Source: Aequorivita sp. H23M31
GTDB taxonomy: Bacteria > Bacteroidota > Bacteroidia > Flavobacteriales > Flavobacteriaceae
Assembly: GCF_004022485.1 (NCBI RefSeq)
Contig: NZ_CP034951.1
Coordinates: 2,046,001-2,110,000, forward strand
DNA: 64,000 bases
Direction: 5' to 3'
The position numbers were made by a program, and so were the translations under genes. The notes beneath the pieces were generated by a model, which was not told the DNA's origin, did no database searches, and saw only the letters and a list, made by a program, of their open reading frames with translations. Shown here one piece after another: positions 1-64,000 of the stretch (positions are counted from its first letter, which is position 1; every line of letters begins with the position of its first letter).

Positions 1-1
1 A

Positions 2-58
2 CCCCCAATGCCCCCAGCTACACCAAGTCTTTTATCTACAAAAGTAAAAACAGGATAA
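2..58 (+). CDS. 3' end of an upstream gene of the eCIS operon (partial)
   Basis: An open frame runs from the window edge to a TAA at 56-58, eleven bases before the next ATG. It reads PPMPPATPSLLSTKVKTG. The position, just before the gp25-type baseplate gene, is where contractile injection operons often carry a PAAR spike-tip or VgrG-like gene, but 18 residues cannot prove identity. The frame was chosen because its stop fits operon spacing; one of the other two frames is also open across most of the stretch. Confidence 0.4.
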   Translation, partial: PPMPPATPSLLSTKVKTG

Positions 59-68
59 GTTCAATATT

Positions 69-353
69 ATGGCATTAAAATCGGGAACGAAAGGAACCAG
101 TTCGGCCGTTTATCCGGGCAGTATGTCTGACGCTATGGCTCAGGCATTTAGGGAGGAATGGCCAACTGTTATGGGAGATGCGCCTGTTCCCGCCTCCAAT
201 GAACAAATGAACCTTATTTTCAGAGCGGTTTCCCAAGGGGTTATTAGACATCTTAAGCAAAATTGCTCTTCTATGAGGGTTGCCATAACCGTTACTATCG
301 GTGGAAGTACCTACAATGGTACCGGAACGGTAAATGATATTGACATTACCTAA
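69..353 (+). CDS. Small conserved eCIS-associated protein, function unknown
   Basis: A 94-residue soluble protein with no signal peptide or membrane segment. The first two thirds look helical (a segment around residues 20-65 with MAQAFREEWPTVMG and a second helix ending in VIRHLKQN). The end is a short beta-rich tail with repeated threonine and glycine. Small proteins of this shape sit beside the spike or baseplate genes of contractile injection systems, and this one lies 17 bp before the gp25 gene in the same direction. I recognise the pattern but cannot assign a structural role. A baseplate or spike accessory part is the best inference. Confidence 0.6.
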   Translation: MALKSGTKGTSSAVYPGSMSDAMAQAFREEWPTVMGDAPVPASNEQMNLIFRAVSQGVIRHLKQNCSSMRVAITVTIGGSTYNGTGTVNDIDIT

Positions 354-370
354 AACATCATCATTTAGAA

Positions 371-748
371 ATGAATAATCAAATCCATAGTATACGATAT
401 CCTTTTGCAATAGACGATGGATTCGGGAAACTGGCTGAAGAAAGAAGCTATGACCAGCATATAATCCAAATGATAAGGCAGGTATTGTTTACAAATCCGG
501 GAGAGAGAATCAATCGTCCTGATTTTGGCTGTGGTATCCGTCGAATGGTTTTCGCCCCAAACAGTGATGTAAGCGCCAATCTTACCCAAGTAATAATTAA
601 CCAAGCTCTGCAAAAATATTTGGGAAACGTAATCGAGGTCAACGAAGTTAAGGTTGAGAGTATTGATGAAAGACTGGAAATCAATATTGTGTTTTTAATA
701 AAGGCTACACAACAACGGAAATATTTAAATCTTGAGGTAACGTTATGA
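371..748 (+). CDS. gp25-like baseplate wedge protein of an extracellular contractile injection system
   Basis: The 125-residue protein has the GPW/gp25 family pattern: an opening with IRYPFAIDD and GFGKLA, then IIQMIRQVLFTNPGERINRP, DFGCGIRR, and a closing beta-strand region. The length is normal for T4 gp25, Afp9 and TssE relatives. In this family the protein joins the wedge to the sheath and helps start sheath polymerisation. The stop overlaps the start of the next gene (ATGA at 745-748), so the two are translationally coupled. The eCIS assignment rather than phage or T6SS rests on the downstream DUF6519-type gene and the absence of phage or T6SS genes in view. Confidence 0.93.
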   Translation: MNNQIHSIRYPFAIDDGFGKLAEERSYDQHIIQMIRQVLFTNPGERINRPDFGCGIRRMVFAPNSDVSANLTQVIINQALQKYLGNVIEVNEVKVESIDERLEINIVFLIKATQQRKYLNLEVTL

Positions 749-3207
749 GCATAACCACAGACCGTAAAGCAGAGTTACTGGCACAAAGTAAAGTTACCGG
801 TATCGACTTTATTTATGTTTATCCAGATCAAAAAACATTGGATATATATTTTTTAAGACCTGTAACCACCTTGGATGTCCCAATGCCTGACAGCTTACTG
901 CCAAGTTCAATAATTATATATACCAGCACCAGCAAATTACCTCAGATCGAAATTGATGTTATTGATAGTTGGACCACAATAAATGATCAAGATGTTCTTA
1001 GGGTAAAAACCAAAACATCCGGAGATTTTTCTCTATATAACTTAATAATTTCTGATTCCAGAATTGACCCCTTTTTCAACGACATCTCTTTTAGTTTTAA
1101 GGCTAACTGTCCGAGCGACCTTGACTGCAAATTACGGGAACACGAATGTCCACCCGATGAACAAATTGATTTTCCTATAGATTACCTTGCTCGGGATTTT
1201 TGGAGTTTTCGCAGTGCACTTCTCGATTTTGCCTCTTTGCGCTACCCAGATTGGGCGGATAGATTGGAAGCTGATGCCGGTGTGATGATGGCTGAACTAA
1301 TGAGTTCTCTAGGTGATGAAATGGCTTGTTATCAAGATCGGGTTAATAGAGAAGCTTATTTAGAAACTGCAACCCAACGTCGATCGGTAAGACGGCATGC
1401 TCGATTGATAGATTATAATATTACCGACGAACTTGGCGCCAAAGGCTGGCTTGATTTTACTGTGGCATCTGGCAATAAAATTATTCCAGCTGGCACAAAT
1501 GTCTTTAGCTTAAGTGATGACAATACCCGAATTGATTTTGAAGTAGGACAAGGATTAATTGAAACGATTCGGGGTAAAACTTATTCCGTATCCGACCAAT
1601 CGAATGAGTTCTCACCACATTTATGGGACGAGAATGACACTTGCCTAAGTGTCGGCACCACGGAACTATATATTGAGGGACATCAGAAATCCGCACTTGC
1701 CTTTGATGATTTCCCTCCAGGAAAGCCTTCCGGCAAATGGATTTTGATCAAGACAAATCCTATAAACCCGGCACAGCCTCAGAGGTCCCAGATAGTCAGA
1801 TTAATTGAGGTAACAGAAACTGTTGATCCTGTATTTAATTCAGACATCACCCACTTGATATGGGAAGAAGATGGCGCCCTAAAAAATGAATTCGAACTTA
1901 CTATTCTTTCAATAAGAGGTAACATGGTTCCAGCTACTGCCGGCAAAACCTATGATGCTTATTTTATTGTAAAGGATCCTCTTGCATGCCTTTCTCCTGA
2001 ACAATTAATTGCTTTTCCGCAGACACTCTTAGGGGAAACAGTAAATCGACAAGGACATGATAATAAAGATACCTATCTGTTCACCTTACCTAATTCCCAA
2101 TCTCAGCCATTGGTCTATTTGGAAGATCTGGAAACTAATACCCCAAGGCCAGAAATCAGTTTGGAGGAGGTTGTTTTTGACACACTGAGCAATTCTTGGA
2201 TATCCAAACCATTTTCCAAACCATGGGAGTATAACCGGGCAATGGTAGGTGTTCATTCCGCAAAATCTCTGGATAACCAATTCACTTTAGACGACGGCTC
2301 TTGGCAACGAGTTGTGGGATATCAAAGAATTGGGAAGGAGTTCGTCCATGAGGATTACAGTAACGATAAAGGAAGCACAATCCGTTTTGGTGATGGGGAA
2401 TTTGGGAGACGACCAGCTGAAGGAAATGTTTTTAAAGTCCAATACCGATTGGGTGGCCCGAAACAAAGTAATGTCGCTGAAAAAACCCTTAAGTATATTC
2501 CTACCATTTCCGATGTGACAGTTACCAACCCATTACCAACATCGGGAGGCTCGGATGCTGAAACCATCGATCAAGTTAAACAGTTGGCACCTGAAGCTTT
2601 CCGGGCAATTGCTTATAGAGCGGTAAGACCCGAGGATTATTCGGAAGCAGCGGAAAGATTGCCCTGGGTACAAAAAGCAGGATCGGTTTCTAGATGGACG
2701 GGAAGTTGGCTAACCACCTTCACGACACCCGACTCAAAAGAAACGGTTACTCTCAAAGAAGATAAACGTCTTGATCTTGTCAATCAATTAAACCGTTTCC
2801 GACAAGCTGGTCGTGAGGTAAATGTCCTTGACCCTATCTATGCGGACATCGATCTAGAAATTAAAATTTGTATTTCAGAAAATTCGTATGCCGGTCAAGT
2901 GAAAGAAAGAGTCTATAATGCCCTCTTCGGCAAAACTGGCTTCCGATCCATTATAGGGTATTTTTCTCCAGAGCGATTTACATTCGGAACACCATTAGAA
3001 CGCTCAACTCTTGAGGCTGCCATCCAAGAAGTTTCTGGCGTAAAAGCTGTGGAAAAGATTTATTTCCGAAGAAGAGGATGGTTCAAGAGCAGGAAATTTT
3101 CTGAAATGAGTTATGATCCTGGAAAAGATGCTATCATCCGGGTATCAAATAATCCCTTGCATCCAGAGCAGGGGACGCTTAAACTTTATACACACGGCGG
3201 ATTATGA
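745..3207 (+). CDS. Baseplate J-like protein (Afp11-like), first copy
   Basis: An 820-residue protein of the baseplate-J/gp6-like class. An N-terminal segment of about 130 residues precedes IDYLARDFWSFRSALLDF near residues 147-164, the typical entry to the J domain, with a DAGVMMAELMSSLGDEMACYQDRVNREAYL segment in two parts around 177-206. The middle is beta-rich, and RFGDGEFGRRPAEG near residue 550 followed by YRLGG is a hallmark of these proteins. The end carries VSGVKAVEKIYFRRRGW. Members build the wedge ring around the spike. The gene overlaps both neighbours by four bases (ATGA), a tightly coupled operon. Confidence 0.9.
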   Translation: MSITTDRKAELLAQSKVTGIDFIYVYPDQKTLDIYFLRPVTTLDVPMPDSLLPSSIIIYTSTSKLPQIEIDVIDSWTTINDQDVLRVKTKTSGDFSLYNLIISDSRIDPFFNDISFSFKANCPSDLDCKLREHECPPDEQIDFPIDYLARDFWSFRSALLDFASLRYPDWADRLEADAGVMMAELMSSLGDEMACYQDRVNREAYLETATQRRSVRRHARLIDYNITDELGAKGWLDFTVASGNKIIPAGTNVFSLSDDNTRIDFEVGQGLIETIRGKTYSVSDQSNEFSPHLWDENDTCLSVGTTELYIEGHQKSALAFDDFPPGKPSGKWILIKTNPINPAQPQRSQIVRLIEVTETVDPVFNSDITHLIWEEDGALKNEFELTILSIRGNMVPATAGKTYDAYFIVKDPLACLSPEQLIAFPQTLLGETVNRQGHDNKDTYLFTLPNSQSQPLVYLEDLETNTPRPEISLEEVVFDTLSNSWISKPFSKPWEYNRAMVGVHSAKSLDNQFTLDDGSWQRVVGYQRIGKEFVHEDYSNDKGSTIRFGDGEFGRRPAEGNVFKVQYRLGGPKQSNVAEKTLKYIPTISDVTVTNPLPTSGGSDAETIDQVKQLAPEAFRAIAYRAVRPEDYSEAAERLPWVQKAGSVSRWTGSWLTTFTTPDSKETVTLKEDKRLDLVNQLNRFRQAGREVNVLDPIYADIDLEIKICISENSYAGQVKERVYNALFGKTGFRSIIGYFSPERFTFGTPLERSTLEAAIQEVSGVKAVEKIYFRRRGWFKSRKFSEMSYDPGKDAIIRVSNNPLHPEQGTLKLYTHGGL

Positions 3208-5648
3208 GCTGTATTAATTGTTTAGATAAAGATAAAGTAGAGATCACACGATTTCCTTGTGCGTGCGATGGATTTGTTCATCCACCCCAGCAGAATATTG
3301 GGGCGGGATTAAATAAACTACCCCGCCAAATCGCCACCTTCCCTGAGTTTAGAAGAGCATTATTAAAGGATATTAGTACCGAACAAGTGGAAATGATAGA
3401 CGCCAATAATATGCTGGTTAAAATTGTACCGCTTGCAAAATGGCGAGCCACCGGCAAGGGGGATTTTGGAGTAATGCTTTTGGAAATGTGGGCCTATATC
3501 TGCGATTCGCTTTCATTTTATGATGAAGTAATTGCGAACGAGACCTATCTTAGAACAAATTCCTTGAAACCCAATCTCCGTAGACTATTGGCATTGCTCG
3601 GGTATTTACCTAGACCGGCAGTAAGCTCCTTCATTGAATTAGCTGCTATCGCCGATGGTAGATTACAGATAAAATTACCTTCGGGTACCGCTTTTCGCTC
3701 AGGAGCATTCGAAGGAAATCCTCCCCAAGTGTTTGAATTGACAGAAGACACCCTAATTCATCCCTTTATCAACCAGATGACTATTGCCCCCCAACATAAG
3801 GAAACTATTTCAGAGAATAATCCAAGTTCACTGTTGATAAAATTAAAATCCGAGATAAAAGAAGACGATCTGTTGTTGCTCATAAATAAAGCAGATGCCG
3901 CCCAAAATGCAGTGGTAACTGTAGACAAGATCGAAAAAATTACAGGAATTGATGGCAAAAAATACGACAGAATTAATTTTCAATATAGAAGCGCCTTGCA
4001 CGAAGGAGCAAATTTACAAAATCTAAAATTGTACAAACCCAAACTAAGTGCTGGTCTGTGGACAATTAGCGAAAAGAAAAAATCCCTTGCTGATCAATCT
4101 CTAACTCTAAATATCTTAACTACACAGATAAATCCTGGGGATTACATTTTGATTGTTTTCGGAATTGAAAAGAGATGGTTCATAGTAAAATCGCTTAGGG
4201 AAGTTTCAAAATCAGCACTTCCCGCAAATAATGTCACTATTAACGGAATTAATTTTAACCTTCCCGGTATTACTACTCCGGTTACAGAACTTACCCTAGA
4301 TGCTCCTATTAATTCCAGAAAACATGGTGTAGAAGATTGGGATGAAAGTCAGGTTACTGGCATCAAAGTTTATTTTGGAATGCAGGAGGTTGCATCCATT
4401 ATTGATGAACCTAATAAGTTTTTAACACTAACCGATTCATTAAAGTTTGAAAACAAAATAGAAATGCCCCTCGAAGATTACGATCCAAAAAAATTTCTTT
4501 TACAGGACAAAAATACTCTCGGTATAAGTGTCAGTGGACATATTTCATATACCGAAAATGCACTCAGCATTGATTCTTCACCTTCCAGTGATAGCTTACT
4601 GACCCAACCGGTAGATGTTTATGGGAATGTGATTACCGCTTCCCGCGGAGAATCGGTAAAAAATGAAAAAATGGGCAGTGGCAACGCCTCAACACCCAAT
4701 CAAACGTTTAAATTAAAAAAGAAACCCCTCTCCTATTATCCGTCAGCCACGGTGGGCAATGACCAGTCTGTAAAAAACACATTAACTATTTATGTAAATG
4801 GAATTCTTTGGAAGGAGGTAAACAGTTTTTTTGGAAGAAATGAAAATGACCAAGTTTATATCGTCAGACAAAATGACGAGGGAGAATCCGTTGTTACATT
4901 TGGGGATGGAATAAGAGGTCAAAGAGTACCAACGGGAATTGACAACATTGTTTGTAATTACCGTTTTGGGGCAGAGGCTGCCAGTCCTCCAGCTGGATCA
5001 GTAAGTCAGATATCCAAACCTGTAAAAGGATTGCGCAGTGTAAAGAACATCCTTCCAGCCTTTGGTGGGGCAGGCCCAGAAGAGGCTGAGGAAATGCGTA
5101 AATATGCGCCCCAATCTGTATTAATTCTCGGTCGGGTAGTTTCTATGAAGGACATGGAAGCCCTAACCGCTTCCTACCCTTCAGTAAGAGGGGTACAAAC
5201 TGAATGGCGATGGGACTTAAATAAGCAACGTGCAACGGCTCATATATTTTATATCGGTGATGCGGGTATTCAAATTGATTTATCAAAACGTATCCGAAGT
5301 ATGGCCGATCCCACAACCCCCATTACAATTGAAAAAGCTTCATCCATCCCTATACTTATTTCAGTGGAAATCAAAGTAGATCCGCGATATCTTGAAGAAG
5401 ATATAATTAAAGCCTTGCGCACACATCTCACCAATACTGATACCGGCATACTCTCTCCAGAAAATATTGGAATTGGTAAACCACTATTCAGAAGTAAAAT
5501 TTTTGAAGAAATCTTAGACATTGAAGGAATAGAATCCGTTCAGAATTTGCAATTAAACGGAAGCAATTTCTCCGAACCCGGCGTAGTTCCCGGCACAGGT
5601 CGCTTCTTTGATATTGAAAAAGGTGAACTACTTATTAATGGCGAATAA
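3204..5648 (+). CDS. Baseplate J-like protein (Afp12-like putative baseplate assembly protein), second copy
   Basis: An 814-residue paralogue of the preceding gene. It starts with a cysteine-containing stretch (CINCLDKDK, then CACDG), followed by FPEFRRALL, then GDFGVMLLEMWAYICDSLSFYDEVIANETYL in two parts near residues 90-120. The repeated family signature VTFGDGIRGQRVPTG lies near residue 570 and YRFGAEAASPPAG follows. Two different J-like proteins in a row are usual in eCIS operons, where they form the heterodimeric part of each wedge. The N-terminal cysteine cluster could bind metal; that is inference. It overlaps the upstream gene by four bases, and the next gene begins 13 bases after its stop. 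Confidence 0.88.
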   Translation: MSCINCLDKDKVEITRFPCACDGFVHPPQQNIGAGLNKLPRQIATFPEFRRALLKDISTEQVEMIDANNMLVKIVPLAKWRATGKGDFGVMLLEMWAYICDSLSFYDEVIANETYLRTNSLKPNLRRLLALLGYLPRPAVSSFIELAAIADGRLQIKLPSGTAFRSGAFEGNPPQVFELTEDTLIHPFINQMTIAPQHKETISENNPSSLLIKLKSEIKEDDLLLLINKADAAQNAVVTVDKIEKITGIDGKKYDRINFQYRSALHEGANLQNLKLYKPKLSAGLWTISEKKKSLADQSLTLNILTTQINPGDYILIVFGIEKRWFIVKSLREVSKSALPANNVTINGINFNLPGITTPVTELTLDAPINSRKHGVEDWDESQVTGIKVYFGMQEVASIIDEPNKFLTLTDSLKFENKIEMPLEDYDPKKFLLQDKNTLGISVSGHISYTENALSIDSSPSSDSLLTQPVDVYGNVITASRGESVKNEKMGSGNASTPNQTFKLKKKPLSYYPSATVGNDQSVKNTLTIYVNGILWKEVNSFFGRNENDQVYIVRQNDEGESVVTFGDGIRGQRVPTGIDNIVCNYRFGAEAASPPAGSVSQISKPVKGLRSVKNILPAFGGAGPEEAEEMRKYAPQSVLILGRVVSMKDMEALTASYPSVRGVQTEWRWDLNKQRATAHIFYIGDAGIQIDLSKRIRSMADPTTPITIEKASSIPILISVEIKVDPRYLEEDIIKALRTHLTNTDTGILSPENIGIGKPLFRSKIFEEILDIEGIESVQNLQLNGSNFSEPGVVPGTGRFFDIEKGELLINGE

Positions 5649-5661
5649 AAAGTGATTAAAA

Positions 5662-7911
5662 ATGGCTAACGATCATTTTGAAGAATATTATGCCGAGAAG
5701 TTATGGGAAACTATTCCTTCAATTTATCGGCACGAAGATGGAATAGCCCAAGAACCTGGGGTATTGCGAGCACTTGTCCAAGTAATTGCAAGACAGGCCG
5801 CAATTCTCAGGCGAAGCCAGGATAGCTTATGGGACGACCAGTTTATTGAGCTATGTGACGAATGGGCCGTTCCCTATATAGGCGAACTTTTGGCCACCCG
5901 TTTACTGTCGGAACAAAACAAAAGAGGCCGCCGAATAGATGTCGCCAAAACAATTTATTATAGAAGAAGAAAGGGTACGCCCCGTGTGTTGGAAGAGCTG
6001 ATCAGTGATATAAGTGGTTGGGAAGGCAAAATGGTTGAGCAATTCCAAAAAATTGTCCGATCAAGACATGGTCTCGATGCCAAACCTCAAACTCACGCTG
6101 GTAAATTTTCCGGAACTCTGCCGGGAGGGTGTGCAGATCTACGCAATCCGCGAGCAAGCGAATTAATAAACGGACCTTTTGAGGAATTCTTTCACATCCC
6201 GGATTTCCGCCGCCATCGTGGGTTAGCCGGTCGGTATTCCATTCCAAAGCTGGCATTTTATCTGTATCGTATTACCGTTTATGAGGCGATAGATGTTACT
6301 CCATTTTCTCTTGGTGACGGGAAGGGATTTAGCTTCGATCCCTCGGGCAGAGACATCCCACTTTTCAGTAAGGCTAGTATGTACAGTGACTGGAACCGAT
6401 GGCGTCCCGCAACCGAACCGGAACTTGCTGCTCCCATTCGCTGTCGCTTATTGGGTCATGCAACCTACTTCATAACAGAAGCAATAATCCAACAACTAAT
6501 TGATTTACCAACCCCAATTAGTGAATCGGCAGCAATTGAACTTCGCCAGATTTCAGGTCTGGTATTTAAAAACGACACCAGCCTTTTGCAACTGATAGGT
6601 ACTTTTTCTAACAGTGCCGAAATCTTAGATCCCTTAGTCCTACTTCCATTGTTATCACTCGCGCTGATGGAGGATTGTGGAAAAAGTGTTTTGTTTCCAG
6701 ATAAAGAAAGTGTTTTAAGCAATCCTTTAGATTTAAATTCTATTCTGGTAGGATTCAAGGAACCCTTTAATGAAGTCATCACTTCGGAAAGAATTTCTTC
6801 TGGAAATCTTCTTAATTGGACAACAGCAAGCGGAAAGGATCTAATCATTGATCCCGAAAATGGCCGATTCCTATTTCACACCCCTCCCGAAGAACTGGGA
6901 AAAATTTATATAGCATACTATTATGGTTTTTCAGGACCGATTGGTGCAGGAAGTTATGAACGACCATGGATACTTAATTCCTTACCTGATATTAAAAAAA
7001 CAAATGGAGGACCCCTAATTGCAACTGATCTTTTAAACGACGGTATAACCCAAATCGAGGATAGTAAAACCTATGGCCCCATTTCCTCAAAAATGGCCAT
7101 TGTGCAAATGGGTATTCAAGCTGTGAACAAACAAAGACCTTATCTCCGCTTGGAAAGCACCCTAACGCTCGGCACAGGAACAAATAAAAACTCCCAAATT
7201 ACTTTTGACGGTTTGTGGATTGGCTCAAAAGGTGACAAAGTTGCGGAAATTATTCTAAAAGGAAATTTTAAATGTGTGATTATTAAAAATTGCACACTAG
7301 ATCCCGGTGGAAGTAAAAACATTAAGGACGAACAATTGTTTCCTGTTAAATTAATTGTAGACGGGTACGTCGAAAATCTATGTATTGAATCGAGTATTAT
7401 CGGACCTGTCCATCTTAGTAATCATGGATATATAGAAGAAACTAGCATTCGCGATTCAATAATTCAATCTGTGGATTCTACAATAAATGCACTTGAGGTC
7501 AAAACTGGAAAAACAAATATTGAACGATCTACGATTTTTGGAAGTATCGACGTTCATCGCCTATATGCCACGGAGGTTATAATTACATCCGAATCAAATG
7601 TTACCGACACACAAAACGGATGTTTTAGATTTGGCGCTGCTCCCCAGTCCAGCAGACTGCCACATCCTTTTGAAAGTTTTTTATTTGAATTTGACACCCA
7701 TCACTGGTTTACCTCCCGCAAATTTGGGAATCCCGCCTACGGCCAACTAAGTGACACTGCTCCCACTGTCTTAAAAAATGGGGCAGAAAATGGTTCTGAA
7801 ATGGGAGCATTTAGCACTCTTTTAAATCCTATCAAATTTGATGGCTTAAAAACCAAAATTGAAGAATACATGCCTTTTGGGCTTATCCCGATTTATATTC
7901 ACAATACTTAA
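5662..7911 (+). CDS. Phage tail protein I-like eCIS baseplate/fibre protein
   Basis: A 749-residue protein. The first 130 residues match the tail-protein-I style: LWETIPSIYRHEDG, LRALVQVIARQAAILR, DQFIELCDEWAVPYIGELL, then RRRKGTPRVLEELISDISGW. In phages (P2 gpI) this domain joins the fibre to the baseplate. Residues from about 500 to 680 are short beta-strands with repeated ile/val/ser patterns that suggest a right-handed beta-helix. It is much longer than classic gpI (about 180 aa), so the extra part may decorate the baseplate or act as a fibre. The gene lies 13 bp after the second J protein and 9 bp before the DUF6519-type gene. Confidence 0.75.
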   Translation: MANDHFEEYYAEKLWETIPSIYRHEDGIAQEPGVLRALVQVIARQAAILRRSQDSLWDDQFIELCDEWAVPYIGELLATRLLSEQNKRGRRIDVAKTIYYRRRKGTPRVLEELISDISGWEGKMVEQFQKIVRSRHGLDAKPQTHAGKFSGTLPGGCADLRNPRASELINGPFEEFFHIPDFRRHRGLAGRYSIPKLAFYLYRITVYEAIDVTPFSLGDGKGFSFDPSGRDIPLFSKASMYSDWNRWRPATEPELAAPIRCRLLGHATYFITEAIIQQLIDLPTPISESAAIELRQISGLVFKNDTSLLQLIGTFSNSAEILDPLVLLPLLSLALMEDCGKSVLFPDKESVLSNPLDLNSILVGFKEPFNEVITSERISSGNLLNWTTASGKDLIIDPENGRFLFHTPPEELGKIYIAYYYGFSGPIGAGSYERPWILNSLPDIKKTNGGPLIATDLLNDGITQIEDSKTYGPISSKMAIVQMGIQAVNKQRPYLRLESTLTLGTGTNKNSQITFDGLWIGSKGDKVAEIILKGNFKCVIIKNCTLDPGGSKNIKDEQLFPVKLIVDGYVENLCIESSIIGPVHLSNHGYIEETSIRDSIIQSVDSTINALEVKTGKTNIERSTIFGSIDVHRLYATEVIITSESNVTDTQNGCFRFGAAPQSSRLPHPFESFLFEFDTHHWFTSRKFGNPAYGQLSDTAPTVLKNGAENGSEMGAFSTLLNPIKFDGLKTKIEEYMPFGLIPIYIHNT

Positions 7912-7920
7912 TTTTAGATT

Positions 7921-10900
7921 ATGGGAACGTTTGATATATCCAGAATAAATTTCGATAAAACAAAACATTATTCGAGTGTTCGCATGCAACAGGGCCGCGT
8001 CTTGACGGATGACGATTGGAACGAAAATGAACGTATTGAAGATGAAGATTTTAGAGAATCCAAAGTTGATATAATAGGACCTTACGGTACTCCAGATGAT
8101 GGCTTCCTGATTAAAAACCCTCAATTTCTGGAAGGAGATGCAATCGATTTTGATATAAATCCCGGAACCATCTATCTGGGAGGTCTGCGATTGGAGCTAG
8201 AGGCTGCTAAGGAAACCTTCAGAACCCAAAAAGACTGGCTTCAATTAAACCCTAATTCCTATACAGCGGGAGATCTAAGAGAAAAAACAAGAAATAGCCT
8301 CGTGTATATTGAAGCATGGCAACAAGCCGTTAGCGCGGTAGAGGACAGTTCTCTTTTTGAAGTGGCTTTGGGTGGACCCGACACCACAACAAGACTTAAA
8401 ATAATGCGCAGGGTACATCTTGCTAAAAGTAACGCAGATAACTGTACTGAAGCTTGGGACAAGCTGAAAGAAGAATGGAAAAAACAGAAACTGGGCAAAA
8501 TAAATGAGGAATACGAACGCATATCCGATACGAAACTTACGGTCACCTTTGACAAAAGTGGATTATCGGAAGATAATTGTTCCCCCAGTGCAATTGGTGG
8601 ATATTTGGGTGCCGAAAATCAAGCTATCAGAGTTCAAATTGTAGATGAGAATCATTTTACTTGGGGCTTTGATAACGCATCGCCATTATATAGAGTATTG
8701 TTGGACGCGAGCAATAAAACAATTACTCTGTTAACCGAACCAAAAGACCAATACCATTGGCCATTAACCGGATATAATGTGGAAATCCTTCCTTGGTCTG
8801 CTGTTCTGCCTAATGGGGAAAAAATATCAGAAGAATCTGGATTTCTTACCAAGGTGGAAACTTCTTACGACCCTGACACGACCCAATTCACTATAAAAGA
8901 TGCTATCAGCCCAGACTTTGGAATGGGATGGAAAAACAGAAAAGACCGTGAGGATTTGGAAGAACAAACCCCTCCGGAATATTTCTATATGCGTATATGG
9001 AACCGGGGAACCGATCTTTCATCAGATGCCGCAATTGAATTTGAAAAAGATAAACCTATCACCCTTGGCCAAACGGGAATCGAAATTACCATTAGCGGAA
9101 ATGAAGCAATTAGAAGTGATTTCTGGGTTATCGCAGCAAGACCTGAAACTCCAAATCAAATAGTTCCCTGGGAAGCGGAAAAAGGTATTTCATCTTATGG
9201 TGTTCGCCGTTTTTTCGCCCCGCTTGCAATAATCCAGTGGTCTTTCTCCTCAAATCAAGAAATTAAAGGAGAAGTTATTTCAGATTGCAGAATTCCATTT
9301 CTCCCTCTCACCGATCTCCTTTCTTCTGAAGATTTAAGACTTCACCACAAATATCTGCACGGATTTGGCGTAGTCTGCGGACTCAAAGTCAAGTGTGGAA
9401 ATAAACGAGAGGGTATCATTGTGGAAACAGGAGTAGCCCTCGATTGTGAGGGATATATGATTCGGGTGAAGAAACCAATTCCCTACAACTTGGTGGAAAG
9501 GGCCATAAAACAAAAGTTATTGAACAATAGTGGAAATGGACGTGTTTCTGTTATAATCTCAAGAGGTAACAACCATCAGCCACAAATTTCAATTGAACCA
9601 TTTGTGCTGGAATCGTTTTGGGATCGGGTTCTAGAAGGCACACTTATTAAGGATTTTTGGGATCATTGCATTAAAAATTTAATCGAATTATTCACGGCCA
9701 ATTTTGTAATAGGTAATGAGGTAGTCCCAGTTACTAGAGAACAAAGGCGCACTACGGCATTTATCAACCTCTTCGCCCAGGTGTTAAATCCGCAGAGTGG
9801 CTCCTTTGCCTTTATTTCAAGTAAAAGCACCAAAACGGAAGATCTAGGAGATGGTTCAGACGAAGATGATTTGCTCCGAGAATTCTATTATAAATTAAGG
9901 GAGCAACTTGAAAGCGAAACCTATTGTGGAATGTACGACGGAGACCGACCTTTTCCAGATTATATTATAGAGCCGGGGCTTGATACTATATTTGGCCCCC
10001 CTTTTAAAATTCATCAGAAACTTAAGACCAGTGCCGATGGCCGATTTGCCTACACTTGTGGGGGCAATAATAAAGTTTACGTCTATTCAGTGGGAGACTC
10101 TCAGGAATTGATCCAAGTAAGTACAGTAAATGGTGGAACAAATTTTAAATTAACAGATATCGTCATTAATTCTAATGGAGATGTTTTATACGCTGTTGGC
10201 AACGATAATAGTAATACATTGTTCGCAATGGCCTCTATCGATTCCGAATCTGGTAAATTGAGATGGAAAAAAAACTCGATAGTATCCAATGAACAATTTG
10301 TTAGCTTAGGTATTGACGGAAAAAATAATCTATACGCAATCGCTAAGGCCAAAGGATTATATTTAATTAATGGAATAGGCAACAGCACATTTAGTCCAAG
10401 AGGAATAAAAGATTTTAACGCTACAGGTTTATTGCACATTTCCAACTTTAACGAAAGATGGATAGCATTGGCCGGCGACAATTTCACCAACACTCCAATC
10501 TCCAACTTTGATGGGCATTTGATCATTGACCTGGACAGTCCAGGCCAATATGAAAACACGCATTTGATAATTAATGGGAATGATGCCACTAATGACATTA
10601 TTTCAGATGAGCAATATGTTTATGCCTCTGGGAATAGGAAGGACGGGCAACGAATAATTAGTCGGTTTTATTTTGGAGAGTTTCAGGAAAATGCTTCAGT
10701 CGATGTCGAAGATAATGGATTTATTAGGATGGCGATACACACAGGTAACCAAATAGATTATCTGTTATTTTCATTATCCGCTGGCTGCAAAGTTTTACGC
10801 GTTCCGCTAAATAGAGAAGGAAATTTTATAGTGGACACAAATTTCAGAATTCCAACCCAGCTTGCTTCTTTTGATATTGTGGTCCATAGCAAAAACAATT

Positions 10901-11391
10901 CTGCCTATGTTTTAAATGCGTTCGTAAATACCCTAACAACCATAAATTTAGCAGAAGTTTTTAATTCGCAACCTCAACCCACGTATACGATGGAACCTCC
11001 AGTTGAACTTTGGCAATATCGAAGGGCAGTTTACAATGCATATTTAGACCTCCTAACCCATCTTGTACAGTCATTAAAGGATTGTTTTTGTGACAAGTTC
11101 CTGGTGGATTGTCCAGAATGTGATGAGGACGATAAGGTCTATCTTGGATGTGTGGATATTAGGAACAATCAAGTACATCATATATGCAATTTTACCAAGA
11201 GGAAATATGTAAAATCCTTTAAAACCGTAGAATATTGGATGTCAACAATTCCCGTAATGCCGATTGTAAGAGAGGCTTTTTCCAAATTCTGTTGTATGGT
11301 AATTGAACCCAAGCCGAAAGAAACAGTGGTTAAAGCAAAATACGAAGGAACAATGGAGCCATTGGATCCAAAAGTAATAACACCCCAATAG
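7921..11391 (+). CDS. DUF6519-type large eCIS protein with propeller-like region and cysteine motif
   Basis: A 1156-residue protein beginning with the DUF6519 pattern (FDKTKHYSSVRMQQGRVLTD, then DDWNENE). This family is linked to contractile injection and phage-like particles in Bacteroidota and Cyanobacteria. Residues about 470-500 hold HHKYLHGFGVVCGLKV. Residues about 700-1015 contain repeated strand units (DGRFAYTCGGNNKVYVYSV, SNGDVLYAVG, DGKNNLYAIA, NSAYVLNAFV), consistent with a beta-propeller. The C terminus is cysteine rich (DCFCDKF, DCPECDED, LGCVDIR, HHICNF, KRKYVKSFKTVEYW), a possible metal site. There is no signal peptide. It may be a baseplate-attached shell or receptor-facing part; the function is unproven. 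Confidence 0.75.
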   Translation: MGTFDISRINFDKTKHYSSVRMQQGRVLTDDDWNENERIEDEDFRESKVDIIGPYGTPDDGFLIKNPQFLEGDAIDFDINPGTIYLGGLRLELEAAKETFRTQKDWLQLNPNSYTAGDLREKTRNSLVYIEAWQQAVSAVEDSSLFEVALGGPDTTTRLKIMRRVHLAKSNADNCTEAWDKLKEEWKKQKLGKINEEYERISDTKLTVTFDKSGLSEDNCSPSAIGGYLGAENQAIRVQIVDENHFTWGFDNASPLYRVLLDASNKTITLLTEPKDQYHWPLTGYNVEILPWSAVLPNGEKISEESGFLTKVETSYDPDTTQFTIKDAISPDFGMGWKNRKDREDLEEQTPPEYFYMRIWNRGTDLSSDAAIEFEKDKPITLGQTGIEITISGNEAIRSDFWVIAARPETPNQIVPWEAEKGISSYGVRRFFAPLAIIQWSFSSNQEIKGEVISDCRIPFLPLTDLLSSEDLRLHHKYLHGFGVVCGLKVKCGNKREGIIVETGVALDCEGYMIRVKKPIPYNLVERAIKQKLLNNSGNGRVSVIISRGNNHQPQISIEPFVLESFWDRVLEGTLIKDFWDHCIKNLIELFTANFVIGNEVVPVTREQRRTTAFINLFAQVLNPQSGSFAFISSKSTKTEDLGDGSDEDDLLREFYYKLREQLESETYCGMYDGDRPFPDYIIEPGLDTIFGPPFKIHQKLKTSADGRFAYTCGGNNKVYVYSVGDSQELIQVSTVNGGTNFKLTDIVINSNGDVLYAVGNDNSNTLFAMASIDSESGKLRWKKNSIVSNEQFVSLGIDGKNNLYAIAKAKGLYLINGIGNSTFSPRGIKDFNATGLLHISNFNERWIALAGDNFTNTPISNFDGHLIIDLDSPGQYENTHLIINGNDATNDIISDEQYVYASGNRKDGQRIISRFYFGEFQENASVDVEDNGFIRMAIHTGNQIDYLLFSLSAGCKVLRVPLNREGNFIVDTNFRIPTQLASFDIVVHSKNNSAYVLNAFVNTLTTINLAEVFNSQPQPTYTMEPPVELWQYRRAVYNAYLDLLTHLVQSLKDCFCDKFLVDCPECDEDDKVYLGCVDIRNNQVHHICNFTKRKYVKSFKTVEYWMSTIPVMPIVREAFSKFCCMVIEPKPKETVVKAKYEGTMEPLDPKVITPQ

Positions 11392-11417
11392 TTTATTTAA
11401 TATAAAAGAAAACTATC

Positions 11418-12434
11418 ATGAACGATCTATATGAAATTATCGGAAGAGTAATTGATGGTGCCAAAAAAGGCGGCATTGCAAACTTGCGTGTGGAAGCTTG
11501 GGATAAAGATGTCAAGTACCACGATCTTCTGGGCAGTTGCATCACCAATGCAGATGGGGGATTTGAAATGTCTTTTGATTCTACTTACTTCAGAGAATTC
11601 GCTCCTGAAGAAAAACCTGATATATTCTTTAAAATTTATTTAGGAAAAAAACTGATTAAAAGCACTGAGGACACTCCCTTAAAAAATGCTGAACGTAAGG
11701 TGAATGTAACCCTAACAATAGATTTACCAGAATATATGATGCCAGAAGGAAGAGACCGAGTTTCAACTGAACAAATGTTGAGGATTGCGGCATTTTTTCA
11801 AGATTCGGATTTTGCAGGAGTTTATTCTGATTATAGGAAAAAAGCAGGCACTTCTATCAATCACCTTTCGGATATGATAATGAATACCGTCAATAAATTT
11901 GATTTCGAACCTATAAAACGTTCACCTGTACGGGAGGAAGAAATCATAGATCAGAAATTGGTGGATGTAAAAAAGAATATGGAAAGTCAAAATGTTACCA
12001 TAGGAGAGATTAGGGAATACGATCCAAAGTTGGACAGAACCTCTATTATGGATATTAATTTTATCCACAAAAATATTAAAGAAGGTCAACGCATAAATCT
12101 TTATGAGGAAGAAGGAGTTGTAAAATACTATACCTTTGCAAATGAAAAAACGGAAAGTAGATCAGAAACACCCCTTCAGAATACCACAACAGAGAAAAGG
12201 CCAGATGAGGTTGTGACTTTAAAGACCGAGGTTAGCCAATTAAAAAGACAATTAAATGAGGTACACGCCACGCATCAAAGAGAAATTTCTTTACGGGATG
12301 AGCGGATAAAAAAACTAGAAAAATCCGTAACCCAGTTTGATAAATTCTCCTCTGAATTTGAGTCACTTAAAAATCAGGTTTCCCAACTCTCCAAAACCCC
12401 AAAGAAACCCATCCGAAAAAAAGATGATAAATAA
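11418..12434 (+). CDS. eCIS-associated protein: regulatory-like beta domain plus C-terminal coiled coil
   Basis: The 338-residue last gene of the eCIS run. Residues 1-95 resemble a carboxypeptidase-regulatory/transthyretin-like beta sandwich (YEIIGRVIDGAKKGGIANLRVEAW, quoted here as family pattern start IIGRVIDG, then ITNADGGFEMSF and DIFFKIY). A charged linker follows, and residues about 255-330 form a lysine/glutamate heptad-like coiled coil ending in a basic KKPIRKKDDK tail. It starts 26 bp after the DUF6519-type gene and is followed by two hairpins. A tip, adaptor or cargo-binding protein is possible. Neither toxin motifs nor a signal peptide are visible. Confidence 0.65.
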   Translation: MNDLYEIIGRVIDGAKKGGIANLRVEAWDKDVKYHDLLGSCITNADGGFEMSFDSTYFREFAPEEKPDIFFKIYLGKKLIKSTEDTPLKNAERKVNVTLTIDLPEYMMPEGRDRVSTEQMLRIAAFFQDSDFAGVYSDYRKKAGTSINHLSDMIMNTVNKFDFEPIKRSPVREEEIIDQKLVDVKKNMESQNVTIGEIREYDPKLDRTSIMDINFIHKNIKEGQRINLYEEEGVVKYYTFANEKTESRSETPLQNTTTEKRPDEVVTLKTEVSQLKRQLNEVHATHQREISLRDERIKKLEKSVTQFDKFSSEFESLKNQVSQLSKTPKKPIRKKDDK

Positions 12435-12459
12435 ACGATATCGATATTGATTCTGCTTG

Positions 12460-12486
12460 TTTAAAGAAGGAGTCACTTTCTTTAAA
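12460..12486 (+). repeat. Perfect 9-bp inverted repeat after the eCIS operon
   Basis: TTTAAAGAA (12460-12468) is mirrored by TTCTTTAAA (12478-12486) around a 9-base loop, with an A run after it. It lies 26 bp after the last eCIS stop and just before a stronger terminator hairpin. It may be an RNA 3'-end structure or part of a double terminator. Confidence 0.5.
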
Positions 12487-12493
12487 AAAAAAC

Positions 12494-12530
12494 AAAACTC
12501 CCGAGTTTAGAAGAACTTTGGGAGTTTTTT
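12494..12530 (+). terminator. Intrinsic terminator of the eCIS operon
   Basis: AAAACTCCC pairs with GGGAG and the following T run (TTTTTT at 12525-12530). The A run on the 5' side gives a U tract on the other strand too, so it could also stop the convergent minus-strand PLP gene. Confidence 0.8.
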
Positions 12531-12567
12531 GATGGTTTTATATATTGATGGCAATCTCTATAATGCG

Positions 12568-14412
12568 CTACATTTCTTGCACAAATTCAAAAAAAACTTT
12601 TTTGTGAAGATCCAGATTTAAATTAGGTGAAACCGAAACCCGAACGATATAGTCCTTATCTCCTTCCTTGGTTGTGCCTTGGGTTGAGGTAGCTGGGATA
12701 GTCCAATAGCATCCTTTAAGTTGCCCGTAGCTAACGCAAAATTTACTTTCGCTGGGAATTTCGGAAATCATTTTATTGATCAATTTTAGATTGAGTTGTC
12801 TTTTATGCGCTTCCTTTTCTTCAACAGAGTTTCCTTTCGTAGGAAGATCCAATGAAAAAACAGAAGGCGTAAATCCTTGTTCGGCTAATTCCTCCGAAAC
12901 AAAATTGATTTTTGCATCAGGCAAAATGGTATGGATATAAGTTACAAACTCTCTCGTATTTTTATATGCATCCTTAATTCTTTCGTTCATCGATGGCAAT
13001 TGTTCCGCAAGTATTTTATATTGAAGCGCTGTTGCCTCATTATCACAGAGCGCCAAATGCTTTTCTATTTTCCCCATTAAATCTGCCGTTTTAGCATTTG
13101 CAACGCAATAACCAGCAGTACATCTACCTCCACTGGGGAATTTTGATCCACTAGCATAAGAAAGTGCCCGAACTTCGGAAAGCACTTCCCCATTTCCTAA
13201 AAAATGATAATTGGGACAAAAAGTTTGATCTAAAATAAAAACAGGTTCGATAGCTGAATTTCCTTCCGCAGTTTTCCGCTTTTTACCCAATACATCTTTC
13301 AACGCCTCCAAATCAGGAACCTCCACTCTCGGGTTTGTGGGAATCTCGGCAATGATGTAAGGAATAGCATCCTCATGTGCTATTTGGGTCAAAATCGTTT
13401 CCAAGCTTTGGACCATATCATTTTCCCTATCCACTAGTAAATCCACTATTTCAACATTATTAAAACAAGCAGCTACCCGTCTGGCTTGGTCATTGGTTCC
13501 ACCATAGCAATTGGGAGGAACGATAAATTTGATTTTCTTTCCTTTATATGTTTCTTGAGCATCATCAATTAACCCCATCATAATGGCGTATTGAATGGAT
13601 AGACCACTGGAAGCTACCAACGGTTTTGTATCTACTCCGGTTATCTGGTTAATATTATCCAGAACTTGTTTCTTGTCTAACCCAACATCTTCCTTATGTG
13701 AAGAAAAAGAAGATTTCCCTATTAGAATTTGAAGAGCAGTAAAACAATTCGCCGGTGTCATAGCAATGGTTTCCCTACGACGTACATGTTGTATTTCGGA
13801 AATGTAATTTTGATTTTGTTCTCCGTTCACTAATAAAATACTTCCAAAAGAAGGATGAAGATGAACATAGAAGTCAATTTGTGGAAGTAGATTAAAATTT
13901 TCGATGGTATCGGTTTGGGAAATAAAGATCGTACTGCCATCAAAAGAAGCAATTTCGCCTACGCTACTAACTTTTTTCAATTCAAATTTATACCCATATA
14001 TTTTTTCTAAAACATCTATATCAAAAAAATCCGGCAGTTTGTCGGTATAAACAATTTGGGTGTTTTTATTCGCTAGCAGAATCGTTCTAAGAATTGCCAT
14101 CACCGGAATAGTTTGGGAGGAAAAGGCAATAACATTTTCTGCATCCAACTCATTTAATTTGGCAATTGCCCATTCCAAAACGCAGGATAAAGGATGTCCT
14201 AATCGGATGTAATCGTAAGCAGTTGGTAATTTCTCTAGCGCGGAAGTTAGATAGATGTCGTGTTCGTATAAATTTTCGAATTGCTCCAAAAACTCAGTTT
14301 TAGCCAATTCTTCATTATAAATATCCAAGCGATGCGTAGTTATATCCAACCATCCTTTTGGAACATTCTCCAGCACATTTTTAATATAATTCAGCACATT
14401 TTCTTCTTTCAT
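12568..14412 (-). CDS. Cys/Met-metabolism-type PLP-dependent enzyme (cystathionine gamma-synthase fold)
   Basis: A 614-residue cytosolic fold-type I PLP enzyme, longer than the usual 380-420 residues of cystathionine synthases and lyases. The N-terminal 200 residues are an extra region, and the PLP-binding core follows. The probable Schiff-base lysine is Lys424 in SYASGSKFPSGGRC, and FILDQTFCPNYHF upstream supplies the conserved Asp. This long type occurs in many flavobacteria with no firmly assigned substrate; sulfur amino acid turnover is inferred. It converges on the eCIS terminator and stands alone between two terminators. Confidence 0.75.
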   Translation of the reverse strand: MKEENVLNYIKNVLENVPKGWLDITTHRLDIYNEELAKTEFLEQFENLYEHDIYLTSALEKLPTAYDYIRLGHPLSCVLEWAIAKLNELDAENVIAFSSQTIPVMAILRTILLANKNTQIVYTDKLPDFFDIDVLEKIYGYKFELKKVSSVGEIASFDGSTIFISQTDTIENFNLLPQIDFYVHLHPSFGSILLVNGEQNQNYISEIQHVRRRETIAMTPANCFTALQILIGKSSFSSHKEDVGLDKKQVLDNINQITGVDTKPLVASSGLSIQYAIMMGLIDDAQETYKGKKIKFIVPPNCYGGTNDQARRVAACFNNVEIVDLLVDRENDMVQSLETILTQIAHEDAIPYIIAEIPTNPRVEVPDLEALKDVLGKKRKTAEGNSAIEPVFILDQTFCPNYHFLGNGEVLSEVRALSYASGSKFPSGGRCTAGYCVANAKTADLMGKIEKHLALCDNEATALQYKILAEQLPSMNERIKDAYKNTREFVTYIHTILPDAKINFVSEELAEQGFTPSVFSLDLPTKGNSVEEKEAHKRQLNLKLINKMISEIPSESKFCVSYGQLKGCYWTIPATSTQGTTKEGDKDYIVRVSVSPNLNLDLHKKVFFEFVQEM

Positions 14413-14508
14413 AGATCTTTTTTTAAAGAGCTTCGAAATTACATTAATTAGCTTAAGTTGAAAAATACATCAAGCCAAACCTTTCTAAATGTCGATAGAG
14501 ATTGATAA

Positions 14509-14541
14509 AAAAACGACCAGATTAGAGACCCAGTCGTTTTT
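14509..14541 (-). terminator. Bidirectional intrinsic terminator after the zinc peptidase
   Basis: AAAAACGAC (14509-14517) pairs with GTCGTTTTT (14533-14541). The A/T tracts on both sides allow termination in either direction. It lies 22 bp beyond the stop of the minus-strand zinc peptidase. Confidence 0.75.
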
Positions 14542-14562
14542 AAATTTATTCTAAGAAGGGAA

Positions 14563-15252
14563 TTATCTTCTTCCCATAAAAATTGAAATAAAATATAGCA
14601 AGGTTGCTAATGAGCCGATTGCCGAAACCACATAAGTTCTAGCGGCCCATTTCAAAGCGTCTTTAGCGCCTTCGTGTTCTTGCGGCGTTAGCATATGGCT
14701 CCTTTCCAACCATACCAAAGCGCGTTTACTTGCATCAAATTCAACCGGTAGGGTGATAAAAGCAAAGGCAGTAGTAACGGCAAAAAGGATAATACCTACC
14801 AAAAAGATCCAACTTCCAAATGCCGATCCTGTGGCGAAAAGGATTAATCCAGCCATAATAACGAAATTGGAAAGTTTACTGGAAATACTTACCGCTGGTA
14901 CGATTACCGAGCGCAGTTTCAACCACGAATAAGCTGTAGCATGCTGAACGGCGTGACCACATTCGTGGGCCGCAACTGCAGCTGCTGCCGCATTTCTTTG
15001 GAGGTAAACAGGTTCACTTAAGTTTACCGTTTTCTTTGCGGGATCGTAATGATCAGTCAATTGTCCGGGAACGGAAATGACCTTTACATCATGGATTCCG
15101 TTATCCGCCAACATTTTTTCGGCGATTTCCTTTCCGCTCATTCCATTTTGAAGGTGGATCTGCGAATATTTTTTAAATTTACTTTTTAATTGATGACTAA
15201 CTAGCCAGCTCACTAAAAAGATAACTCCTGCAATCAAATAGTATCCTATCAT
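14563..15252 (-). CDS. Membrane zinc metallopeptidase (YugP-like, neutral Zn peptidase 2 family)
   Basis: A 229-residue protein. An N-terminal membrane segment (residues 2-17) is followed by the zinc motif HECGHAVQH with His96, Glu97 and His100. Further hydrophobic segments lie near 125-165 and at the C terminus. The pattern SEPVYLQRNAAAAAVAAHECGH (here in parts: EPVYLQRN and AAHECGH) is typical of the YugP family, a widespread membrane peptidase group whose natural substrates are largely unknown. The length is normal. It is probably monocistronic, between leuS and a bidirectional terminator. Confidence 0.88.
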   Translation of the reverse strand: MIGYYLIAGVIFLVSWLVSHQLKSKFKKYSQIHLQNGMSGKEIAEKMLADNGIHDVKVISVPGQLTDHYDPAKKTVNLSEPVYLQRNAAAAAVAAHECGHAVQHATAYSWLKLRSVIVPAVSISSKLSNFVIMAGLILFATGSAFGSWIFLVGIILFAVTTAFAFITLPVEFDASKRALVWLERSHMLTPQEHEGAKDALKWAARTYVVSAIGSLATLLYFISIFMGRR

Positions 15253-15299
15253 TTTATTTTAGTTCTTTAAGTGTGTATTCTCTCTTCGTCCTCTGCGGC

Positions 15300-15342
15300 T
15301 TTCCGGTGATAATAACCGCGAAGGCGCAAAGAACGCAAAGTA
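15300..15342. repeat. Dispersed 'CGCAAAGAACGCAAAG' type repeat
   Basis: Between leuS and the zinc peptidase is a run of related words (CCGCGAAGGCGCAAAGAA, then CGCAAAG). This style of imperfect repeat is common between flavobacterial genes. It makes no reading frame. Confidence 0.45.
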
Positions 15343-15366
15343 TATAGCAAATAGTATGCAAAATTT

Positions 15367-18300
15367 TTACCCTACAATATTCACGATTTTTCCGGGTACA
15401 ACTATCACTTTTTTGGGCGTACGTCCTTCTAAATAATGAATTGTTTTTTCATGTGCCATTACGGCAGATTCGATTTCATCCTTGCTCAGATCCAATGGCA
15501 GTTCTAGAGTGAAACGCATTTTCCCATTGAAAGAGATAGGGTATTCCTTAGTGTTTTCTACCAAATACTTTTCCTCAAATTTAGGGAAAGGTGCAGTGGA
15601 AATACTTTCTGAATGTCCCAGCTTCTGCCATAGCTCCTCGGCGATATGTGGCGCATAAGGAGAAATAAGAATCGCGAGAGGCTCCAACACTTCTCGCGAA
15701 GTACATTTCTGGGCTGTAAGTTCATTTACCGCAATCATAAAAGTAGAAACAGAAGTATTAAAATGGAAATTCTCGATGTCCTCCTGAACTTTTTTGATGG
15801 TTTTGTGAAGGATTTTCAAGTCCTCCCCAGACCCCTTGTTCCCCTCCGGGGGAGTGTCAGTTACGTAAAAACTTTCGTCTGGTCCGGAATGATATAATTT
15901 CCAAAGTTTTTTGAGGAATCCGTGAACGCCGGTAATTCCGGCCATGTTCCAAGGTTTTGCCTGTTCAAGTGGACCGAGGAACATTTCATACATTCTTAGA
16001 GTGTCCGCGCCATATTTTTCGCAAATCTCATCGGGATTTACCACATTGTATTTGGATTTGGACATTTTTTCGACTTCTCTTGAAACTTTAAAGTCCCCTC
16101 CTGGCCTCCCCTGAGGGGAGGAGCTTGGCTCGTAAATACTTCCATCTTCAAGGATGAAAATTGCATTTTTATATTCTTCTCTCCAGTTTTTGAAGGCTTC
16201 GATGTATAGGTTGTTATGAGAATCCACGAATGAAACGTCTGCGTGAATTTTCATATCAGTCTCTGTAATTACTAAACTTTGGTCAGCTTCCGAAGCCATT
16301 TTCCCAATTATGTCAATATAGTTTCCAGATTTATATATGCCTTCGGATATAAATATAAATGGACTGAAGGTACTTGGATAAAAGTGAACAAACGCACTCT
16401 CCCCCAAAATCATCCCCTGATTAATCAACTTTTTAAATGGTTCTTCCACAGGGACCAAACCGCGGTCGTGCAGGAATTTTACCCAAAACCGGCTATATAG
16501 CAAATGTCCGGTGGCGTGTTCGCTTCCGCCAATATATAAGTCCACGTTTTGCCAGTAATCCAATGCTTCTTTTGAGGCGAAAACTTCATCGCGTTTACTA
16601 TCTGGATCATTTTTACCGGGTTCCATATATCGGAAAAGGTACCAGCTGCTTCCCGCCCAACCAGGCATGGTGTTTAATTCCAATGTGTAGATTCCATTTT
16701 CATTAGAAGACCCTTCGACTGCGCTCAGGGTGACATTTGGAACAACTTTTTTGTTTTTTTCATCCCAACTCCAGTTATCAGCGCGACCTAAAGGTGGCTC
16801 TCCGGTTTCCGTTGGAAGGTATTTTTCAACTTCGGGTAACCGTAAGGGCAAATATTCAGGTGAAATTGCCTGTGGCATCCCATCCTTATAATAAATAGGA
16901 AACGGTTCTCCCCAATAGCGTTGACGGCTAAAAACCGCATCACGAAGTCGGTAATTAATTTTGCCTTTACCAATTCCTTCTTCTTCCAAAGCTGCAATGA
17001 TTTTATCCGTGGCCTGTTGATAGTTTAGGCCATCCAGAAAATCACTATTGGTTATAATCGTATTTTCCTTATCGGAATATGCTTCCTCAGAAATATCGGC
17101 ATCCTTAAAAATATTTGGAATAGGAATATTAAAATGTTTCGCAAAATCATAATCCCGCTGATCCCCGCAAGGAACGCTCATAACTGCCCCAGTACCATAA
17201 CCTGCCAAAACATAATCCCCAATCCAAATTGGAAGTGGTTCTCCCGTGAACGGATGTTCTGCATAGGCACCAGTGAAAACTCCTGTAATGGATTTTACAT
17301 CGGCCATACGCTCCCGCTCGCTTCGTTTGGCAGTTTTTTCTATATACTTTTCAACTTCTTCTTTTTGTTCTGGAGTGGTGATTTTTGAAACCAGATCGTG
17401 CTCGGGAGCTAAAACCATGAAGCTTACGCCGAAGATGGTGTCGGGGCGGGTTGTGAATACCGAAATCCCCCTAACCCCCAAAGGGGGAATCTCACTCTGC
17501 TCTAAGGTTTTGGAAATTGTGTCTAAGACTTTATCAATGTTTCCGAGAACTTCTTCATTTGTAAAGCGAATTACCCTATATCCTAGCTCATTTAAAATTG
17601 AAGTCCTGGTTTCATCTTTTTCCTTCCGGTTCTCATGTATTCCTCCGTCAACCTCAATTACCAATTTCTTTGAAAGACAAACAAAATCGGCTATATAATC
17701 ATCAACTAGGTGTTGCCTTCTAAACTTGTACTCTAATTTTTTGGACTTCAAGCATTCCCATAGCATGGCTTCGGCCTCGGTAGGCTTATTTCTCATATCC
17801 TTAGCCCTTTCCAACAATAAACTTGAATTATTGCCGCCCGTCATATATCCGGGCCGAGTTCCTTCCCCTTTGGGGAAGGTTAGGATGGGGAATTTGACAG
17901 AAGCTCCTTTACTTCTTCCAATCCAATTAGTCTGAGAATCCTTCAACTGTTGCGGCCAGTCTATATCTTCTAAACCATCAAGTAAGCGCTGGGCGTATGC
18001 GGTGATTCGCATGCTCCATTGTTTCATTTTTTTTCGGATAACGGGAAAGCCTCCTCTTTCAGAAACACCGTTTACTATTTCGTCATTGGCTAAAACGGTT
18101 CCTAATTGCGGACACCAGTTAACTTCTGTTTCAGCGAGATAGGTAAGTCGGTATTTTAAAAGGATTTCCTGTTTTCTGGTTTCGGAAAAATCCAACCATT
18201 CTGAGGCAGTGAATTTTTCGGTGCCTTCATCACAAACAGCATTAATTTTTTTATTCCCTTCCGAAGAAAATATACTGCGCAATTCTTCTACCGAACGTGC

Positions 18301-18780
18301 TTTGTTTTTTTCATTATCATACCAACTATCAAAAAGTTGAAGAAAAATCCATTGTGTCCATTTATAATATTCAGGATTGCTAGTACGGACTTCGCGGCTC
18401 CAATCGAACGAAAATCCAATTTTATCGAGTTGTTCACGATATCTGGCAATATTCTCTTCAGTAGTTTTTGCGGGATGCTGCCCTGTTTGGATGGCATACT
18501 GTTCCGCGGGCAATCCAAAGGAATCATATCCCATGGGATGCAACACATTAAAACCTTGGTGGCGTTTGTATCGCGAATAGATATCACTGGCAATATAACC
18601 TAGCGGATGGCCAACGTGAAGTCCGGCTCCTGAGGGATAGGGAAACATGTCCAAAACATAGTACTTTGGTTTGTTCCCCTCGCCTTCGCTTGAATCAGGA
18701 TTATAGGCTTTAAATGTTTGATTTTTAGCCCAGTATTCTTGCCATTTGGCTTCTATTTCCTTGAAGTGATATTTACTCAT
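15367..18780 (-). CDS. leuS: Leucyl-tRNA synthetase carrying several in-frame mobile insertions
   Basis: Charges tRNA-Leu in the cytosol. At 1137 residues it is roughly 200 longer than usual flavobacterial LeuRS. The catalytic core is intact: HVGH (55-58) is the HIGH motif, KMSKS is 905-909, and the zinc/CP1 and anticodon regions are recognisable. The excess is explained by inserts. Residues about 298-440, between GASVKF and VFTTRPDT in the editing domain, are a DUF559 nuclease-like module. Small repeats add [10 protein letters not shown] (683-692), [10 protein letters not shown] (886-895) and [12 protein letters not shown] (974-985); residues 28-39 may hold another. All keep the frame and the gene has no stops, so the enzyme is expected to be made. 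The start is ATG at 18780. Essentiality argues that the insertions are tolerated. Confidence 0.95.
15825..15860. repeat. Palindromic repeat inserted in-frame in leuS (copy A)
   Basis: The + strand reads CCCCAGACCCCTTG, then TTCCCCTCCGGGGGAG. The layout (a C-rich lead, then a CCCC/GGGG hairpin) matches the ends of the DUF559 element at 17467-17892. It adds [12 protein letters not shown] to LeuRS near the anticodon-binding domain. Confidence 0.7.
16095..16123. repeat. Palindromic repeat inserted in-frame in leuS (copy B)
   Basis: The + strand reads CCCCTCCTGGCCT, then CCCCTGAGGGGAGGA. It has the same lead-plus-hairpin layout as the DUF559 element ends. It encodes [10 protein letters not shown], 9 residues before the KMSKS loop, where relatives have no such sequence. 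Confidence 0.7.
16711..16735. repeat. Short dispersed repeat in leuS (CCCTTCGACTGCGCTCAGGG type)
   Basis: A 25-bp word starting CCCTTCGACTGCGCTCAGGG and ending TGACA, with CCCT/AGGG at its hairpin ends. Words of this type recur in many bacterial genomes, usually between genes. Here it is read in-frame as VTLSAVEG inside LeuRS, just before the [11 protein letters not shown] motif. Confidence 0.65.
17467..17892 (-). mobile_element. 426-bp DUF559 (Vsr-like) nuclease element embedded in-frame in leuS
   Basis: The element is exactly 142 codons, bounded by imperfect inverted repeats. The left end is CCCCCTAACCCCCAAAGGGG (17467-17486) plus GAAT; the right end is the perfect palindrome CCTTCCCCTTTGGGGAAGG (17861-17879) followed by TTAGGATGGGGAA. 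Between them is a complete DUF559 domain: [16 protein letters not shown], then [39 protein letters not shown]. The probable PD-(D/E)XK residues are Asp365, Glu376 and Asp378 of LeuRS numbering. There are no intein splice motifs (no Cys/Ser start, no His-Asn end), so it is expected to stay in the protein. An internal ATG (LeuRS Met313) could also start a free nuclease. Confidence 0.85.
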
Positions 18781-19019
18781 TATAAGTGTTTCAAATGTAA
18801 ATGGACTCCGAAGAAAAATCGCCGGAATTTGTGTGCAAATTTACGTCTATTGTACTAAATGCCTAATAACAATTACAAAATCTATAATAAGTTCTTATTT
18901 AGGCATTCAGTCTTCCAAAATATAAAATAGCGCTTACAGACTAAAGACAAAACTTTAAACGTTGTTTAGCGTAGGATACAAAATTACTTGTATTTTTACC
19001 CCCAAATTCAAAAAAGCAT

Positions 19020-19898
19020 ATGAGTTCATCCTTTGAAAAATATCAAAAACGTCGATTGATATCGTCATATTTTTCAGTTATCATAAGTATTTCCTTGGTA
19101 CTTTTTTTATTGGGCCTTTTGGGACTATTGGTTTTGAACTCGCAAAAGGTGGCAGATTATTTTAAGGAACAAATCGCTATCACAGTTTTCCTAAAAGATT
19201 CGGCCAAGGAAGTTGAGATTACCCAACTAAAGCAAAGTCTCGCATTGGCGGAATACACGAAAAGCGCCGAATTCGTCTCCAAAGAAGATGCTGCCAAAGC
19301 ACATCAGGAAACTCTTGGGGAGAATTTTGTAGAGTACTTGGGAGAAAATCCACTTCAGAATAGCATCGATGTTTATGTTTTGGCCGATTATGTAACTCCG
19401 GGAAAAATGGAGGAAATCACCAATGAACTGAAAAGCAAAAGCTTTGTGGATGATGTTATTTATGATAAACCTCTTATTGCCCAGCTAACCGAAAACGTGA
19501 GCCGTATAAGTTTTTGGATTTTGGTTATTAGTGGAATATTCACCTTCATCGCAGTTTTATTGATTAACAGCAGCATCCGACTTTCTATTTACGCTAAGCG
19601 ATTCACCATTAAAACAATGCAAATGGTGGGAGCAACCAAAAAATTTATCCGTCAACCGTTTGTATGGAAAAGCGTAAGGCTGGGAATAATCGGAGCCGTA
19701 GTGGCAATGATCGGAATGGGAGTTGTTCTTTATTATTTGAATAAGAGCTTCCCACAATTACAATTACTGAGCGATCCTGGAATTCTGGTGGCACTATTTG
19801 TATTTATACTTATGATGGGAATAGTAATTACTTGGTTCAGCACCTTTATTGCAACGCAACGGTTTTTGAATTTAAGGACGGACGATTTGTATTATTAG
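19020..19898 (+). CDS. ftsX: Cell division protein FtsX
   Basis: A 292-residue permease-like subunit of the FtsEX complex in the inner membrane, which controls cell-wall hydrolases at the septum. There is one N-terminal membrane helix (about 20-42), a periplasmic domain with ITVFLKDSAKEVEI and EFVSKEDAAKA, then three C-terminal helices (about 168-190, 218-238, 258-282). NSSIRLSIYAKRFTIKTMQ between them is a strong FtsX signature. The length is normal. FtsE is not nearby, as is usual in flavobacteria. A palindromic repeat starts right after its TAG. Confidence 0.95.
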   Translation: MSSSFEKYQKRRLISSYFSVIISISLVLFLLGLLGLLVLNSQKVADYFKEQIAITVFLKDSAKEVEITQLKQSLALAEYTKSAEFVSKEDAAKAHQETLGENFVEYLGENPLQNSIDVYVLADYVTPGKMEEITNELKSKSFVDDVIYDKPLIAQLTENVSRISFWILVISGIFTFIAVLLINSSIRLSIYAKRFTIKTMQMVGATKKFIRQPFVWKSVRLGIIGAVVAMIGMGVVLYYLNKSFPQLQLLSDPGILVALFVFILMMGIVITWFSTFIATQRFLNLRTDDLYY

Positions 19899-19924
19899 TC
19901 CCCTTAACCCCCAGAGGGGGAATT
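19899..19924. repeat. Solo end-repeat of the leuS DUF559 element type
   Basis: The sequence starts TCCCCTTAACCCCCAGAGGG and ends GGAATT. It differs at only a few positions from the left end of the leuS element (CCCCCTAACCCCCAAAGGGG then GAAT). It abuts the ftsX stop codon and has no nuclease gene. Confidence 0.75.
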
Positions 19925-19957
19925 GGAGGCTGGAGATGTGGGATTTGGCAAAGATCT

Positions 19958-20020
19958 TTCAAACCTTTTAAACCTGTAAACTTGCAACCTGTAACTTGCA
20001 ACCTGAAACCTGAAACCTGA
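19958..20020. repeat. Low-complexity repeat (AACCTG words) between ftsX and the DUF3098 gene
   Basis: Several imperfect units such as TTGCAACCTG, TAACTTGCAACC and TGAAACCTGAAACCTGA run up to the next start. No coding sense is evident. Confidence 0.6.
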
Positions 20021-20026
20021 GTAAAA

Positions 20027-20293
20027 ATGGGAGAAAAAAAACGAAGAGAAGAAGTGGAAAAGCCGGAATTTATTTTCCACGCTAAGAACTATAAGTTTAT
20101 GCTTATTGGGATTGCATTTATTGCCTTGGGTTTTATTTTGATGGCCGGCGGCGGAAGTGACGATCCAAATGTTTTTAATCCTGAAATTTATAGTTGGAGA
20201 AGGATTAGACTTGCTCCTGCCTTGGTTTTAATAGGGTTTGCCATTGAGGTTTATGCCATTTTGTTGAATCCTTCGCCTAAAGAAGAAAATTAG
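20027..20293 (+). CDS. DUF3098 small membrane protein
   Basis: An 88-residue protein with two membrane helices (about 26-44 and 64-82) joined by a short loop with [19 protein letters not shown]. This is the DUF3098 pattern found between ftsX and uppP across Bacteroidota. The context suggests a role in the cell envelope or division; no reaction is known. Its TAG overlaps the GTG start of uppP by one base. Confidence 0.88.
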
Positions 20294-21078
20294 TGGATAC
20301 ATTTCAAGCTTTTGTTCTTGCCATTATTGAGGGGTTAACCGAATTTTTACCCGTTTCATCAACCGGTCATTTAATCATTGCATCTTCATTTTTTGGCATT
20401 GCCCAAGATGATTTTACAAAACTTTTTACCATAGTTATCCAATTGGGTACTATTCTCTCTGTAGTTGTTTTATATTTTAGAAGATTTTTCCAAAGTATAG
20501 ATTTCTATTATAAACTTTTGGTGGCCTTTCTTCCGGCAGTGGTACTAGGTCTATTATTGAATGACGTTATTGATAGTTTGCTCGAAAGTCCGTTGACAGT
20601 TGCAATTTCATTGGTAATTGGTGGAATAATACTTATAAAAGTCGACGATTGGTTTGGAGATGGGGAAGAAACCGAAATCTCTTATATAACCGCATTGAAA
20701 ATTGGATTTTTTCAATGTTTGGCAATGATTCCAGGTGTTTCCCGAAGCGGTGCAAGTATCGTTGGTGGGATGACCCAGAAATTATCGAGAAAAACCGCTG
20801 CGGAATTTTCCTTCTTTTTAGCGGTTCCAACAATGCTCGGAGCAACCGTAAAGAAAAGTTACGATTATTATAAGGCTGGTTTTGAATTAACTCCAGATCA
20901 GGTGAACCATCTTATTATTGGAAATGTTGTAGGATTTATAGTCGCACTGATTGCCATAAAATTCTTTATAGATTATTTGAGCAAACACGGATTTAAGATT
21001 TTCGGCTACTATCGCATTTTCGCTGGAGTTGCCATTTTGTTGATCCACTTTTTTGTAATGAAGTTGGAGGTTATTTAA
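20293..21078 (+). CDS. uppP: Undecaprenyl-diphosphate phosphatase UppP (BacA)
   Basis: A 261-residue inner-membrane enzyme that recycles undecaprenyl diphosphate to the monophosphate carrier for peptidoglycan and O-antigen. The two family motifs are present: [14 protein letters not shown] near the start and PGVSRSGAS near residue 150. Multiple hydrophobic helices are present. The start is GTG at 20293, giving the canonical N terminus and coupling to the upstream stop. In related genomes truB follows directly; here about 3 kb of accessory genes intervene. Confidence 0.96.
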
Positions 21079-21178
21079 AACTTCAAACCAAATTTTTCTT
21101 TCTTATCTTTCAAGGATTATTCCACCTGAAATAAAATAAGTACACAATTCTTTTTTCCGAAACAATCACGGCTACAAA

Positions 21179-22339
21179 ATGAGATTAACGATTACAATTC
21201 TTGTCGCTTTAGTTTTATGCAGTTGTGGAGACAAAAAAATTGAAGACTCACAAATGTTTGTTGGAGCCTATAGAATGATGGATCAATTGGTTCCATATCC
21301 TTATATTTTTCAGCAAAAAAAGGACTCTGTTTTTTTATTTGACAATACGGGAAATTTGATTGATAAGATTGTAAGCAAAGGAATTGAAGATACTACGGGA
21401 ATTCAATTCGAAAAGCATCATTTTAAAATATTAAAGATAAAAGAGAATGGCTTTTTCGCATATAACCTTTTGGATACTTTAAATTTTCAACAATTTAAAA
21501 ATGGTATTATAAGTCCGAAGAGCGTTGCTAAATTTGAAAAATTAGCTGCCGTTAAGAAACTTGATATTGAAGAAATTCAAAATAAAATAGGAAATTCTAT
21601 TTGGAATTATGATGTTATTGAGGATGAAAACAGCAATCCTAATGAAGATTTGAAAATCAAACAATTGTTGCACTTTAGAAATGACAGCTTAAATATTATT
21701 ACGGAATACTATTATGAAGGGCTAAAAACAGTTTCTGAATACGAAACCAAAGCATATCATATCTTTCAAATAGACCAGAATTATTTTCTTTCCTTTCAAA
21801 AAGAAGTGGATAATCCACAACCAATTTATCAAATAATCGGCGCCGACTCCCAAACCGTTGGATTAAGGGATTTTTCTTCGAGAGAAATCAAAAACATAAA
21901 GTTTGTTAAGGATTCTACTAGCACTGAATATTTCAAAGATTTAATTAAAAACACCGCACAATATTCAAAATGTTTTGATGGCTATCAAGGAGAATATTAT
22001 TATGGTGACGATGTAACTTACAAGAAAGGGAATAACTACATCGTAGAATATGTAAATATTGACGCACCTAAAAATGATATGAAATCAGGATATATCATTA
22101 TTCATTATACTGTAAACTGTCGAGGCAATCTTGGCAATTTCGGTTTAATTCAAATGAATAGGGATTTCAAAAAAACTTCTTTCAAAAAAGAGATGGTAAA
22201 TCATCTTTTAAATAAAGTGAGCCTTTTAAACGATTTCCCCTCATCTGTTTCAGAAAAAGAATGGCTCAAATACAAAGATGTTCATGGATTTTTAATGTTT
22301 AAACTGGAGAAAGGAAAAATTGTAGACTTATGTCCATAA
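21179..22339 (+). CDS. Predicted lipoprotein of unknown function
   Basis: A 386-residue protein. A signal peptide ends in a lipobox (VLCSC, then GDKK), giving a Bacteroidota-type surface or outer-membrane lipoprotein. The rest is polar, with no motif I recognise; it contains two loosely similar beta-rich halves and CFDGYQGEYYYGDDV near residue 265. It overlaps the next lipoprotein gene by 10 bp, so they form a pair. It sits in the accessory insert between uppP and truB. Confidence 0.75.
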   Translation: MRLTITILVALVLCSCGDKKIEDSQMFVGAYRMMDQLVPYPYIFQQKKDSVFLFDNTGNLIDKIVSKGIEDTTGIQFEKHHFKILKIKENGFFAYNLLDTLNFQQFKNGIISPKSVAKFEKLAAVKKLDIEEIQNKIGNSIWNYDVIEDENSNPNEDLKIKQLLHFRNDSLNIITEYYYEGLKTVSEYETKAYHIFQIDQNYFLSFQKEVDNPQPIYQIIGADSQTVGLRDFSSREIKNIKFVKDSTSTEYFKDLIKNTAQYSKCFDGYQGEYYYGDDVTYKKGNNYIVEYVNIDAPKNDMKSGYIIIHYTVNCRGNLGNFGLIQMNRDFKKTSFKKEMVNHLLNKVSLLNDFPSSVSEKEWLKYKDVHGFLMFKLEKGKIVDLCP

Positions 22340-23169
22340 AACAAATCATTTTTATAGGAACTATTTTTCATGTATTTCTAAGCTGTAAAGAAAAATCGAC
22401 TTCAGATTTTGCAACGTTGGACGACAGCAAAAAAGAGGAGCTATCAAATTACTATCACGAATTATCAAATTATTTTTTGCAACCCTCAGAATTATATCGG
22501 GTTTATAAAGATTCTGCATTAATGGTACAGCCAGATAATGTGGAAATAAGACAGAAACTTTCCTATTCCTATAAGAAAGTAGGAGACCATATTAAGGCGA
22601 TGGAAGTTTTGAACAAAGCCGTGGAAATTGACACTGCACAGGGTAAAACAGATGTTTTGGAATATAGAGCTTGGACGCTTTTGTACTATTATAGAGATTA
22701 TGAAGGTGCGGTAAGAGACGTGGATTTAATTGAAAAAATATCAGGGAGAACTTATAATCCATGCTGGGGAGAGCCTTGTGGGTTTCATAAAGGGCAAGCT
22801 TTATATAAACTTCGTGAATACGAAAAAGCCATTGAAACCTTTGAGATTGTTAACATTGAAGAAGAGAAAATTGGTTTCGATATTAACGACAATTATATGA
22901 TTTTCTTCTATATGGGAAGGTGTTATGCTGAAATGAAAGATTTCGATAACGCAATTAAATATTATAAAAAATCTTTGGCCTCCGTCGACAAATTTCCGGA
23001 AGCGTATTTTCAATTAGGGTTGGTTTACAAGATGTTAAATAAAAAGGCGAAAGCTGATAAAAATTTTGAATTGGCAAAAAAATACATTGCTTATAATATG
23101 GGTGAGCCTTATGTCGAGAGATTTGACAAGGTATTTCTCTATAGGATTGAAAGAGAAATGAATGAATAA
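22330..23169 (+). CDS. TPR-repeat lipoprotein
   Basis: A 279-residue protein. The lipobox FLSC is at about residues 15-18 (MSIKQIIFIGTIFHVFLSC in all). At least three tetratricopeptide-like repeats follow: SYKKVGDHIKAMEVLNKAVE near 80, ALYKLREYEKAIETFEIV near 155, CYAEMKDFDNAIKYYKKSL near 195, then AYFQLGLVYKMLNKKAKADK near 225. These fold as helix pairs that bind partner proteins. It is probably co-expressed with the preceding lipoprotein, which may be the partner. Confidence 0.8.
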   Translation: MSIKQIIFIGTIFHVFLSCKEKSTSDFATLDDSKKEELSNYYHELSNYFLQPSELYRVYKDSALMVQPDNVEIRQKLSYSYKKVGDHIKAMEVLNKAVEIDTAQGKTDVLEYRAWTLLYYYRDYEGAVRDVDLIEKISGRTYNPCWGEPCGFHKGQALYKLREYEKAIETFEIVNIEEEKIGFDINDNYMIFFYMGRCYAEMKDFDNAIKYYKKSLASVDKFPEAYFQLGLVYKMLNKKAKADKNFELAKKYIAYNMGEPYVERFDKVFLYRIEREMNE

Positions 23170-23232
23170 CTTACACAATTCAATTAACAGAAAATATTAA
23201 AATCATAGATTCAGCACCCCAATGCAAATCCT

Positions 23233-23240
23233 TATATTTG
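23233..23240 (+). promoter_or_regulatory. Candidate -7 box (TATATTTG) of the MNT/HepT locus
   Basis: This matches Bacteroidota TAnnTTTG and lies 7 bp before the ATG, so transcription would start at or near the start codon (leaderless). The decayed second copy has TATCTTTG in the equivalent place (23895-23902), 8 bp before its ATG. No clear -33 TTG is visible. Confidence 0.5.
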
Positions 23241-23247
23241 TTAAACC

Positions 23248-23535
23248 ATGAATCCCGAGATAAACAAAATAATAATCGAAACGCTTTTGCCCATTGAACC
23301 GAAACAGATTGCTGTTTTTGGGAGTTATGCGCGTGGGGAAATGACCGAGGAGAGTGATATTGACGTTTTATACGATTTTAAGAAATGCATCTCTTTGTTT
23401 GATTTGGTTGGAATGAAGTTGGATTTGGAAGAAAGACTTAAACGAAAAATTGACTTGGTTTCAAAAAAGGGTCTTAAAGAGTGGATAAAACCTTTCGTAA
23501 TGCGGGACTTAAATACAATTTATGAAAAAGATTAA
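23248..23535 (+). CDS. MNT-type minimal nucleotidyltransferase (MntA-like antitoxin)
   Basis: A 95-residue protein with the nucleotidyltransferase signature GSYARGEMTEESDIDVLYDF: GS, then the two Asp of SDID. MntA proteins AMPylate the HepT RNase toxin and so silence it. The motif looks intact. The HepT partner gene starts 14 bp before this stop but is frameshifted, so the antitoxin may be an orphan. A degenerate copy of the gene lies at 23911-24194. Confidence 0.85.
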   Translation: MNPEINKIIIETLLPIEPKQIAVFGSYARGEMTEESDIDVLYDFKKCISLFDLVGMKLDLEERLKRKIDLVSKKGLKEWIKPFVMRDLNTIYEKD

Positions 23536-23865
23536 TTCAGGGTATATTTCCGATATCCTTGAATATATAGGCTACGTGGAAAAATTCATTTCTCAAGATG
23601 TCTCCGATAGTGACAGCTTATCGACAAAAAGACTGAGTTTGCAATAATTAGATGTTTCGAAGTAATAGGAGAGGCCACCAAAAGATTAGATAATAATTTC
23701 AAAACAAAATATCCAGACGTGCCTTGGAAGAAAATGGCTGCTTTTAGAGATGTTTTAATTCACGATTACGAAAGGCTGATCCCTGAAATGATTTTAAAAA
23801 CACCTGAAGAAGACCTGCCAAATTTAAAACGGCAATTACTTCACATCCTCGAAAACGAAAAATAG
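23522..23865 (+). pseudogene. HepT-like toxin gene, frameshifted
   Basis: It begins MKKINSGYISDILEYIGYVE and stops early at a TAA near 23647. In another frame the family sequence continues: KKTEFAIIRCFEVIGEATKR, then PDVPWKKMAAFRDVLIHDYE, with the RX4-6H motif (RDVLIH) intact. A single indel in the A-rich run near 23620-23630 explains the break. HepT is an RNase of HEPN type. Loss of the toxin with the antitoxin kept is a common decay route; a sequencing error is the alternative. Confidence 0.8.
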
Positions 23866-23910
23866 CAAAAAAACCATACCACATTCCAACTCTCTATCTT
23901 TGAATCATTT

Positions 23911-24194
23911 ATGAATCCTGAAATAAACAAAATAATCATCAAAACGCTTATGCCATTCAAACCAAAGTTTCTGTTTTTGGGAGTTACGCACGTGGGGAAA
24001 TGACTGAGGATAGTGATATAGATATCTTAGTGGATTTTCCTAAGGGAGTTACTTATCTCGATATTGGAGGCATCTATATGGATTTAATCTAACAATTAAA
24101 AAGAAAAATCGATTTGGTCACTAAAGGTGGTTTAAAGTCAGAGTTTAAACCTTTTATAGAGAAGGATTTAATTGAGATATATAATGCAGCATAA
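23911..24194 (+). pseudogene. Second, degraded MNT nucleotidyltransferase copy
   Basis: It starts MNPEINKIIIKTLMPFKPK, nearly identical to the intact copy at 23248, then shifts frame before the GS motif. The next part reads VSVFGSYARGEMTEDSDIDI, followed by an in-frame TAA (DLI*QLKRKIDLV) where the intact copy has a coding triplet. It has at least one indel and one nonsense change. Tandem duplication and decay explain it; no HepT follows it before truB. Confidence 0.82.
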
Positions 24195-24227
24195 AATACA
24201 ACGCCCAAGTAAAGAAAAATCTCGCTA

Positions 24228-24932
24228 ATGAACATTAATTCCCTCCAAGGAGAAGATTACACCGAAGGCCAAGTAATCTTGATTGATAAACCATTGGGAT
24301 GGACCTCATTTCAAGTAGTTAACAAAGTTCGGTGGCTTATCAGAAAACAATTCGGTATAAAAAAGATTAAAGTGGGCCATGCTGGAACGCTAGATCCCTT
24401 GGCAACGGGCCTACTGATAATTTGCTCTGGAAAATTCACTAAAAAAATCGATACCTACCAAGCCCAGGAAAAGGAATATACCGGAACTTTCACTTTGGGC
24501 GCGACAACGCCAAGTTACGACTTGGAAACAGAGATTGACCAAACTTTCGATATTTCCAATATTACTTCCGAAGATATAAAAAATGCCGTAAACCATTTTT
24601 TAGGAGAAATTAAACAACAGCCTCCCGTATTTTCTGCTTTGAAGAAAGAGGGAAAACGACTGTATGAGTTTGCCCGAAATGGAGAAGAAGTGGAAATTCC
24701 TTTTCGAAATGTAATGATTTCAGAATTTGAAATCACCAAAATAGAATTGCCAAAAGTAGATTTCCGTGTGGTTTGTAGTAAAGGGACTTATATACGTTCC
24801 CTGGCAAACGATTTTGGAAAAGCACTTAAAAATGGCGCTCATCTTTCTGTGCTTCGCAGAACCAAAATTGGCGACTTTTCAGTTGAAAATGCAGTGGGAA
24901 TCAAGGAGTTTGAAGATTCACTCACTAGTTAA
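24228..24932 (+). CDS. truB: tRNA pseudouridine-55 synthase TruB
   Basis: A 234-residue enzyme that converts U55 of tRNA T-loops to pseudouridine in the cytosol. It carries IDKPLGWTSF, then GHAGTLDPLATGLL with catalytic Asp56, then KEYTGTFTLGATTPSYD and CSKGTYIRSLANDFG. It lacks a C-terminal PUA extension, as usual in Bacteroidota. It normally follows uppP; the accessory insert separates them here. Confidence 0.96.
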   Translation: MNINSLQGEDYTEGQVILIDKPLGWTSFQVVNKVRWLIRKQFGIKKIKVGHAGTLDPLATGLLIICSGKFTKKIDTYQAQEKEYTGTFTLGATTPSYDLETEIDQTFDISNITSEDIKNAVNHFLGEIKQQPPVFSALKKEGKRLYEFARNGEEVEIPFRNVMISEFEITKIELPKVDFRVVCSKGTYIRSLANDFGKALKNGAHLSVLRRTKIGDFSVENAVGIKEFEDSLTS

Positions 24933-25003
24933 ATAATAATTAAGGATACCCCTTATTAGCAAGTTTTTGTGGAATTTTACATTAAATTTCAGTACTTGCA
25001 GTA

Positions 25004-25729
25004 ATGAATTTTAATTATTCATATAAAGCTTTTCTTATCACCTGTCTTTTAACGGGTATTTTAGTCTTGTTTCTTATTAGTGTGAAGCTATCCGGAGCAA
25101 AGGAAAGGACCCCTCCTACTGACACATATGATATGATAATTGTACCAGAAGATCTTTTGGAAGAGAAAGACATGGCTTCCCTTATGGATGAAGAAGTAAA
25201 AGTGGAAACCAACAAAGCTTATAATGAAGCGGAGAAGTTCATTTCATCTGTTGAAAAGGAAAATCAGGAGCTTACGGAAACCACTGAAGGAAAATTGCAA
25301 GAAATGGATCAAGCCATAGAAGACTCCCAACAAAATAATGGTGATGATGGAATGGCGGATTATGCTCCATTTGAAAAAAAGAAGAACACAAAATTGTCCA
25401 ATAGCAATACCAATAAAGAACAACCGGCTGTTGTTGAAGGTGGGAACCGAAATACCACGATTAGCTACCGACTTTTAAATCGTAGAGATATTTATCTTCC
25501 AAATCCCGTTTATACCTGTTATGGATCTGGGAAAATTGTTATTAATATTGAAGTAGATAACCTCGGAAAGGTAAAAAAAGCAACTTATAACCAAAATGCT
25601 TCCTCTTCTTCAAACCAATGCTTAATAGATGCCGCCACAGAATATGCACTCCAAGCAGAATTCACCAGCGACGCCTCTCGGGCCAAACAACTGGGAACTA
25701 TTACCTTTAACTTTCCCGGCCAAGGGTGA
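25004..25729 (+). CDS. TonB-like membrane-anchored protein, unknown function
   Basis: A 241-residue protein. One membrane helix (about 9-27) is followed by a long acidic, low-complexity periplasmic stretch (30-150), then a folded C-terminal region (about 165-240) with YLPNPVYTCYGSGKIVINIE and VDNLGKVKKATYN that resembles a TonB C-terminal domain. A proline-rich spanner like that of true TonB is missing, so energy transduction is uncertain. It lies 71 bp after truB in the same direction. Confidence 0.65.
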   Translation: MNFNYSYKAFLITCLLTGILVLFLISVKLSGAKERTPPTDTYDMIIVPEDLLEEKDMASLMDEEVKVETNKAYNEAEKFISSVEKENQELTETTEGKLQEMDQAIEDSQQNNGDDGMADYAPFEKKKNTKLSNSNTNKEQPAVVEGGNRNTTISYRLLNRRDIYLPNPVYTCYGSGKIVINIEVDNLGKVKKATYNQNASSSSNQCLIDAATEYALQAEFTSDASRAKQLGTITFNFPGQG

Positions 25730-25735
25730 TTTTAG

Positions 25736-25810
25736 TGGTCAGTAGTCAGTTGTCAGGAAAAGTAGCAGTTTTCAGTGGTAGTTGGTTGGTTGTTGGTTAA
25801 AAAAATAAAA
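25736..25810. repeat. Low-complexity CAGTTGTCAG-type repeat
   Basis: Imperfect words GTCAGTAGTCAGTTGTCAGG, CAGTTTTCAGTGG and TTGGTTGGTTGTTGG occupy the space before tag. A nearby CTGAATTCAGAATTCA is similar in style. No coding sense. Confidence 0.55.
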
Positions 25811-25843
25811 TAATTTCTGAATTCAGAATTCATAATTTCAAAA

Positions 25844-26413
25844 ATGGAGGAAGAAAAAAGTCGTTGTAGTTGGTGCGGAACAGATCCGCTTTATGTGAAA
25901 TACCATGATGAGGAATGGGGTGTGCCGGTAAGGGATGACAAAACCCTATTTGAATTTCTAATCTTGGAAACCTTTCAGGCAGGATTGAGTTGGATAACCA
26001 TCCTTCGGAAACGAGAAAATTTTAGAGAGGCTTTTGATGGTTTTGATTATAAGAAAATCGCGGAATACGATCAATCAAAAATTGATGAACTTCTTCAGAA
26101 TGAAGGAATAATCCGTAATAAATTAAAGGTACATTCAGCTATATCAAATGCGCAAGCCTTTATGCAAGTGCAAAATGAATTTGGGAGTTTTAGTAATTAT
26201 ATCTGGGAATTTGTAGATAACAAACCAATTAAAAATAAATTGATATCCCATAAGGACGCTGCGGCGACTACTCCGTTAAGCGATACAATAAGTAAAGATT
26301 TAAAGAAACGCGGATTCAAGTTCGTCGGTAGTACAGTTATTTACGCCCATATGCAAGCAACCGGAATGATCAACGATCACGTGAAAAGTTGCTTTAGATA
26401 TAACGAAGTTTAA
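25844..26413 (+). CDS. tag: DNA-3-methyladenine glycosylase I
   Basis: A 189-residue base-excision repair enzyme that removes 3-methyladenine from DNA. It has the family pattern CSWCGTDPLYVKYHDEEWG near the start, FEFLILETFQAGLSWITIL, then FVGSTVIYAHMQATGMINDH. The Cys pair and His residues of the zinc snap are present at both ends of the chain. The length is normal. A monocistronic gene behind a repeat-filled gap. Confidence 0.95.
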   Translation: MEEEKSRCSWCGTDPLYVKYHDEEWGVPVRDDKTLFEFLILETFQAGLSWITILRKRENFREAFDGFDYKKIAEYDQSKIDELLQNEGIIRNKLKVHSAISNAQAFMQVQNEFGSFSNYIWEFVDNKPIKNKLISHKDAAATTPLSDTISKDLKKRGFKFVGSTVIYAHMQATGMINDHVKSCFRYNEV

Positions 26414-26418
26414 TAAAA

Positions 26419-28168
26419 TTAGATTTTAATCACCTTTTTGTGAATTTCGCCAAAGCTACCCTGAAAAGTAACAAGTAATGTTCCTTGCCAGTTTGGATTA
26501 AAGATCCAAAGTCAGCCTTCCATTTCCAGTTTCTACTTCGGCGTCATAAAGTTTTTGACCCAATAAACTATGGATCTGAACTTTTACAGAACCTTGAATC
26601 GAATTTAAATCAAAAAAAACTTTTCCATAAGTTGGATTTGGGTAAGCGGCCGAAATATGTTTAGCTGCCCATTCATCCATAGAAAGTGTTTCAACCTGAA
26701 TCGTCCAAAAACCTTCGGGCGCAACTATGGGTCTTGTCATTTCCTTTCCCGGCATCGCTTCGGCCCAAATATAATATTCAATATCAACAGAAGTATTTGG
26801 AACATTTAAGTTGGCTGTCCAGTAGTCCGAGCTAGATGGTACCATTTCAATTTCATCATAATTAGTAGTTCCCACTTCCCGCCAAAAAACCTTGGCCTGA
26901 GCAACTCCCGAAATATGTTTTACCATGGCTTCAATAGATATCGTACTCCCAGCATTGGCAAGATCAATAGGCTGGTGAACAATCCAAAGCGGATCGGCTA
27001 CACCAATAGTGTGGGTAATACAATGGATAGCACCTAAAGAATTGATTAGGTTTTCGCCGGGATTATCAACGTCTATTCCTACTACATTATAGCCTGGCAA
27101 AAGTTGCTGGATCTGATTTAAGGCGGGAACGTCAACTTCCGGGCGGTAAGTCGGGACCATTATAGTTTTATTTACAAAAACGGCATTGCTAAAGGTGTTA
27201 TAAGGACCTCCGGAATTGGGATATTGTCCGCCAGTACTTGGAGGTGCCTCTATCCATTCTATTTTATAGGGACTTCCGAAAGGAGACTCAAAATTATCCA
27301 ATACATATTGAATATTTGCTTCAATTTGGGGACCATCGGCAACTCCCGGTGGATATTTACTTACAAGAATGGTTTCCTCATCCAACAATTTCATATGCAT
27401 ATCAATATGATGGATCTGATCATAAGGCAAAGTGTTCATTTTCACAAAACGGTTAATACCCATATATTCCTGCATAATCCCATCAATTTGAGCTTCGGTC
27501 TTTACGCTCACGCCATATGGATTTCCAGCTGAATTTTCATTTAAAATCAAATTGGAAGCAAACGCATTGCCCAATCCATCACTCATATAATTTCCTCCCG
27601 TGTTAACTAAATCATTTATGCCAGAGGTAGTTGAAAAAAGATTAACTCCTGCTTGGGCGGCGTGGGCTATTGGCATAACATCGTCATTTGGACGTGGACG
27701 GTTATAGATCCAATCTACCAAGGCCCGTTCTCCTACATCATCTGAATAAATAGTATTTCCTGCATAATCCCGAATCCAGATACTGTCCCAAGGAACATTT
27801 AAAAAGGAAACATTCGTTATATCGATACCATTTGAGGTTAGATAATTGGAAACAGAAGTTTGATTTTGGGTGGTAATCATCACTTTGCATTCCTGCACTC
27901 CAGCAGCCACTATTTGTCTAAGTATATTTGGATAGGCAGGGTTCCAGGTTACCAATAAATATTCCACTTCCTCCCATTCCGCGGCAGCCCGCACCAAACC
28001 AGTAGGAGGGGGAGATAATCGGGAGCTCGTAAACTGAAATTCCGAAATCAGACCTTTCTCCGATTCGGTTAAATGATGTGGTAAGTTGGGTTTTTCCTGA
28101 GAGAAGAGGAAAGCACTCTGCAGTACCATTATCAGGACAAGAATGTATTTGGTATAGTTGTTTTTCAT
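26419..28168 (-). CDS. Agmatine/peptidylarginine-deiminase family secreted protein with a frameshifted sorting tail
   Basis: The open frame runs 28168 to 26498 (556 residues). A signal peptide ends near AFLFSQ. Next is a porphyromonas-type peptidylarginine deiminase/agmatine deiminase domain (PWDSIWIRDYAGNTIY, DLVNTGGNYMSDG, HHIDMHMKLLDEETILV, GAIHCITHTIGV with the catalytic Cys), then a beta-sandwich and a T9SS type A tail starting PNPTYGKVFFDL. The frame stops at 26498, but the next frame continues NPNWQGTLLVTFQGSFGEIH, then KKVIKI, to a stop at 26419. One missing T would restore a full tail. I give the restored extent; the observed CDS ends at 26498. Confidence 0.8.
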
Positions 28169-28236
28169 AACTGAAGAAATTGGAAGTCACTAAGGTATGT
28201 TTTTATTTATCTTCTATTCATCGTTAATCGAGAATT

Positions 28237-28899
28237 CTATAATTGCAGAAATTCTAAAAAGTTTGTTCTCTCCAACTCCTCCGCACCCAGACTTTCTAAA
28301 TGCGAATTATAGATTTGGCAATCAATAAGTTTATAGCCATTAAACTTCGCATATTGGGAAAGAAAGTAGAATGCAACTTTTGAAGCATCGCTTACCAAAC
28401 TGAACATGCTTTCGCCACAAAATATTTTTTTCTGTGGAAGATCTATTCCGTAAAGTCCGCCAACCAATTCGTCGTTACGCCAAACTTCAATGGACACTGC
28501 AAACCCTAGTTTGTGGAGTGCAAAATAGGCTTCTTGCATTCCTTTGGTTATCCACGTTCCTGCTTGACGCTTTCTTGGCACCGTTGCACAATTTGCTATT
28601 ACCCGCTCAAAATCCTGGTTGAAAGTGATTCCAAATTTCTCACTTCGCAAGGTTTGCCGAAGACTTTTTGAGAGTTTGAATTTATCGGGAAAAAGAACCA
28701 TCCTCGGATCTGGGCTCCACCATATAATAGGCTGCCCTTCTTCAAACCACGGAAATATACCACTCTGGTATGCCAGAAGCAGACGTGCCGGCGAAAGGTC
28801 GCCTCCAACTGCTAGAAGACCATCGGGAGGGGCGTTTTTTGGATCTGGAAACCAAAGTTCTTCGGAAAGATAAACCATTGATATTTTAGATATATTCAA
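28237..28899 (-). CDS. aat: Leucyl/phenylalanyl-tRNA--protein transferase
   Basis: A 220-residue enzyme that adds Leu or Phe to proteins with N-terminal Arg or Lys, marking them for the ClpAP N-degron route. The family words are present: FPDPKNAPPDGLLAVGGDLS, GIFPWFEEGQPIIWWSPDPR, GLYGIDLPQKKIFCGESMFS and SKVAFYFLSQYAKFNG. The length is normal. The gene is followed by the deiminase gene in the same direction. Confidence 0.95.
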   Translation of the reverse strand: MNISKISMVYLSEELWFPDPKNAPPDGLLAVGGDLSPARLLLAYQSGIFPWFEEGQPIIWWSPDPRMVLFPDKFKLSKSLRQTLRSEKFGITFNQDFERVIANCATVPRKRQAGTWITKGMQEAYFALHKLGFAVSIEVWRNDELVGGLYGIDLPQKKIFCGESMFSLVSDASKVAFYFLSQYAKFNGYKLIDCQIYNSHLESLGAEELERTNFLEFLQL

Positions 28900-28995
28900 A
28901 CAAAAAGCCTCAAAGGATTATCTAACCCTTCGAGGCTATCAATTAATTTGCAATTTTCGATAGAAGTTTGACCGCTCTCTCACAGAGCTTCATAG

Positions 28996-29373
28996 TTAAA
29001 AAGGAAGATCGTCGTGTTCCTCCTCATTATAATCATTGGCAGGCTCAAAAGCTTCCGCTGGCGGTACAGGTGGACGGTTGCCACTATCGGGAGCTTGGGT
29101 TAAACTTTCAATTCGCCATCCCTGAATGGAATTAAAATATTTTACCTCTCCCTGGGGATTGGTCCATTCCCGGCCGCGAATATTAATACTAACTTTAACA
29201 TCTTGACCAACTCTATATGAGTTCAATAAATCAGTTTTGTCCTGAACAAATTCAATCATTATAGATTGGGGATATTGTTCCTCAGTGGTTATAACCATCT
29301 CACGTTTCCTAAAACCATTGTTGCCAAAAGTTTTGGTCTCATCTATCATTTTAATTTTTCCTTGTAATTCCAT
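28996..29373 (-). CDS. DUF3127 domain protein (OB-fold, SSB-like)
   Basis: A 125-residue protein with the DUF3127 pattern: MELQGKIKMIDETKTFGNN, KREMVITTEEQYPQSIMIEF, KVSINIRGREWTNPQGEVKY, FNSIQGWRIE. The tail is acidic and ends DDLPF, like the C-terminal partner-binding tip of single-stranded DNA-binding proteins. DNA binding is therefore plausible but unproven. A common small Bacteroidota gene. Confidence 0.88.
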   Translation of the reverse strand: MELQGKIKMIDETKTFGNNGFRKREMVITTEEQYPQSIMIEFVQDKTDLLNSYRVGQDVKVSINIRGREWTNPQGEVKYFNSIQGWRIESLTQAPDSGNRPPVPPAEAFEPANDYNEEEHDDLPF

Positions 29374-29451
29374 TTCTATATAATTTATCGATTTTTATTT
29401 CCTCAACACATTGCAATGCCATAGCGAAGTAGCTTCAAAAATTAGGCTTTC

Positions 29452-30357
29452 TTATTTCTGGACCGAGGATAAATCCAAACTTTTCAAAAGTACTTTCCAA
29501 GCCTTATCCACTTCACCCTCAGATAAAAATTCTTGGGCCTTCCTGTGAATTGTATCAGAACAACCGGAATTCAGAATTAGTTTCAGTTCTTCGGAAGCAT
29601 TTATAAAGGTATTAATTTCCTCTGTATTTGGAAAATTTTCAATATTTCCAAGCATACCTAAATCGTTTCCAGTCAACACCTTGCTTTTTTGAATTTCCTC
29701 TGGAAGCATATCCACCCCTATTCCAAGCGTTGTCAAAGGTTTTGGCACCTGAAATAGGCCTGCTTTGGCACGAGTATACCAGTTACCTCCAAGTCGGGCT
29801 ATGGTATCAATTTTATGGGGATCGATAACACCATTTTCATCCAAAATATCCTTCTTAATATGAAGTTTTACCACTTCACATATCACCAAATTTCCTGCTC
29901 CACCTTCGTTTCCAAGTGAAATCACTTTCATCACCTTACATTCAAGTTGAACGGGTGCTTCTGCAACTCTAGGTGGTTTAACGATATCTGATGGAATTTC
30001 GGTAAAACCGGCTTTTTTAAATTCATTAACCCCTTTGGCGTATTCCGTAGATGCAAGAGATACCTGATGGACCATTTCAAAACTCACAATATTTATGACT
30101 ACTTCTGGAACTTCCAAAACATTTTCATAACTGTGTTTTGTAGTATTATCACGACCTCTTCGAGCGGGTGAAAATATTAAAACGGGAGGCCTCGCACCGA
30201 ATACATTGAAAAAGCTGAAGGGAGAAAGGTTTACTTTTCCTTCTTTATCCATAGTACTTGCGAAAGCAACGGGCCGAGGGGATACAGCCCCCAAAAGATA
30301 CTGGTGCAGTTGTCCCGTAGGTATATCCTGTGGTGAAATTGAGATCATATCTCGCAA
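29452..30357 (-). CDS. Flavin reductase family protein (FMN-binding split barrel)
   Basis: A 301-residue cytosolic flavoprotein. The N-terminal 200 residues fit the flavin-reductase-like domain: GAVSPRPVAFASTMDKEG, NLSPFSFFNVFGARPPVLIF, KHSYENVLEVPEVVINIVS, then IARLGGNWYTRAKAGLF. The C-terminal 80 residues add a helical segment with no recognised role. Members bind FMN and reduce free flavin or serve an oxygenase partner; the substrate is not evident. Confidence 0.88.
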   Translation of the reverse strand: MRDMISISPQDIPTGQLHQYLLGAVSPRPVAFASTMDKEGKVNLSPFSFFNVFGARPPVLIFSPARRGRDNTTKHSYENVLEVPEVVINIVSFEMVHQVSLASTEYAKGVNEFKKAGFTEIPSDIVKPPRVAEAPVQLECKVMKVISLGNEGGAGNLVICEVVKLHIKKDILDENGVIDPHKIDTIARLGGNWYTRAKAGLFQVPKPLTTLGIGVDMLPEEIQKSKVLTGNDLGMLGNIENFPNTEEINTFINASEELKLILNSGCSDTIHRKAQEFLSEGEVDKAWKVLLKSLDLSSVQK

Positions 30358-30502
30358 ATGTACCCAAAAGATTACAGCTTATAAAAAGATGGCTGCACAA
30401 TAATTTCAACATATTTGCCTTATATTTAAACCTTTCTTTTATCGCCACTCTTGCTTAATTTTAAGGGATTGGCATTAAATTTATCAGAAAAAAATATTCT
30501 TT

Positions 30503-31687
30503 ATGTTTCGCCAGAAAACACTCTTCCGATGGGGTTTTATTTTAGCTTCTCTTCTTATTGTTAGTCTTATTCTGTGGAATACTTATGATTTTTTTAATCA
30601 GTTAAAGGAAAAAGAACGCGCTAAAATGGAAATTTGGGCAGTAGCCCAGGAGGAACTTCAGGCCATGGCTCAGGATCAATTGGACGATAGAAATAATCCG
30701 AGCACCACTGCGCTTACCATTATTCAAAGCAATAGCACTACACCAATGATCCTTTACACCTTGAAGGAAAATATATATTCGGGAAGAAATATCGATGAAA
30801 AAATTCTCGATAATGAAAAGGCACGCACCAAGAAGATAAAGCAGTTTGCCTCGGAATATGAACCCATAGAGGTAAGATATAAAGATCGGCTTTTCGCTAT
30901 CATCTACTACGGAAATTCACCATTGATCAACAAACTTAAATTTTATCCAGCTGCCTTGATCTTGATGATTTTTCTTTTTGTTTTGGCAATCTATCTTTTT
31001 TACCAAACTTCGAAATCTGCGGAACAGAACAGATTATGGGCGGGAATGGCAAAGGAAACTGCCCATCAAATTGGCACGCCTCTCTCTTCTCTGATTGGCT
31101 GGGCTGAAATTCTGAAAAGTGAAAATATCAATCAGGATTATGTGGAAGAAATGGGAAAAGACATCAAACGTCTGGAAACCATTACCGAAAGATTTTCAAA
31201 AATAGGATCCATTCCAAAATTAGAACATTGCGACTTGGTTTCTGAAACCCGAAGTAGCTTTCATTATTTGAAAAATCGTACTTCAAAAATGATTGATTTC
31301 CAATTAAATATACCGGAATCACAAATCGAGCAACCACCAAAACCCATTTTTGTAAGGATGAATCCCCAGCTTTTTAGTTGGACTTTGGAAAATCTAGTTA
31401 AAAACGGTATAGACGCTATGAGAGGGAAAGGCAAAATCACTATTTCTATAGAAAAAAATGCTAAATATGCCTTTGTCCGGGTAATGGATACCGGAAAAGG
31501 TTTAACAAAAAGTGAAGCACGCCGCATCTTTACTCCGGGTTATACTACCAAAAAACGAGGTTGGGGGCTTGGCCTCTCCTTAGCTAAACGAATTATTGAA
31601 GAATACCATAAGGGTAAAATCCACGTACTAAAAAGTGTCCCGAATCAAGGTACAACCATAGAAATTGCCCTCAAAATTGACAGTTGA
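30503..31687 (+). CDS. Membrane sensor histidine kinase
   Basis: A 394-residue kinase. It has two membrane helices (about 9-26 and 147-168) around a periplasmic sensor of about 120 residues, then a His-kinase core with AGMAKETAHQIGTPLSSLIG (phospho-acceptor His at about 188) and an ATPase domain with VKNGIDAMRGKGKI, MDTGKGLT and GWGLGLSLAKRIIEEYH. No response regulator is adjacent, so the partner is unknown. It overlaps the next small gene by four bases (ATGA). Confidence 0.9.
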   Translation: MFRQKTLFRWGFILASLLIVSLILWNTYDFFNQLKEKERAKMEIWAVAQEELQAMAQDQLDDRNNPSTTALTIIQSNSTTPMILYTLKENIYSGRNIDEKILDNEKARTKKIKQFASEYEPIEVRYKDRLFAIIYYGNSPLINKLKFYPAALILMIFLFVLAIYLFYQTSKSAEQNRLWAGMAKETAHQIGTPLSSLIGWAEILKSENINQDYVEEMGKDIKRLETITERFSKIGSIPKLEHCDLVSETRSSFHYLKNRTSKMIDFQLNIPESQIEQPPKPIFVRMNPQLFSWTLENLVKNGIDAMRGKGKITISIEKNAKYAFVRVMDTGKGLTKSEARRIFTPGYTTKKRGWGLGLSLAKRIIEEYHKGKIHVLKSVPNQGTTIEIALKIDS

Positions 31688-32031
31688 AAATGACCAAGAA
31701 AACCAACATATTGCACACCGCAAAATTAAAAAACAATTGTCCCACCTGTTTTGGCACGGATGGACTGGAATTGAAATTTACCCAAGATGAAGATGAGAAT
31801 GCTTTTTTTCATAAACCCAATCGGAATATTTCTGAAACACTATATTGCCACAACTGTAAAAATCCTATTTACCCGGTAAATTGGACTGAAGACATCGAAA
31901 GGGTTTATGATTACAATAAAAAAATAGCGGAAACAAGAAGACAGTATCTTAGTGTAAAACCGCTATTTTATATATTGATTGTTTTGGCGATAATAGTAAT
32001 TGGCGCTCTCGGCTATATATTCCTATTCTAA
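31684..32031 (+). CDS. Small protein with paired CxxC knuckles and a C-terminal membrane anchor
   Basis: A 115-residue protein. CPTCFG near residue 20 and CHNCKNP near residue 57 could form one zinc ribbon. A hydrophobic segment (about 95-115) ends the protein as a tail anchor. It is coupled to the upstream histidine kinase, and a role near that kinase is inferred from the overlap only. It converges with the HIT gene with a 4-bp overlap. Confidence 0.7.
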   Translation: MKMTKKTNILHTAKLKNNCPTCFGTDGLELKFTQDEDENAFFHKPNRNISETLYCHNCKNPIYPVNWTEDIERVYDYNKKIAETRRQYLSVKPLFYILIVLAIIVIGALGYIFLF

Positions 32032-32423
32032 ACTTTTAGTTTATCAGCAATGGCATCTGCCAATCGCTGAAACTCTTCGGAGGTCATATTCACTTTTTTT
32101 GTAAAACGCATATCGTCCATCTCGTTTAAGGGTATAAGGTGGACGTGAACATGAGGAACTTCAAGGCCTACTACGGCCATTCCAACTCTTTTACAGGGAA
32201 CTGTTTTACCTATCGCAATTGCAACCTTTCGACTAAATTGCATCAGTTGTAGATACAGATGTTCACCCATATCAAAAATCTTATCGATTTCCTCTTTGGG
32301 AACGCAGAGTGTATGTCCCTTACTGTTGGGATTAATATCCAAAAAGGCGATAAAGTTCTCGTCTTCGGCTACCTTGTAACAGGGAATTTCCCCCTCGATA
32401 ATTTTCGTGAATAATGTTGCCAT
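32028..32423 (-). CDS. HIT family nucleotide hydrolase
   Basis: A 131-residue protein with the histidine triad HVHVHLIPLN near residue 95 and the family opening FTKIIEGEIPCYKVAEDENF, AFLDINPNSKGHTLCVPK. HIT proteins hydrolyse dinucleoside polyphosphates or AMP-linked compounds. The partner gene greA starts 2 bp upstream on the same strand, an arrangement kept in many Bacteroidota. Confidence 0.94.
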   Translation of the reverse strand: MATLFTKIIEGEIPCYKVAEDENFIAFLDINPNSKGHTLCVPKEEIDKIFDMGEHLYLQLMQFSRKVAIAIGKTVPCKRVGMAVVGLEVPHVHVHLIPLNEMDDMRFTKKVNMTSEEFQRLADAIADKLKV

Positions 32424-32425
32424 GG

Positions 32426-32902
32426 TCAGTCTCTTGATATTTCTAAGATATCAAATTTAAGAATTCCACTCGGAACTTGTATCTCGGCGACCTCACCTTG
32501 TTGTTTTCCAAGCAATCCTCTTCCAATAGGAGAATCTACCGAAATCTTCCCGGTCTTAAGATCCGCCTCGCTTTGGGCTACCAATTTATATTTCATTTCC
32601 ATGCCATTGGCTTGGTTTTTAATCTTTACCGTGGAATGCACCAAGATTTTACTCAAGTCCAATTGCGATTCGTCTATCAATCGAGCATTGGCAAGCACTT
32701 CTTCGAGTTTTGCAATTTTCAATTCCAACATTCCCTGGGCCTCTTTGGCAGCGTCATATTCGGCATTTTCGCTCAAATCTCCCTTGTCCCTTGCTTCCGC
32801 AATGGCATTAGAGGCTCTGGGACGCTCTACGTCGCGTAGATTATCCAATTCATCTCTCAATTTCTTTAACCCTTCGGCTGTATAATAAGATACTTTAGTC
32901 AT
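32426..32902 (-). CDS. greA: Transcription elongation factor GreA
   Basis: A 158-residue factor that stimulates cleavage of backtracked RNA by RNA polymerase. The N-terminal coiled coil carries EGLKKLRDELDNLRDVERPR and ARDKGDLSENAEYDAAKEAQ, with the acidic tip residues; the C-terminal FKBP-like domain has SPIGRGLLGKQQGEVAEIQV. The length is standard. It is followed directly by the HIT gene. Confidence 0.97.
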   Translation of the reverse strand: MTKVSYYTAEGLKKLRDELDNLRDVERPRASNAIAEARDKGDLSENAEYDAAKEAQGMLELKIAKLEEVLANARLIDESQLDLSKILVHSTVKIKNQANGMEMKYKLVAQSEADLKTGKISVDSPIGRGLLGKQQGEVAEIQVPSGILKFDILEISRD

Positions 32903-32979
32903 AACTTCATCGTTTGCGTATGTAACATCCTTTCAGTGTTCTAATATTGTATAAAATGTGTTCTTTGATTTCAATGTGT

Positions 32980-33020
32980 GGTAAAATAATATCCAGGTCT
33001 AGTTAGACCCTTATTTTACC
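32980..33020. repeat. 41-bp nested inverted repeat in the greA/lipoprotein divergent gap
   Basis: GGTAAAATAA (32980-32989) is perfectly mirrored by TTATTTTACC (33011-33020). Inside, GGTCTA and TAGACC flank a GT loop. A bulge of six bases on one side and one on the other interrupts the stem. It lies 78 bp upstream of greA and has no T run, so it is unlikely to be an ordinary terminator. It could be an operator or a leader RNA fold. Confidence 0.6.
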
Positions 33021-33110
33021 TGATAATAGATGAGAAATAAACAATATTTCAAAACAAAATTTAAAAATTAAAAGAGATATAGAACATACATATTCTATAA
33101 TATAACAAAA

Positions 33111-33170
33111 TCCCGACACGTGGCGGGACTCACATCAATAAACTAAAAAAATCCCATACTTTGACGGGAT
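33111..33170. repeat. Two similar small hairpins (TCCCG...CGGGA and ATCCC...GGGAT)
   Basis: The stems are at 33111-33115/33124-33128 and 33151-33155/33166-33170. Both share an AAAATCCC-type start. They fill part of the 340-bp gap between greA and the TTG-started lipoprotein gene (32903-33242). The rest of the gap is AT-rich with no open frame of note. Their function is unknown. Confidence 0.45.
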
Positions 33171-33242
33171 CGTGTTCAACAAATATACAAAAAATTTACT
33201 TGTTTTACATTTTGTTGTAATTTCGTCGTAAAAATAAATACC

Positions 33243-33683
33243 TTGAAAAAAATAAAGCTTCTTTCACTTCTAATTATTTCGTTTACAATCTCTTGCTCCA
33301 AGAGCGACGACAAGCAAGTACGCAATCCTTACTTGACAAATCCAGTGGTTAGTCTTAACCTAAACCTAAATCTCCCAGAATACAATCCACTTAAATTCCC
33401 TGGAAGCTATATTATCGCTCCTCAGGGAATTAAGGGCATAATTGTTTACTGTGTAAGCGATTCCTATTATCTCGCCTTTGACCTAACAGATCCCAATCAT
33501 CCGCCAAATTTCTGCTCTAGAATGGAAATGGATGGACTTGTTGCCAGGTGTCCATGCCCAACTGACGATAACGCTTATCTCGTCACCAATTTCGGACAAG
33601 CAATTCCGGCAGATGGCAGTAAATACCCCATGCAGCAATACCGGGCAGAACGGGTAGGAAATAGTGTTATAATTACTAATTAA
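33243..33683 (+). CDS. Rieske-like small lipoprotein
   Basis: A 146-residue protein started by TTG. The signal peptide ends in lipobox ISC followed by SKSDDK. The rest matches small flavobacterial lipoproteins with a Rieske-like fold (SLNLNLNLPEYNPLKFPGSY, GIIVYCVSDSYYLAFDLTDP, ARCPCPTDDNAYLVTNFGQA, QQYRAERVGNSVIITN). The first ligand position appears as Asp in DPNHPP, and the CPC motif lacks its histidine, so an iron-sulfur cluster is unlikely. The role is unknown. Confidence 0.7.
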   Translation: MKKIKLLSLLIISFTISCSKSDDKQVRNPYLTNPVVSLNLNLNLPEYNPLKFPGSYIIAPQGIKGIIVYCVSDSYYLAFDLTDPNHPPNFCSRMEMDGLVARCPCPTDDNAYLVTNFGQAIPADGSKYPMQQYRAERVGNSVIITN

Positions 33684-33780
33684 TATACGGACTCCCGCTC
33701 GATAACTGGTTAAATTTAAGTTAGAACGATTTTTCTTTTAGAATTTTTAAATTTAAATGAATTTAAATTTATTTGGAAAA

Positions 33781-35973
33781 CTAAAATTTAATAGTTGCCC
33801 CAACTAGAAAATTGATAGTCGCTTGTGGAAAATATCCGGCACCTTCTATTGTTGTTACGGTTCCAGGATTGCTGTAATCATCATCATAGGTATAGTAATA
33901 ACCGTTGGAAATATATTTTACATTAAAGATATTATTCACTAAAGCTGAAAAAGCTATTTCCTTGATCCAAGGCAAATTTTCCAAGGTGTAAACAATATTG
34001 AAGTCGTTAACAAAATAACTGTCAAGTTTTGACGCCTTGCTATCTGTATTTCCCATAAATTGTTCTCCTACAAATTTTGATAGAAAAGCTAGTTGTAATT
34101 TTTTAGTGGGTGAATATTCCAGCATATTTCCTGCTACTACTGAAGGAGAGAACGAAATATCCGTATTCCCCAAATTTGCAAGCGCTCCATCAATAGAGGC
34201 GACAAAATCCACATTTTTATTGGAGCTTAGAGAAATATTTGGAAGCGTTCTTAAATTATCCAATATCCTTATTTCTGCATCCACTTCCAGACCAAGTCGA
34301 TAACTTTTCCCACTACTCATTCGCAATGGTTTTCCGGTATCTCCCAGTTCTCCCGAAAGGACCAATTGATCTCTATAATCCATATAATAGACATTCGAAT
34401 TTAATTTAAAATTCTCCGAACCAAAACGCCATCCCAGCTCAAAATCATCGAGTTTTTCGGCCGTAGTTATATCTTCACGAAAGTCGGCTCGTGTTGGTTC
34501 GCGATGGGCTTTTCCATAAGAGAAATAAAACTGGTTTGTTAAGTTCAATTTGTAGGTAAGCCCAGCTTTGGGATTAAAGAAAGTGTATTTTTTATCCAAA
34601 TCCATTTCAACTAAATCAGATGTGATTCCAGAGGTTTTGTAGTTAATAAAGCGTCCTTGAAGATCGCCATAAACGCTCCAAGAATCACTGAGTTGGAAAG
34701 TTGCTTTTGAAAATACGGTAAATTCTGTTTTATGTGCATCACCATCATAATATCGATCCCGTATTTCGGAATTACTGGCATAGCGCGCCCAGATTATTTC
34801 ACCATAATGCTCTCCTTCATAATAACTGTAGAAAACACCTGAAGATATATCCCAACTTGAATCTTTATAATTCACATTTCCACTAGCCGCATAAAAATTA
34901 TTGTCCAGCCATCTTCTACGGATTAAATCGGTTTTATTTATGGTTTCCCCTCCAAGAACAATAGGTTCCAAACCATAATTTGCGAATTTTTGATTTTCCT
35001 TATATTGTTCAAAATAGCCCAATCCTTTCGTATAATTTAATGAAACGTTTGTATTCCAGTTATTGTCAATACGCTGGTTCCATATTAATTGATAAATATC
35101 CTGTCCATAGTTGTCTACCTCATTATCGTAAAATTGAATATTACCATCTTCATCCGTGTACATACCAGAAACATTAAAGGTTCTGTCATTCTCTAATTTC
35201 TCAGGATCTTCGAGTCCGTTCCAAGCTTGGTATGTTTCCTGCCGTCCACCAAAGGCCAAAGCTTTTATAAATGTATTTTTATCTACAAACGCTGCTTGCA
35301 GAAAATAGGATTTTAAATCTGAGTTAGCTCTGTCGATATATCCATCCGACTTTATCCTTGACAACCTACCGGAAACCTCAAAGTGATCGGAAAGCAAACC
35401 GGTGCTAAATTCCACGTTATGCTTGCGTGTATTATAACTGCCAAAGGAATTGGAAATTTGGCCCCTTGCCTTTTCCGAAACTCCCTCTGTCATTATATTT
35501 AAGCTCGCTCCAAAAGCACCTGATCCATTAGTTGAAGTCCCCACTCCGCGCTGCAACTGTAAACTTTGAACGGAAGAAGTAAGATCGGGAAGGTTTACCC
35601 AGACGGTAACTTGGCTCTCAGAATCGTTATAGGGCATTCCATTAAGAGTTACGTTCACTCGGGAAGCGTCGCTACCTCGAACCCGAATATAGGCATAACC
35701 TACTCCCGCCCCGGCATCGCTCGTGGTAACGACAGAGGGCATATAGTTGAGCATATATGGCAATTCTTGTCCCAGATTGCGCTTTTCAATTTCCTGCTTA
35801 TCCATGTTTGAATGGGTAATAGGAGAATCGGCACTTACACGCACGGTTTTTAATAGCACCTCATCCAACGCTTCGATCTTAGTGGAATCCTGTTGTTTTT
35901 CAAAATCGGTCTGTTGACCAAACGCTGAAATAACCGTTGAAATAAAAACTGCGGAAATCAATAACTTTTGCAT
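33781..35973 (-). CDS. TonB-dependent outer-membrane receptor, probably for thiamine
   Basis: A 730-residue receptor. The signal peptide ends near AFGQQ. The plug domain has VSADSPITHSNMDKQEIEKR, GAGVGYAYIRVRGSDASRVN and GVGTSTNGSGAFGASLNIMT. The 22-strand barrel ends in a C-terminal aromatic-type strand (FLVGATIKF). A TPP riboswitch followed by an attenuator lies in the leader (36036-36242), which is the established control of the thiamine receptor Omr1 in Bacteroidota. The substrate (thiamine or a precursor) is inferred from that. It takes energy from TonB-ExbBD, not encoded here. Confidence 0.88.
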   Translation of the reverse strand: MQKLLISAVFISTVISAFGQQTDFEKQQDSTKIEALDEVLLKTVRVSADSPITHSNMDKQEIEKRNLGQELPYMLNYMPSVVTTSDAGAGVGYAYIRVRGSDASRVNVTLNGMPYNDSESQVTVWVNLPDLTSSVQSLQLQRGVGTSTNGSGAFGASLNIMTEGVSEKARGQISNSFGSYNTRKHNVEFSTGLLSDHFEVSGRLSRIKSDGYIDRANSDLKSYFLQAAFVDKNTFIKALAFGGRQETYQAWNGLEDPEKLENDRTFNVSGMYTDEDGNIQFYDNEVDNYGQDIYQLIWNQRIDNNWNTNVSLNYTKGLGYFEQYKENQKFANYGLEPIVLGGETINKTDLIRRRWLDNNFYAASGNVNYKDSSWDISSGVFYSYYEGEHYGEIIWARYASNSEIRDRYYDGDAHKTEFTVFSKATFQLSDSWSVYGDLQGRFINYKTSGITSDLVEMDLDKKYTFFNPKAGLTYKLNLTNQFYFSYGKAHREPTRADFREDITTAEKLDDFELGWRFGSENFKLNSNVYYMDYRDQLVLSGELGDTGKPLRMSSGKSYRLGLEVDAEIRILDNLRTLPNISLSSNKNVDFVASIDGALANLGNTDISFSPSVVAGNMLEYSPTKKLQLAFLSKFVGEQFMGNTDSKASKLDSYFVNDFNIVYTLENLPWIKEIAFSALVNNIFNVKYISNGYYYTYDDDYSNPGTVTTIEGAGYFPQATINFLVGATIKF

Positions 35974-36035
35974 TCGTATTAAGTTTTTTTATACGAATAA
36001 AAGGGGCGTTATTCTTTGTGTGTAAATATTAAAAA

Positions 36036-36076
36036 GAAAAACCCTGAAAATCCAATATGGGATTCACAGGGTTTTT
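36036..36076 (-). terminator. Attenuator hairpin downstream of the TPP aptamer
   Basis: AAAAACCCTG pairs with CAGGGTTTTT, with an inner GAATCC/GGATTT stem and T-rich sequence after it on the minus strand. It lies between the aptamer and the receptor ATG, the position of an expression platform that ends transcription when TPP binds. A perfect 6-bp hairpin (GGATAC/GTATCC, 36082-36096) lies between the two. Confidence 0.75.
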
Positions 36077-36102
36077 CCATAGGATACATCGTATCCTTTT
36101 TT

Positions 36103-36242
36103 CCCTTGACAGCATTACCCGTCCAGGTTCTTTGGGTATAATCTCAGCTTCTCTCAAGTTCAGAGTTCACAGTCCAGAGTTCAGAGTTTAAAAAACTCAT
36201 AACTCATAACTCAAGACTCATAACTAGATTAGCACCCCTTTG
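36103..36242 (-). promoter_or_regulatory. TPP (thiamine pyrophosphate) riboswitch with an expanded P3 arm
   Basis: On the minus strand the aptamer core is clear: AAGGGGTGCT at the 5' side, then AGCTGAGATTATACCC, AAAGAACCTGGACGGGTAAT, GCTGTCAAGGG. The CTGAGA and CGGGTAAT strings are the TPP-binding hallmarks. Between GGGGTGCT and AGCTGAGA, the P3 arm is about 80 nt of repeated words (GAGTTATGAGTTATGAGTT against AACTCTGAACTC), much longer than usual. The arm still appears able to pair with itself, so function is probably kept. Confidence 0.9.
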
Positions 36243-36359
36243 AGATGTTCGGCAAAGGTACAATTCATTTTAAAATTTGAGTAGAGATTTTGTTTAATTT
36301 CTGTTTTATCCGTGCCTCCATCCCCTACAGGCTTTCATTAGACCCCCGACCTCTAATAG

Positions 36360-36595
36360 GAGAATTGAATTTCAGCCTTAAGCTTCCAGTTTCAACTTCG
36401 ATTTCGATTTCGATTTCGATTTGGCTAGACTCCTGAGCCTTAAGGGGAGAATTACTGTTGAAAGATCAACTTCGTTTTCGATTTCGATTTCGATTTCGAT
36501 TTCGATTTGGCTAGACTCCTGAGCCTTAAGGGGAGAATTACTGTTGAAAGATCAACTTCGTTTTCGATTTCGATTTCGATTTCGATTTCATTTCC
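36360..36595. repeat. 86-bp tandem duplication containing CGATTT hexamer arrays
   Basis: The unit begins GGCTAGACTCCTGAGCCTTA at 36423 and again at 36509. Each unit ends in an array of CGATTT hexamers, and a third hexamer array with a degenerate lead precedes the first unit. The two units are nearly identical, so the duplication is recent. The stretch from 36250 to 36659 between the receptor leader and the hybrid kinase holds this and no gene. Confidence 0.85.
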
Positions 36596-36659
36596 GCCCT
36601 CTCCCTCTTTTATCCCAAGATTAATTGTGCAAAATCTTCATAAACTTTACATTTGAATA

Positions 36660-39152
36660 ATGGCGACCTCGCGAAATAAATTCACCTTTAAGATAATCCT
36701 CAGCTATTTGGTTCTTGGTGCATTATCTGTACTTGTTGGCTTCTTTTTATACTCCGAATTTGAGAAAATTACTTCCGGAAGCATTAAAAATGTAGGAGAG
36801 AAAAAGTTTATAGAAACAGGAGTGCTGATCAATTTGGTTTACGAAGCAGATGGTTTTGCCAGGCTGGCACTTCTTACGGAAAATGACAGTGATTTTGAAA
36901 AATACCAGCTTACCACCGATTCGCTTTTTGTAAAAATCAAAGAAATAAAATCCTTATCCACCAACGATTATCAAATAATGCAGTTGGACAGTGTTAAGTC
37001 GTTGCTTATAGAAAAAAACCAAAATATTGAACAACTTCGAATTCTGGGTTTAACCAATCAAAAAGATACTTCGCTGGATGAGATTATGAAGGAAGTTCAG
37101 AAGTTGGAGGCCTCAATTGGACTCATTTCAGTAGAAACGCTCTATAAGAATCCATCCAAGTTAAGCAGAAGAGAGCGACGTATTTGGCAATCGTATGCCG
37201 ATTACCTTAATAGCAATCCAGCTCGGGACACCTCAACCGTAAAGTCGAAAACTGTAGATTCCATGCTTACCGCTTCCAGATACATTGTTTCTGAAGCAAA
37301 AAAGAAGAACTCCCAGATTAGTGAATCATTACGCCAGAAAGAGAATGAATTAATCCGCAACGATTTGAATATCTCCGAACGACTGAGGGAAATAATAACA
37401 AGTTTGGATGCTGAGATTGCCAAGAAGAATAACCTGGAAAATGAAATGCGCCAGGAATCTATGGATCGCACAGGGCAAATTCTAAAATTTGCTGGAATCC
37501 TAGGTGGCGGAGTTATATTAATTTTCTCATATTTAATACTTTCCGATTTTTTTAGAGCGGAACGGTTTAAAAAGAATCTCGAGGAATCCAAGAATTACGC
37601 CGAAACTCTTTTAAAAAGTAGGGAACAATTAATCTCTACAGTTAGCCACGATTTAAAAACTCCTTTAAATACCATTAGCGGTTATGCCGAATTGTTTGAA
37701 AACTCAGCTCTTTCGGAAAAACAAAAATCCTATCTAGCACAGATTACCTCTAGCTCACATTTTATATCACATCTGGTAGATGATCTTCTGGATTATTCAA
37801 AACTAGAAGCGGGAAAATTGCCCTTGGAAACTATTCCGTTTTCATTAGAAAACATAATTACTGAGGCTGGAAATGCAGTTAAACAGGTTTATCTTCAAAA
37901 ACCCGTTTCGCTTAAAGTCTCTATTTCTGACGGATTAAAAGGAAGGATTTTTGAAAGCGATCCCTTGAGACTCCGTCAAATAATAAACAATTTGGTGGGA
38001 AATGCTTTTAAATTCACCGATGAGGGTAGTGTTGAGCTTAGAGCAGAAGAACTAAAAAATAGCAACCAGATTTCCACAATTCAAATTGCAGTAATCGATA
38101 CGGGAATCGGGATTTCAAAGGAAAAACAGGAACTTATTTTCGACGAATTTACCCAAGCAGAAACAGATACGGCACATAAATTTGGTGGAAGTGGTTTGGG
38201 CCTTGCCATCTCCAAAAAACTAACTAATCTTTTAGATGGAACCTTAAAAGTGAAAAGTGTTTTAGGGAAGGGAAGTGAATTTACCCTCACAATACCGCTG
38301 AAAAATAGTGATCGGAAATTCTCAGAAAAACCTAAGGAATCCCAAACGTCCTTTATGGGATTAAAGGGAATTATAATCGATGATGATCAGGCTATTGGAT
38401 CGCTTTTAAAAGAAATGCTCCAGCAATTGGGAATTGAAACCAAAGTCTTTAACCGTTTTCAAAATTTGAAAGACGCAAAGTTGGATCCTAATTTCGATTT
38501 TATTTTAACGGACATCCAAATGCCAGACACAGATGGTTTTTCAGTTTTAAAAAGTCTGAAAAATGGCGAAGTTGATTTCTATAAAAATCAACCAATTATT
38601 GCTATGACCGGAAATAAAGAGCTATCACGCGATTATTATTTGGAAGAAGGCTTTGCAGAAATGCTCGCAAAACCCTTTGCAAGTCAGGATCTTATTAAGA
38701 GCCTAAACCTAATTTTTCCAGAGCGGATAAGCACGGAGTTACCAACTGCGGTCAAAGAAAAAACAGGAAAGATCAAAACCGCTAGGGTAAACTTGCCAAA
38801 GAGTGAAAAATTTGATATTTCTCTTTTAAAGTCTTTTTTAAGTACACCAGAATCCCTGTTGGAAGTCCTGCGGATTTTCGATGCGCAAACGGAAAAAGAT
38901 CTAATGAATTTAAAAAAATCCTTTCAGAAAAAGGATTTTGAATCTATTAGAGAAACCTCTCACAGAATGTTGACAATGTTCCGTCAAATACAGGCCGTGC
39001 AAGTGATTCCTATTTTGGAGCGTATGGAAAGTTATTCAAGGATAAATCCAGAAGATTCGCAATTATCTACCGATTTAGAACAGCTCAATTTTAAGACCGA
39101 AGAATTATTGACAGAATTAAAAGCAGTGTATGCCTACAATTCTATATTGTAG
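36660..39152 (+). CDS. Hybrid sensor histidine kinase/response regulator with Hpt domain
   Basis: An 830-residue multistep phosphorelay protein. Membrane helices at about 12-28 and 275-295 bound a helical extracytoplasmic sensor. The kinase domain has STVSHDLKTPLNTISGYAEL (phospho-His near 328), NNLVGNAFKFTDEGSV and GGSGLGLAISKKL. A receiver follows (IIIDDDQAIGS; FDFILTDIQMPDTDGF with Asp near 614), then a C-terminal Hpt-like bundle with SHRMLTMFRQ (His near 767). It converges with the sigma-54 regulator by 19 bp, and that regulator is the likely partner. Confidence 0.93.
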   Translation: MATSRNKFTFKIILSYLVLGALSVLVGFFLYSEFEKITSGSIKNVGEKKFIETGVLINLVYEADGFARLALLTENDSDFEKYQLTTDSLFVKIKEIKSLSTNDYQIMQLDSVKSLLIEKNQNIEQLRILGLTNQKDTSLDEIMKEVQKLEASIGLISVETLYKNPSKLSRRERRIWQSYADYLNSNPARDTSTVKSKTVDSMLTASRYIVSEAKKKNSQISESLRQKENELIRNDLNISERLREIITSLDAEIAKKNNLENEMRQESMDRTGQILKFAGILGGGVILIFSYLILSDFFRAERFKKNLEESKNYAETLLKSREQLISTVSHDLKTPLNTISGYAELFENSALSEKQKSYLAQITSSSHFISHLVDDLLDYSKLEAGKLPLETIPFSLENIITEAGNAVKQVYLQKPVSLKVSISDGLKGRIFESDPLRLRQIINNLVGNAFKFTDEGSVELRAEELKNSNQISTIQIAVIDTGIGISKEKQELIFDEFTQAETDTAHKFGGSGLGLAISKKLTNLLDGTLKVKSVLGKGSEFTLTIPLKNSDRKFSEKPKESQTSFMGLKGIIIDDDQAIGSLLKEMLQQLGIETKVFNRFQNLKDAKLDPNFDFILTDIQMPDTDGFSVLKSLKNGEVDFYKNQPIIAMTGNKELSRDYYLEEGFAEMLAKPFASQDLIKSLNLIFPERISTELPTAVKEKTGKIKTARVNLPKSEKFDISLLKSFLSTPESLLEVLRIFDAQTEKDLMNLKKSFQKKDFESIRETSHRMLTMFRQIQAVQVIPILERMESYSRINPEDSQLSTDLEQLNFKTEELLTELKAVYAYNSIL

Positions 39153-40498
39153 AGCTCAAGTTTATTATAAAGGGTTTTCCGGGTTATGTTCAATAATTTT
39201 GCAGCCTTCGTTTTGTTGTAGCCTGCTTCTTTTAATGCATTTATAATGAGCTGTTTTTCATTACTTTCCTTGGAAAAATCTACAACTGGACCCGGCCCGG
39301 GTTTGGAAAACAAGACTTCCTTAGGTATCACGTCCAACGGAATTAAATTTGAATTGGTAAGCAATACCGAACGCTTTATCACATTTTTCAGCTCACGGAG
39401 ATTTCCTGGCCAACTGTAATTTTTAAACGCCTCTTCTACTTCTTTGGAAAGCCCTAAAACTTCCTTTCCTAAGGAAACATTAGCTTCATTTAAAAAGTAT
39501 TCAATAAAAAGAAACAGATCTTCCTTTCGTTCGCGAAGAGATGGGATATGAACGGTGAATTCATTTAGACGATGATATAAATCTTCTCTAAATGTTTTTG
39601 TGGAAACAGCTTCTAATAGATCCTCATTCGTTGCCGAAATAATGCGAACATCTACCTCAATTTCTGTGTTACTGCCTACGGGTTTAATTTTTCGCTCCTG
39701 CAAGGCGCGCAATAATTGGATTTGGTTTTCATAAGAAAGATTTCCCACTTCATCTAAAAAGAGCGTTCCGCCATCGGCAGCTTCAAAATGACCTTTCTTA
39801 TCGTTGATTGCGCCCGTAAAACTTCCTTTAATATGCCCAAAAAATTCGCTGGCAGCAATTTCTTTTGGAATTGCGCCGCAATCAACAGCCACAAAACTTC
39901 TATCTTTTCGGGAGCTGAAATTATGAATAGCTTTTGCCGCTACTTCCTTTCCTGTTCCACTTTCACCTTGAATAAGAACGCACATATCCGTTGGTCCCAC
40001 CAATTTCAGGTATTCGTTGAATTTTTTAGAGATTTCACTTATTCCTACAATAAAACTGGGTTTGCTTGAAACGGGTTTAAATTGGTTAGGCGGATGCGAA
40101 ATACTTTCGAGACGATCAACTTCTAAGCTTGCCGAATAATTTTTGGAAGCTTCTTCAATTATCATCAACAATTCTTCTGGACGGAAAGGTTTGGAAATAT
40201 AGTCCAACGCTCCTTTCTTGATAGCTTTTACGGCGGTATCGACTTCCGCATAACCCGTCATAAGGATAACCTTTGTTTTGGGAGAAACCTCTTTAGTATA
40301 TTCTAAAAGTTCCAGTCCAGAATCATCGGGAAGTTTTAAATCGGTAATTAAAAAATCGTATGAGTTCTCTGCAACAGATTTTCTGCCATGATTTCCCGTG
40401 AGGGATATTGAAATACTATAACCCTTTCGCTCCAAAAAAGAGGTGAGCATCTTTCCAAATGCCACATCATCTTCCACAATATGTATTCGCCGTACCAT
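39134..40498 (-). CDS. Sigma-54-dependent response regulator (NtrC family)
   Basis: A 454-residue regulator. The receiver (1-120) has the phospho-acceptor Asp53 in LITDLKLPDDSG. The AAA+ domain has Walker A GESGTGKE, the sigma-54 contact loop GSFTGA and GGTLFLDEVGNL. The C-terminal Fis-type helix-turn-helix is KEAGYNKTKAAKLLNITRKT, LYNKLELY. It activates promoters read by RpoN. It lies convergent to the hybrid kinase; the partnership is inferred from adjacency. Confidence 0.94.
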   Translation of the reverse strand: MVRRIHIVEDDVAFGKMLTSFLERKGYSISISLTGNHGRKSVAENSYDFLITDLKLPDDSGLELLEYTKEVSPKTKVILMTGYAEVDTAVKAIKKGALDYISKPFRPEELLMIIEEASKNYSASLEVDRLESISHPPNQFKPVSSKPSFIVGISEISKKFNEYLKLVGPTDMCVLIQGESGTGKEVAAKAIHNFSSRKDRSFVAVDCGAIPKEIAASEFFGHIKGSFTGAINDKKGHFEAADGGTLFLDEVGNLSYENQIQLLRALQERKIKPVGSNTEIEVDVRIISATNEDLLEAVSTKTFREDLYHRLNEFTVHIPSLRERKEDLFLFIEYFLNEANVSLGKEVLGLSKEVEEAFKNYSWPGNLRELKNVIKRSVLLTNSNLIPLDVIPKEVLFSKPGPGPVVDFSKESNEKQLIINALKEAGYNKTKAAKLLNITRKTLYNKLELYNIEL

Positions 40499-40560
40499 GA
40501 CTAAAATTAAAATAGTAAAAATAGCAAGTATAAACTGGGGCTAGCTCTAAAGTTATCACA

Positions 40561-40592
40561 AAAAAAAGGCCTCCATTTTCTGGCGGCCTTTT
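40561..40592 (-). terminator. Intrinsic terminator of the PepSY-like gene
   Basis: AAAAGGCC pairs with GGCCTTTT (plus an inner CCA/TGG), and the A run at 40561-40567 gives the U tract on the minus strand. Confidence 0.82.
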
Positions 40593-40623
40593 CTCGAAGT
40601 ATTGAATCTAAAATACCTGCAGC

Positions 40624-41013
40624 TTACTGCTTCTTTAATTCCTTTTTAATCAACTCACCTTGTTGGTTTACCATTACAGTTGTTTCTCCAGCAACAGCGG
40701 TAGCAAGTTGGATTTTGTAATCACCCTGAGCATTCACATAAGCCTTTGATATAGTGGCACCGTTAAATTCCTTAGCTATGGCATCTTTAACGGTCTGTGG
40801 CACTTCAGAAATCTTTACTTCCTTATAATCCTGTACAGCCTCTGCAAGGTTGGAGGTTTCAGCGTCTTGGGCAGCGATCAATCTGTTTTCAACTTTTTGC
40901 TCAACGGCAGTTTGCGATGCTTTGTTTAAAGCGGTTGGTTCTTTATCACTCTGTGCTGTTACGGCAGTTAAACCTCCCAATACAATGGCTGTACTTAAAA
41001 TTAATCTTTTCAT
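40624..41013 (-). CDS. Secreted PepSY-like small protein
   Basis: A 129-residue protein. The signal peptide ends near TAVTAQ. The mature part has EVKISEVPQTVKDAIAKEFN, GATISKAYVNAQGDYKIQL, a PepSY-like beta/alpha pattern seen in many secreted Bacteroidota proteins. No catalytic residues are evident. It is followed by a strong terminator and preceded by a 231-bp AT-rich gap (41014-41244) with no other gene seen. Confidence 0.75.
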   Translation of the reverse strand: MKRLILSTAIVLGGLTAVTAQSDKEPTALNKASQTAVEQKVENRLIAAQDAETSNLAEAVQDYKEVKISEVPQTVKDAIAKEFNGATISKAYVNAQGDYKIQLATAVAGETTVMVNQQGELIKKELKKQ

Positions 41014-41244
41014 ATTTATGTTTTTAAATTTATTTGTTTTAGTAATTGTAACATCTCTGTGTTGCTATTCATATAGAAAAAGTAATGCCACAGAATACGC
41101 AAGCAAATCAATAACTTAAAAGATACTGATTAACAACTCTTTATATGAAAAAGAGTACCAATCCTGAAAAGGGCCCACTGTATAAACTCATAACAGGACG
41201 TGTAAAAATTATACATTGAATGTATAAATTCCGGACTATGCTGG

Positions 41245-41649
41245 TTATTCAATTTTTGGTGGCCTTCGATTAGATTTCTTTAAGGCGTGTTCCTTTTTTG
41301 ATTTTAAACGGCGCTCAATTGCGCTTTTGGAAGGCTTTGTTTTCTTACGTTTTTTCGGAACCTTTAAACTTTGTTGGATTAACTCTAAAAGTCTTTCAAT
41401 TACAATTGCTTTATTTCTATGTTGGCTTCGAGTTTCTCCACATTGAAGAATCAAAAGTCCGTCCGAAGAAATTTTTGAAGAAAGTTTATGGAGAAGTCGT
41501 TCTTTTTCCTGTTCAGAAAATGCCATGGAGGTTTCAATATTGAAAGATACTTCCACTTTTGAGGCGGTTTTGTTCACATGCTGTCCTCCCGGACCACTAC
41601 TGCGAATCCCTTTAAAGGAGAGTTCTGTCAATAAAACTTCATTGTTCAT
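41245..41649 (-). CDS. arfB: Alternative ribosome-rescue factor ArfB (peptidyl-tRNA hydrolase, YaeJ-like)
   Basis: A 134-residue protein. The N-terminal release-factor domain has SGPGGQHVNKTASKVEVSF with Gly21-Gly22-Gln23. The C terminus is lysine/arginine rich (KKRKKTKPSKSAIERRLKSK), the tail that enters the mRNA channel. It frees stalled ribosomes lacking a stop codon. Its start touches the stop of the upstream DUF4301 gene (one-base overlap). Confidence 0.94.
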   Translation of the reverse strand: MNNEVLLTELSFKGIRSSGPGGQHVNKTASKVEVSFNIETSMAFSEQEKERLLHKLSSKISSDGLLILQCGETRSQHRNKAIVIERLLELIQQSLKVPKKRKKTKPSKSAIERRLKSKKEHALKKSNRRPPKIE

Positions 41650-43178
41650 TAGGAAAGATGCACCTCGTTTAATAAATCATTTACCGTCTTTACGGGATTA
41701 AAGGTAATAAGTGGCACTTCCACAAAAACCGTATTCCAATTATCCATCGCACCATTCCAAAGCCCAGGACGTTCTAATGCTTTTAAATGAATTCCGTTAT
41801 AAGATTTTTCCGAAATAAACCCTGCGTCGGGATCTGCGAATTGATTTAAATCGAATTTCTCACCTTTATAATTTCGAACGCCACAAACTAAATCCACTGG
41901 ATTAAAATGGGTTGCAGAATCCACAAAAGCTTTTTGTTCTGGATTATGCATATCGATCTGAGAAATCTCTACAATTTGATGGAAAATTTCTCCTTTTTTA
42001 TTTTTAACAATAAAAGGTCCACCTCCAGGAGCTCCCGTATTTTCAACTACCCCACAAATTCGAATAGGGCGGTTCAAAATATTTAGAAGTGCTTCCTTAT
42101 TTTTGCCCACATTGGTTAATTTAAGTTCTTCGGAAATAAAATGGGAAGCATCCTGTATTATTTTGTTTGAAAGACTTTCTTTTTCCAGTTTTTCTATATG
42201 TTCAAATATCTTCATTTGCAGCGAAATCAGTTTCCCCGCCAAAACTTTCTTTTGAAAAGCGATAGTTTCAACATATTTTTGGGACACCACATTATCGATA
42301 TTTTTTATAAAAATAATGTCAGCGTCCATTTCATTTAAATTCTGCAGCAAAGCGCCATGCCCAGACGGACGGAAAACAATATTCCCGTTTTCATCCAAAA
42401 AAAGTTCATTATCTAAAGTTGCTGCAATTGTATCCGTTTCTTTTTTCTGAAAGGAATAGGAAATATAGAATTCTGTGTTCGTTCTCTTTTCTACTAAATG
42501 CTGGATCTTTTCATGTCTTTTCTTGAACTTACTCTTATGATCGACAGAAACAGTAAAATGCAAATTCGCCACATTATTTGAAGTTGCATAAAAAGCGGCT
42601 TCATATAATTGTTCTTCAAAAGCTGTTATGTATTCCTTATCGTGTTTGTGGAAAGGAATTAAACCTTTTGGGATAAAACCAAAATTTAAAGCATCTTCAC
42701 CCAACATCTCCTTAATAATCAACAAGTATTTTTTCCCCTTTTTAAGATCATCAAATCCTTTATGTTTTGATTTCAACCTTTTTAAGACCAGATCAGCGAA
42801 TGCAAAATGTTCAAACGAATCGAAAAATATTTTTAAATCTTTACTTGTCTCTTCTTGAAGAAATTTCTCAATATCCATTTTTGGATCATAAATTTCTAAA
42901 AATCGATGTAGAGATTTAAACATTCGTGTAGCGGCACCGGAGGCGGGAACAAATTTTAAAAGATCTAGATTATCCTTTTGAGATTCAAAAAGATCGACAT
43001 ATTTTTTCTGCTCACTTTCAGAGAAAACTCTTATTCCATTATTTATTGACACGGAACCCACAACGTGAGCGAAAGGTATTCCATGTTTAAAAATCTCAAG
43101 TTGGCGCTCTACTTCCGCTTCGGTAAGACCGTGAGCTTCTATTTGTTGTCTGTTTCGTTCAGTAAACATTTTGTACAA
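41649..43178 (-). CDS. DUF4301 family protein
   Basis: A 509-residue cytosolic protein of the DUF4301 family. The recognisable words are LLKFVPASGAATRMFKSLHR, LGFIPKGLIPFH (as FGFIPKGLIPFHKHDKEY), FRPSGHGALLQNLNEMDADI, ENTGAPGGGPFIVKNKKGE and DSATHFNPVDLVCGVRNYKG. The glycine-rich ASGAATRM start and later HGALL resemble sugar-nucleotide pyrophosphorylase-like folds; that is inference. Joined to arfB by one-base overlap. Confidence 0.85.
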   Translation of the reverse strand: MYKMFTERNRQQIEAHGLTEAEVERQLEIFKHGIPFAHVVGSVSINNGIRVFSESEQKKYVDLFESQKDNLDLLKFVPASGAATRMFKSLHRFLEIYDPKMDIEKFLQEETSKDLKIFFDSFEHFAFADLVLKRLKSKHKGFDDLKKGKKYLLIIKEMLGEDALNFGFIPKGLIPFHKHDKEYITAFEEQLYEAAFYATSNNVANLHFTVSVDHKSKFKKRHEKIQHLVEKRTNTEFYISYSFQKKETDTIAATLDNELFLDENGNIVFRPSGHGALLQNLNEMDADIIFIKNIDNVVSQKYVETIAFQKKVLAGKLISLQMKIFEHIEKLEKESLSNKIIQDASHFISEELKLTNVGKNKEALLNILNRPIRICGVVENTGAPGGGPFIVKNKKGEIFHQIVEISQIDMHNPEQKAFVDSATHFNPVDLVCGVRNYKGEKFDLNQFADPDAGFISEKSYNGIHLKALERPGLWNGAMDNWNTVFVEVPLITFNPVKTVNDLLNEVHLS

Positions 43179-43185
43179 TAATTAA

Positions 43186-43275
43186 ATTCCTCTGCGAATC
43201 TCTTAACTATTTCTCTGCGCAACTCCGTGAAATAATTATTACGCAGAGAAACGCCGAGGTCCACAGAGGTTCATT
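43186..43275. repeat. Imperfect inverted copies of a GCAGAGAA-type dispersed repeat
   Basis: The right arm reads ACGCAGAGAAACGCCGAGG, then TCCACAGAGG. The left arm is its rough reverse complement (CCTCTGCGAATCTC, TTCTCTGCGCAACTCCGTG). The words resemble those at 15300-15342. The gap holds no gene. Confidence 0.5.
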
Positions 43276-43280
43276 GAAGT

Positions 43281-43874
43281 TCAGTGTTTAAATAATAAGG
43301 CATCGATAATCTCAATTGCTTTATTAAACCTTTCTTTTTCGTTTCCTTTTAGAATCTTATAATGGAGACCTTGCTTTTTTAATTCGGCTTCGAAAATACG
43401 AAACATTTCCTCCCTATTATGCGGACGATCGCGCAAAATATCCGCTTCCCAGGGGATGTCTATATAGGTCAACAGGTAGATACTATAATTATCTTCCTCC
43501 ACGGCAGACAGATTGGTTACCTGGTTTTCTATAAACTCCGGACAATACCCATTATAGTAATATTCAGAATAGACTTTCAATTCTAGAAGGTTTGTGTCGC
43601 ATATAAGCAGTTTATCCACCTTTGAAGAAGCCTCCATTTCCCTAGCAAGCTGACCTTTGGCTATAGGAACCAAATCTTCTCTTGAAACTAGTTTTCTATC
43701 TCTTTCCCATTTCTCTTCCAAATATTCCCGCATAAATTCAGGAACCCATTCAGTATTGTAATAAACGGCCAATTGTTTGGCCAAAGTGGTCTTTCCTGTT
43801 GATTCAGGTCCGTATAGAACAACTTTAATCAATTCAATAAGCTTTTCTCGGGTTTGTTCAGATTTTTCTTCCAC
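43281..43874 (-). CDS. NadR-like P-loop kinase next to a PnuC-type transporter
   Basis: A 197-residue ATPase. Walker A is LYGPESTGKTTLAKQLA near residue 22, and the rest follows the NadR C-terminal/ribosylnicotinamide-kinase style: VPEFMREYLEEKWERD, ICDTNLLELKVYSEYYY, DIPWEADILRDRPHNREEMF. It would phosphorylate the compound brought in by the adjoining transporter (nicotinamide riboside, or thiamine if the transporter is PnuT). It overlaps the transporter gene by 46 bp, strong coupling. Confidence 0.82.
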   Translation of the reverse strand: MEEKSEQTREKLIELIKVVLYGPESTGKTTLAKQLAVYYNTEWVPEFMREYLEEKWERDRKLVSREDLVPIAKGQLAREMEASSKVDKLLICDTNLLELKVYSEYYYNGYCPEFIENQVTNLSAVEEDNYSIYLLTYIDIPWEADILRDRPHNREEMFRIFEAELKKQGLHYKILKGNEKERFNKAIEIIDALLFKH

Positions 43875-44467
43875 GCGTAGTAACCAAAAATTGCTATAAC
43901 AATCAACAATAAAAATTGAAATGAAGTAAATATTAATCCTTTATAAAAATATAAAGGGAAGGAAATAATATTTCCTATGAGCAATAATGTCCAATTTTCA
44001 AGTTTTTTCCGAGCCAATAGCCACATGGCAACAAAAAATATTGCCGTTGTCAGTGTGTCCACATAAGCAGTCCAACTGTTCCACTTATCAAAAATCTGAT
44101 AAATAATAAAAATAAAATTGAGGGTGCCAATAAAGATCATCACGGCGATTTGTTTTTCCTTGGAGGTTGTCCTAGTGATGGGAGTAAAATGTTCCTCATC
44201 AACTTTTCGGGTCCAAAAATACCATCCATAAATGCTCATTATAAAATAATAGGCATTAATAACCAAGTCGCCCAACAATCCATAAACTGCCAAAAGATAT
44301 ACGAATATTGAGGTGCTCAAAATACCTGTGGGATAAATTAAAATATTATCCTGTTTGGAAAACCATGCACTCAGTAATCCAAAAAATACGGCGGTAATTT
44401 CTAATACAACAATATATGTTGGAACATTTTGATACTCAGAAAAAAACCAATCAAAAATGTGGTTCAT
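43829..44467 (-). CDS. PnuC/PnuT-type vitamin transporter
   Basis: A 212-residue membrane protein with about seven helices and the family words QDNILIYPTGILSTSIFVYL, NAYYFIMSIYGWYFWTRK and WNSWTAYVDTLTTAIFFVAM. PnuC moves nicotinamide riboside and PnuT moves thiamine. The next gene upstream resembles thiamine-binding proteins, which favours thiamine here, and a thiamine receptor is encoded 8 kb away. No TPP riboswitch is visible upstream. It overlaps both neighbours. Confidence 0.88.
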   Translation of the reverse strand: MNHIFDWFFSEYQNVPTYIVVLEITAVFFGLLSAWFSKQDNILIYPTGILSTSIFVYLLAVYGLLGDLVINAYYFIMSIYGWYFWTRKVDEEHFTPITRTTSKEKQIAVMIFIGTLNFIFIIYQIFDKWNSWTAYVDTLTTAIFFVAMWLLARKKLENWTLLLIGNIISFPLYFYKGLIFTSFQFLLLIVIAIFGYYAWKKNLNKPEKSLLN

Positions 44468-44711
44468 ACCCGCTCCGGTCCGATTTTACTATTTTTATAT
44501 AAAGCAACCCCCGTTCCACCGCTTCCAAAGCAATTTTCATTTCTTTTTGGAGCAAATTCATCACTTCGTCATACTCACCATAAATTTGTGTACTCAATGG
44601 ATTTTCTAAAACCGTTAGGCCTGAGTTTCTCAAACTTTTAATAAAATTGATAATTGCGGGCTCCCAATCGTCTTGCAAAGGAGATAAGGTAAGTTCTACT
44701 GAAATATTCAT
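44451..44711 (-). CDS. Thiamine-binding (YkoF/MTH1187-like) small protein
   Basis: An 86-residue ferredoxin-like protein: NISVELTLSPLQDDWEPAII, LRNSGLTVLENPLSTQIYGE, DEVMNLLQKEMKIAL. This pattern fits the YkoF/MTH1187 (DUF77) families that bind thiamine or its parts. It is the first gene of a tightly overlapping trio (this, the PnuC-type transporter, a P-loop kinase). Its exact ligand is inferred. Confidence 0.78.
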   Translation of the reverse strand: MNISVELTLSPLQDDWEPAIINFIKSLRNSGLTVLENPLSTQIYGEYDEVMNLLQKEMKIALEAVERGLLYIKIVKSDRSGYEPHF

Positions 44712-44837
44712 ACTACTTATTTTTTATCAAATTTACTAGTTTTAAAATCTGTTCGATGTCTCATATTGCAAGAAAATTGCATCTAATAGTTTTTACAAGC
44801 GAATCTTATTTTAAATGGAAATGGTCAAGGTGACGGG

Positions 44838-45554
44838 TTATTTACTTGGAGGGGAAATAATACTTTCGAATATGGTCCCCATAACTACCATATCAGCCCC
44901 CGCCTGAAAAGCTGCTTGTTTTTGGGATTCCGTCTTTATGCCTCCTCCTACAATTAATGGAATTTCAATCGCTTCCTTTACTTTTGAAATTATTTCAGGA
45001 TTTATAGGAAATTTTGCACCGCTCCCCGCTTCCAGATAGATAAGTTTGGATCCCATATATTTTCCGGCTAGAGCGGTATTGACAATAGTTTCAACTTCAG
45101 TTTGTAATATGGGATCCGTTGCAGTTACTTTAGATACGGAGGAACTATTCCCACCATCGATTAAAATATAACCTGTCGGTATAATCTCCAAAGAAGTATT
45201 TTTTAGTTTAGCAATTGATTTTACTTGTTGACCGATCAAATATTCGGCATTACGCCCAGAAAGTAAGGTGAGAAATAAAAGAACATCAGCAAAGGATGTT
45301 ATTTGGGAATAATCTCCTGGAAACAGAAATAGCGGTAAATCCGTTTTTTGTTTTAATGCTCTTACAGTTTCTTCCGTATCGCCATTTGCAACCGTACTAC
45401 CACCAATAAAAAGATGAGTGGTATGTTTCGGGATCCTTCCTAGAAATGTTTCAACCTCTGTATTGGCAAATTTATCGGGATCGATAAGTATGGAAAGCAT
45501 TTTTTCTCCACTTGCCACAAATTTTAAAATATCCTTATAAAATGATTTCTCCAT
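44838..45554 (-). CDS. Geranylgeranylglyceryl phosphate synthase homologue (bacterial PcrB/GGGPS group)
   Basis: A 238-residue TIM-barrel prenyltransferase: LSILIDPDKFANTEVETFLG, FIGGSTVANGDTEETVRALK, PLFLFPGDYSQITSFADVLL, KLIYLEAGSGAKFPINPEII, PLIVGGGIKTESQ. It joins a prenyl diphosphate to glycerol-1-phosphate, making an archaeal-style ether lipid precursor. Homologues are common in Bacteroidota, where the final product is unclear. It is followed (in transcription) by a 126-bp gap and the thiamine-binding gene. Confidence 0.92.
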   Translation of the reverse strand: MEKSFYKDILKFVASGEKMLSILIDPDKFANTEVETFLGRIPKHTTHLFIGGSTVANGDTEETVRALKQKTDLPLFLFPGDYSQITSFADVLLFLTLLSGRNAEYLIGQQVKSIAKLKNTSLEIIPTGYILIDGGNSSSVSKVTATDPILQTEVETIVNTALAGKYMGSKLIYLEAGSGAKFPINPEIISKVKEAIEIPLIVGGGIKTESQKQAAFQAGADMVVMGTIFESIISPPSK

Positions 45555-45560
45555 TCATTC

Positions 45561-46193
45561 CTAGTTAGAAACTAGTGCATAGGCACAGGTAAAACCTTCA
45601 AACTCCAAATAATCTACTTTGTAAGTTAACCTTTTCTCGGCATAAGTTACCGTGGCAGTAGTTTTTAGGTCCTCCAAATCAAATTCATCTACATTGATAT
45701 TTTGAAGAAAGCTGACACTCTTTTCTGCGAAACTCTTATAAAGAGATTCTTTTGCACACCAAACAATAGTAAGTTTCCGTATCAATGCATCGTCGTTTGC
45801 GATAGTTCGATATTCCTCTATTGGGGTAAATTTATGGGCGATACGAAGAATTTTTTGCCGTTGCTTTTCAATATCGATACCAACGTCCTTATCACTTATA
45901 ATAATTGCTGAAAAGTTGAAGGAATGGGTTATCGAAATATAATTGGAATCCGTTAGGTGCGGCTTCCCATTTTCGTCATAGTATAAATCTTGATCCGTAT
46001 AACCTGCAATCGCCATTAATTTCCGAATACTCATAAATGCACAGCGATGTACTTCACTTTTCATATTTTCCACCCTACTTTTACATTTATCCGTTAGAAT
46101 GATATTTTCTGAAAGCTCTTCAAAGGATTCGTCAATTTTCCAGATAAGTACTTTGGTTGAGGCATTTACTGTTATAGTTTTATAAAGGGGCAT
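45561..46193 (-). CDS. 4'-phosphopantetheinyl transferase family protein
   Basis: A 210-residue enzyme with the Sfp-type motifs VGIDIEKQRQKILRIAHKF (Mg-binding Asp/Glu) and IVWCAKESLYKSFAEKSVSF. It transfers the phosphopantetheine arm from CoA to carrier proteins. It lies 6 bp before the GGGPS homologue, so the two are probably co-transcribed. Confidence 0.92.
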   Translation of the reverse strand: MPLYKTITVNASTKVLIWKIDESFEELSENIILTDKCKSRVENMKSEVHRCAFMSIRKLMAIAGYTDQDLYYDENGKPHLTDSNYISITHSFNFSAIIISDKDVGIDIEKQRQKILRIAHKFTPIEEYRTIANDDALIRKLTIVWCAKESLYKSFAEKSVSFLQNINVDEFDLEDLKTTATVTYAEKRLTYKVDYLEFEGFTCAYALVSN

Positions 46194-46214
46194 AGAATTC
46201 CGAGGGATATTATG

Positions 46215-46222
46215 TACTTTTG
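46215..46222 (+). promoter_or_regulatory. Candidate -7 box (TACTTTTG) of ahcY
   Basis: A TAnnTTTG match 75 bp before the ATG. No clear -33 TTG is seen. A 5-bp hairpin (CCCAC/GTGGG at 46267-46280) sits between this site and the start codon. Confidence 0.5.
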
Positions 46223-46297
46223 CAGACTTAAATTAGAAATCAAAATTAGGTAATAACAACGAGTTTCCCACCTATGTGGGGATAAAAAAGAAGATTT

Positions 46298-47614
46298 ATG
46301 TCAACGAAAACAGCGCCTTATACGGCTTACAAAGTAAAAGATATTTCTCTGGCAGATTGGGGAAGAAAAGAAATTGAACTTGCCGAAGCAGAAATGCCAG
46401 GACTTATGAGCCTGCGGGAAGAATACGGGAAAGAACAACCGCTAAAAGGTGCTCGCATCGCTGGTTGTTTGCATATGACAATCCAAACGGCAGTATTAAT
46501 TGAAACTTTAACTGCGTTAGGAGCCGAAGTTACTTGGAGTTCTTGCAATATTTTCTCTACTCAAGACCACGCCGCTGCTGCTATTGCAGCAACTGGAGTT
46601 CCAGTTTATGCTTGGAAAGGAATGAATGAAGAGGAATTTGATTGGTGTATTGAGCAAACATTATTTTTTGGTGAGGACCGCAAGCCCCTAAATATGATTC
46701 TTGATGATGGAGGAGATCTTACCAATATGGTTTTGGATAAATATCCTGAACTTGCTCAAGGTGTAAAAGGTATTTCTGAGGAAACCACTACTGGAGTTCA
46801 CAGATTATATGAACGTGTTAAAAAAGGAACTTTACCTATGCCTGCTATCAACATTAACGATAGCGTTACCAAAAGTAAATTCGATAATAAATATGGCTGC
46901 CGTGAAAGTGCTGTAGATGCAATTCGTCGCGCGACTGATGTTATGCTTGCTGGAAAACGTGTGGTTGTTTGTGGTTACGGAGATGTTGGTAAAGGAACCG
47001 CAGCTTCATTTAAAGGCGCCGGAAGTATTGTAACCGTAACCGAAATAGATCCTATTTGTGCTTTGCAAGCTGCAATGGACGGTTTTGAAGTGAAGAAATT
47101 GGAAACAGTTGTAGGCAATGCTGATATTGTAATTACAACAACGGGTAATAAGGATATCGTACGTGGAGAGCATTTTGAAGCGATGAAGGACAAAACAATT
47201 GTTTGTAACATTGGGCATTTTGACAATGAGATTGCAGTTGCCTGGCTTAAGAAAAACCACGGACATACGCACGTAGAAATTAAACCACAAGTTGATAAAT
47301 ACACCATAGACGGAAAAGATATTATTCTTTTGGCGGAAGGTCGTTTGGTAAACTTAGGTTGTGCCACAGGCCATCCAAGTTTTGTGATGAGTAATAGTTT
47401 TACCAATCAAACCTTAGCTCAGATCGAGCTTTGGAAAAATGGTGAAAACTATGAAAACGAAGTTTATATGCTTCCGAAACATTTGGATGAAAAAGTTGCA
47501 AAACTTCACTTGGAAAAAATTGGAGTGGAGCTTACTGAACTTCGCCCAGACCAAGCGGAATATATTGGTGTAACTGTTGAAGGGCCTTATAAGCCTGAGT
47601 ATTATAGATACTAG
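46298..47614 (+). CDS. ahcY: Adenosylhomocysteinase
   Basis: A 438-residue cytosolic enzyme that splits S-adenosylhomocysteine to adenosine and homocysteine and so drives methylation. It has [54 protein letters not shown] and the NAD motif [19 protein letters not shown], ending in the usual [10 protein letters not shown]. Its TAG stop is the first TAG of a heptamer tandem array. Confidence 0.97.
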
Positions 47615-47670
47615 ATGCTAGATGCTAGATGCTAGATGCTAGATGCTAGATGCTAGATGCTAGATGCTAG
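47611..47670. repeat. CTAGATG heptamer tandem array at the ahcY stop
   Basis: Eight perfect CTAGATG units plus CTAG. The first unit contains the ahcY stop codon. Since 7 is not a multiple of 3, TAG occurs in all frames of the array. Confidence 0.95.
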
Positions 47671-47683
47671 TGCAAATTTAAAA

Positions 47684-47721
47684 TGCCCTTGTTCCGATGA
47701 ATTGGAATGAGGGTTTTTTTT
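47684..47721 (+). terminator. Intrinsic terminator of ahcY
   Basis: CCCTTGTTCC pairs with GGAATGAGGG (stems CCCT/AGGG and TTCC/GGAA), followed by eight T. Confidence 0.82.
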
Positions 47722-47788
47722 GATCTATAAAGTAGGATAAATATCTAGCTTCATTTGGAGATATTTTAAATTCTTGATATTTTAAGGT

Positions 47789-48259
47789 ATGAATTATGAA
47801 GAAGAAAAAATAAAAGTTCCCCGTTTTAACGAGGAATCCGGTTTTTATACTACCAAAGAGCGCTCAAAGATGATGAGCAAGATCCGTGGTAAAAATCCGA
47901 AACTGGAACTTTTATTTAGAAAAGCCCTTTGGAGAAAAGGAATCCGCTATCGTGTAAACAGTAAAAAAATTCCGGGGAAGCCAGATGTTTCCATTCAAAA
48001 GCATAAGTTGGCGATTTTTATCGATGGCGAATTTTGGCATGGGTACAATTGGCCGGAAAGGAAAGAATCTTTAAAAACCAATCGAGGCTTTTGGATTCCG
48101 AAGATTGAAAGAAATATGCAACGCGATAAAGAAGTGAACAAACAATTGGAAGAAATGAACTATACCGTTTTTAGATTTTGGACTAGTGAAATAAAGCATA
48201 ATTTAGACAAATGCATTAATGATATATTGATTTATATAAATACCGGACAAAATGATTAA
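47789..48259 (+). CDS. Very short patch repair endonuclease-like protein (Vsr family)
   Basis: A 156-residue protein. It has FYTTKERSKMMSKIRGKNPK, LELLFRKALWRKGIRYRVNS, KIPGKPDVSIQKHKLAIFID, GEFWHGYNW and EEMNYTVFRFWTSEIK, the Vsr pattern with PD-(D/E)XK residues (Asp in KPDV and IDG). Vsr nicks T:G mismatches left by cytosine deamination. No cytosine methylase lies nearby, so it acts alone or with a distant one. It overlaps the following aminotransferase by 8 bp. Confidence 0.88.
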   Translation: MNYEEEKIKVPRFNEESGFYTTKERSKMMSKIRGKNPKLELLFRKALWRKGIRYRVNSKKIPGKPDVSIQKHKLAIFIDGEFWHGYNWPERKESLKTNRGFWIPKIERNMQRDKEVNKQLEEMNYTVFRFWTSEIKHNLDKCINDILIYINTGQND

Positions 48260-49400
48260 TTCAAAACTACCCAATATCGAAACTTCCATATTTGCCATAA
48301 TGAGCAAAATGGCCCACGAACATCATGCTTTAAATCTATCTCAGGGATTTCCAAATTTCCCTAGTGATCCAGCTCTAAATGCATTGGTGGACAAGGCAAT
48401 GAGCGATGGATTTAATCAGTACGCTCCAATGGCCGGGGATTTTGACCTGAGAATGGAAATCTCAAAAAAAATCGAAAATCTCCATAATCATTTTTACAAT
48501 CCTGAAACAGAGATTACAGTCACCGCAGGAGCCACCCAAGCGATTTTTACAATAATTGCAGCAACAATTGAAAGAGGAGACGAAGTTATTATTTTCACTC
48601 CCGCCTATGATTGTTATGCACCTACGGTAGAATTATTTCAAGGAAGGATAGTCCCTATTCAACTTAAACCACCTTTTTTTAGGGTGGACTGGCAGGAAGT
48701 ATCAGATAAGATTACTTCCAAAACCAAAATGATTATCATAAACAGTCCACATAATCCAACTGGTATGCTCTTTTCCGAAGAAGACATGCTCCAATTGCAG
48801 GATTTGGTGGAAAAAAATAATCTTTTGGTTTTAAGTGATGAAGTTTACGAACACATAATTTTTGACGGCAACACCCATCAAAGCGCTTCCAGATTTGAGG
48901 CTTTGGCAGATCGAAGTTTTATTACCGCTTCGTTTGGAAAAACATTTCACAATACCGGTTGGAAAATGGGCTATTGCGCAGCTCCCGAAAAATTGATGAA
49001 AGAATTTCAAAAAGTACACCAATTTGTGGTTTTCTGCGTAAACCATCCTTTCCAAAAAGCCTTTGCCACCTATTTAAAAGATGCCAATTACTATTTAAAA
49101 CTGCCAGATTTCTATCAACAAAAACGTGATTTCTTTGTTAATCTCATGAAGGGGTCAAAGTTTAAAATCAATCCGTCGCAGGGAACCTATTTCCAAATGT
49201 TGGATTTTTCTGATATATCTGATGAGGGGGATATTGCTTTTGCCGAGCGGCTTACAAAAGAGTACAAAATTGCAACAATTCCAACTTCTGTCTTTAATGT
49301 TGGCGGAAGCGACTTCAAACAAATACGGGTATGTTTTGCGAAAACAGATGAAACCTTAGCAGAAGCAGCGGCCATTTTGAAAAAATTACCTAGACTTTAA
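48252..49400 (+). CDS. Class I/II aminotransferase, probably methionine aminotransferase
   Basis: A 382-residue PLP enzyme: HHALNLSQGFPNFPSDPALN, NQYAPMAGDFDLRMEISKKI, INSPHNPTGMLFSEEDMLQL, LSDEVYEHIIFDGNTHQSAS, TASFGKTFHNTGWKMGYCAA with the Schiff-base lysine in FGKTF. The sequence is closest in style to YbdL/kynurenine-type aminotransferases acting on methionine. Substrate assignment is inferred. Confidence 0.9.
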   Translation: MINSKLPNIETSIFAIMSKMAHEHHALNLSQGFPNFPSDPALNALVDKAMSDGFNQYAPMAGDFDLRMEISKKIENLHNHFYNPETEITVTAGATQAIFTIIAATIERGDEVIIFTPAYDCYAPTVELFQGRIVPIQLKPPFFRVDWQEVSDKITSKTKMIIINSPHNPTGMLFSEEDMLQLQDLVEKNNLLVLSDEVYEHIIFDGNTHQSASRFEALADRSFITASFGKTFHNTGWKMGYCAAPEKLMKEFQKVHQFVVFCVNHPFQKAFATYLKDANYYLKLPDFYQQKRDFFVNLMKGSKFKINPSQGTYFQMLDFSDISDEGDIAFAERLTKEYKIATIPTSVFNVGGSDFKQIRVCFAKTDETLAEAAAILKKLPRL

Positions 49401-49416
49401 TTAAAGTGAAAACTCT

Positions 49417-50310
49417 TTACGGTTTTTCACATAATTGACGTACTTCCTTTTCGTAAAGCCGAATTATTTTTTTCTGAAGTTCGTTATCTCTCGCAATAGT
49501 CCGTCCATCAATTTCAACTATTGGTGTAAGTTCGCCCATAGTTCCCGTGGCAAAAACCCCATCAGCATTATAGAATTGAGAAAGCGAAAGGTCTGCTTCT
49601 ACAAGGGAAATTCCTTCGCGATCACACATTTCCATTACCGAATTTCTTGTAATTCCTGGTAGGCAAGCATGTGCAAAAGGCGTGAATACTTTACCTTGTT
49701 TTACCATAAAAACATTACTTCCATTTAACTCGGCTACAAACCCACGTTCATCAAGCATTAATCCTGCATCCTTTCCGGCAACATTTGCTTGTATTTTGGC
49801 AATAATATTATTGAGCAGATTATTATGGTGAATCTTACTATCCAAAAATTGAGGCGCATTTCTACGTTGACTTGTACTAATTACTTTAATTCCGTGGTCG
49901 TTATCATAGACTAACGGCTTCCACTCTGCAAGAACAATCAGACAGGACCCGCTTTGATTCAGTCTTGGATCCATACCGCTAGTTATCTTTTCGCCACGGG
50001 TCAAAGTAAGACGAATATGGGTATTATCGTTCATCCCATTGGCATCTAAGGTTTGTCTTATCGCATCTTTTATAAAATCTTTGGAAGGAATATCAACAAA
50101 CGCCAAAGTTTTAGCGGATTCGTGCAAACGGGTTAAATGCTTATCCAAGCAGACTACTCCCTCTGGATAAACGCGAAGCCCCTCCCAAACTGCATCCCCG
50201 CCTTGCACTGAACTGTCAAAAACCGAAATTTTAGCATCTTTACGAGGATAGAGCTGATCTTTAATGAAAACTTGAATATTGTCGTTTTGGGGATTTGATT
50301 TTTGTAGCAT
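49417..50310 (-). CDS. Class IV aminotransferase (branched-chain or D-amino-acid type)
   Basis: A 297-residue fold-type IV PLP enzyme: YPRKDAKISVFDSSVQGGDA, VWEGLRVYPEGVVCLDKHLT, RLTLTRGEKITSGMDPRLNQ, LDSKIHHNNLLNNIIAKIQA with Lys in SKIHHNN, and MLDERGFVAELNGSNVFMVK. The N-terminal pattern fits branched-chain aminotransferase relatives. The next gene upstream is a sulfotransferase-like protein 1 bp away, a recurring pairing. Confidence 0.9.
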   Translation of the reverse strand: MLQKSNPQNDNIQVFIKDQLYPRKDAKISVFDSSVQGGDAVWEGLRVYPEGVVCLDKHLTRLHESAKTLAFVDIPSKDFIKDAIRQTLDANGMNDNTHIRLTLTRGEKITSGMDPRLNQSGSCLIVLAEWKPLVYDNDHGIKVISTSQRRNAPQFLDSKIHHNNLLNNIIAKIQANVAGKDAGLMLDERGFVAELNGSNVFMVKQGKVFTPFAHACLPGITRNSVMEMCDREGISLVEADLSLSQFYNADGVFATGTMGELTPIVEIDGRTIARDNELQKKIIRLYEKEVRQLCEKP

Positions 50311-50311
50311 C

Positions 50312-51034
50312 TCAGTCGTTTTTTAAAATGTTATCCTTTAAAATATTATAAAATGGAAGTGCCTGCTCAAGCAGAGGTTCCAGATAATTGGGTAAGGGTT
50401 GCGAACTGCTCTTTTGAACTGCAAACCCTTCGGAATTATGAACATTTTTATACCAATGTTTTGCCCATATCCCGTCTTCGGGAATTGCACCCTTTTTCCA
50501 CTTGAGCATTTTCTCAGAAAAAGTAAGATTTAGAATATAGCATAATTTCCTGAGATAGCTCTCAGGATTCTTCAGAAGTTCGTCGCTGTCAATAACTATT
50601 GGTGTTTTCCCATTCTTCTTCAGAAATAAAAATAATTCGGAAGCTTTCTTAATTCCTATATCATCCAAAGTGGGTGAATGAATTACTTTGGCAAAGGAAG
50701 CTATCAGTTTTTTGGGATGTCGAATGAGCAATACATTCTGCCAGTTCAAAATAAATCTCGGTTCATCCATTAAATAATGGTGTGCCATCCCTTTTACGAA
50801 AACATTATTATCTTTTGAAAGTGAATTTATATTTTCAACCACTCGATTCGGATTCAATTCCATTGTTTTCAAAATTTCTTCTTGCGATGGATGTGGATTT
50901 TCAAGAATTGCATTAAGCAAATAATACCCATAAAACGGTTCATCCAAAACGTTCGTATCCATGCGCTGAGCAAAAGAATACATGAATGCAGTGGAAAGAT
51001 TTCGAGGTCCAGAAATGAGGTTTATGACTTTCAT
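50312..51034 (-). CDS. Sulfotransferase-like P-loop protein
   Basis: A 240-residue protein. The N-terminal P-loop-like PAPS signature is NLISGPRNLSTAFMYSFAQR, then DTNVLDEPFYGYYL and LIRHPKKLIASFAKVI in the 3'-phosphate position. Members transfer sulfate from PAPS or have lost that role. It is coupled with the class IV aminotransferase; the substrate is unknown. Confidence 0.8.
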   Translation of the reverse strand: MKVINLISGPRNLSTAFMYSFAQRMDTNVLDEPFYGYYLLNAILENPHPSQEEILKTMELNPNRVVENINSLSKDNNVFVKGMAHHYLMDEPRFILNWQNVLLIRHPKKLIASFAKVIHSPTLDDIGIKKASELFLFLKKNGKTPIVIDSDELLKNPESYLRKLCYILNLTFSEKMLKWKKGAIPEDGIWAKHWYKNVHNSEGFAVQKSSSQPLPNYLEPLLEQALPFYNILKDNILKND

Positions 51035-51133
51035 TTCTGAAAATTAAAGATTTTTATTCAGTATAAGCAAAAGGAAGGTAAGGAATAACCTGATGATTCA
51101 TAGATTAAGATAATAATGGCGGTATGATGAATG

Positions 51134-51684
51134 CTAACCATTGGGATTCTTCAACGAAATTTCTAAATAATTGGTCGTGTAGAGATGTTCGTTTCTTAGT
51201 TGGTCCAAATATTTAAGAATATTTGGGTAATCAGGATTACCGGTTTTAAGCATATCCCCAAAATTATTATCATATATGGTAATAGCAATATATCAAGTTC
51301 ACGTCCTGTAAATCTCAGTTTCTGCTTAATAGCTGGTAACCTTTATCCTCCAATATCGCATGTACTGCGATGGACATTAATTTTATAATCTTTGTTTCTC
51401 TTTCTTCGTGGAAACTAAAAAGATATTCTTTTTCCCAAGAATAATTGACAAATTCCCACCCAAAATATCGTAATAGGTATTGAACTTGGCATTTATTAAT
51501 TTATAAAACTTATTCTCTCCCTTAGGATCCTTAGTAAATTCTTTTTGAATTTCTTACCTTCATAAACCTTTGACCCTTTTATTTTTGGAGCTACTTTTAA
51601 AGGGACACAGGAACATATAAATAATGAAAACGGCAACCAAAACAGAATTTTAAAGTTCCGTAGGATTGCCGAATTTATTTTCAG
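51134..51684 (-). pseudogene. Degraded lipoprotein gene with several frameshifts
   Basis: The minus strand reads KINSAILRNFKILFWLPFSL, FICSCVPLKVAPKIKGSKVY, EGKKFKK from a lost start (CTG). The sense then moves to a second frame (FTKDPKGENKFYKLINAKFN, TYYDILGG), a third (FGWEFVNYSWEKEYLFSFHE, KIIKLMSIAVHAILEDKGY) and a last (YPNILKYLDQLRNEHLYTTN, YLEISLKNPNG). At least three indels have destroyed it. The rest of the 51035-51711 gap holds nothing else I can support. Confidence 0.7.
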
Positions 51685-51711
51685 AACCGTAATTATAGAA
51701 CTCTAGCTGAA

Positions 51712-53559
51712 TTATTCCACTGTAACCGATTTGGCAAGGTTTCTGGGCTGATCAACATTTCGACCAAGCATTACAGCAATATGATAAGAAAGAAGTTGTA
51801 GCGGGATGGTCGTAACCAAGGGACTTAAGGCCTCAGGTGTATGTGGTACCACCATTACATAGTCTGCCATTTCCCTTACAGTTTTATCACCTTCAGAAAC
51901 AACCGCCAAAATCTTTCCTTTTCTGGCCTTTATCTCTTGAATGTTGCTTACAACTTTTTCATAATGGTCACTTTTAATTGCAATAACCACGACGGGCATA
52001 GATTCATCGATAAGTGCGATGGGGCCGTGTTTCATTTCTGCAGCAGGATATCCCTCGGCGTGGATATATGAAATTTCTTTTAATTTTAAGGCTCCTTCCA
52101 AAGCGACAGGGAAATTATAACCCCTTCCCAAATAAAGGAAGTTACGCACATTCATAAATACAGATGCAATCTCTTTTATCTCATCTTCCGTCTGTAAGGC
52201 CTTTTCTACGTGAGTTGGAATTAGTTCCAGCTCATGTAGATATCTAACAAAATCACTATGGCTTATGGTTCCCTTTGCTTTTGCCAAGCGGAGGGCAATC
52301 ATCGTAAGAACAGTAATTTGAGTTGTAAAAGCTTTTGTACTGGCCACACCAATTTCAGGGCCTGCATGAGTATAGGTTCCACTATCTGTTTCTCGTGAAA
52401 TGGAAGAACCTACAACATTACAAACTCCATAAACAAACGCCCCTTTCTGTTTGGCTAATTTTATGGCAGCTAAGGTATCGGCAGTCTCTCCACTTTGTGA
52501 AATAGCAATAATCACATCCTTTTCTGAAATAATAGGATTTCGATATCGGAATTCAGAAGCATATTCAACTTCAACAGGAATGCGAGTAAAATCTTCGATA
52601 AAATATTCTGCAACCAAACCAGCATGCCATGAAGTTCCGCAAGCTACGATAATGATACGATCGGCATTGAGAAACTTTTCGATATGATTTTCCAAACCGC
52701 CCAGCCTAAGAATTCCATCATCTGCGTGCAAACGTCCGCGATAAGTATCTTTTATAACAGAAGGTTGTTCGTGTATTTCTTTAAGCATAAAGTGATCATA
52801 GCCACCTTTTTCAATTTGCTCAAGATTGAGTTGAAGCTCCTGAATATATGGAGCCACTAATTGATCGTCTTTGATTTTTCGAACCCTCACCTCTCTACCG
52901 AGACGAATAACGGCCATTTCTTCATCTTCAAGATAGATGGCGTTATTGGTAAACTCAATAAATGGGGAAGCATCACTGGCGACAAAAAATTCGTCATCTC
53001 CTACACCGATAGCTAAGGGACTCCCCAGTTTAGCGACTACAATTTCGTCTGGTTTTTTCTTGTCGAAAAGTGCGATAGCATACGCACCAACTACTTGGTT
53101 TAATGCTATTTGAACTGCTTTTCCAAGCTTTACATTTTCTTTTTTCTGAACATCTTCTATCAGATTTACCAATACTTCTGTATCGGTTTCGGACTTAAAA
53201 GTATAACCGCGGTTGAGCAATTCCTGTTTAAGGGAATCGTAATTTTCAATAATACCATTATGAATAAGTACCAAATCGCCACTGTTTGAATAGTGGGGAT
53301 GGCTATTTACATCATTCGGAACTCCGTGGGTGGCCCATCGCGTGTGTCCAATTCCCAAATTGCCCTTTCGTGAAATTTCCTTTTCTGCTTTCTTTTCAAG
53401 ATCGGCAACCTTGCCCTTTGTTTTGCAAAGCTGAATATCCTCACCATCATAAAGCGCAATTCCAGCACTGTCATACCCTCTATATTCCAAGCGCTTTAAG
53501 CCTTTAAGGATAATAGGATAAGCATCTCTTTGACCTATATAACCAACAATTCCACACAT
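51712..53559 (-). CDS. glmS: Glutamine--fructose-6-phosphate aminotransferase (isomerising)
   Basis: A 615-residue enzyme making glucosamine-6-phosphate for peptidoglycan and LPS. The N-terminal glutaminase starts MCGIVGYIGQRDA (Cys2 nucleophile after Met removal) with GNLGIGHTRWATHG. Two SIS domains carry ACGTSWHAGLVAEYFIEDF, SQSGETADTLAAIKLAKQKG and the ending PRNLAKSVTVE. The length is standard. DUF4270 and a GT5-like gene lie upstream on the same strand within 5-25 bp, one likely operon. Confidence 0.97.
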   Translation of the reverse strand: MCGIVGYIGQRDAYPIILKGLKRLEYRGYDSAGIALYDGEDIQLCKTKGKVADLEKKAEKEISRKGNLGIGHTRWATHGVPNDVNSHPHYSNSGDLVLIHNGIIENYDSLKQELLNRGYTFKSETDTEVLVNLIEDVQKKENVKLGKAVQIALNQVVGAYAIALFDKKKPDEIVVAKLGSPLAIGVGDDEFFVASDASPFIEFTNNAIYLEDEEMAVIRLGREVRVRKIKDDQLVAPYIQELQLNLEQIEKGGYDHFMLKEIHEQPSVIKDTYRGRLHADDGILRLGGLENHIEKFLNADRIIIVACGTSWHAGLVAEYFIEDFTRIPVEVEYASEFRYRNPIISEKDVIIAISQSGETADTLAAIKLAKQKGAFVYGVCNVVGSSISRETDSGTYTHAGPEIGVASTKAFTTQITVLTMIALRLAKAKGTISHSDFVRYLHELELIPTHVEKALQTEDEIKEIASVFMNVRNFLYLGRGYNFPVALEGALKLKEISYIHAEGYPAAEMKHGPIALIDESMPVVVIAIKSDHYEKVVSNIQEIKARKGKILAVVSEGDKTVREMADYVMVVPHTPEALSPLVTTIPLQLLSYHIAVMLGRNVDQPRNLAKSVTVE

Positions 53560-53564
53560 ACTCG

Positions 53565-55109
53565 TTATTCTGGTTTTGTATAATAAATTTGAAGTTTCAG
53601 TTTCTTTTCGGTATTTGCTGAAGAATTTCCATAAAGAATCGTGCCCTTATGAGATAAAACTTCACTCGATGGCACTTCTTCAATGCTCGGATCTTGCGGA
53701 TTTAAAAGTTTTTGGGTGGTTCGGTTTTTTACATTATGAGAAACAACGATTCCTAAAGGTACGTTTGTACTATCTTTATTAATCAAGTTACTGATGTGAT
53801 TTGTAATCCTTATTTTATAGTATTTGCCTTTACCATCACTATCTTTTTCTAGCTTACCCAAGTGGTTCGACATCGCATCCGCAGCGGGCAGACCGTTTGT
53901 GCTGTCCATTAGGTAGTCCACCAACACATTACTGTTTTTAAGGTCGTAGATCATTATTCTATCCGGTTCATTACCGCCTTGAACCATCAAATCTCTATTG
54001 ACATAGAAAATTAAATTTGCCTCGTTTATAAGCCATTTTTTATCCCGAAGCATTTCCAATTGATCGGCTACGCCATTGTTGTCGCTGTCCGGTCCAAATA
54101 ACTCCACTATCGAGATAATTCCATCACCACCTCTTAAATATAGATTTTCATTCCCCATAATTGTATCGGGATTTTCTAGAGCAGTCTGAATAAATTGTGG
54201 CAGCGGTTCGTTCTCAAAGGTATTTACAGTAATATCCCCCAAACTAAGCTTAAAAGTTTTATAAATCCGTTCTTCAGGTTCCTCTTCCTTTACATTTGTA
54301 TAATGAATTTGCACATAAGCCTTACTGACATCAAAAATAAAAAGACTCCCATCGTTTGTAGGAGAATTCACTTGAAAATAAAGACCTCGTAAATAATTTT
54401 TGAAGTTGTTATTATTAAGAAGATCTTGCGAACCCTCTTTATCAACTATCCTCTCTTGAAAAAATTCCTTTGGCAAAGCAATTCTTAGACCAGGTGCCAG
54501 TTTCGATTCATCTTCTTCCCCTTCACGTAGAATATAACCCGCTGGAGATGGAATAAAATTTTCCACGCTCGCCAATTGCTCACCCAAATAACTTTCGAAG
54601 AGCGGTCCCTGGTTACTGTAGTAAGGCTGAACTTTTTCAAAACCGGTCTCTGGATCTAAATCCCTTAGGAAATATTTAGATTCGAAAATGGTAATATTTA
54701 TGGGGGCACTCCCATAAATAGAGTCAAGCGTATAAGTGGTAGTACTATCCTCAACAGTAGCTTTACTGAAATAAGGAATGTAAACAAAAACACTATCCAC
54801 CTTGGCGTCATTGCCAAATTTTGGGTCGTTTGTTTCTAGCTTAATTTGTGAAAGAAGGCTTACGCTTGATTTTCCATAAACTGGATCTTTGTAAACTCCC
54901 AACTGGTATCCAGGAAGACGATTGGTTTGTACCGGCGACAATTTTCTGCTGTAGGCTATAACTGTTTGGGAATCATCTAAAATTCCGTTAGGAGCTTCGG
55001 TTCCCAAAATTTCCGAACCAATAGTACTCGGATCCTGTTGACAGGAAATAAAGACCACAAAAGCAAACAGAATTGCGAAGGCCCTTGGCAACAATTTTAT
55101 TAAGGTCAT
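53565..55109 (-). CDS. DUF4270 lipoprotein
   Basis: A 514-residue protein. The signal peptide ends in the lipobox FISC followed by QQDPSTIGSE. The middle shows the DUF4270 pattern: YQLGVYKDPVYGKSSVSLLS, LRGLYFQVNSPTNDGSLFIF, and ends in a beta strand LKLQIYYTKPE. Such proteins sit on the Bacteroidota envelope; the role is unknown. It lies 5 bp upstream of glmS and 20 bp downstream of the GT5-like gene. Confidence 0.88.
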   Translation of the reverse strand: MTLIKLLPRAFAILFAFVVFISCQQDPSTIGSEILGTEAPNGILDDSQTVIAYSRKLSPVQTNRLPGYQLGVYKDPVYGKSSVSLLSQIKLETNDPKFGNDAKVDSVFVYIPYFSKATVEDSTTTYTLDSIYGSAPINITIFESKYFLRDLDPETGFEKVQPYYSNQGPLFESYLGEQLASVENFIPSPAGYILREGEEDESKLAPGLRIALPKEFFQERIVDKEGSQDLLNNNNFKNYLRGLYFQVNSPTNDGSLFIFDVSKAYVQIHYTNVKEEEPEERIYKTFKLSLGDITVNTFENEPLPQFIQTALENPDTIMGNENLYLRGGDGIISIVELFGPDSDNNGVADQLEMLRDKKWLINEANLIFYVNRDLMVQGGNEPDRIMIYDLKNSNVLVDYLMDSTNGLPAADAMSNHLGKLEKDSDGKGKYYKIRITNHISNLINKDSTNVPLGIVVSHNVKNRTTQKLLNPQDPSIEEVPSSEVLSHKGTILYGNSSANTEKKLKLQIYYTKPE

Positions 55110-55129
55110 ACTTAAAAATGTAAGTGAAA

Positions 55130-55939
55130 TTATTTTAAAACTTCGTCGCGGTAAAAGTCTAGATATGCTTGGGAAAAATCTTCTATTTTATGATATTTTA
55201 ACACCGGCTTGCTTAACGAATCGATAAAAGTATTTAGCTCCTCAGAAATATCTTCGGACCCTATGATGACTGCGTCTGAATTTTCGATTGCCACCTTCAT
55301 TAAATTGAAATAATCAGGATTTTCCAAATCTGCGATAGCAGCTTCATCAATAGCATCGAATCGGAGTTTTTCAATGGTACTTTCTCCTAAAACCCCCTCA
55401 AATCCTTTACTAAAGACCGAGGTAACAATGCGGCTATTTTCAAATAAAGGCTCACTTTCGTAATATTTACGTAGGTATAATGGTAAAAATGAAGCAAGCC
55501 ATCCATGAACGTGAATTACGTCTGGTGCCCAATTGAGCTTTTTTACGGTTTCAATTACTCCCTTGGCAAAAAATATTGCGCGTTCGTCATTGTCCTTATA
55601 AAAATTTCCTTCTTCATCTGCATAAGTAGCTTTTCGCTTAAAATAATCATCATTATCTATAAAGTAAACTTGAATACGCTCTTTCGGAATAGAAGCAACC
55701 TTAATAATCAATGGCATGTCCATATCATTGATTACCAAATTCATACCCGATAACCTAATTACTTCGTGCAACTGATGCCTACGTTCGTTAATATTACCGT
55801 AGCGAGGCATAAATATCCGGATTTGTCCTCCGGTACTGTTGATCATTCTAGGGGCTTCAAACGACATTGAAGAAATCTCAGTCTCCGGAAGGTAGGGAAT
55901 TACCTCAGAAGACACATATAAGACTCTCTTATCTTTCAT
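55130..55939 (-). CDS. GT5-type (glycogen synthase) N-terminal domain protein
   Basis: A 269-residue protein. It matches only the first Rossmann domain of GT5 glycogen/starch synthases: VLYVSSEVIPYLPETEISSM, RIFMPRYGNINERRHQLHEV, ERIQVYFIDNDDYFKRKATY, DVIHVHGWLASFLPLYLRK. The usual KTGG nucleotide-binding start is missing and there is no C-terminal donor domain, so it may not be catalytic. The same short form recurs upstream of DUF4270 and glmS in flavobacteria; a regulatory role is possible. Confidence 0.82.
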   Translation of the reverse strand: MKDKRVLYVSSEVIPYLPETEISSMSFEAPRMINSTGGQIRIFMPRYGNINERRHQLHEVIRLSGMNLVINDMDMPLIIKVASIPKERIQVYFIDNDDYFKRKATYADEEGNFYKDNDERAIFFAKGVIETVKKLNWAPDVIHVHGWLASFLPLYLRKYYESEPLFENSRIVTSVFSKGFEGVLGESTIEKLRFDAIDEAAIADLENPDYFNLMKVAIENSDAVIIGSEDISEELNTFIDSLSKPVLKYHKIEDFSQAYLDFYRDEVLK

Positions 55940-56100
55940 GTATATTTTTTTAACTAATTGATTAACAAGGAATATACCTAACTTTTAGGCATTTAATCGC
56001 AAATATGGAAAGCCATAAAGGATTAAAAACACGCAAAATTACGAAATTTTATGCAGATTGCCTTGAATATATTAATTTCGCACGCTCTTAAAACGTTTTT

Positions 56101-56967
56101 ATGGTGATATATACCACAAAGGAAACCTTAATAAAGGCCTTGTCTGAAAGGAGAAAAAAAAATGGCCAAAAAAATAAAATCAATAAAATTGGTTTTGTGC
56201 CAACCATGGGCGCGTTGCATCCCGGACACTTGTCTTTAGTGGAAAAAGCGTTGAAAGAAAATGATATTGTCGTGATCAGTATTTTTGTGAATCCTACTCA
56301 GTTCAACAATATTACAGACCTCGAAAAATATCCACGCAACACGGAAAAAGATCTTTCTCTTCTGAATGGTGTTAATGATGATTTGGTGGTCTATTTACCC
56401 CAGATCTCTGATATTTATGGCGATCACGCAGTTTCAATCCACTATGATTTTGAGGGCCTTGAAAATGAAATGGAGGGCAAACATAGGAAAGGACATTTTG
56501 ATGGAGTGGGGACGGTATTGACCAAATTCTTTGAAATTATAAATCCTGACAGGGCCTATTTTGGTGAAAAGGATTTTCAGCAACTTCAAATTGTAAGGAA
56601 ACTGGTACAAATTGAAAGCATTCCTGTTGAAATTATTGGATGCTCTATTATGAGAGAAGAAAATGGACTTGCAATGAGTTCGAGAAATGAACGACTAAGC
56701 CCTAAACAAAAGGAGGGTGCCACAATAATATTCAAAACCCTTAGTGAAGTGCGCGAAAAGTTTGACACACATTCCATTGAAGAATTGGAAAAACTTGTCG
56801 TGGAACGATTTTTGCGTGATCCGAATATTGAACTGGAATATTTCGAAATCGTTAACGAAAAAAATCTAAAACCTTTGAAACAAAAGAAGAACGACATAAA
56901 TTACAGAGCATTCATTGCCGCTTTTCTAGGCGATGTTAGATTAATCGATAATATGTCTCTAAATTAA
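56101..56967 (+). CDS. panC: Pantothenate synthetase
   Basis: A 288-residue enzyme joining pantoate and beta-alanine with ATP to make pantothenate for CoA. It has the HIGH-type PTMGALHPGHLSLVEKAL, SIFVNPTQFNNITDLEKYPR, FGEKDFQQLQIVRKLV and REENGLAMSSRNERLSPKQK (KMSKS-like). panD follows 12 bp downstream, making a two-step operon. A TAATTTCG -7-like box lies near 56073. Confidence 0.96.
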   Translation: MVIYTTKETLIKALSERRKKNGQKNKINKIGFVPTMGALHPGHLSLVEKALKENDIVVISIFVNPTQFNNITDLEKYPRNTEKDLSLLNGVNDDLVVYLPQISDIYGDHAVSIHYDFEGLENEMEGKHRKGHFDGVGTVLTKFFEIINPDRAYFGEKDFQQLQIVRKLVQIESIPVEIIGCSIMREENGLAMSSRNERLSPKQKEGATIIFKTLSEVREKFDTHSIEELEKLVVERFLRDPNIELEYFEIVNEKNLKPLKQKKNDINYRAFIAAFLGDVRLIDNMSLN

Positions 56968-56979
56968 TACCTTTGCCGC

Positions 56980-57330
56980 ATGCAAGTACACGTAGTAAAA
57001 TCTAAAATCCATAGGGTAAAAGTCACAGGTGCAGACCTAAATTATATAGGAAGCATTACTATTGATGAAGATTTGATGGATGCCGCCAATATAATTGAAG
57101 GTGAAAAAGTTCAAGTTGTAAACAACAACAACGGTGCGCGTTTGGAAACCTATGTTATTCCTGGACCTAGAAACAGCGGTGAGATCACCTTAAATGGTGC
57201 GGCTGCTCGACTTGTTGCACCAGGCGATGTACTTATCCTTATCTGTTATGCTATCATGGATTTTGAAGAGGCAAAATCCTTTAAACCCGCCCTGGTCTTT
57301 CCCGACGAAAACACCAACCTGCTTCACTGA
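56980..57330 (+). CDS. panD: Aspartate 1-decarboxylase
   Basis: A 116-residue pyruvoyl enzyme making beta-alanine from aspartate. Self-cleavage occurs between Gly24 and Ser25 in [20 protein letters not shown], and [40 protein letters not shown] follow. It supplies panC, its neighbour. Confidence 0.96.
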
Positions 57331-57341
57331 TTTGAACTGAT

Positions 57342-58313
57342 TTGAATCGACATCTCTCCAAATTTCTGCAAATCACTATTCCTTTAGGACTAGGGATTTT
57401 CTTAATTTGGTACATCTATCAATCCTTCACTCCTACTCAGCTTGAGCAGACCAAAAAATATTTCTCTGATGCAAATTATGGGTTTGTGGCCATTTCCGTG
57501 GTCTTGAGTATTCTTAGCCACATAATCCGCGCGCATAGGTGGAATTTAATGTTGGAGCCTTTAGGCTATAAGACAAAATTGGTCAATAATTTTATGGCCA
57601 TTTCAGTGGCGTATTTGATGAACATCTTTATCCCCAAGAGCGGGGAGGTTTCCAGAGCCATTGTTCTCGATAAATATGAAGACGTTCCGTTTCAAAAAGG
57701 TTTTGGTACAATCATTTCTGAAAGGATCGTGGATTTAATTTTTCTTTTAGTCTTCACAATTATTGCACTAATTATTCAATTTGATATTCTATACGAATTT
57801 GTTCTTGAACGAATACCAACCTATGCTCTCTATATTCTGTTACTGGGAATACTTGTGATCGGTATTCTAATTCCGGCATACATTGTTTTCTCTCAATCTA
57901 ATATTAATAGAAAGCTCAAAGACTTTATTATTGGATTAAAAGAAGGTATTTTCAGTATTTTAACAATGCGCCGCAAGGCTTCGTTCTTTGCACAATCCCT
58001 AATTATTTGGTCTCTTTACTTACTTTCTTTTTATACTGCCCTACAATCTTTACCCGAAACTTCCGTTATCCCCATTGGTACAGCTATTATTGCATTCGTA
58101 GTGGGCAGTTTCACCATCGCTTTCACAAATAGTGGTTTTGGAACTTATCCCGCTGCAATGGCTGGTATATTGACGATTTTTGGAATAGTCAAAACCGCTG
58201 GGGTTGCTTTTGGATGGATTGTATGGGTCTCAAATATCTCCTCCATTATCCTTTTTGGCATAATATCCCTAGTGCTCTTACCTGTATATAATAAGCCCAC
58301 AAATAGGACCTAG
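57342..58313 (+). CDS. Lysylphosphatidylglycerol synthetase-type (UPF0104) membrane protein
   Basis: A 323-residue integral membrane protein started by TTG. It has about eight helices and the UPF0104 words SHIIRAHRWNLMLEPLGYKT, NIFIPKSGEVSRAIVLDKYE, FGTIISERIVDLIFLLVFTI, VGSFTIAFTNSGFGTYPAAM. This family includes flippase domains of MprF and many orphan forms. It starts 11 bp after panD. Confidence 0.88.
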   Translation: MNRHLSKFLQITIPLGLGIFLIWYIYQSFTPTQLEQTKKYFSDANYGFVAISVVLSILSHIIRAHRWNLMLEPLGYKTKLVNNFMAISVAYLMNIFIPKSGEVSRAIVLDKYEDVPFQKGFGTIISERIVDLIFLLVFTIIALIIQFDILYEFVLERIPTYALYILLLGILVIGILIPAYIVFSQSNINRKLKDFIIGLKEGIFSILTMRRKASFFAQSLIIWSLYLLSFYTALQSLPETSVIPIGTAIIAFVVGSFTIAFTNSGFGTYPAAMAGILTIFGIVKTAGVAFGWIVWVSNISSIILFGIISLVLLPVYNKPTNRT

Positions 58314-58385
58314 TGATTTATTTTTCATAAAATATTATGAAATAATAAATTTTACTATATTTAAACAATAAAAAGTCAACCGAAC

Positions 58386-59534
58386 ATGAAAAACATTATG
58401 TTATTCGGATTTATTTGTCTTATAAGTCAGATTTCCATTTCTCAGGTTATTTATGATCAAATTAAATCCGATAAGTTAGGTACAACCCGTAAATTAAAAA
58501 TTCAGCTCCCAAGAAATTATGAAACCAATAAAGATAAAACCTATCCAATAATTTTAGTACTGGATGCAGATTACCTTTTTGAACCAGTGGCAGGAATTGT
58601 AGATTACTCCAGTTATTGGGAAGATATGCCGGAAGCTATTGTAGTTGGTGTTATGCAAGGAAATAGCCGTTACGAAGACTGTTCCTATGACTCCAACACA
58701 TATTTCCCATCCGGACAAGGAGAAAATTTTTTCGAATTTCTTGGCCTGGAGCTTATGCCTTACATCGACAAAAAATATCGTACAGCTAAATTTATTGTAG
58801 GCATTGGTCATGATTTCACTGCCAATTTCCTAAATTATTACTTATTTAAAAGTCCCCCTTTATTGAACGGTTATATTGTTCTAAGTCCTGATCTGGCACC
58901 TCAAATGCAAGAGAGATTGGCGGAAAGAATTCCCACTATTCAGGAAAAAATATTTTATTATCTTGCAACTGGGAGCGACGATCTAAAGGGATTGCACACG
59001 GCTGCAGAAAGCTTAAACCTTAAACTTAAAGGTATAAAAAGCAATTCCTTCCATTATTCCTATGACAATTTTGAAGGAGCTACCCATTATTCTTTGGTCG
59101 CTAAAGCCATACCCTTTGCGCTGGATAAAATATTTTCTGTTTATAGACCGATTACCCAAGAAGAATTCGCAGATGTTCTACTAAAAGACGATACTCATAT
59201 TGTGGATTATTTGGAGAATAAATATGACGCCATAGAAAATCTTTTCGGCTTGACCGATAAAATACGAGTGTCAGATTTTCTGGCAACTGCCACGGCTGCA
59301 GAGAAAAGAAAAAAATGGGACGCCTTGAGAGAAATTGCAGAGTTGGCAAAAAAACAATATCCCAATAACGTTTTGGGTGATTATTTTCTTGGTCGTTATT
59401 ATGAGGCTACCGGCAATCCAAAAAAGGCCATGCGCAGTTACCAAAACGGATTTGACAAAGAGGATGTCGATTATATTACTGTCGATAAAATGCTGGACCG
59501 GGCCGCCGAGATTAAAAAAGATTTCGGCTATTAA
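58386..59534 (+). CDS. Esterase-D-like alpha/beta-hydrolase with a changed nucleophile site
   Basis: A 382-residue secreted protein. The signal peptide ends near ISISQ. The hydrolase region has LKIQLPRNYETNKDKTYPII, LVLDADYLFEPVAGIVDYSS, LMPYIDKKYRTAKFIVGIGH and SFHYSYDNFEGATHYSLVAK. In this family the nucleophile elbow is G-x-S-x-G; here it reads GHDFTANF, with Asp143 where Ser is expected. Residues about 300-375 add TPR-like helices (DALREIAELAKKQYPNNVLG, YEATGNPKKAMRSYQNGF). It may be an inactive or altered member. Confidence 0.8.
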   Translation: MKNIMLFGFICLISQISISQVIYDQIKSDKLGTTRKLKIQLPRNYETNKDKTYPIILVLDADYLFEPVAGIVDYSSYWEDMPEAIVVGVMQGNSRYEDCSYDSNTYFPSGQGENFFEFLGLELMPYIDKKYRTAKFIVGIGHDFTANFLNYYLFKSPPLLNGYIVLSPDLAPQMQERLAERIPTIQEKIFYYLATGSDDLKGLHTAAESLNLKLKGIKSNSFHYSYDNFEGATHYSLVAKAIPFALDKIFSVYRPITQEEFADVLLKDDTHIVDYLENKYDAIENLFGLTDKIRVSDFLATATAAEKRKKWDALREIAELAKKQYPNNVLGDYFLGRYYEATGNPKKAMRSYQNGFDKEDVDYITVDKMLDRAAEIKKDFGY

Positions 59535-59678
59535 CTTCAAAGTATTATAGATCCTCTTTCTCCATTATTTTCTTTACTTTTAATTCGCCTTGTTTTTTAA
59601 CTTCTTCCAACTATCTTGGGATTTTCGGTAAAGACAATAGAAAAAAAATTAAGAAGCGACTTCTTTCAAAAGAACATG

Positions 59679-59686
59679 TAATTTTG
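59679..59686 (+). promoter_or_regulatory. Candidate -7 box (TAATTTTG) of radA
   Basis: A TAnnTTTG match 29 bp before the TTG start of radA; a TTC-rich region lies where the -33 box should be. The rest of the 180-bp gap shows no hairpin of note. Confidence 0.5.
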
Positions 59687-59714
59687 CATTACAAAGATTC
59701 TTTAAACAGATCCA

Positions 59715-61079
59715 TTGGCTAAAACTAAAACTACCTTTTTCTGCCAAAACTGTGGCGCTCAATTTTCAAAATGGCAGGGTCAATGCAGCTCGTGTAAGGA
59801 ATGGAATACAATTGCAGAGGAAGTACTACAAAAGCCTGAAAAAGTAAGTTGGAAAACGCTGGATCCATCACCATCAAGCAGACGCATTTCAAAACCACAA
59901 AAGATATCGGAAATTTCTTCCCAAGCTGAAACACGGCTCAATACGCAAAATCATGAATTAAATAGAGTCCTGGGCGGTGGACTGGTACCTGGGTCATTAA
60001 CTCTTTTGGGCGGAGAGCCAGGAATTGGAAAAAGTACTTTAATGCTCCAGATAGCCCTTCAACTTCCTTATAAAACATTATATATTTCCGGTGAAGAAAG
60101 CGCACAGCAAATAAAAATGCGGGCGGAGCGAATTCAACCAATCTCTGAGAATTGTTACATTCTCACGGAAACTAAAACCCAAAATATTTTTCGAGTAATA
60201 GAAGAACTTGAACCTGATATTGTAGTGGTAGATTCTATACAGACTCTTCATACGGATTCTATCGAGAGTACTGCAGGAAGTATTTCACAAATAAGAGAAA
60301 CTGCTGCAGAGTTGATAAAATTTGCTAAGGAAACCGCTACTCCTGTCATCTTAATAGGGCATATTACCAAAGATGGGAATATAGCAGGTCCAAAAATTTT
60401 GGAGCATATGGTAGATACGGTTTTGCAGTTTGAAGGAGACCGAAACCATATATACCGAATTTTACGAGCCAATAAAAATAGATTTGGTAGCACCAATGAA
60501 CTTGGCATTTACGAGATGCAAGGAAGTGGGCTTCGTGAAGTTTCCAACCCCTCAGAAATTCTGATCTCAAAAAATGAGGAGGACTTAAGTGGCACGGCAA
60601 TATCAGCGACCTTGGAAGGAATGCGCCCGCTAATGATAGAAATCCAGGCACTGGTAAGTACAGCGGTTTACGGAACGCCCCAACGTAGTGCAACTGGCTA
60701 CAATGCCAAAAGACTCAATATGATATTAGCCGTATTAGAAAAACGTGCTGGTTTCAAATTAGGGGCAAAGGATGTGTTTTTAAATATTACCGGTGGAATA
60801 ACTGTGGACGATCCTGCAATCGATTTGGCAGTAGTAGCAGCGGTACTATCCTCAAATATAGATATCGCCATAGACAAACGGATGTGTTTTGCAGCGGAAG
60901 TGGGATTGGCCGGAGAAATAAGACCGGTTACCCGAGTTGATCAAAGAATCCTAGAGGCGGAAAAATTAGGATTTACTTCTATTATAATTTCCAAATATTG
61001 TAAAGTTCCCGGAACTTATGGAATAAACATTATAAAAGTAGCCAAAGTACATGATGTTGTACGTCATCTATTTGGATAA
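59715..61079 (+). CDS. radA: DNA repair protein RadA
   Basis: A 454-residue branch-migration helicase for recombination. A C4 zinc finger uses Cys10, Cys13, Cys24 and Cys27; Walker A is GEPGIGKST (100-108); the RadA motif is KNRFGSTNELGIYEM; a Lon-protease-like C domain carries VAAVLSSNIDIAIDKRMCFA. The start is TTG at 59715, which places the zinc finger at the usual distance from the N terminus. Confidence 0.96.
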   Translation: MAKTKTTFFCQNCGAQFSKWQGQCSSCKEWNTIAEEVLQKPEKVSWKTLDPSPSSRRISKPQKISEISSQAETRLNTQNHELNRVLGGGLVPGSLTLLGGEPGIGKSTLMLQIALQLPYKTLYISGEESAQQIKMRAERIQPISENCYILTETKTQNIFRVIEELEPDIVVVDSIQTLHTDSIESTAGSISQIRETAAELIKFAKETATPVILIGHITKDGNIAGPKILEHMVDTVLQFEGDRNHIYRILRANKNRFGSTNELGIYEMQGSGLREVSNPSEILISKNEEDLSGTAISATLEGMRPLMIEIQALVSTAVYGTPQRSATGYNAKRLNMILAVLEKRAGFKLGAKDVFLNITGGITVDDPAIDLAVVAAVLSSNIDIAIDKRMCFAAEVGLAGEIRPVTRVDQRILEAEKLGFTSIIISKYCKVPGTYGINIIKVAKVHDVVRHLFG

Positions 61080-62624
61080 TCAAGCATTCTTTTTAACACG
61101 TTCCAATCTATAGAAATCTTTTCTTCTATCTTTCAGGTTGCGTACTGCTCCAAATGTGTGTAATTCCCGAAGCAGGTCAATATCGACGTCTGCAACCAAA
61201 ATCATTTCAGTATTCGGCGTGGCTTCCGCTTTTATGCCATTATTCGGAAATGAAAAATCACAAGGTGTAAATACCGCCGACTGTGCATATTGAATGTCCA
61301 TATTATGCACCTTGGGAAGATTCCCAACACTTCCCGCAATGGCAACATAACATTCATTTTCCACAGCTCTTGCTTGAGCGCATAAGCGAACTCGTGAATA
61401 ACCATTTTGGGTATCGGTAAGAAATGGGACAAATAGTATATCCATTCCTTCATCAGAAAGTAGTCGAGAAAGTTCGGGGAACTCTACGTCATAACAAATA
61501 AGAACTCCAATCTTACCGCAATCGGTATTAAAAGTTTTCAGGGCATTTCCATTAAGCATACCCCATACTCTCTCTTCATCCGGGGTAACGTGAATTTTTT
61601 CAAACCGCTCCACACTTCCGTCCCGACGACAGAGGTAACCTACATTATACAGTTTGCCGCGTACAATTTCCGGCATACTTCCCGTAATGATATTTATATT
61701 ATATGAAATGGAAAGTTGGGACATGCGCTCTGTAATTTCTTTGGTATGCTGGGCGAGCTCACGAATAGCGTCTGCCTCACTCATATGGTTGTATTCGGCC
61801 ATAAGCGGGGCATTAAAAAATTCCGGAAACATGGCAAAATCACAGCGATAACCAGCGACACTATCTATAAAATATTCTGCTTGATGCATCAAATCCTCCA
61901 TTCCGGCATAGCTACGCATTTGCCATTGGATCAATCCAAGACGCACCACACTCTTTATTGCTGTAGGTTTAGGTTTTTTTACGGGTTTGGTATAATAAAT
62001 ATTATCCCATTCCATCAAAACCGCGAACTCCCCAGAGGCTCTATCTCCCTCCAAATAACCTTTCAGAACCCGAACAGGATGAAAATCATTTGAAATTTGA
62101 AAGTTAAGCACAGGATCATCAATCTGTTTGCGCTTTACCTTCTCTATATATTGTTTAGGAGAAAGCTTATCGGAATACAAATGGTAGTTTGGCATTCTTC
62201 CACCGAAAACGATGCTCTTTAGATTAAGATTCTCGCAAAGTTCTTTCCTATAATCATATAACCTTCGTCCGAGCCTTAACCCCCTAAAATCTGGTCGAAT
62301 GAAAACGTCTATTCCATAAAGTACATCACCCTCCGGGTCATGAACCTCGAAATTAGGATCTTCAGTTACATCCTTATAGGTATGTTTTTCCCCCAATTCA
62401 TCAAAGTCCACGATAATTGAAAGCGCACAACCGGCAATTTCGCCGTCTGCCATTATCAATACCTGCCCCTCTGGAAAAATCTCAATAAGATTCCCAATCT
62501 CGTTCATCTTCCAATAGCTATTCGGCATACCTCCATAAGACTGGATAGTGGCTTTTTTTAAAGCCTTATAGTCTTTTAGAGTCAAAAATTTGAGCTCTAT
62601 ATTTTCAATTTTCTTCGGATCCAT
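61080..62624 (-). CDS. GNAT-nitrilase fusion (carbon-nitrogen hydrolase)
   Basis: A 514-residue protein. Residues 1-210 are a GNAT acetyltransferase (GQVLIMADGEIAGCALSIIV, YGIDVFIRPDFRGLRLGRRL). Residues 225-500 are a carbon-nitrogen hydrolase with the Glu-Lys-Cys triad (MFPEFFNAP; FEKIHVTPDEE; GVLICYDVEFPE). The fusion is widespread in bacteria with an unsettled substrate. Adjacent polyamine-type genes suggest an amine-linked role, which is inference. Confidence 0.92.
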   Translation of the reverse strand: MDPKKIENIELKFLTLKDYKALKKATIQSYGGMPNSYWKMNEIGNLIEIFPEGQVLIMADGEIAGCALSIIVDFDELGEKHTYKDVTEDPNFEVHDPEGDVLYGIDVFIRPDFRGLRLGRRLYDYRKELCENLNLKSIVFGGRMPNYHLYSDKLSPKQYIEKVKRKQIDDPVLNFQISNDFHPVRVLKGYLEGDRASGEFAVLMEWDNIYYTKPVKKPKPTAIKSVVRLGLIQWQMRSYAGMEDLMHQAEYFIDSVAGYRCDFAMFPEFFNAPLMAEYNHMSEADAIRELAQHTKEITERMSQLSISYNINIITGSMPEIVRGKLYNVGYLCRRDGSVERFEKIHVTPDEERVWGMLNGNALKTFNTDCGKIGVLICYDVEFPELSRLLSDEGMDILFVPFLTDTQNGYSRVRLCAQARAVENECYVAIAGSVGNLPKVHNMDIQYAQSAVFTPCDFSFPNNGIKAEATPNTEMILVADVDIDLLRELHTFGAVRNLKDRRKDFYRLERVKKNA

Positions 62625-62643
62625 ATAATTTGGGAATCAATCT

Positions 62644-62886
62644 TTATTTGAAAATCCTTTTATCAAAAGGAAATTCTACAATTTCAATAATCTTAAGCTT
62701 GTTTGCCTCTGGATGTCTCAGGTTTACCAAATAATTACAATTACCCTTGACCAAAGTAGAGGGAATCTTTAATAGAGAACTTACTGCACTTTTGACAAAT
62801 AGATCCCCTACTAGTTGGGTACTTGTTACAGGAGGATTGACATTCCAGTTTTCATCCAACTTATCATCATCCAAAACTGTATTAAT
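62644..62886 (-). pseudogene. RES-domain toxin remnant (C-terminal half only)
   Basis: The reading frame gives VLDDDKLDENWNVNPPVTST, QLVGDLFVKSAVSSLLKIPS, TLVKGNCNYLVNLRHPEANK and LKIIEIVEFPFDKRIFK, the C-terminal half of RES toxins (NAD-degrading, partner of Xre-type antitoxins). The N-terminal half and the antitoxin are missing. The frame is closed by a TAG at 62887-62889, just after the neighbouring gene. It is not expected to work. Confidence 0.8.
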
Positions 62887-62894
62887 CTAAAATT

Positions 62895-63872
62895 CTACAT
62901 ATCAAGCAAATAGGCGAATATTAATGGTGCAACAATTGTGGCGTCACTTTCTATAATAAATTTTGGAGTATCTATATCCAATTTTCCCCAGGTAATTTTT
63001 TCATTTGGCACTGCTCCAGAATAACTACCAAAACTGGTTGTTGAATCGCTAATTTGGCAGAAATAGCTCCAAAACGGAGTATCCGTGCGCTCAAGATCCT
63101 GATAAAGCATAGGCACAACGCAGATTGGGAAATCTCCCGAAATACCACCACCTATTTGGAAGAATCCAATTCCATTTTTCGAATTTTCTGTATACCAATC
63201 CGCAAGGAATGTCATATATTCAATACCACTTTTCATTGTGGAGGCTTTTAATTCTCCCTTAACTACGTAGCTGGCAAAAATATTGCCCATGGTACTATCT
63301 TCCCAACCCGGACAAATGATTGGAAGATTTTTTTCAGCCGCAGCATACATCCAGGAGTCCTTTAGATCAATTTCATAATGTTCCTCCATTACTCCGCTTA
63401 AAAGTAACTTGTACATATATTCATGCGGAAGATAACGCTCACCTTTTGCTTCAGCCTCCTTCCATATTTTTACGATATGCTTCTGTATTCTTCGGAAAGC
63501 TTCTTCCTCAGGAATACAAGTATCCGTAACGCGGTTTAAACCTTTTTCAAGCAAATCCCATTCATCCTGTGGAGTTAAATCCCTATAATGGGGTACACGT
63601 TTATAATGGGTATGGGCTACTAGATTCATAATATCTTCTTCCAAGTTCGCACCTGTACATGAAATTATTTGAACCTTATCCTGGCGGATCATTTCAGCGA
63701 AAATCTTACCGATTTCGGCAGTACTCATTGCACCCGCCATAGAAACCAGCATTTTGGAACCTTTTTGAAGTTGCGCCTCATATCCTTTTGCAGCATCGAC
63801 TAGTGCCGCAGAGTTGAAGTGTAAATAATATTTTTCAATAAATTGGGAGATTGCTCCTTTGTTAGTACTCAT
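62895..63872 (-). CDS. Deoxyhypusine synthase family protein
   Basis: A 325-residue NAD-binding protein: FNSAALVDAAKGYEAQLQKG, VSMAGAMSTAEIGKIFAEMI, ISCTGANLEEDIMNLVAHTH, PGWEDSTMGNIFASYVVKGE, FQIGGGISGDFPICVVPMLY. In eukaryotic DHS the catalytic Lys sits in GGGxPKH; here the site is GGGISGDF, so that Lys is absent. Bacteria lack eIF5A, so a polyamine substrate is likely. Its start overlaps the end of an upstream gene by 11 bp (63862-63872). Confidence 0.88.
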   Translation of the reverse strand: MSTNKGAISQFIEKYYLHFNSAALVDAAKGYEAQLQKGSKMLVSMAGAMSTAEIGKIFAEMIRQDKVQIISCTGANLEEDIMNLVAHTHYKRVPHYRDLTPQDEWDLLEKGLNRVTDTCIPEEEAFRRIQKHIVKIWKEAEAKGERYLPHEYMYKLLLSGVMEEHYEIDLKDSWMYAAAEKNLPIICPGWEDSTMGNIFASYVVKGELKASTMKSGIEYMTFLADWYTENSKNGIGFFQIGGGISGDFPICVVPMLYQDLERTDTPFWSYFCQISDSTTSFGSYSGAVPNEKITWGKLDIDTPKFIIESDATIVAPLIFAYLLDM

Positions 63873-64000
63873 CTTCTTCCGTATTAAATTTTGAATTTGC
63901 TTTTCTTCCTTCTAAGGTTGACGAGTTGAAATTGCTCTCATATTCATCCCCTTCCTCAGTACCCGCGAATTTATAGGTCAACATTTTATAATATAATTTT
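63862..64000 (-). CDS. C-terminal end of an upstream gene, possibly agmatinase
   Basis: An open frame enters from the window edge and ends at the TAA complement 63862-63864. The tail reads KLYYKMLTYKFAGTEEGDEY, ESNFNSSTLEGRKANSKFNT, EEDEY. It overlaps the deoxyhypusine-synthase-like gene by 11 bp, so they are co-translated. In flavobacteria the gene in this place is often agmatinase or arginine decarboxylase, and the short acidic tail cannot decide between them. Confidence 0.5.
   Translation of the reverse strand, partial: KLYYKMLTYKFAGTEEGDEYESNFNSSTLEGRKANSKFNTEEDEY

Follow-up and report, generated by a model that had tools for sequence, protein, structure and literature searches.

How does a nuclease-like domain come to lie in the reading frame of a leucyl-tRNA synthetase? 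The window analyzed here, a stretch of 64,000 nucleotides from Aequorivita sp. H23M31, carries a leuS gene (protein LeuRS) with a DUF559 domain between two palindromic ends, all of it readable in the frame of the host gene (Table 1). We consider it probable, at roughly 0.6, that we are dealing with a non-splicing, palindrome-ended nuclease element which spreads in a homing-like manner between the loops of a few proteins, with a putative role for the nuclease.

Table 1. The leuS gene of the window, its in-frame element, and further palindromes of the gene (positions are those of the window).
Feature	Position	Strand	Remarks
leuS, leucyl-tRNA synthetase, host gene, 1137 aa	15367..18780	-	ORF; Pfam PF13603 (editing domain), PF00133, PF08264; single copy
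Element: palindromic end, DUF559, palindromic end; 142 codons	17467..17892	-	In leuS frame
DUF559 nuclease-like domain, leuS aa 324-426	17503..17811	-	PF04480; putative active-site residues E337, D365, E376, D378, H382
End 2 (3' in leuS sense), hairpin CCCCCTAACCCCCAAAGGGGGAA	17467..17489	.	Sequence read
End 1 (5' in leuS sense), hairpin TTCCTTCCCCTTTGGGGAAGGTTAGGATGGGGAA	17859..17892	.	Sequence read
Further palindromic repeat CCTTCGACTGCGCTCAGG, reads TLSAVEG in leuS frame	16712..16729	.	Near second LeuRS loop
GC hairpin, reads SSPQGRPGG in leuS frame	16107..16118	.	Just before KMSKS; P0005 has DUF559 there
Further GC hairpin, reads PPEG in leuS frame	15840..15852	.	Sequence read

The DUF559 match is strong (124.1 bits against a curated cut-off of 20.6; whole-protein E = 3e-36 in the Pfam search). 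The length of 426 bp is a multiple of three and the leuS frame is free of stops, whereas the other five frames contain 1, 5, 12, 13, and 17. The ends of the element form an imperfect inverted repeat with a CCCC-AAA-GGGG hairpin in each arm. None of 2000 mononucleotide shuffles reached their inverted-repeat score of 12.0, nor did any of 9080 pairs of equal spacing taken from the rest of the window, the best of which scored 11.5. Sequence, Pfam match, and shuffle test thus bear out the original prediction as to the coordinates, the complete in-frame DUF559 domain, and the inverted hairpin ends. The element lies where the LeuRS editing domain begins, with 'VKF' on one side and 'VFTTRPDT' on the other. 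Compared with plain alleles, the insert takes the place of about 10 loop residues (VKDHDAKI type), with a net gain of 133 amino acids. Thus, the element does measure 426 bp in frame, but it is no clean insertion of exactly 142 codons. The genome has one leuS copy (best hit 692.5 bits, next best of 4 hits 38.9 bits).

An artefact of assembly or annotation would be the most trivial explanation. However, the genome is a single contig of 3.68 Mb and the same type of junction is found in the independent relatives G015 and G016, so that an assembly error at the junctions, which the original prediction had named as a refuting condition, is most unlikely. A nuclease domain within an essential protein is also the usual look of an intein. 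No intein motif had been seen here before, and indeed Pfam gives no Hint match across the 1137-aa LeuRS at E values up to 0.1. Moreover, the boundaries of the inserts vary, 56 of the 231 ORFs or proteins that contain DUF559 have at least two copies (a sample biased towards multi-copy cases, with overlapping loci such as L173 and L180 counted twice), and ends which have no gene between them remain in frame. The absence of Hint, the multiple copies per protein, and the in-frame gene-less ends led us to reject an intein; that the element removes itself in some other way is most improbable.

Each of the 28 genus genomes has a leuS gene, and in eight of them (G000, G004, G007, G008, G015, G016, G021, G023) DUF559 fills this loop. 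Empty sites, for which an alignment with relatives had been proposed, do exist, as 20 of the 28 genes have no DUF559 there. These 20 comprise two plain loops, eight with AATTC-type and five with ATGAGTT-type tandem repeats, two with decayed repeats, two with a SSAVEK palindrome (G010 and G018, at the first LeuRS loop), and one with a stretch of unclear origin (G012); the repeat names are our reading of the letters. Beyond these genomes, 55 of 80 named leuS loci have the insert and 25 have none, figures which give no frequency because the insert was part of the query. The 25 include two forms with internal deletions (L107, L108), and among the 55 are Polaribacter and Tenacibaculum loci in which the active-site motif is gone (EFSGKED type instead of EVDGxxH). 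Three named loci have inserts identical to those of Aequorivita genomes (L046 to G016, L051 from A. todarodis to G023, and L052 to G021).

This distribution brings up the strongest rival explanation, passive insertion. A small number of exposed loops might tolerate any in-frame DNA, diverse intergenic repeats might land there by illegitimate recombination or replication slippage, and the DUF559 element would be one passenger among them, with its nuclease uninvolved. The leuS loop holds other or decayed repeats in 18 of the 28 genus genomes (with G012 of unclear origin), and since these repeats are free of a nuclease, loop tolerance alone may explain the positions. The insertion also recurs at this leuS loop in many genera. 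A free choice of the insertion point, as originally imagined, is therefore not what we see.

The further genus hosts of the DUF559 insert are methionine synthase (MetH) and RecG. With 26 of 27 RecG loci parsed, 15 are empty, six full, four hold a single palindrome (G025, G026, and in degenerate form G004 and G012), and one holds a remnant (G016). MetH site 1 gave a match in 21 of 28 genomes (not in G000), and 19 could be parsed: 14 are plain, two are full, and three hold a pair of ends without gene (G008, G023, G026). When filled and empty junctions of MetH and RecG are compared by eye, some loop codons are replaced and no target-site duplication is seen. G194 has two DUF559 copies in MetH, which align from AGCCCCCC to GGGGGGCT; the similarity ends there and thereby defines the limits of the unit. 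These copies are sisters (99/98), but with a dS of 1.95 the duplication is old and we rejected it as a recent event. A search for empty sites in the genus of G194 found G194 itself and no other genome. At the position of the second DUF559 of G194 the MetH genes of G005 and G016 hold an AATTC-type stretch (IIQNLEFRIQNYF and IIQNSEFRIQNYF, respectively), which is a further point in favor of passive insertion.

The domain is found in many more proteins. Querying with the insert alone retrieved 3089 matching proteins; among the 120 listed are LeuRS, MetH, IleRS, MetRS, a helicase, and an epimerase-type protein. A RecG query retrieved 912 proteins, in a set overlapping with the former, and most of the 120 listed are RecG from many Flavobacteriaceae. 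Such recurrence of DUF559 in many large proteins argues against passive insertion. Family-wide, 132 of 249 genomes have a DUF559 match, partial Vsr-like ones included, and in at least 38 genomes, counted by eye among the listed rows, DUF559 lies in a stop-to-stop frame of at least 340 aa. LeuRS has three insert loops and MetH at least three. Within the window leuS, palindromes are present at or near both remaining LeuRS insert loops (16712-16729 and 16107-16118), and other bacteria (e.g., P0003, P0021, P0082) hold a second DUF559 in LeuRS near the position of the TLSAVEG palindrome. We also observed DUF559 fused in front of a HemD-like gene in eight genomes, seven recognized by reading (L168, L169, L171, L172, L174, L175, L177) and one by its motif (L176), as well as a fusion to the end of HisD. 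The two names rest on our reading of the sequence, HemD presumably being uroporphyrinogen-III synthase. In a tree of 108 rows a single clade (99) gathers the HemD-type fusions, separate from the inserts that lie within proteins.

Are other DUF559 genes also bounded by inverted ends? Flanks of 220 bp were compared with 100 mononucleotide shuffles each, and a locus passed when it scored above all shuffles. Of the free-standing rows, 12 of 20 passed (11 of 18 distinct ones, as L043 and L179 are the same genes), and of the mechanical ORFs of the window that served as controls 0 of 48, in agreement with what had been predicted for DUF559 genes elsewhere. Among the inserts and fusions, 4 of 4 MetH rows passed, 29 of 71 LeuRS rows (a count with overlapping loci), 1 of 4 RecG, and 3 of 6 HemD rows, as well as 0 of 2 HemD-like rows filed as 'other' and 0 of 1 HisD. 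The modest shares in LeuRS, RecG, and the HemD-type rows (3 of 8) count against the reading that we prefer.

The palindromes are not confined to the element. Hairpins of the type CCCC-N(2-5)-GGGG occur at five places in the window, four within leuS and one (19908-19920) 1.1 kb beyond the leuS start. Genome-wide this pattern has 111 matches versus 48 for the reversed control. The last 22 bases of CCCCCTAACCCCCAAAGGGGGAA, the left end, are found at 12 places of the genome with at most three mismatches, itself included, versus none for the reversed control. L002, the other full DUF559 gene in this genome, bears another palindrome at its ends, of the GGTGGCTCGCTTGCGAG type, and the end sequence therefore varies between elements. 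Thus, the expected genomic copies of the ends were found for 22 bp of the left end, but not as one fixed sequence of 28-32 bp. The third DUF559 match of the genome (L003) is partial and lies in a gene that we read as Vsr-like; upstream of this nuclease gene are CTAGATG tandem heptamers (47609-47671 of the window, L003:1000-1062). Regular hairpin arrays were observed at G000:C1:1065865-1068459 (partly L163), 662235-663716, and 1862558-1864825, with a spacing of about 184 bp, 184 bp, and 97-114 bp, respectively, and the first array is about 220 bp away from the Y1_Tnp match L125. Long arrays of the hexamer GAAATC with CCCCTTTAGGGG hairpins in between occupy L165:880-1990. Further hairpins are present in 5 of 8 leuS genes with the domain versus 4 of 19 in the genus and in 14 of 49 versus 5 of 24 among the named leuS loci, and we do not claim that DUF559-bearing leuS genes gather more of them.

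Whether the element moves by itself can be judged from trees. The leuS trees hold 51 of 57 rows; L090 and L093 (long) and L045, L046, L051, and L052 (duplicates of genus genomes) were left out. In the tree of the leuS flanks the eight Aequorivita sequences are one clade (SH-aLRT 100). In the insert tree, by contrast, G000, G015, and G016 lie close to Dokdonia and Maribacter, whereas the remaining five are found close to Aquimarina, Leeuwenhoekiella, and Arenibacter. A single clade of Aequorivita inserts was rejected (log-likelihood difference 51.6, AU p = 0.0117, 0% of 200 bootstraps) in a test which was run after a quick tree had already been viewed. Thus, the inserts moved independently of leuS and entered the same loop on at least two separate occasions, rather than by movement of the whole gene. 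We infer movement of the element from these trees and from the allele states, that is, from sequence comparison. The notion of a selfish element which spreads into coding genes is in part supported, by the conflict of the insert tree with the leuS tree and by the empty sites, although its insertion point is not free.

The tree of 108 rows (out of 288 domain hits, with a subset of the LeuRS rows and at most nine rows per MetH site) reveals in addition that the inserts group by host gene. It needs 11 changes of the gene label, with nine as the least possible number and 65 as the mean of shuffled labels. Such gene-bound lineages are not expected from random landing and speak against passive insertion. 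Changes of loop within a gene are seen as well. In IleRS, P0006 and P0017 have first-loop copies which group with the P0006 copy at another loop (99/92), while the first-loop copies of P0011 and P0018 stand apart (100/98); in MetH, P0013 has a site-1 copy which clusters with copies of site 2 (100/99). A grouping of 95/99 hints at a jump between MetH and MetRS, but neither of the two one-clade tests rejects (p = 0.224 and 0.297) and we do not claim it.

Homing might leave a gradient of identity near the site by co-conversion. No such gradient was found in the flanks of 27 genus leuS genes, a comparison of low power given their high divergence. This and the occupation of the same loops by other repeats are the reasons why we rank passive landing first among the rivals. 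The dS comparisons of insert and flank point in opposite ways (0.80 for the insert versus 2.05 for the flank in G000/G015, 1.44 versus 0.95 in G015/G016), and we do not claim that the insert is younger than its host. Insert dS ranges from 0.41 to 1.95 in 13 pairs; hence no very recent movement has been caught.

The nuclease domain itself provides a further argument. In 57 leuS inserts the putative active-site residues are conserved in 57 (E337), 57 (D365), 56 (E376), 49 (D378), and 47 (H382) cases, and 47 inserts have all five. The ten exceptions are L073, L090, and eight rows of a single Polaribacter-type lineage (L078, L082, L083, L085, L087, L088, L091, L092; Polaribacter, Tenacibaculum, and a Flavobacteriaceae bacterium). 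Together with a low dN/dS of 0.03-0.14 in 13 insert pairs this conservation speaks against a nuclease that is uninvolved, and on balance we regard passive insertion as rather unlikely. In the alignment A2, which comprises 31 of 48 leuS inserts, the five motif columns are invariant; as the eight Polaribacter-type rows were left out, A2 flatters the motif and we prefer the count of 57 rows. When a strict pattern of the motif was applied, 25 of 265 rows failed, several of which keep the residues and deviate at neighboring positions alone. The A2 profile matches PDB 3hrl, an endonuclease-like protein (E = 5e-32), and with positions 62-131 PDB 3r3p, a 'Mobile intron protein' (E = 6.6e-7), which has N and W at the positions of D378 and H382. 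We take 3r3p to be the homing endonuclease I-Bth0305I. It had been proposed that a free nuclease could start at an internal ATG. This ATG is present in 17 of the 31 A2 inserts (counted by eye), and a separately started nuclease is therefore no general feature.

Could the domain instead be of use to its host protein, for example by contacting nucleic acid or in regulation, with occasional horizontal spread? The Polaribacter-type LeuRS inserts have lost the active-site motif and the palindromes and are nevertheless retained under purifying selection (dN/dS about 0.10 in both Polaribacter pairs). They are possibly domesticated remnants, and they demonstrate that purifying selection is no proof of nuclease use. 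The near-constant length of about 845 aa in most full-length RecG proteins with insert (among the 120 listed) would also fit a useful domain. However, at each of the three sites examined DUF559 is absent in most genus relatives, internally deleted derivatives exist in leuS, and the same domain is found at several unrelated loops of unrelated enzymes. Domestication appears quite improbable to us.

We therefore prefer the homing-like nuclease element and suggest the following scenario. The element of about 430 bp would belong to a family of small mobile elements which consist of two REP-like palindromic ends and a DUF559 gene, similar to Vsr and restriction endonucleases. With one reading frame alone open across both ends and the gene, the element can reside in a protein as a permanent, non-splicing domain. 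Its niche would be the length-tolerant loops of a few large conserved proteins, namely LeuRS, MetH, RecG, IleRS, and MetRS. The nuclease, produced within the host protein, might cut alleles or loops which lack the element, and repair could then copy the element in, as in homing. The target would mostly be the same loop in a related species and sometimes a different loop of the host gene. At a later stage the nuclease gene may be lost while the palindromes stay behind.

How does this compare with known systems? In REP/RAYT systems a gene for a Y1 (HUH) transposase lies between palindromes. Dispersed hairpin palindromes, solo and paired, and the gene of a DNA-acting enzyme between two of them are common to both, but here the enzyme is DUF559 and not a Y1 transposase, and on this ground we rejected a RAYT-driven REP. 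Of the seven Y1_Tnp matches in the genome, our reading covered the surroundings of L126, most fully, and a portion of L163. L126 (L162:1400-2540) is situated amid many TATTACCTTAGTAA-type repeats, which are unlike the GC palindromes. MITEs and solo IS ends resemble the MetH end-pairs without gene (G008, G023, G026) and the single palindromes in RecG (G025, G026). Terminal inverted repeats, as in classical IS or MITEs, are present in the window copy and mixed in other copies; in contrast to these elements no target-site duplication is seen and the full element is without a known transposase. Rickettsia palindromic elements are likewise palindromic repeats which lie in frame in protein genes and are translated within the protein, according to PMC10969869. 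They measure about 150 bp and code for a conserved peptide (PMC10969869), whereas the leuS element has about 430 bp and codes for a DUF559 nuclease-like domain. I-Bth0305I is of the EDxHD homing type, and homing endonuclease genes often lie within self-splicing introns or inteins or are free-standing (both from PMC3943268). To the EDxHD or Vsr-like homing endonucleases the insert shows a detectable similarity in nuclease sequence (3r3p, E = 6.6e-7, with two motif positions different), and it is like them in the recurrent single position and in an insert tree independent of the host. The likeness to homing, as judged by sequence, ends with the fact that the DUF559 insert is unspliced and stays in the host protein. 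In the literature searched, by title and opening of the abstract and largely without subscription journals, we found no description of a palindrome-ended in-protein element with DUF559.

In the usual view, selfish DNA either avoids essential genes or leaves them by splicing. The nuclease-coding element described here appears to reside openly as a domain of LeuRS, MetH, RecG, IleRS, and MetRS in many Bacteroidota. Tentatively, and at slightly less than even odds, we propose a distinct class of mobile elements: a hairpin-ended nuclease gene whose niche is the inside of essential proteins, which is translated within the host enzyme and never spliced, which its own nuclease copies into the corresponding loop or a different tolerant one, which forms gene-bound lineages across the Bacteroidota, and which leaves behind end-pairs and solo palindromes, a possible source of some of the GC palindromes in these genomes. 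If true, long enzymes which a source names 'DUF559 domain-containing protein' would be explained by such elements, part of the palindromes of these genomes would have a candidate source, and proteins could acquire an entire domain in a single step.
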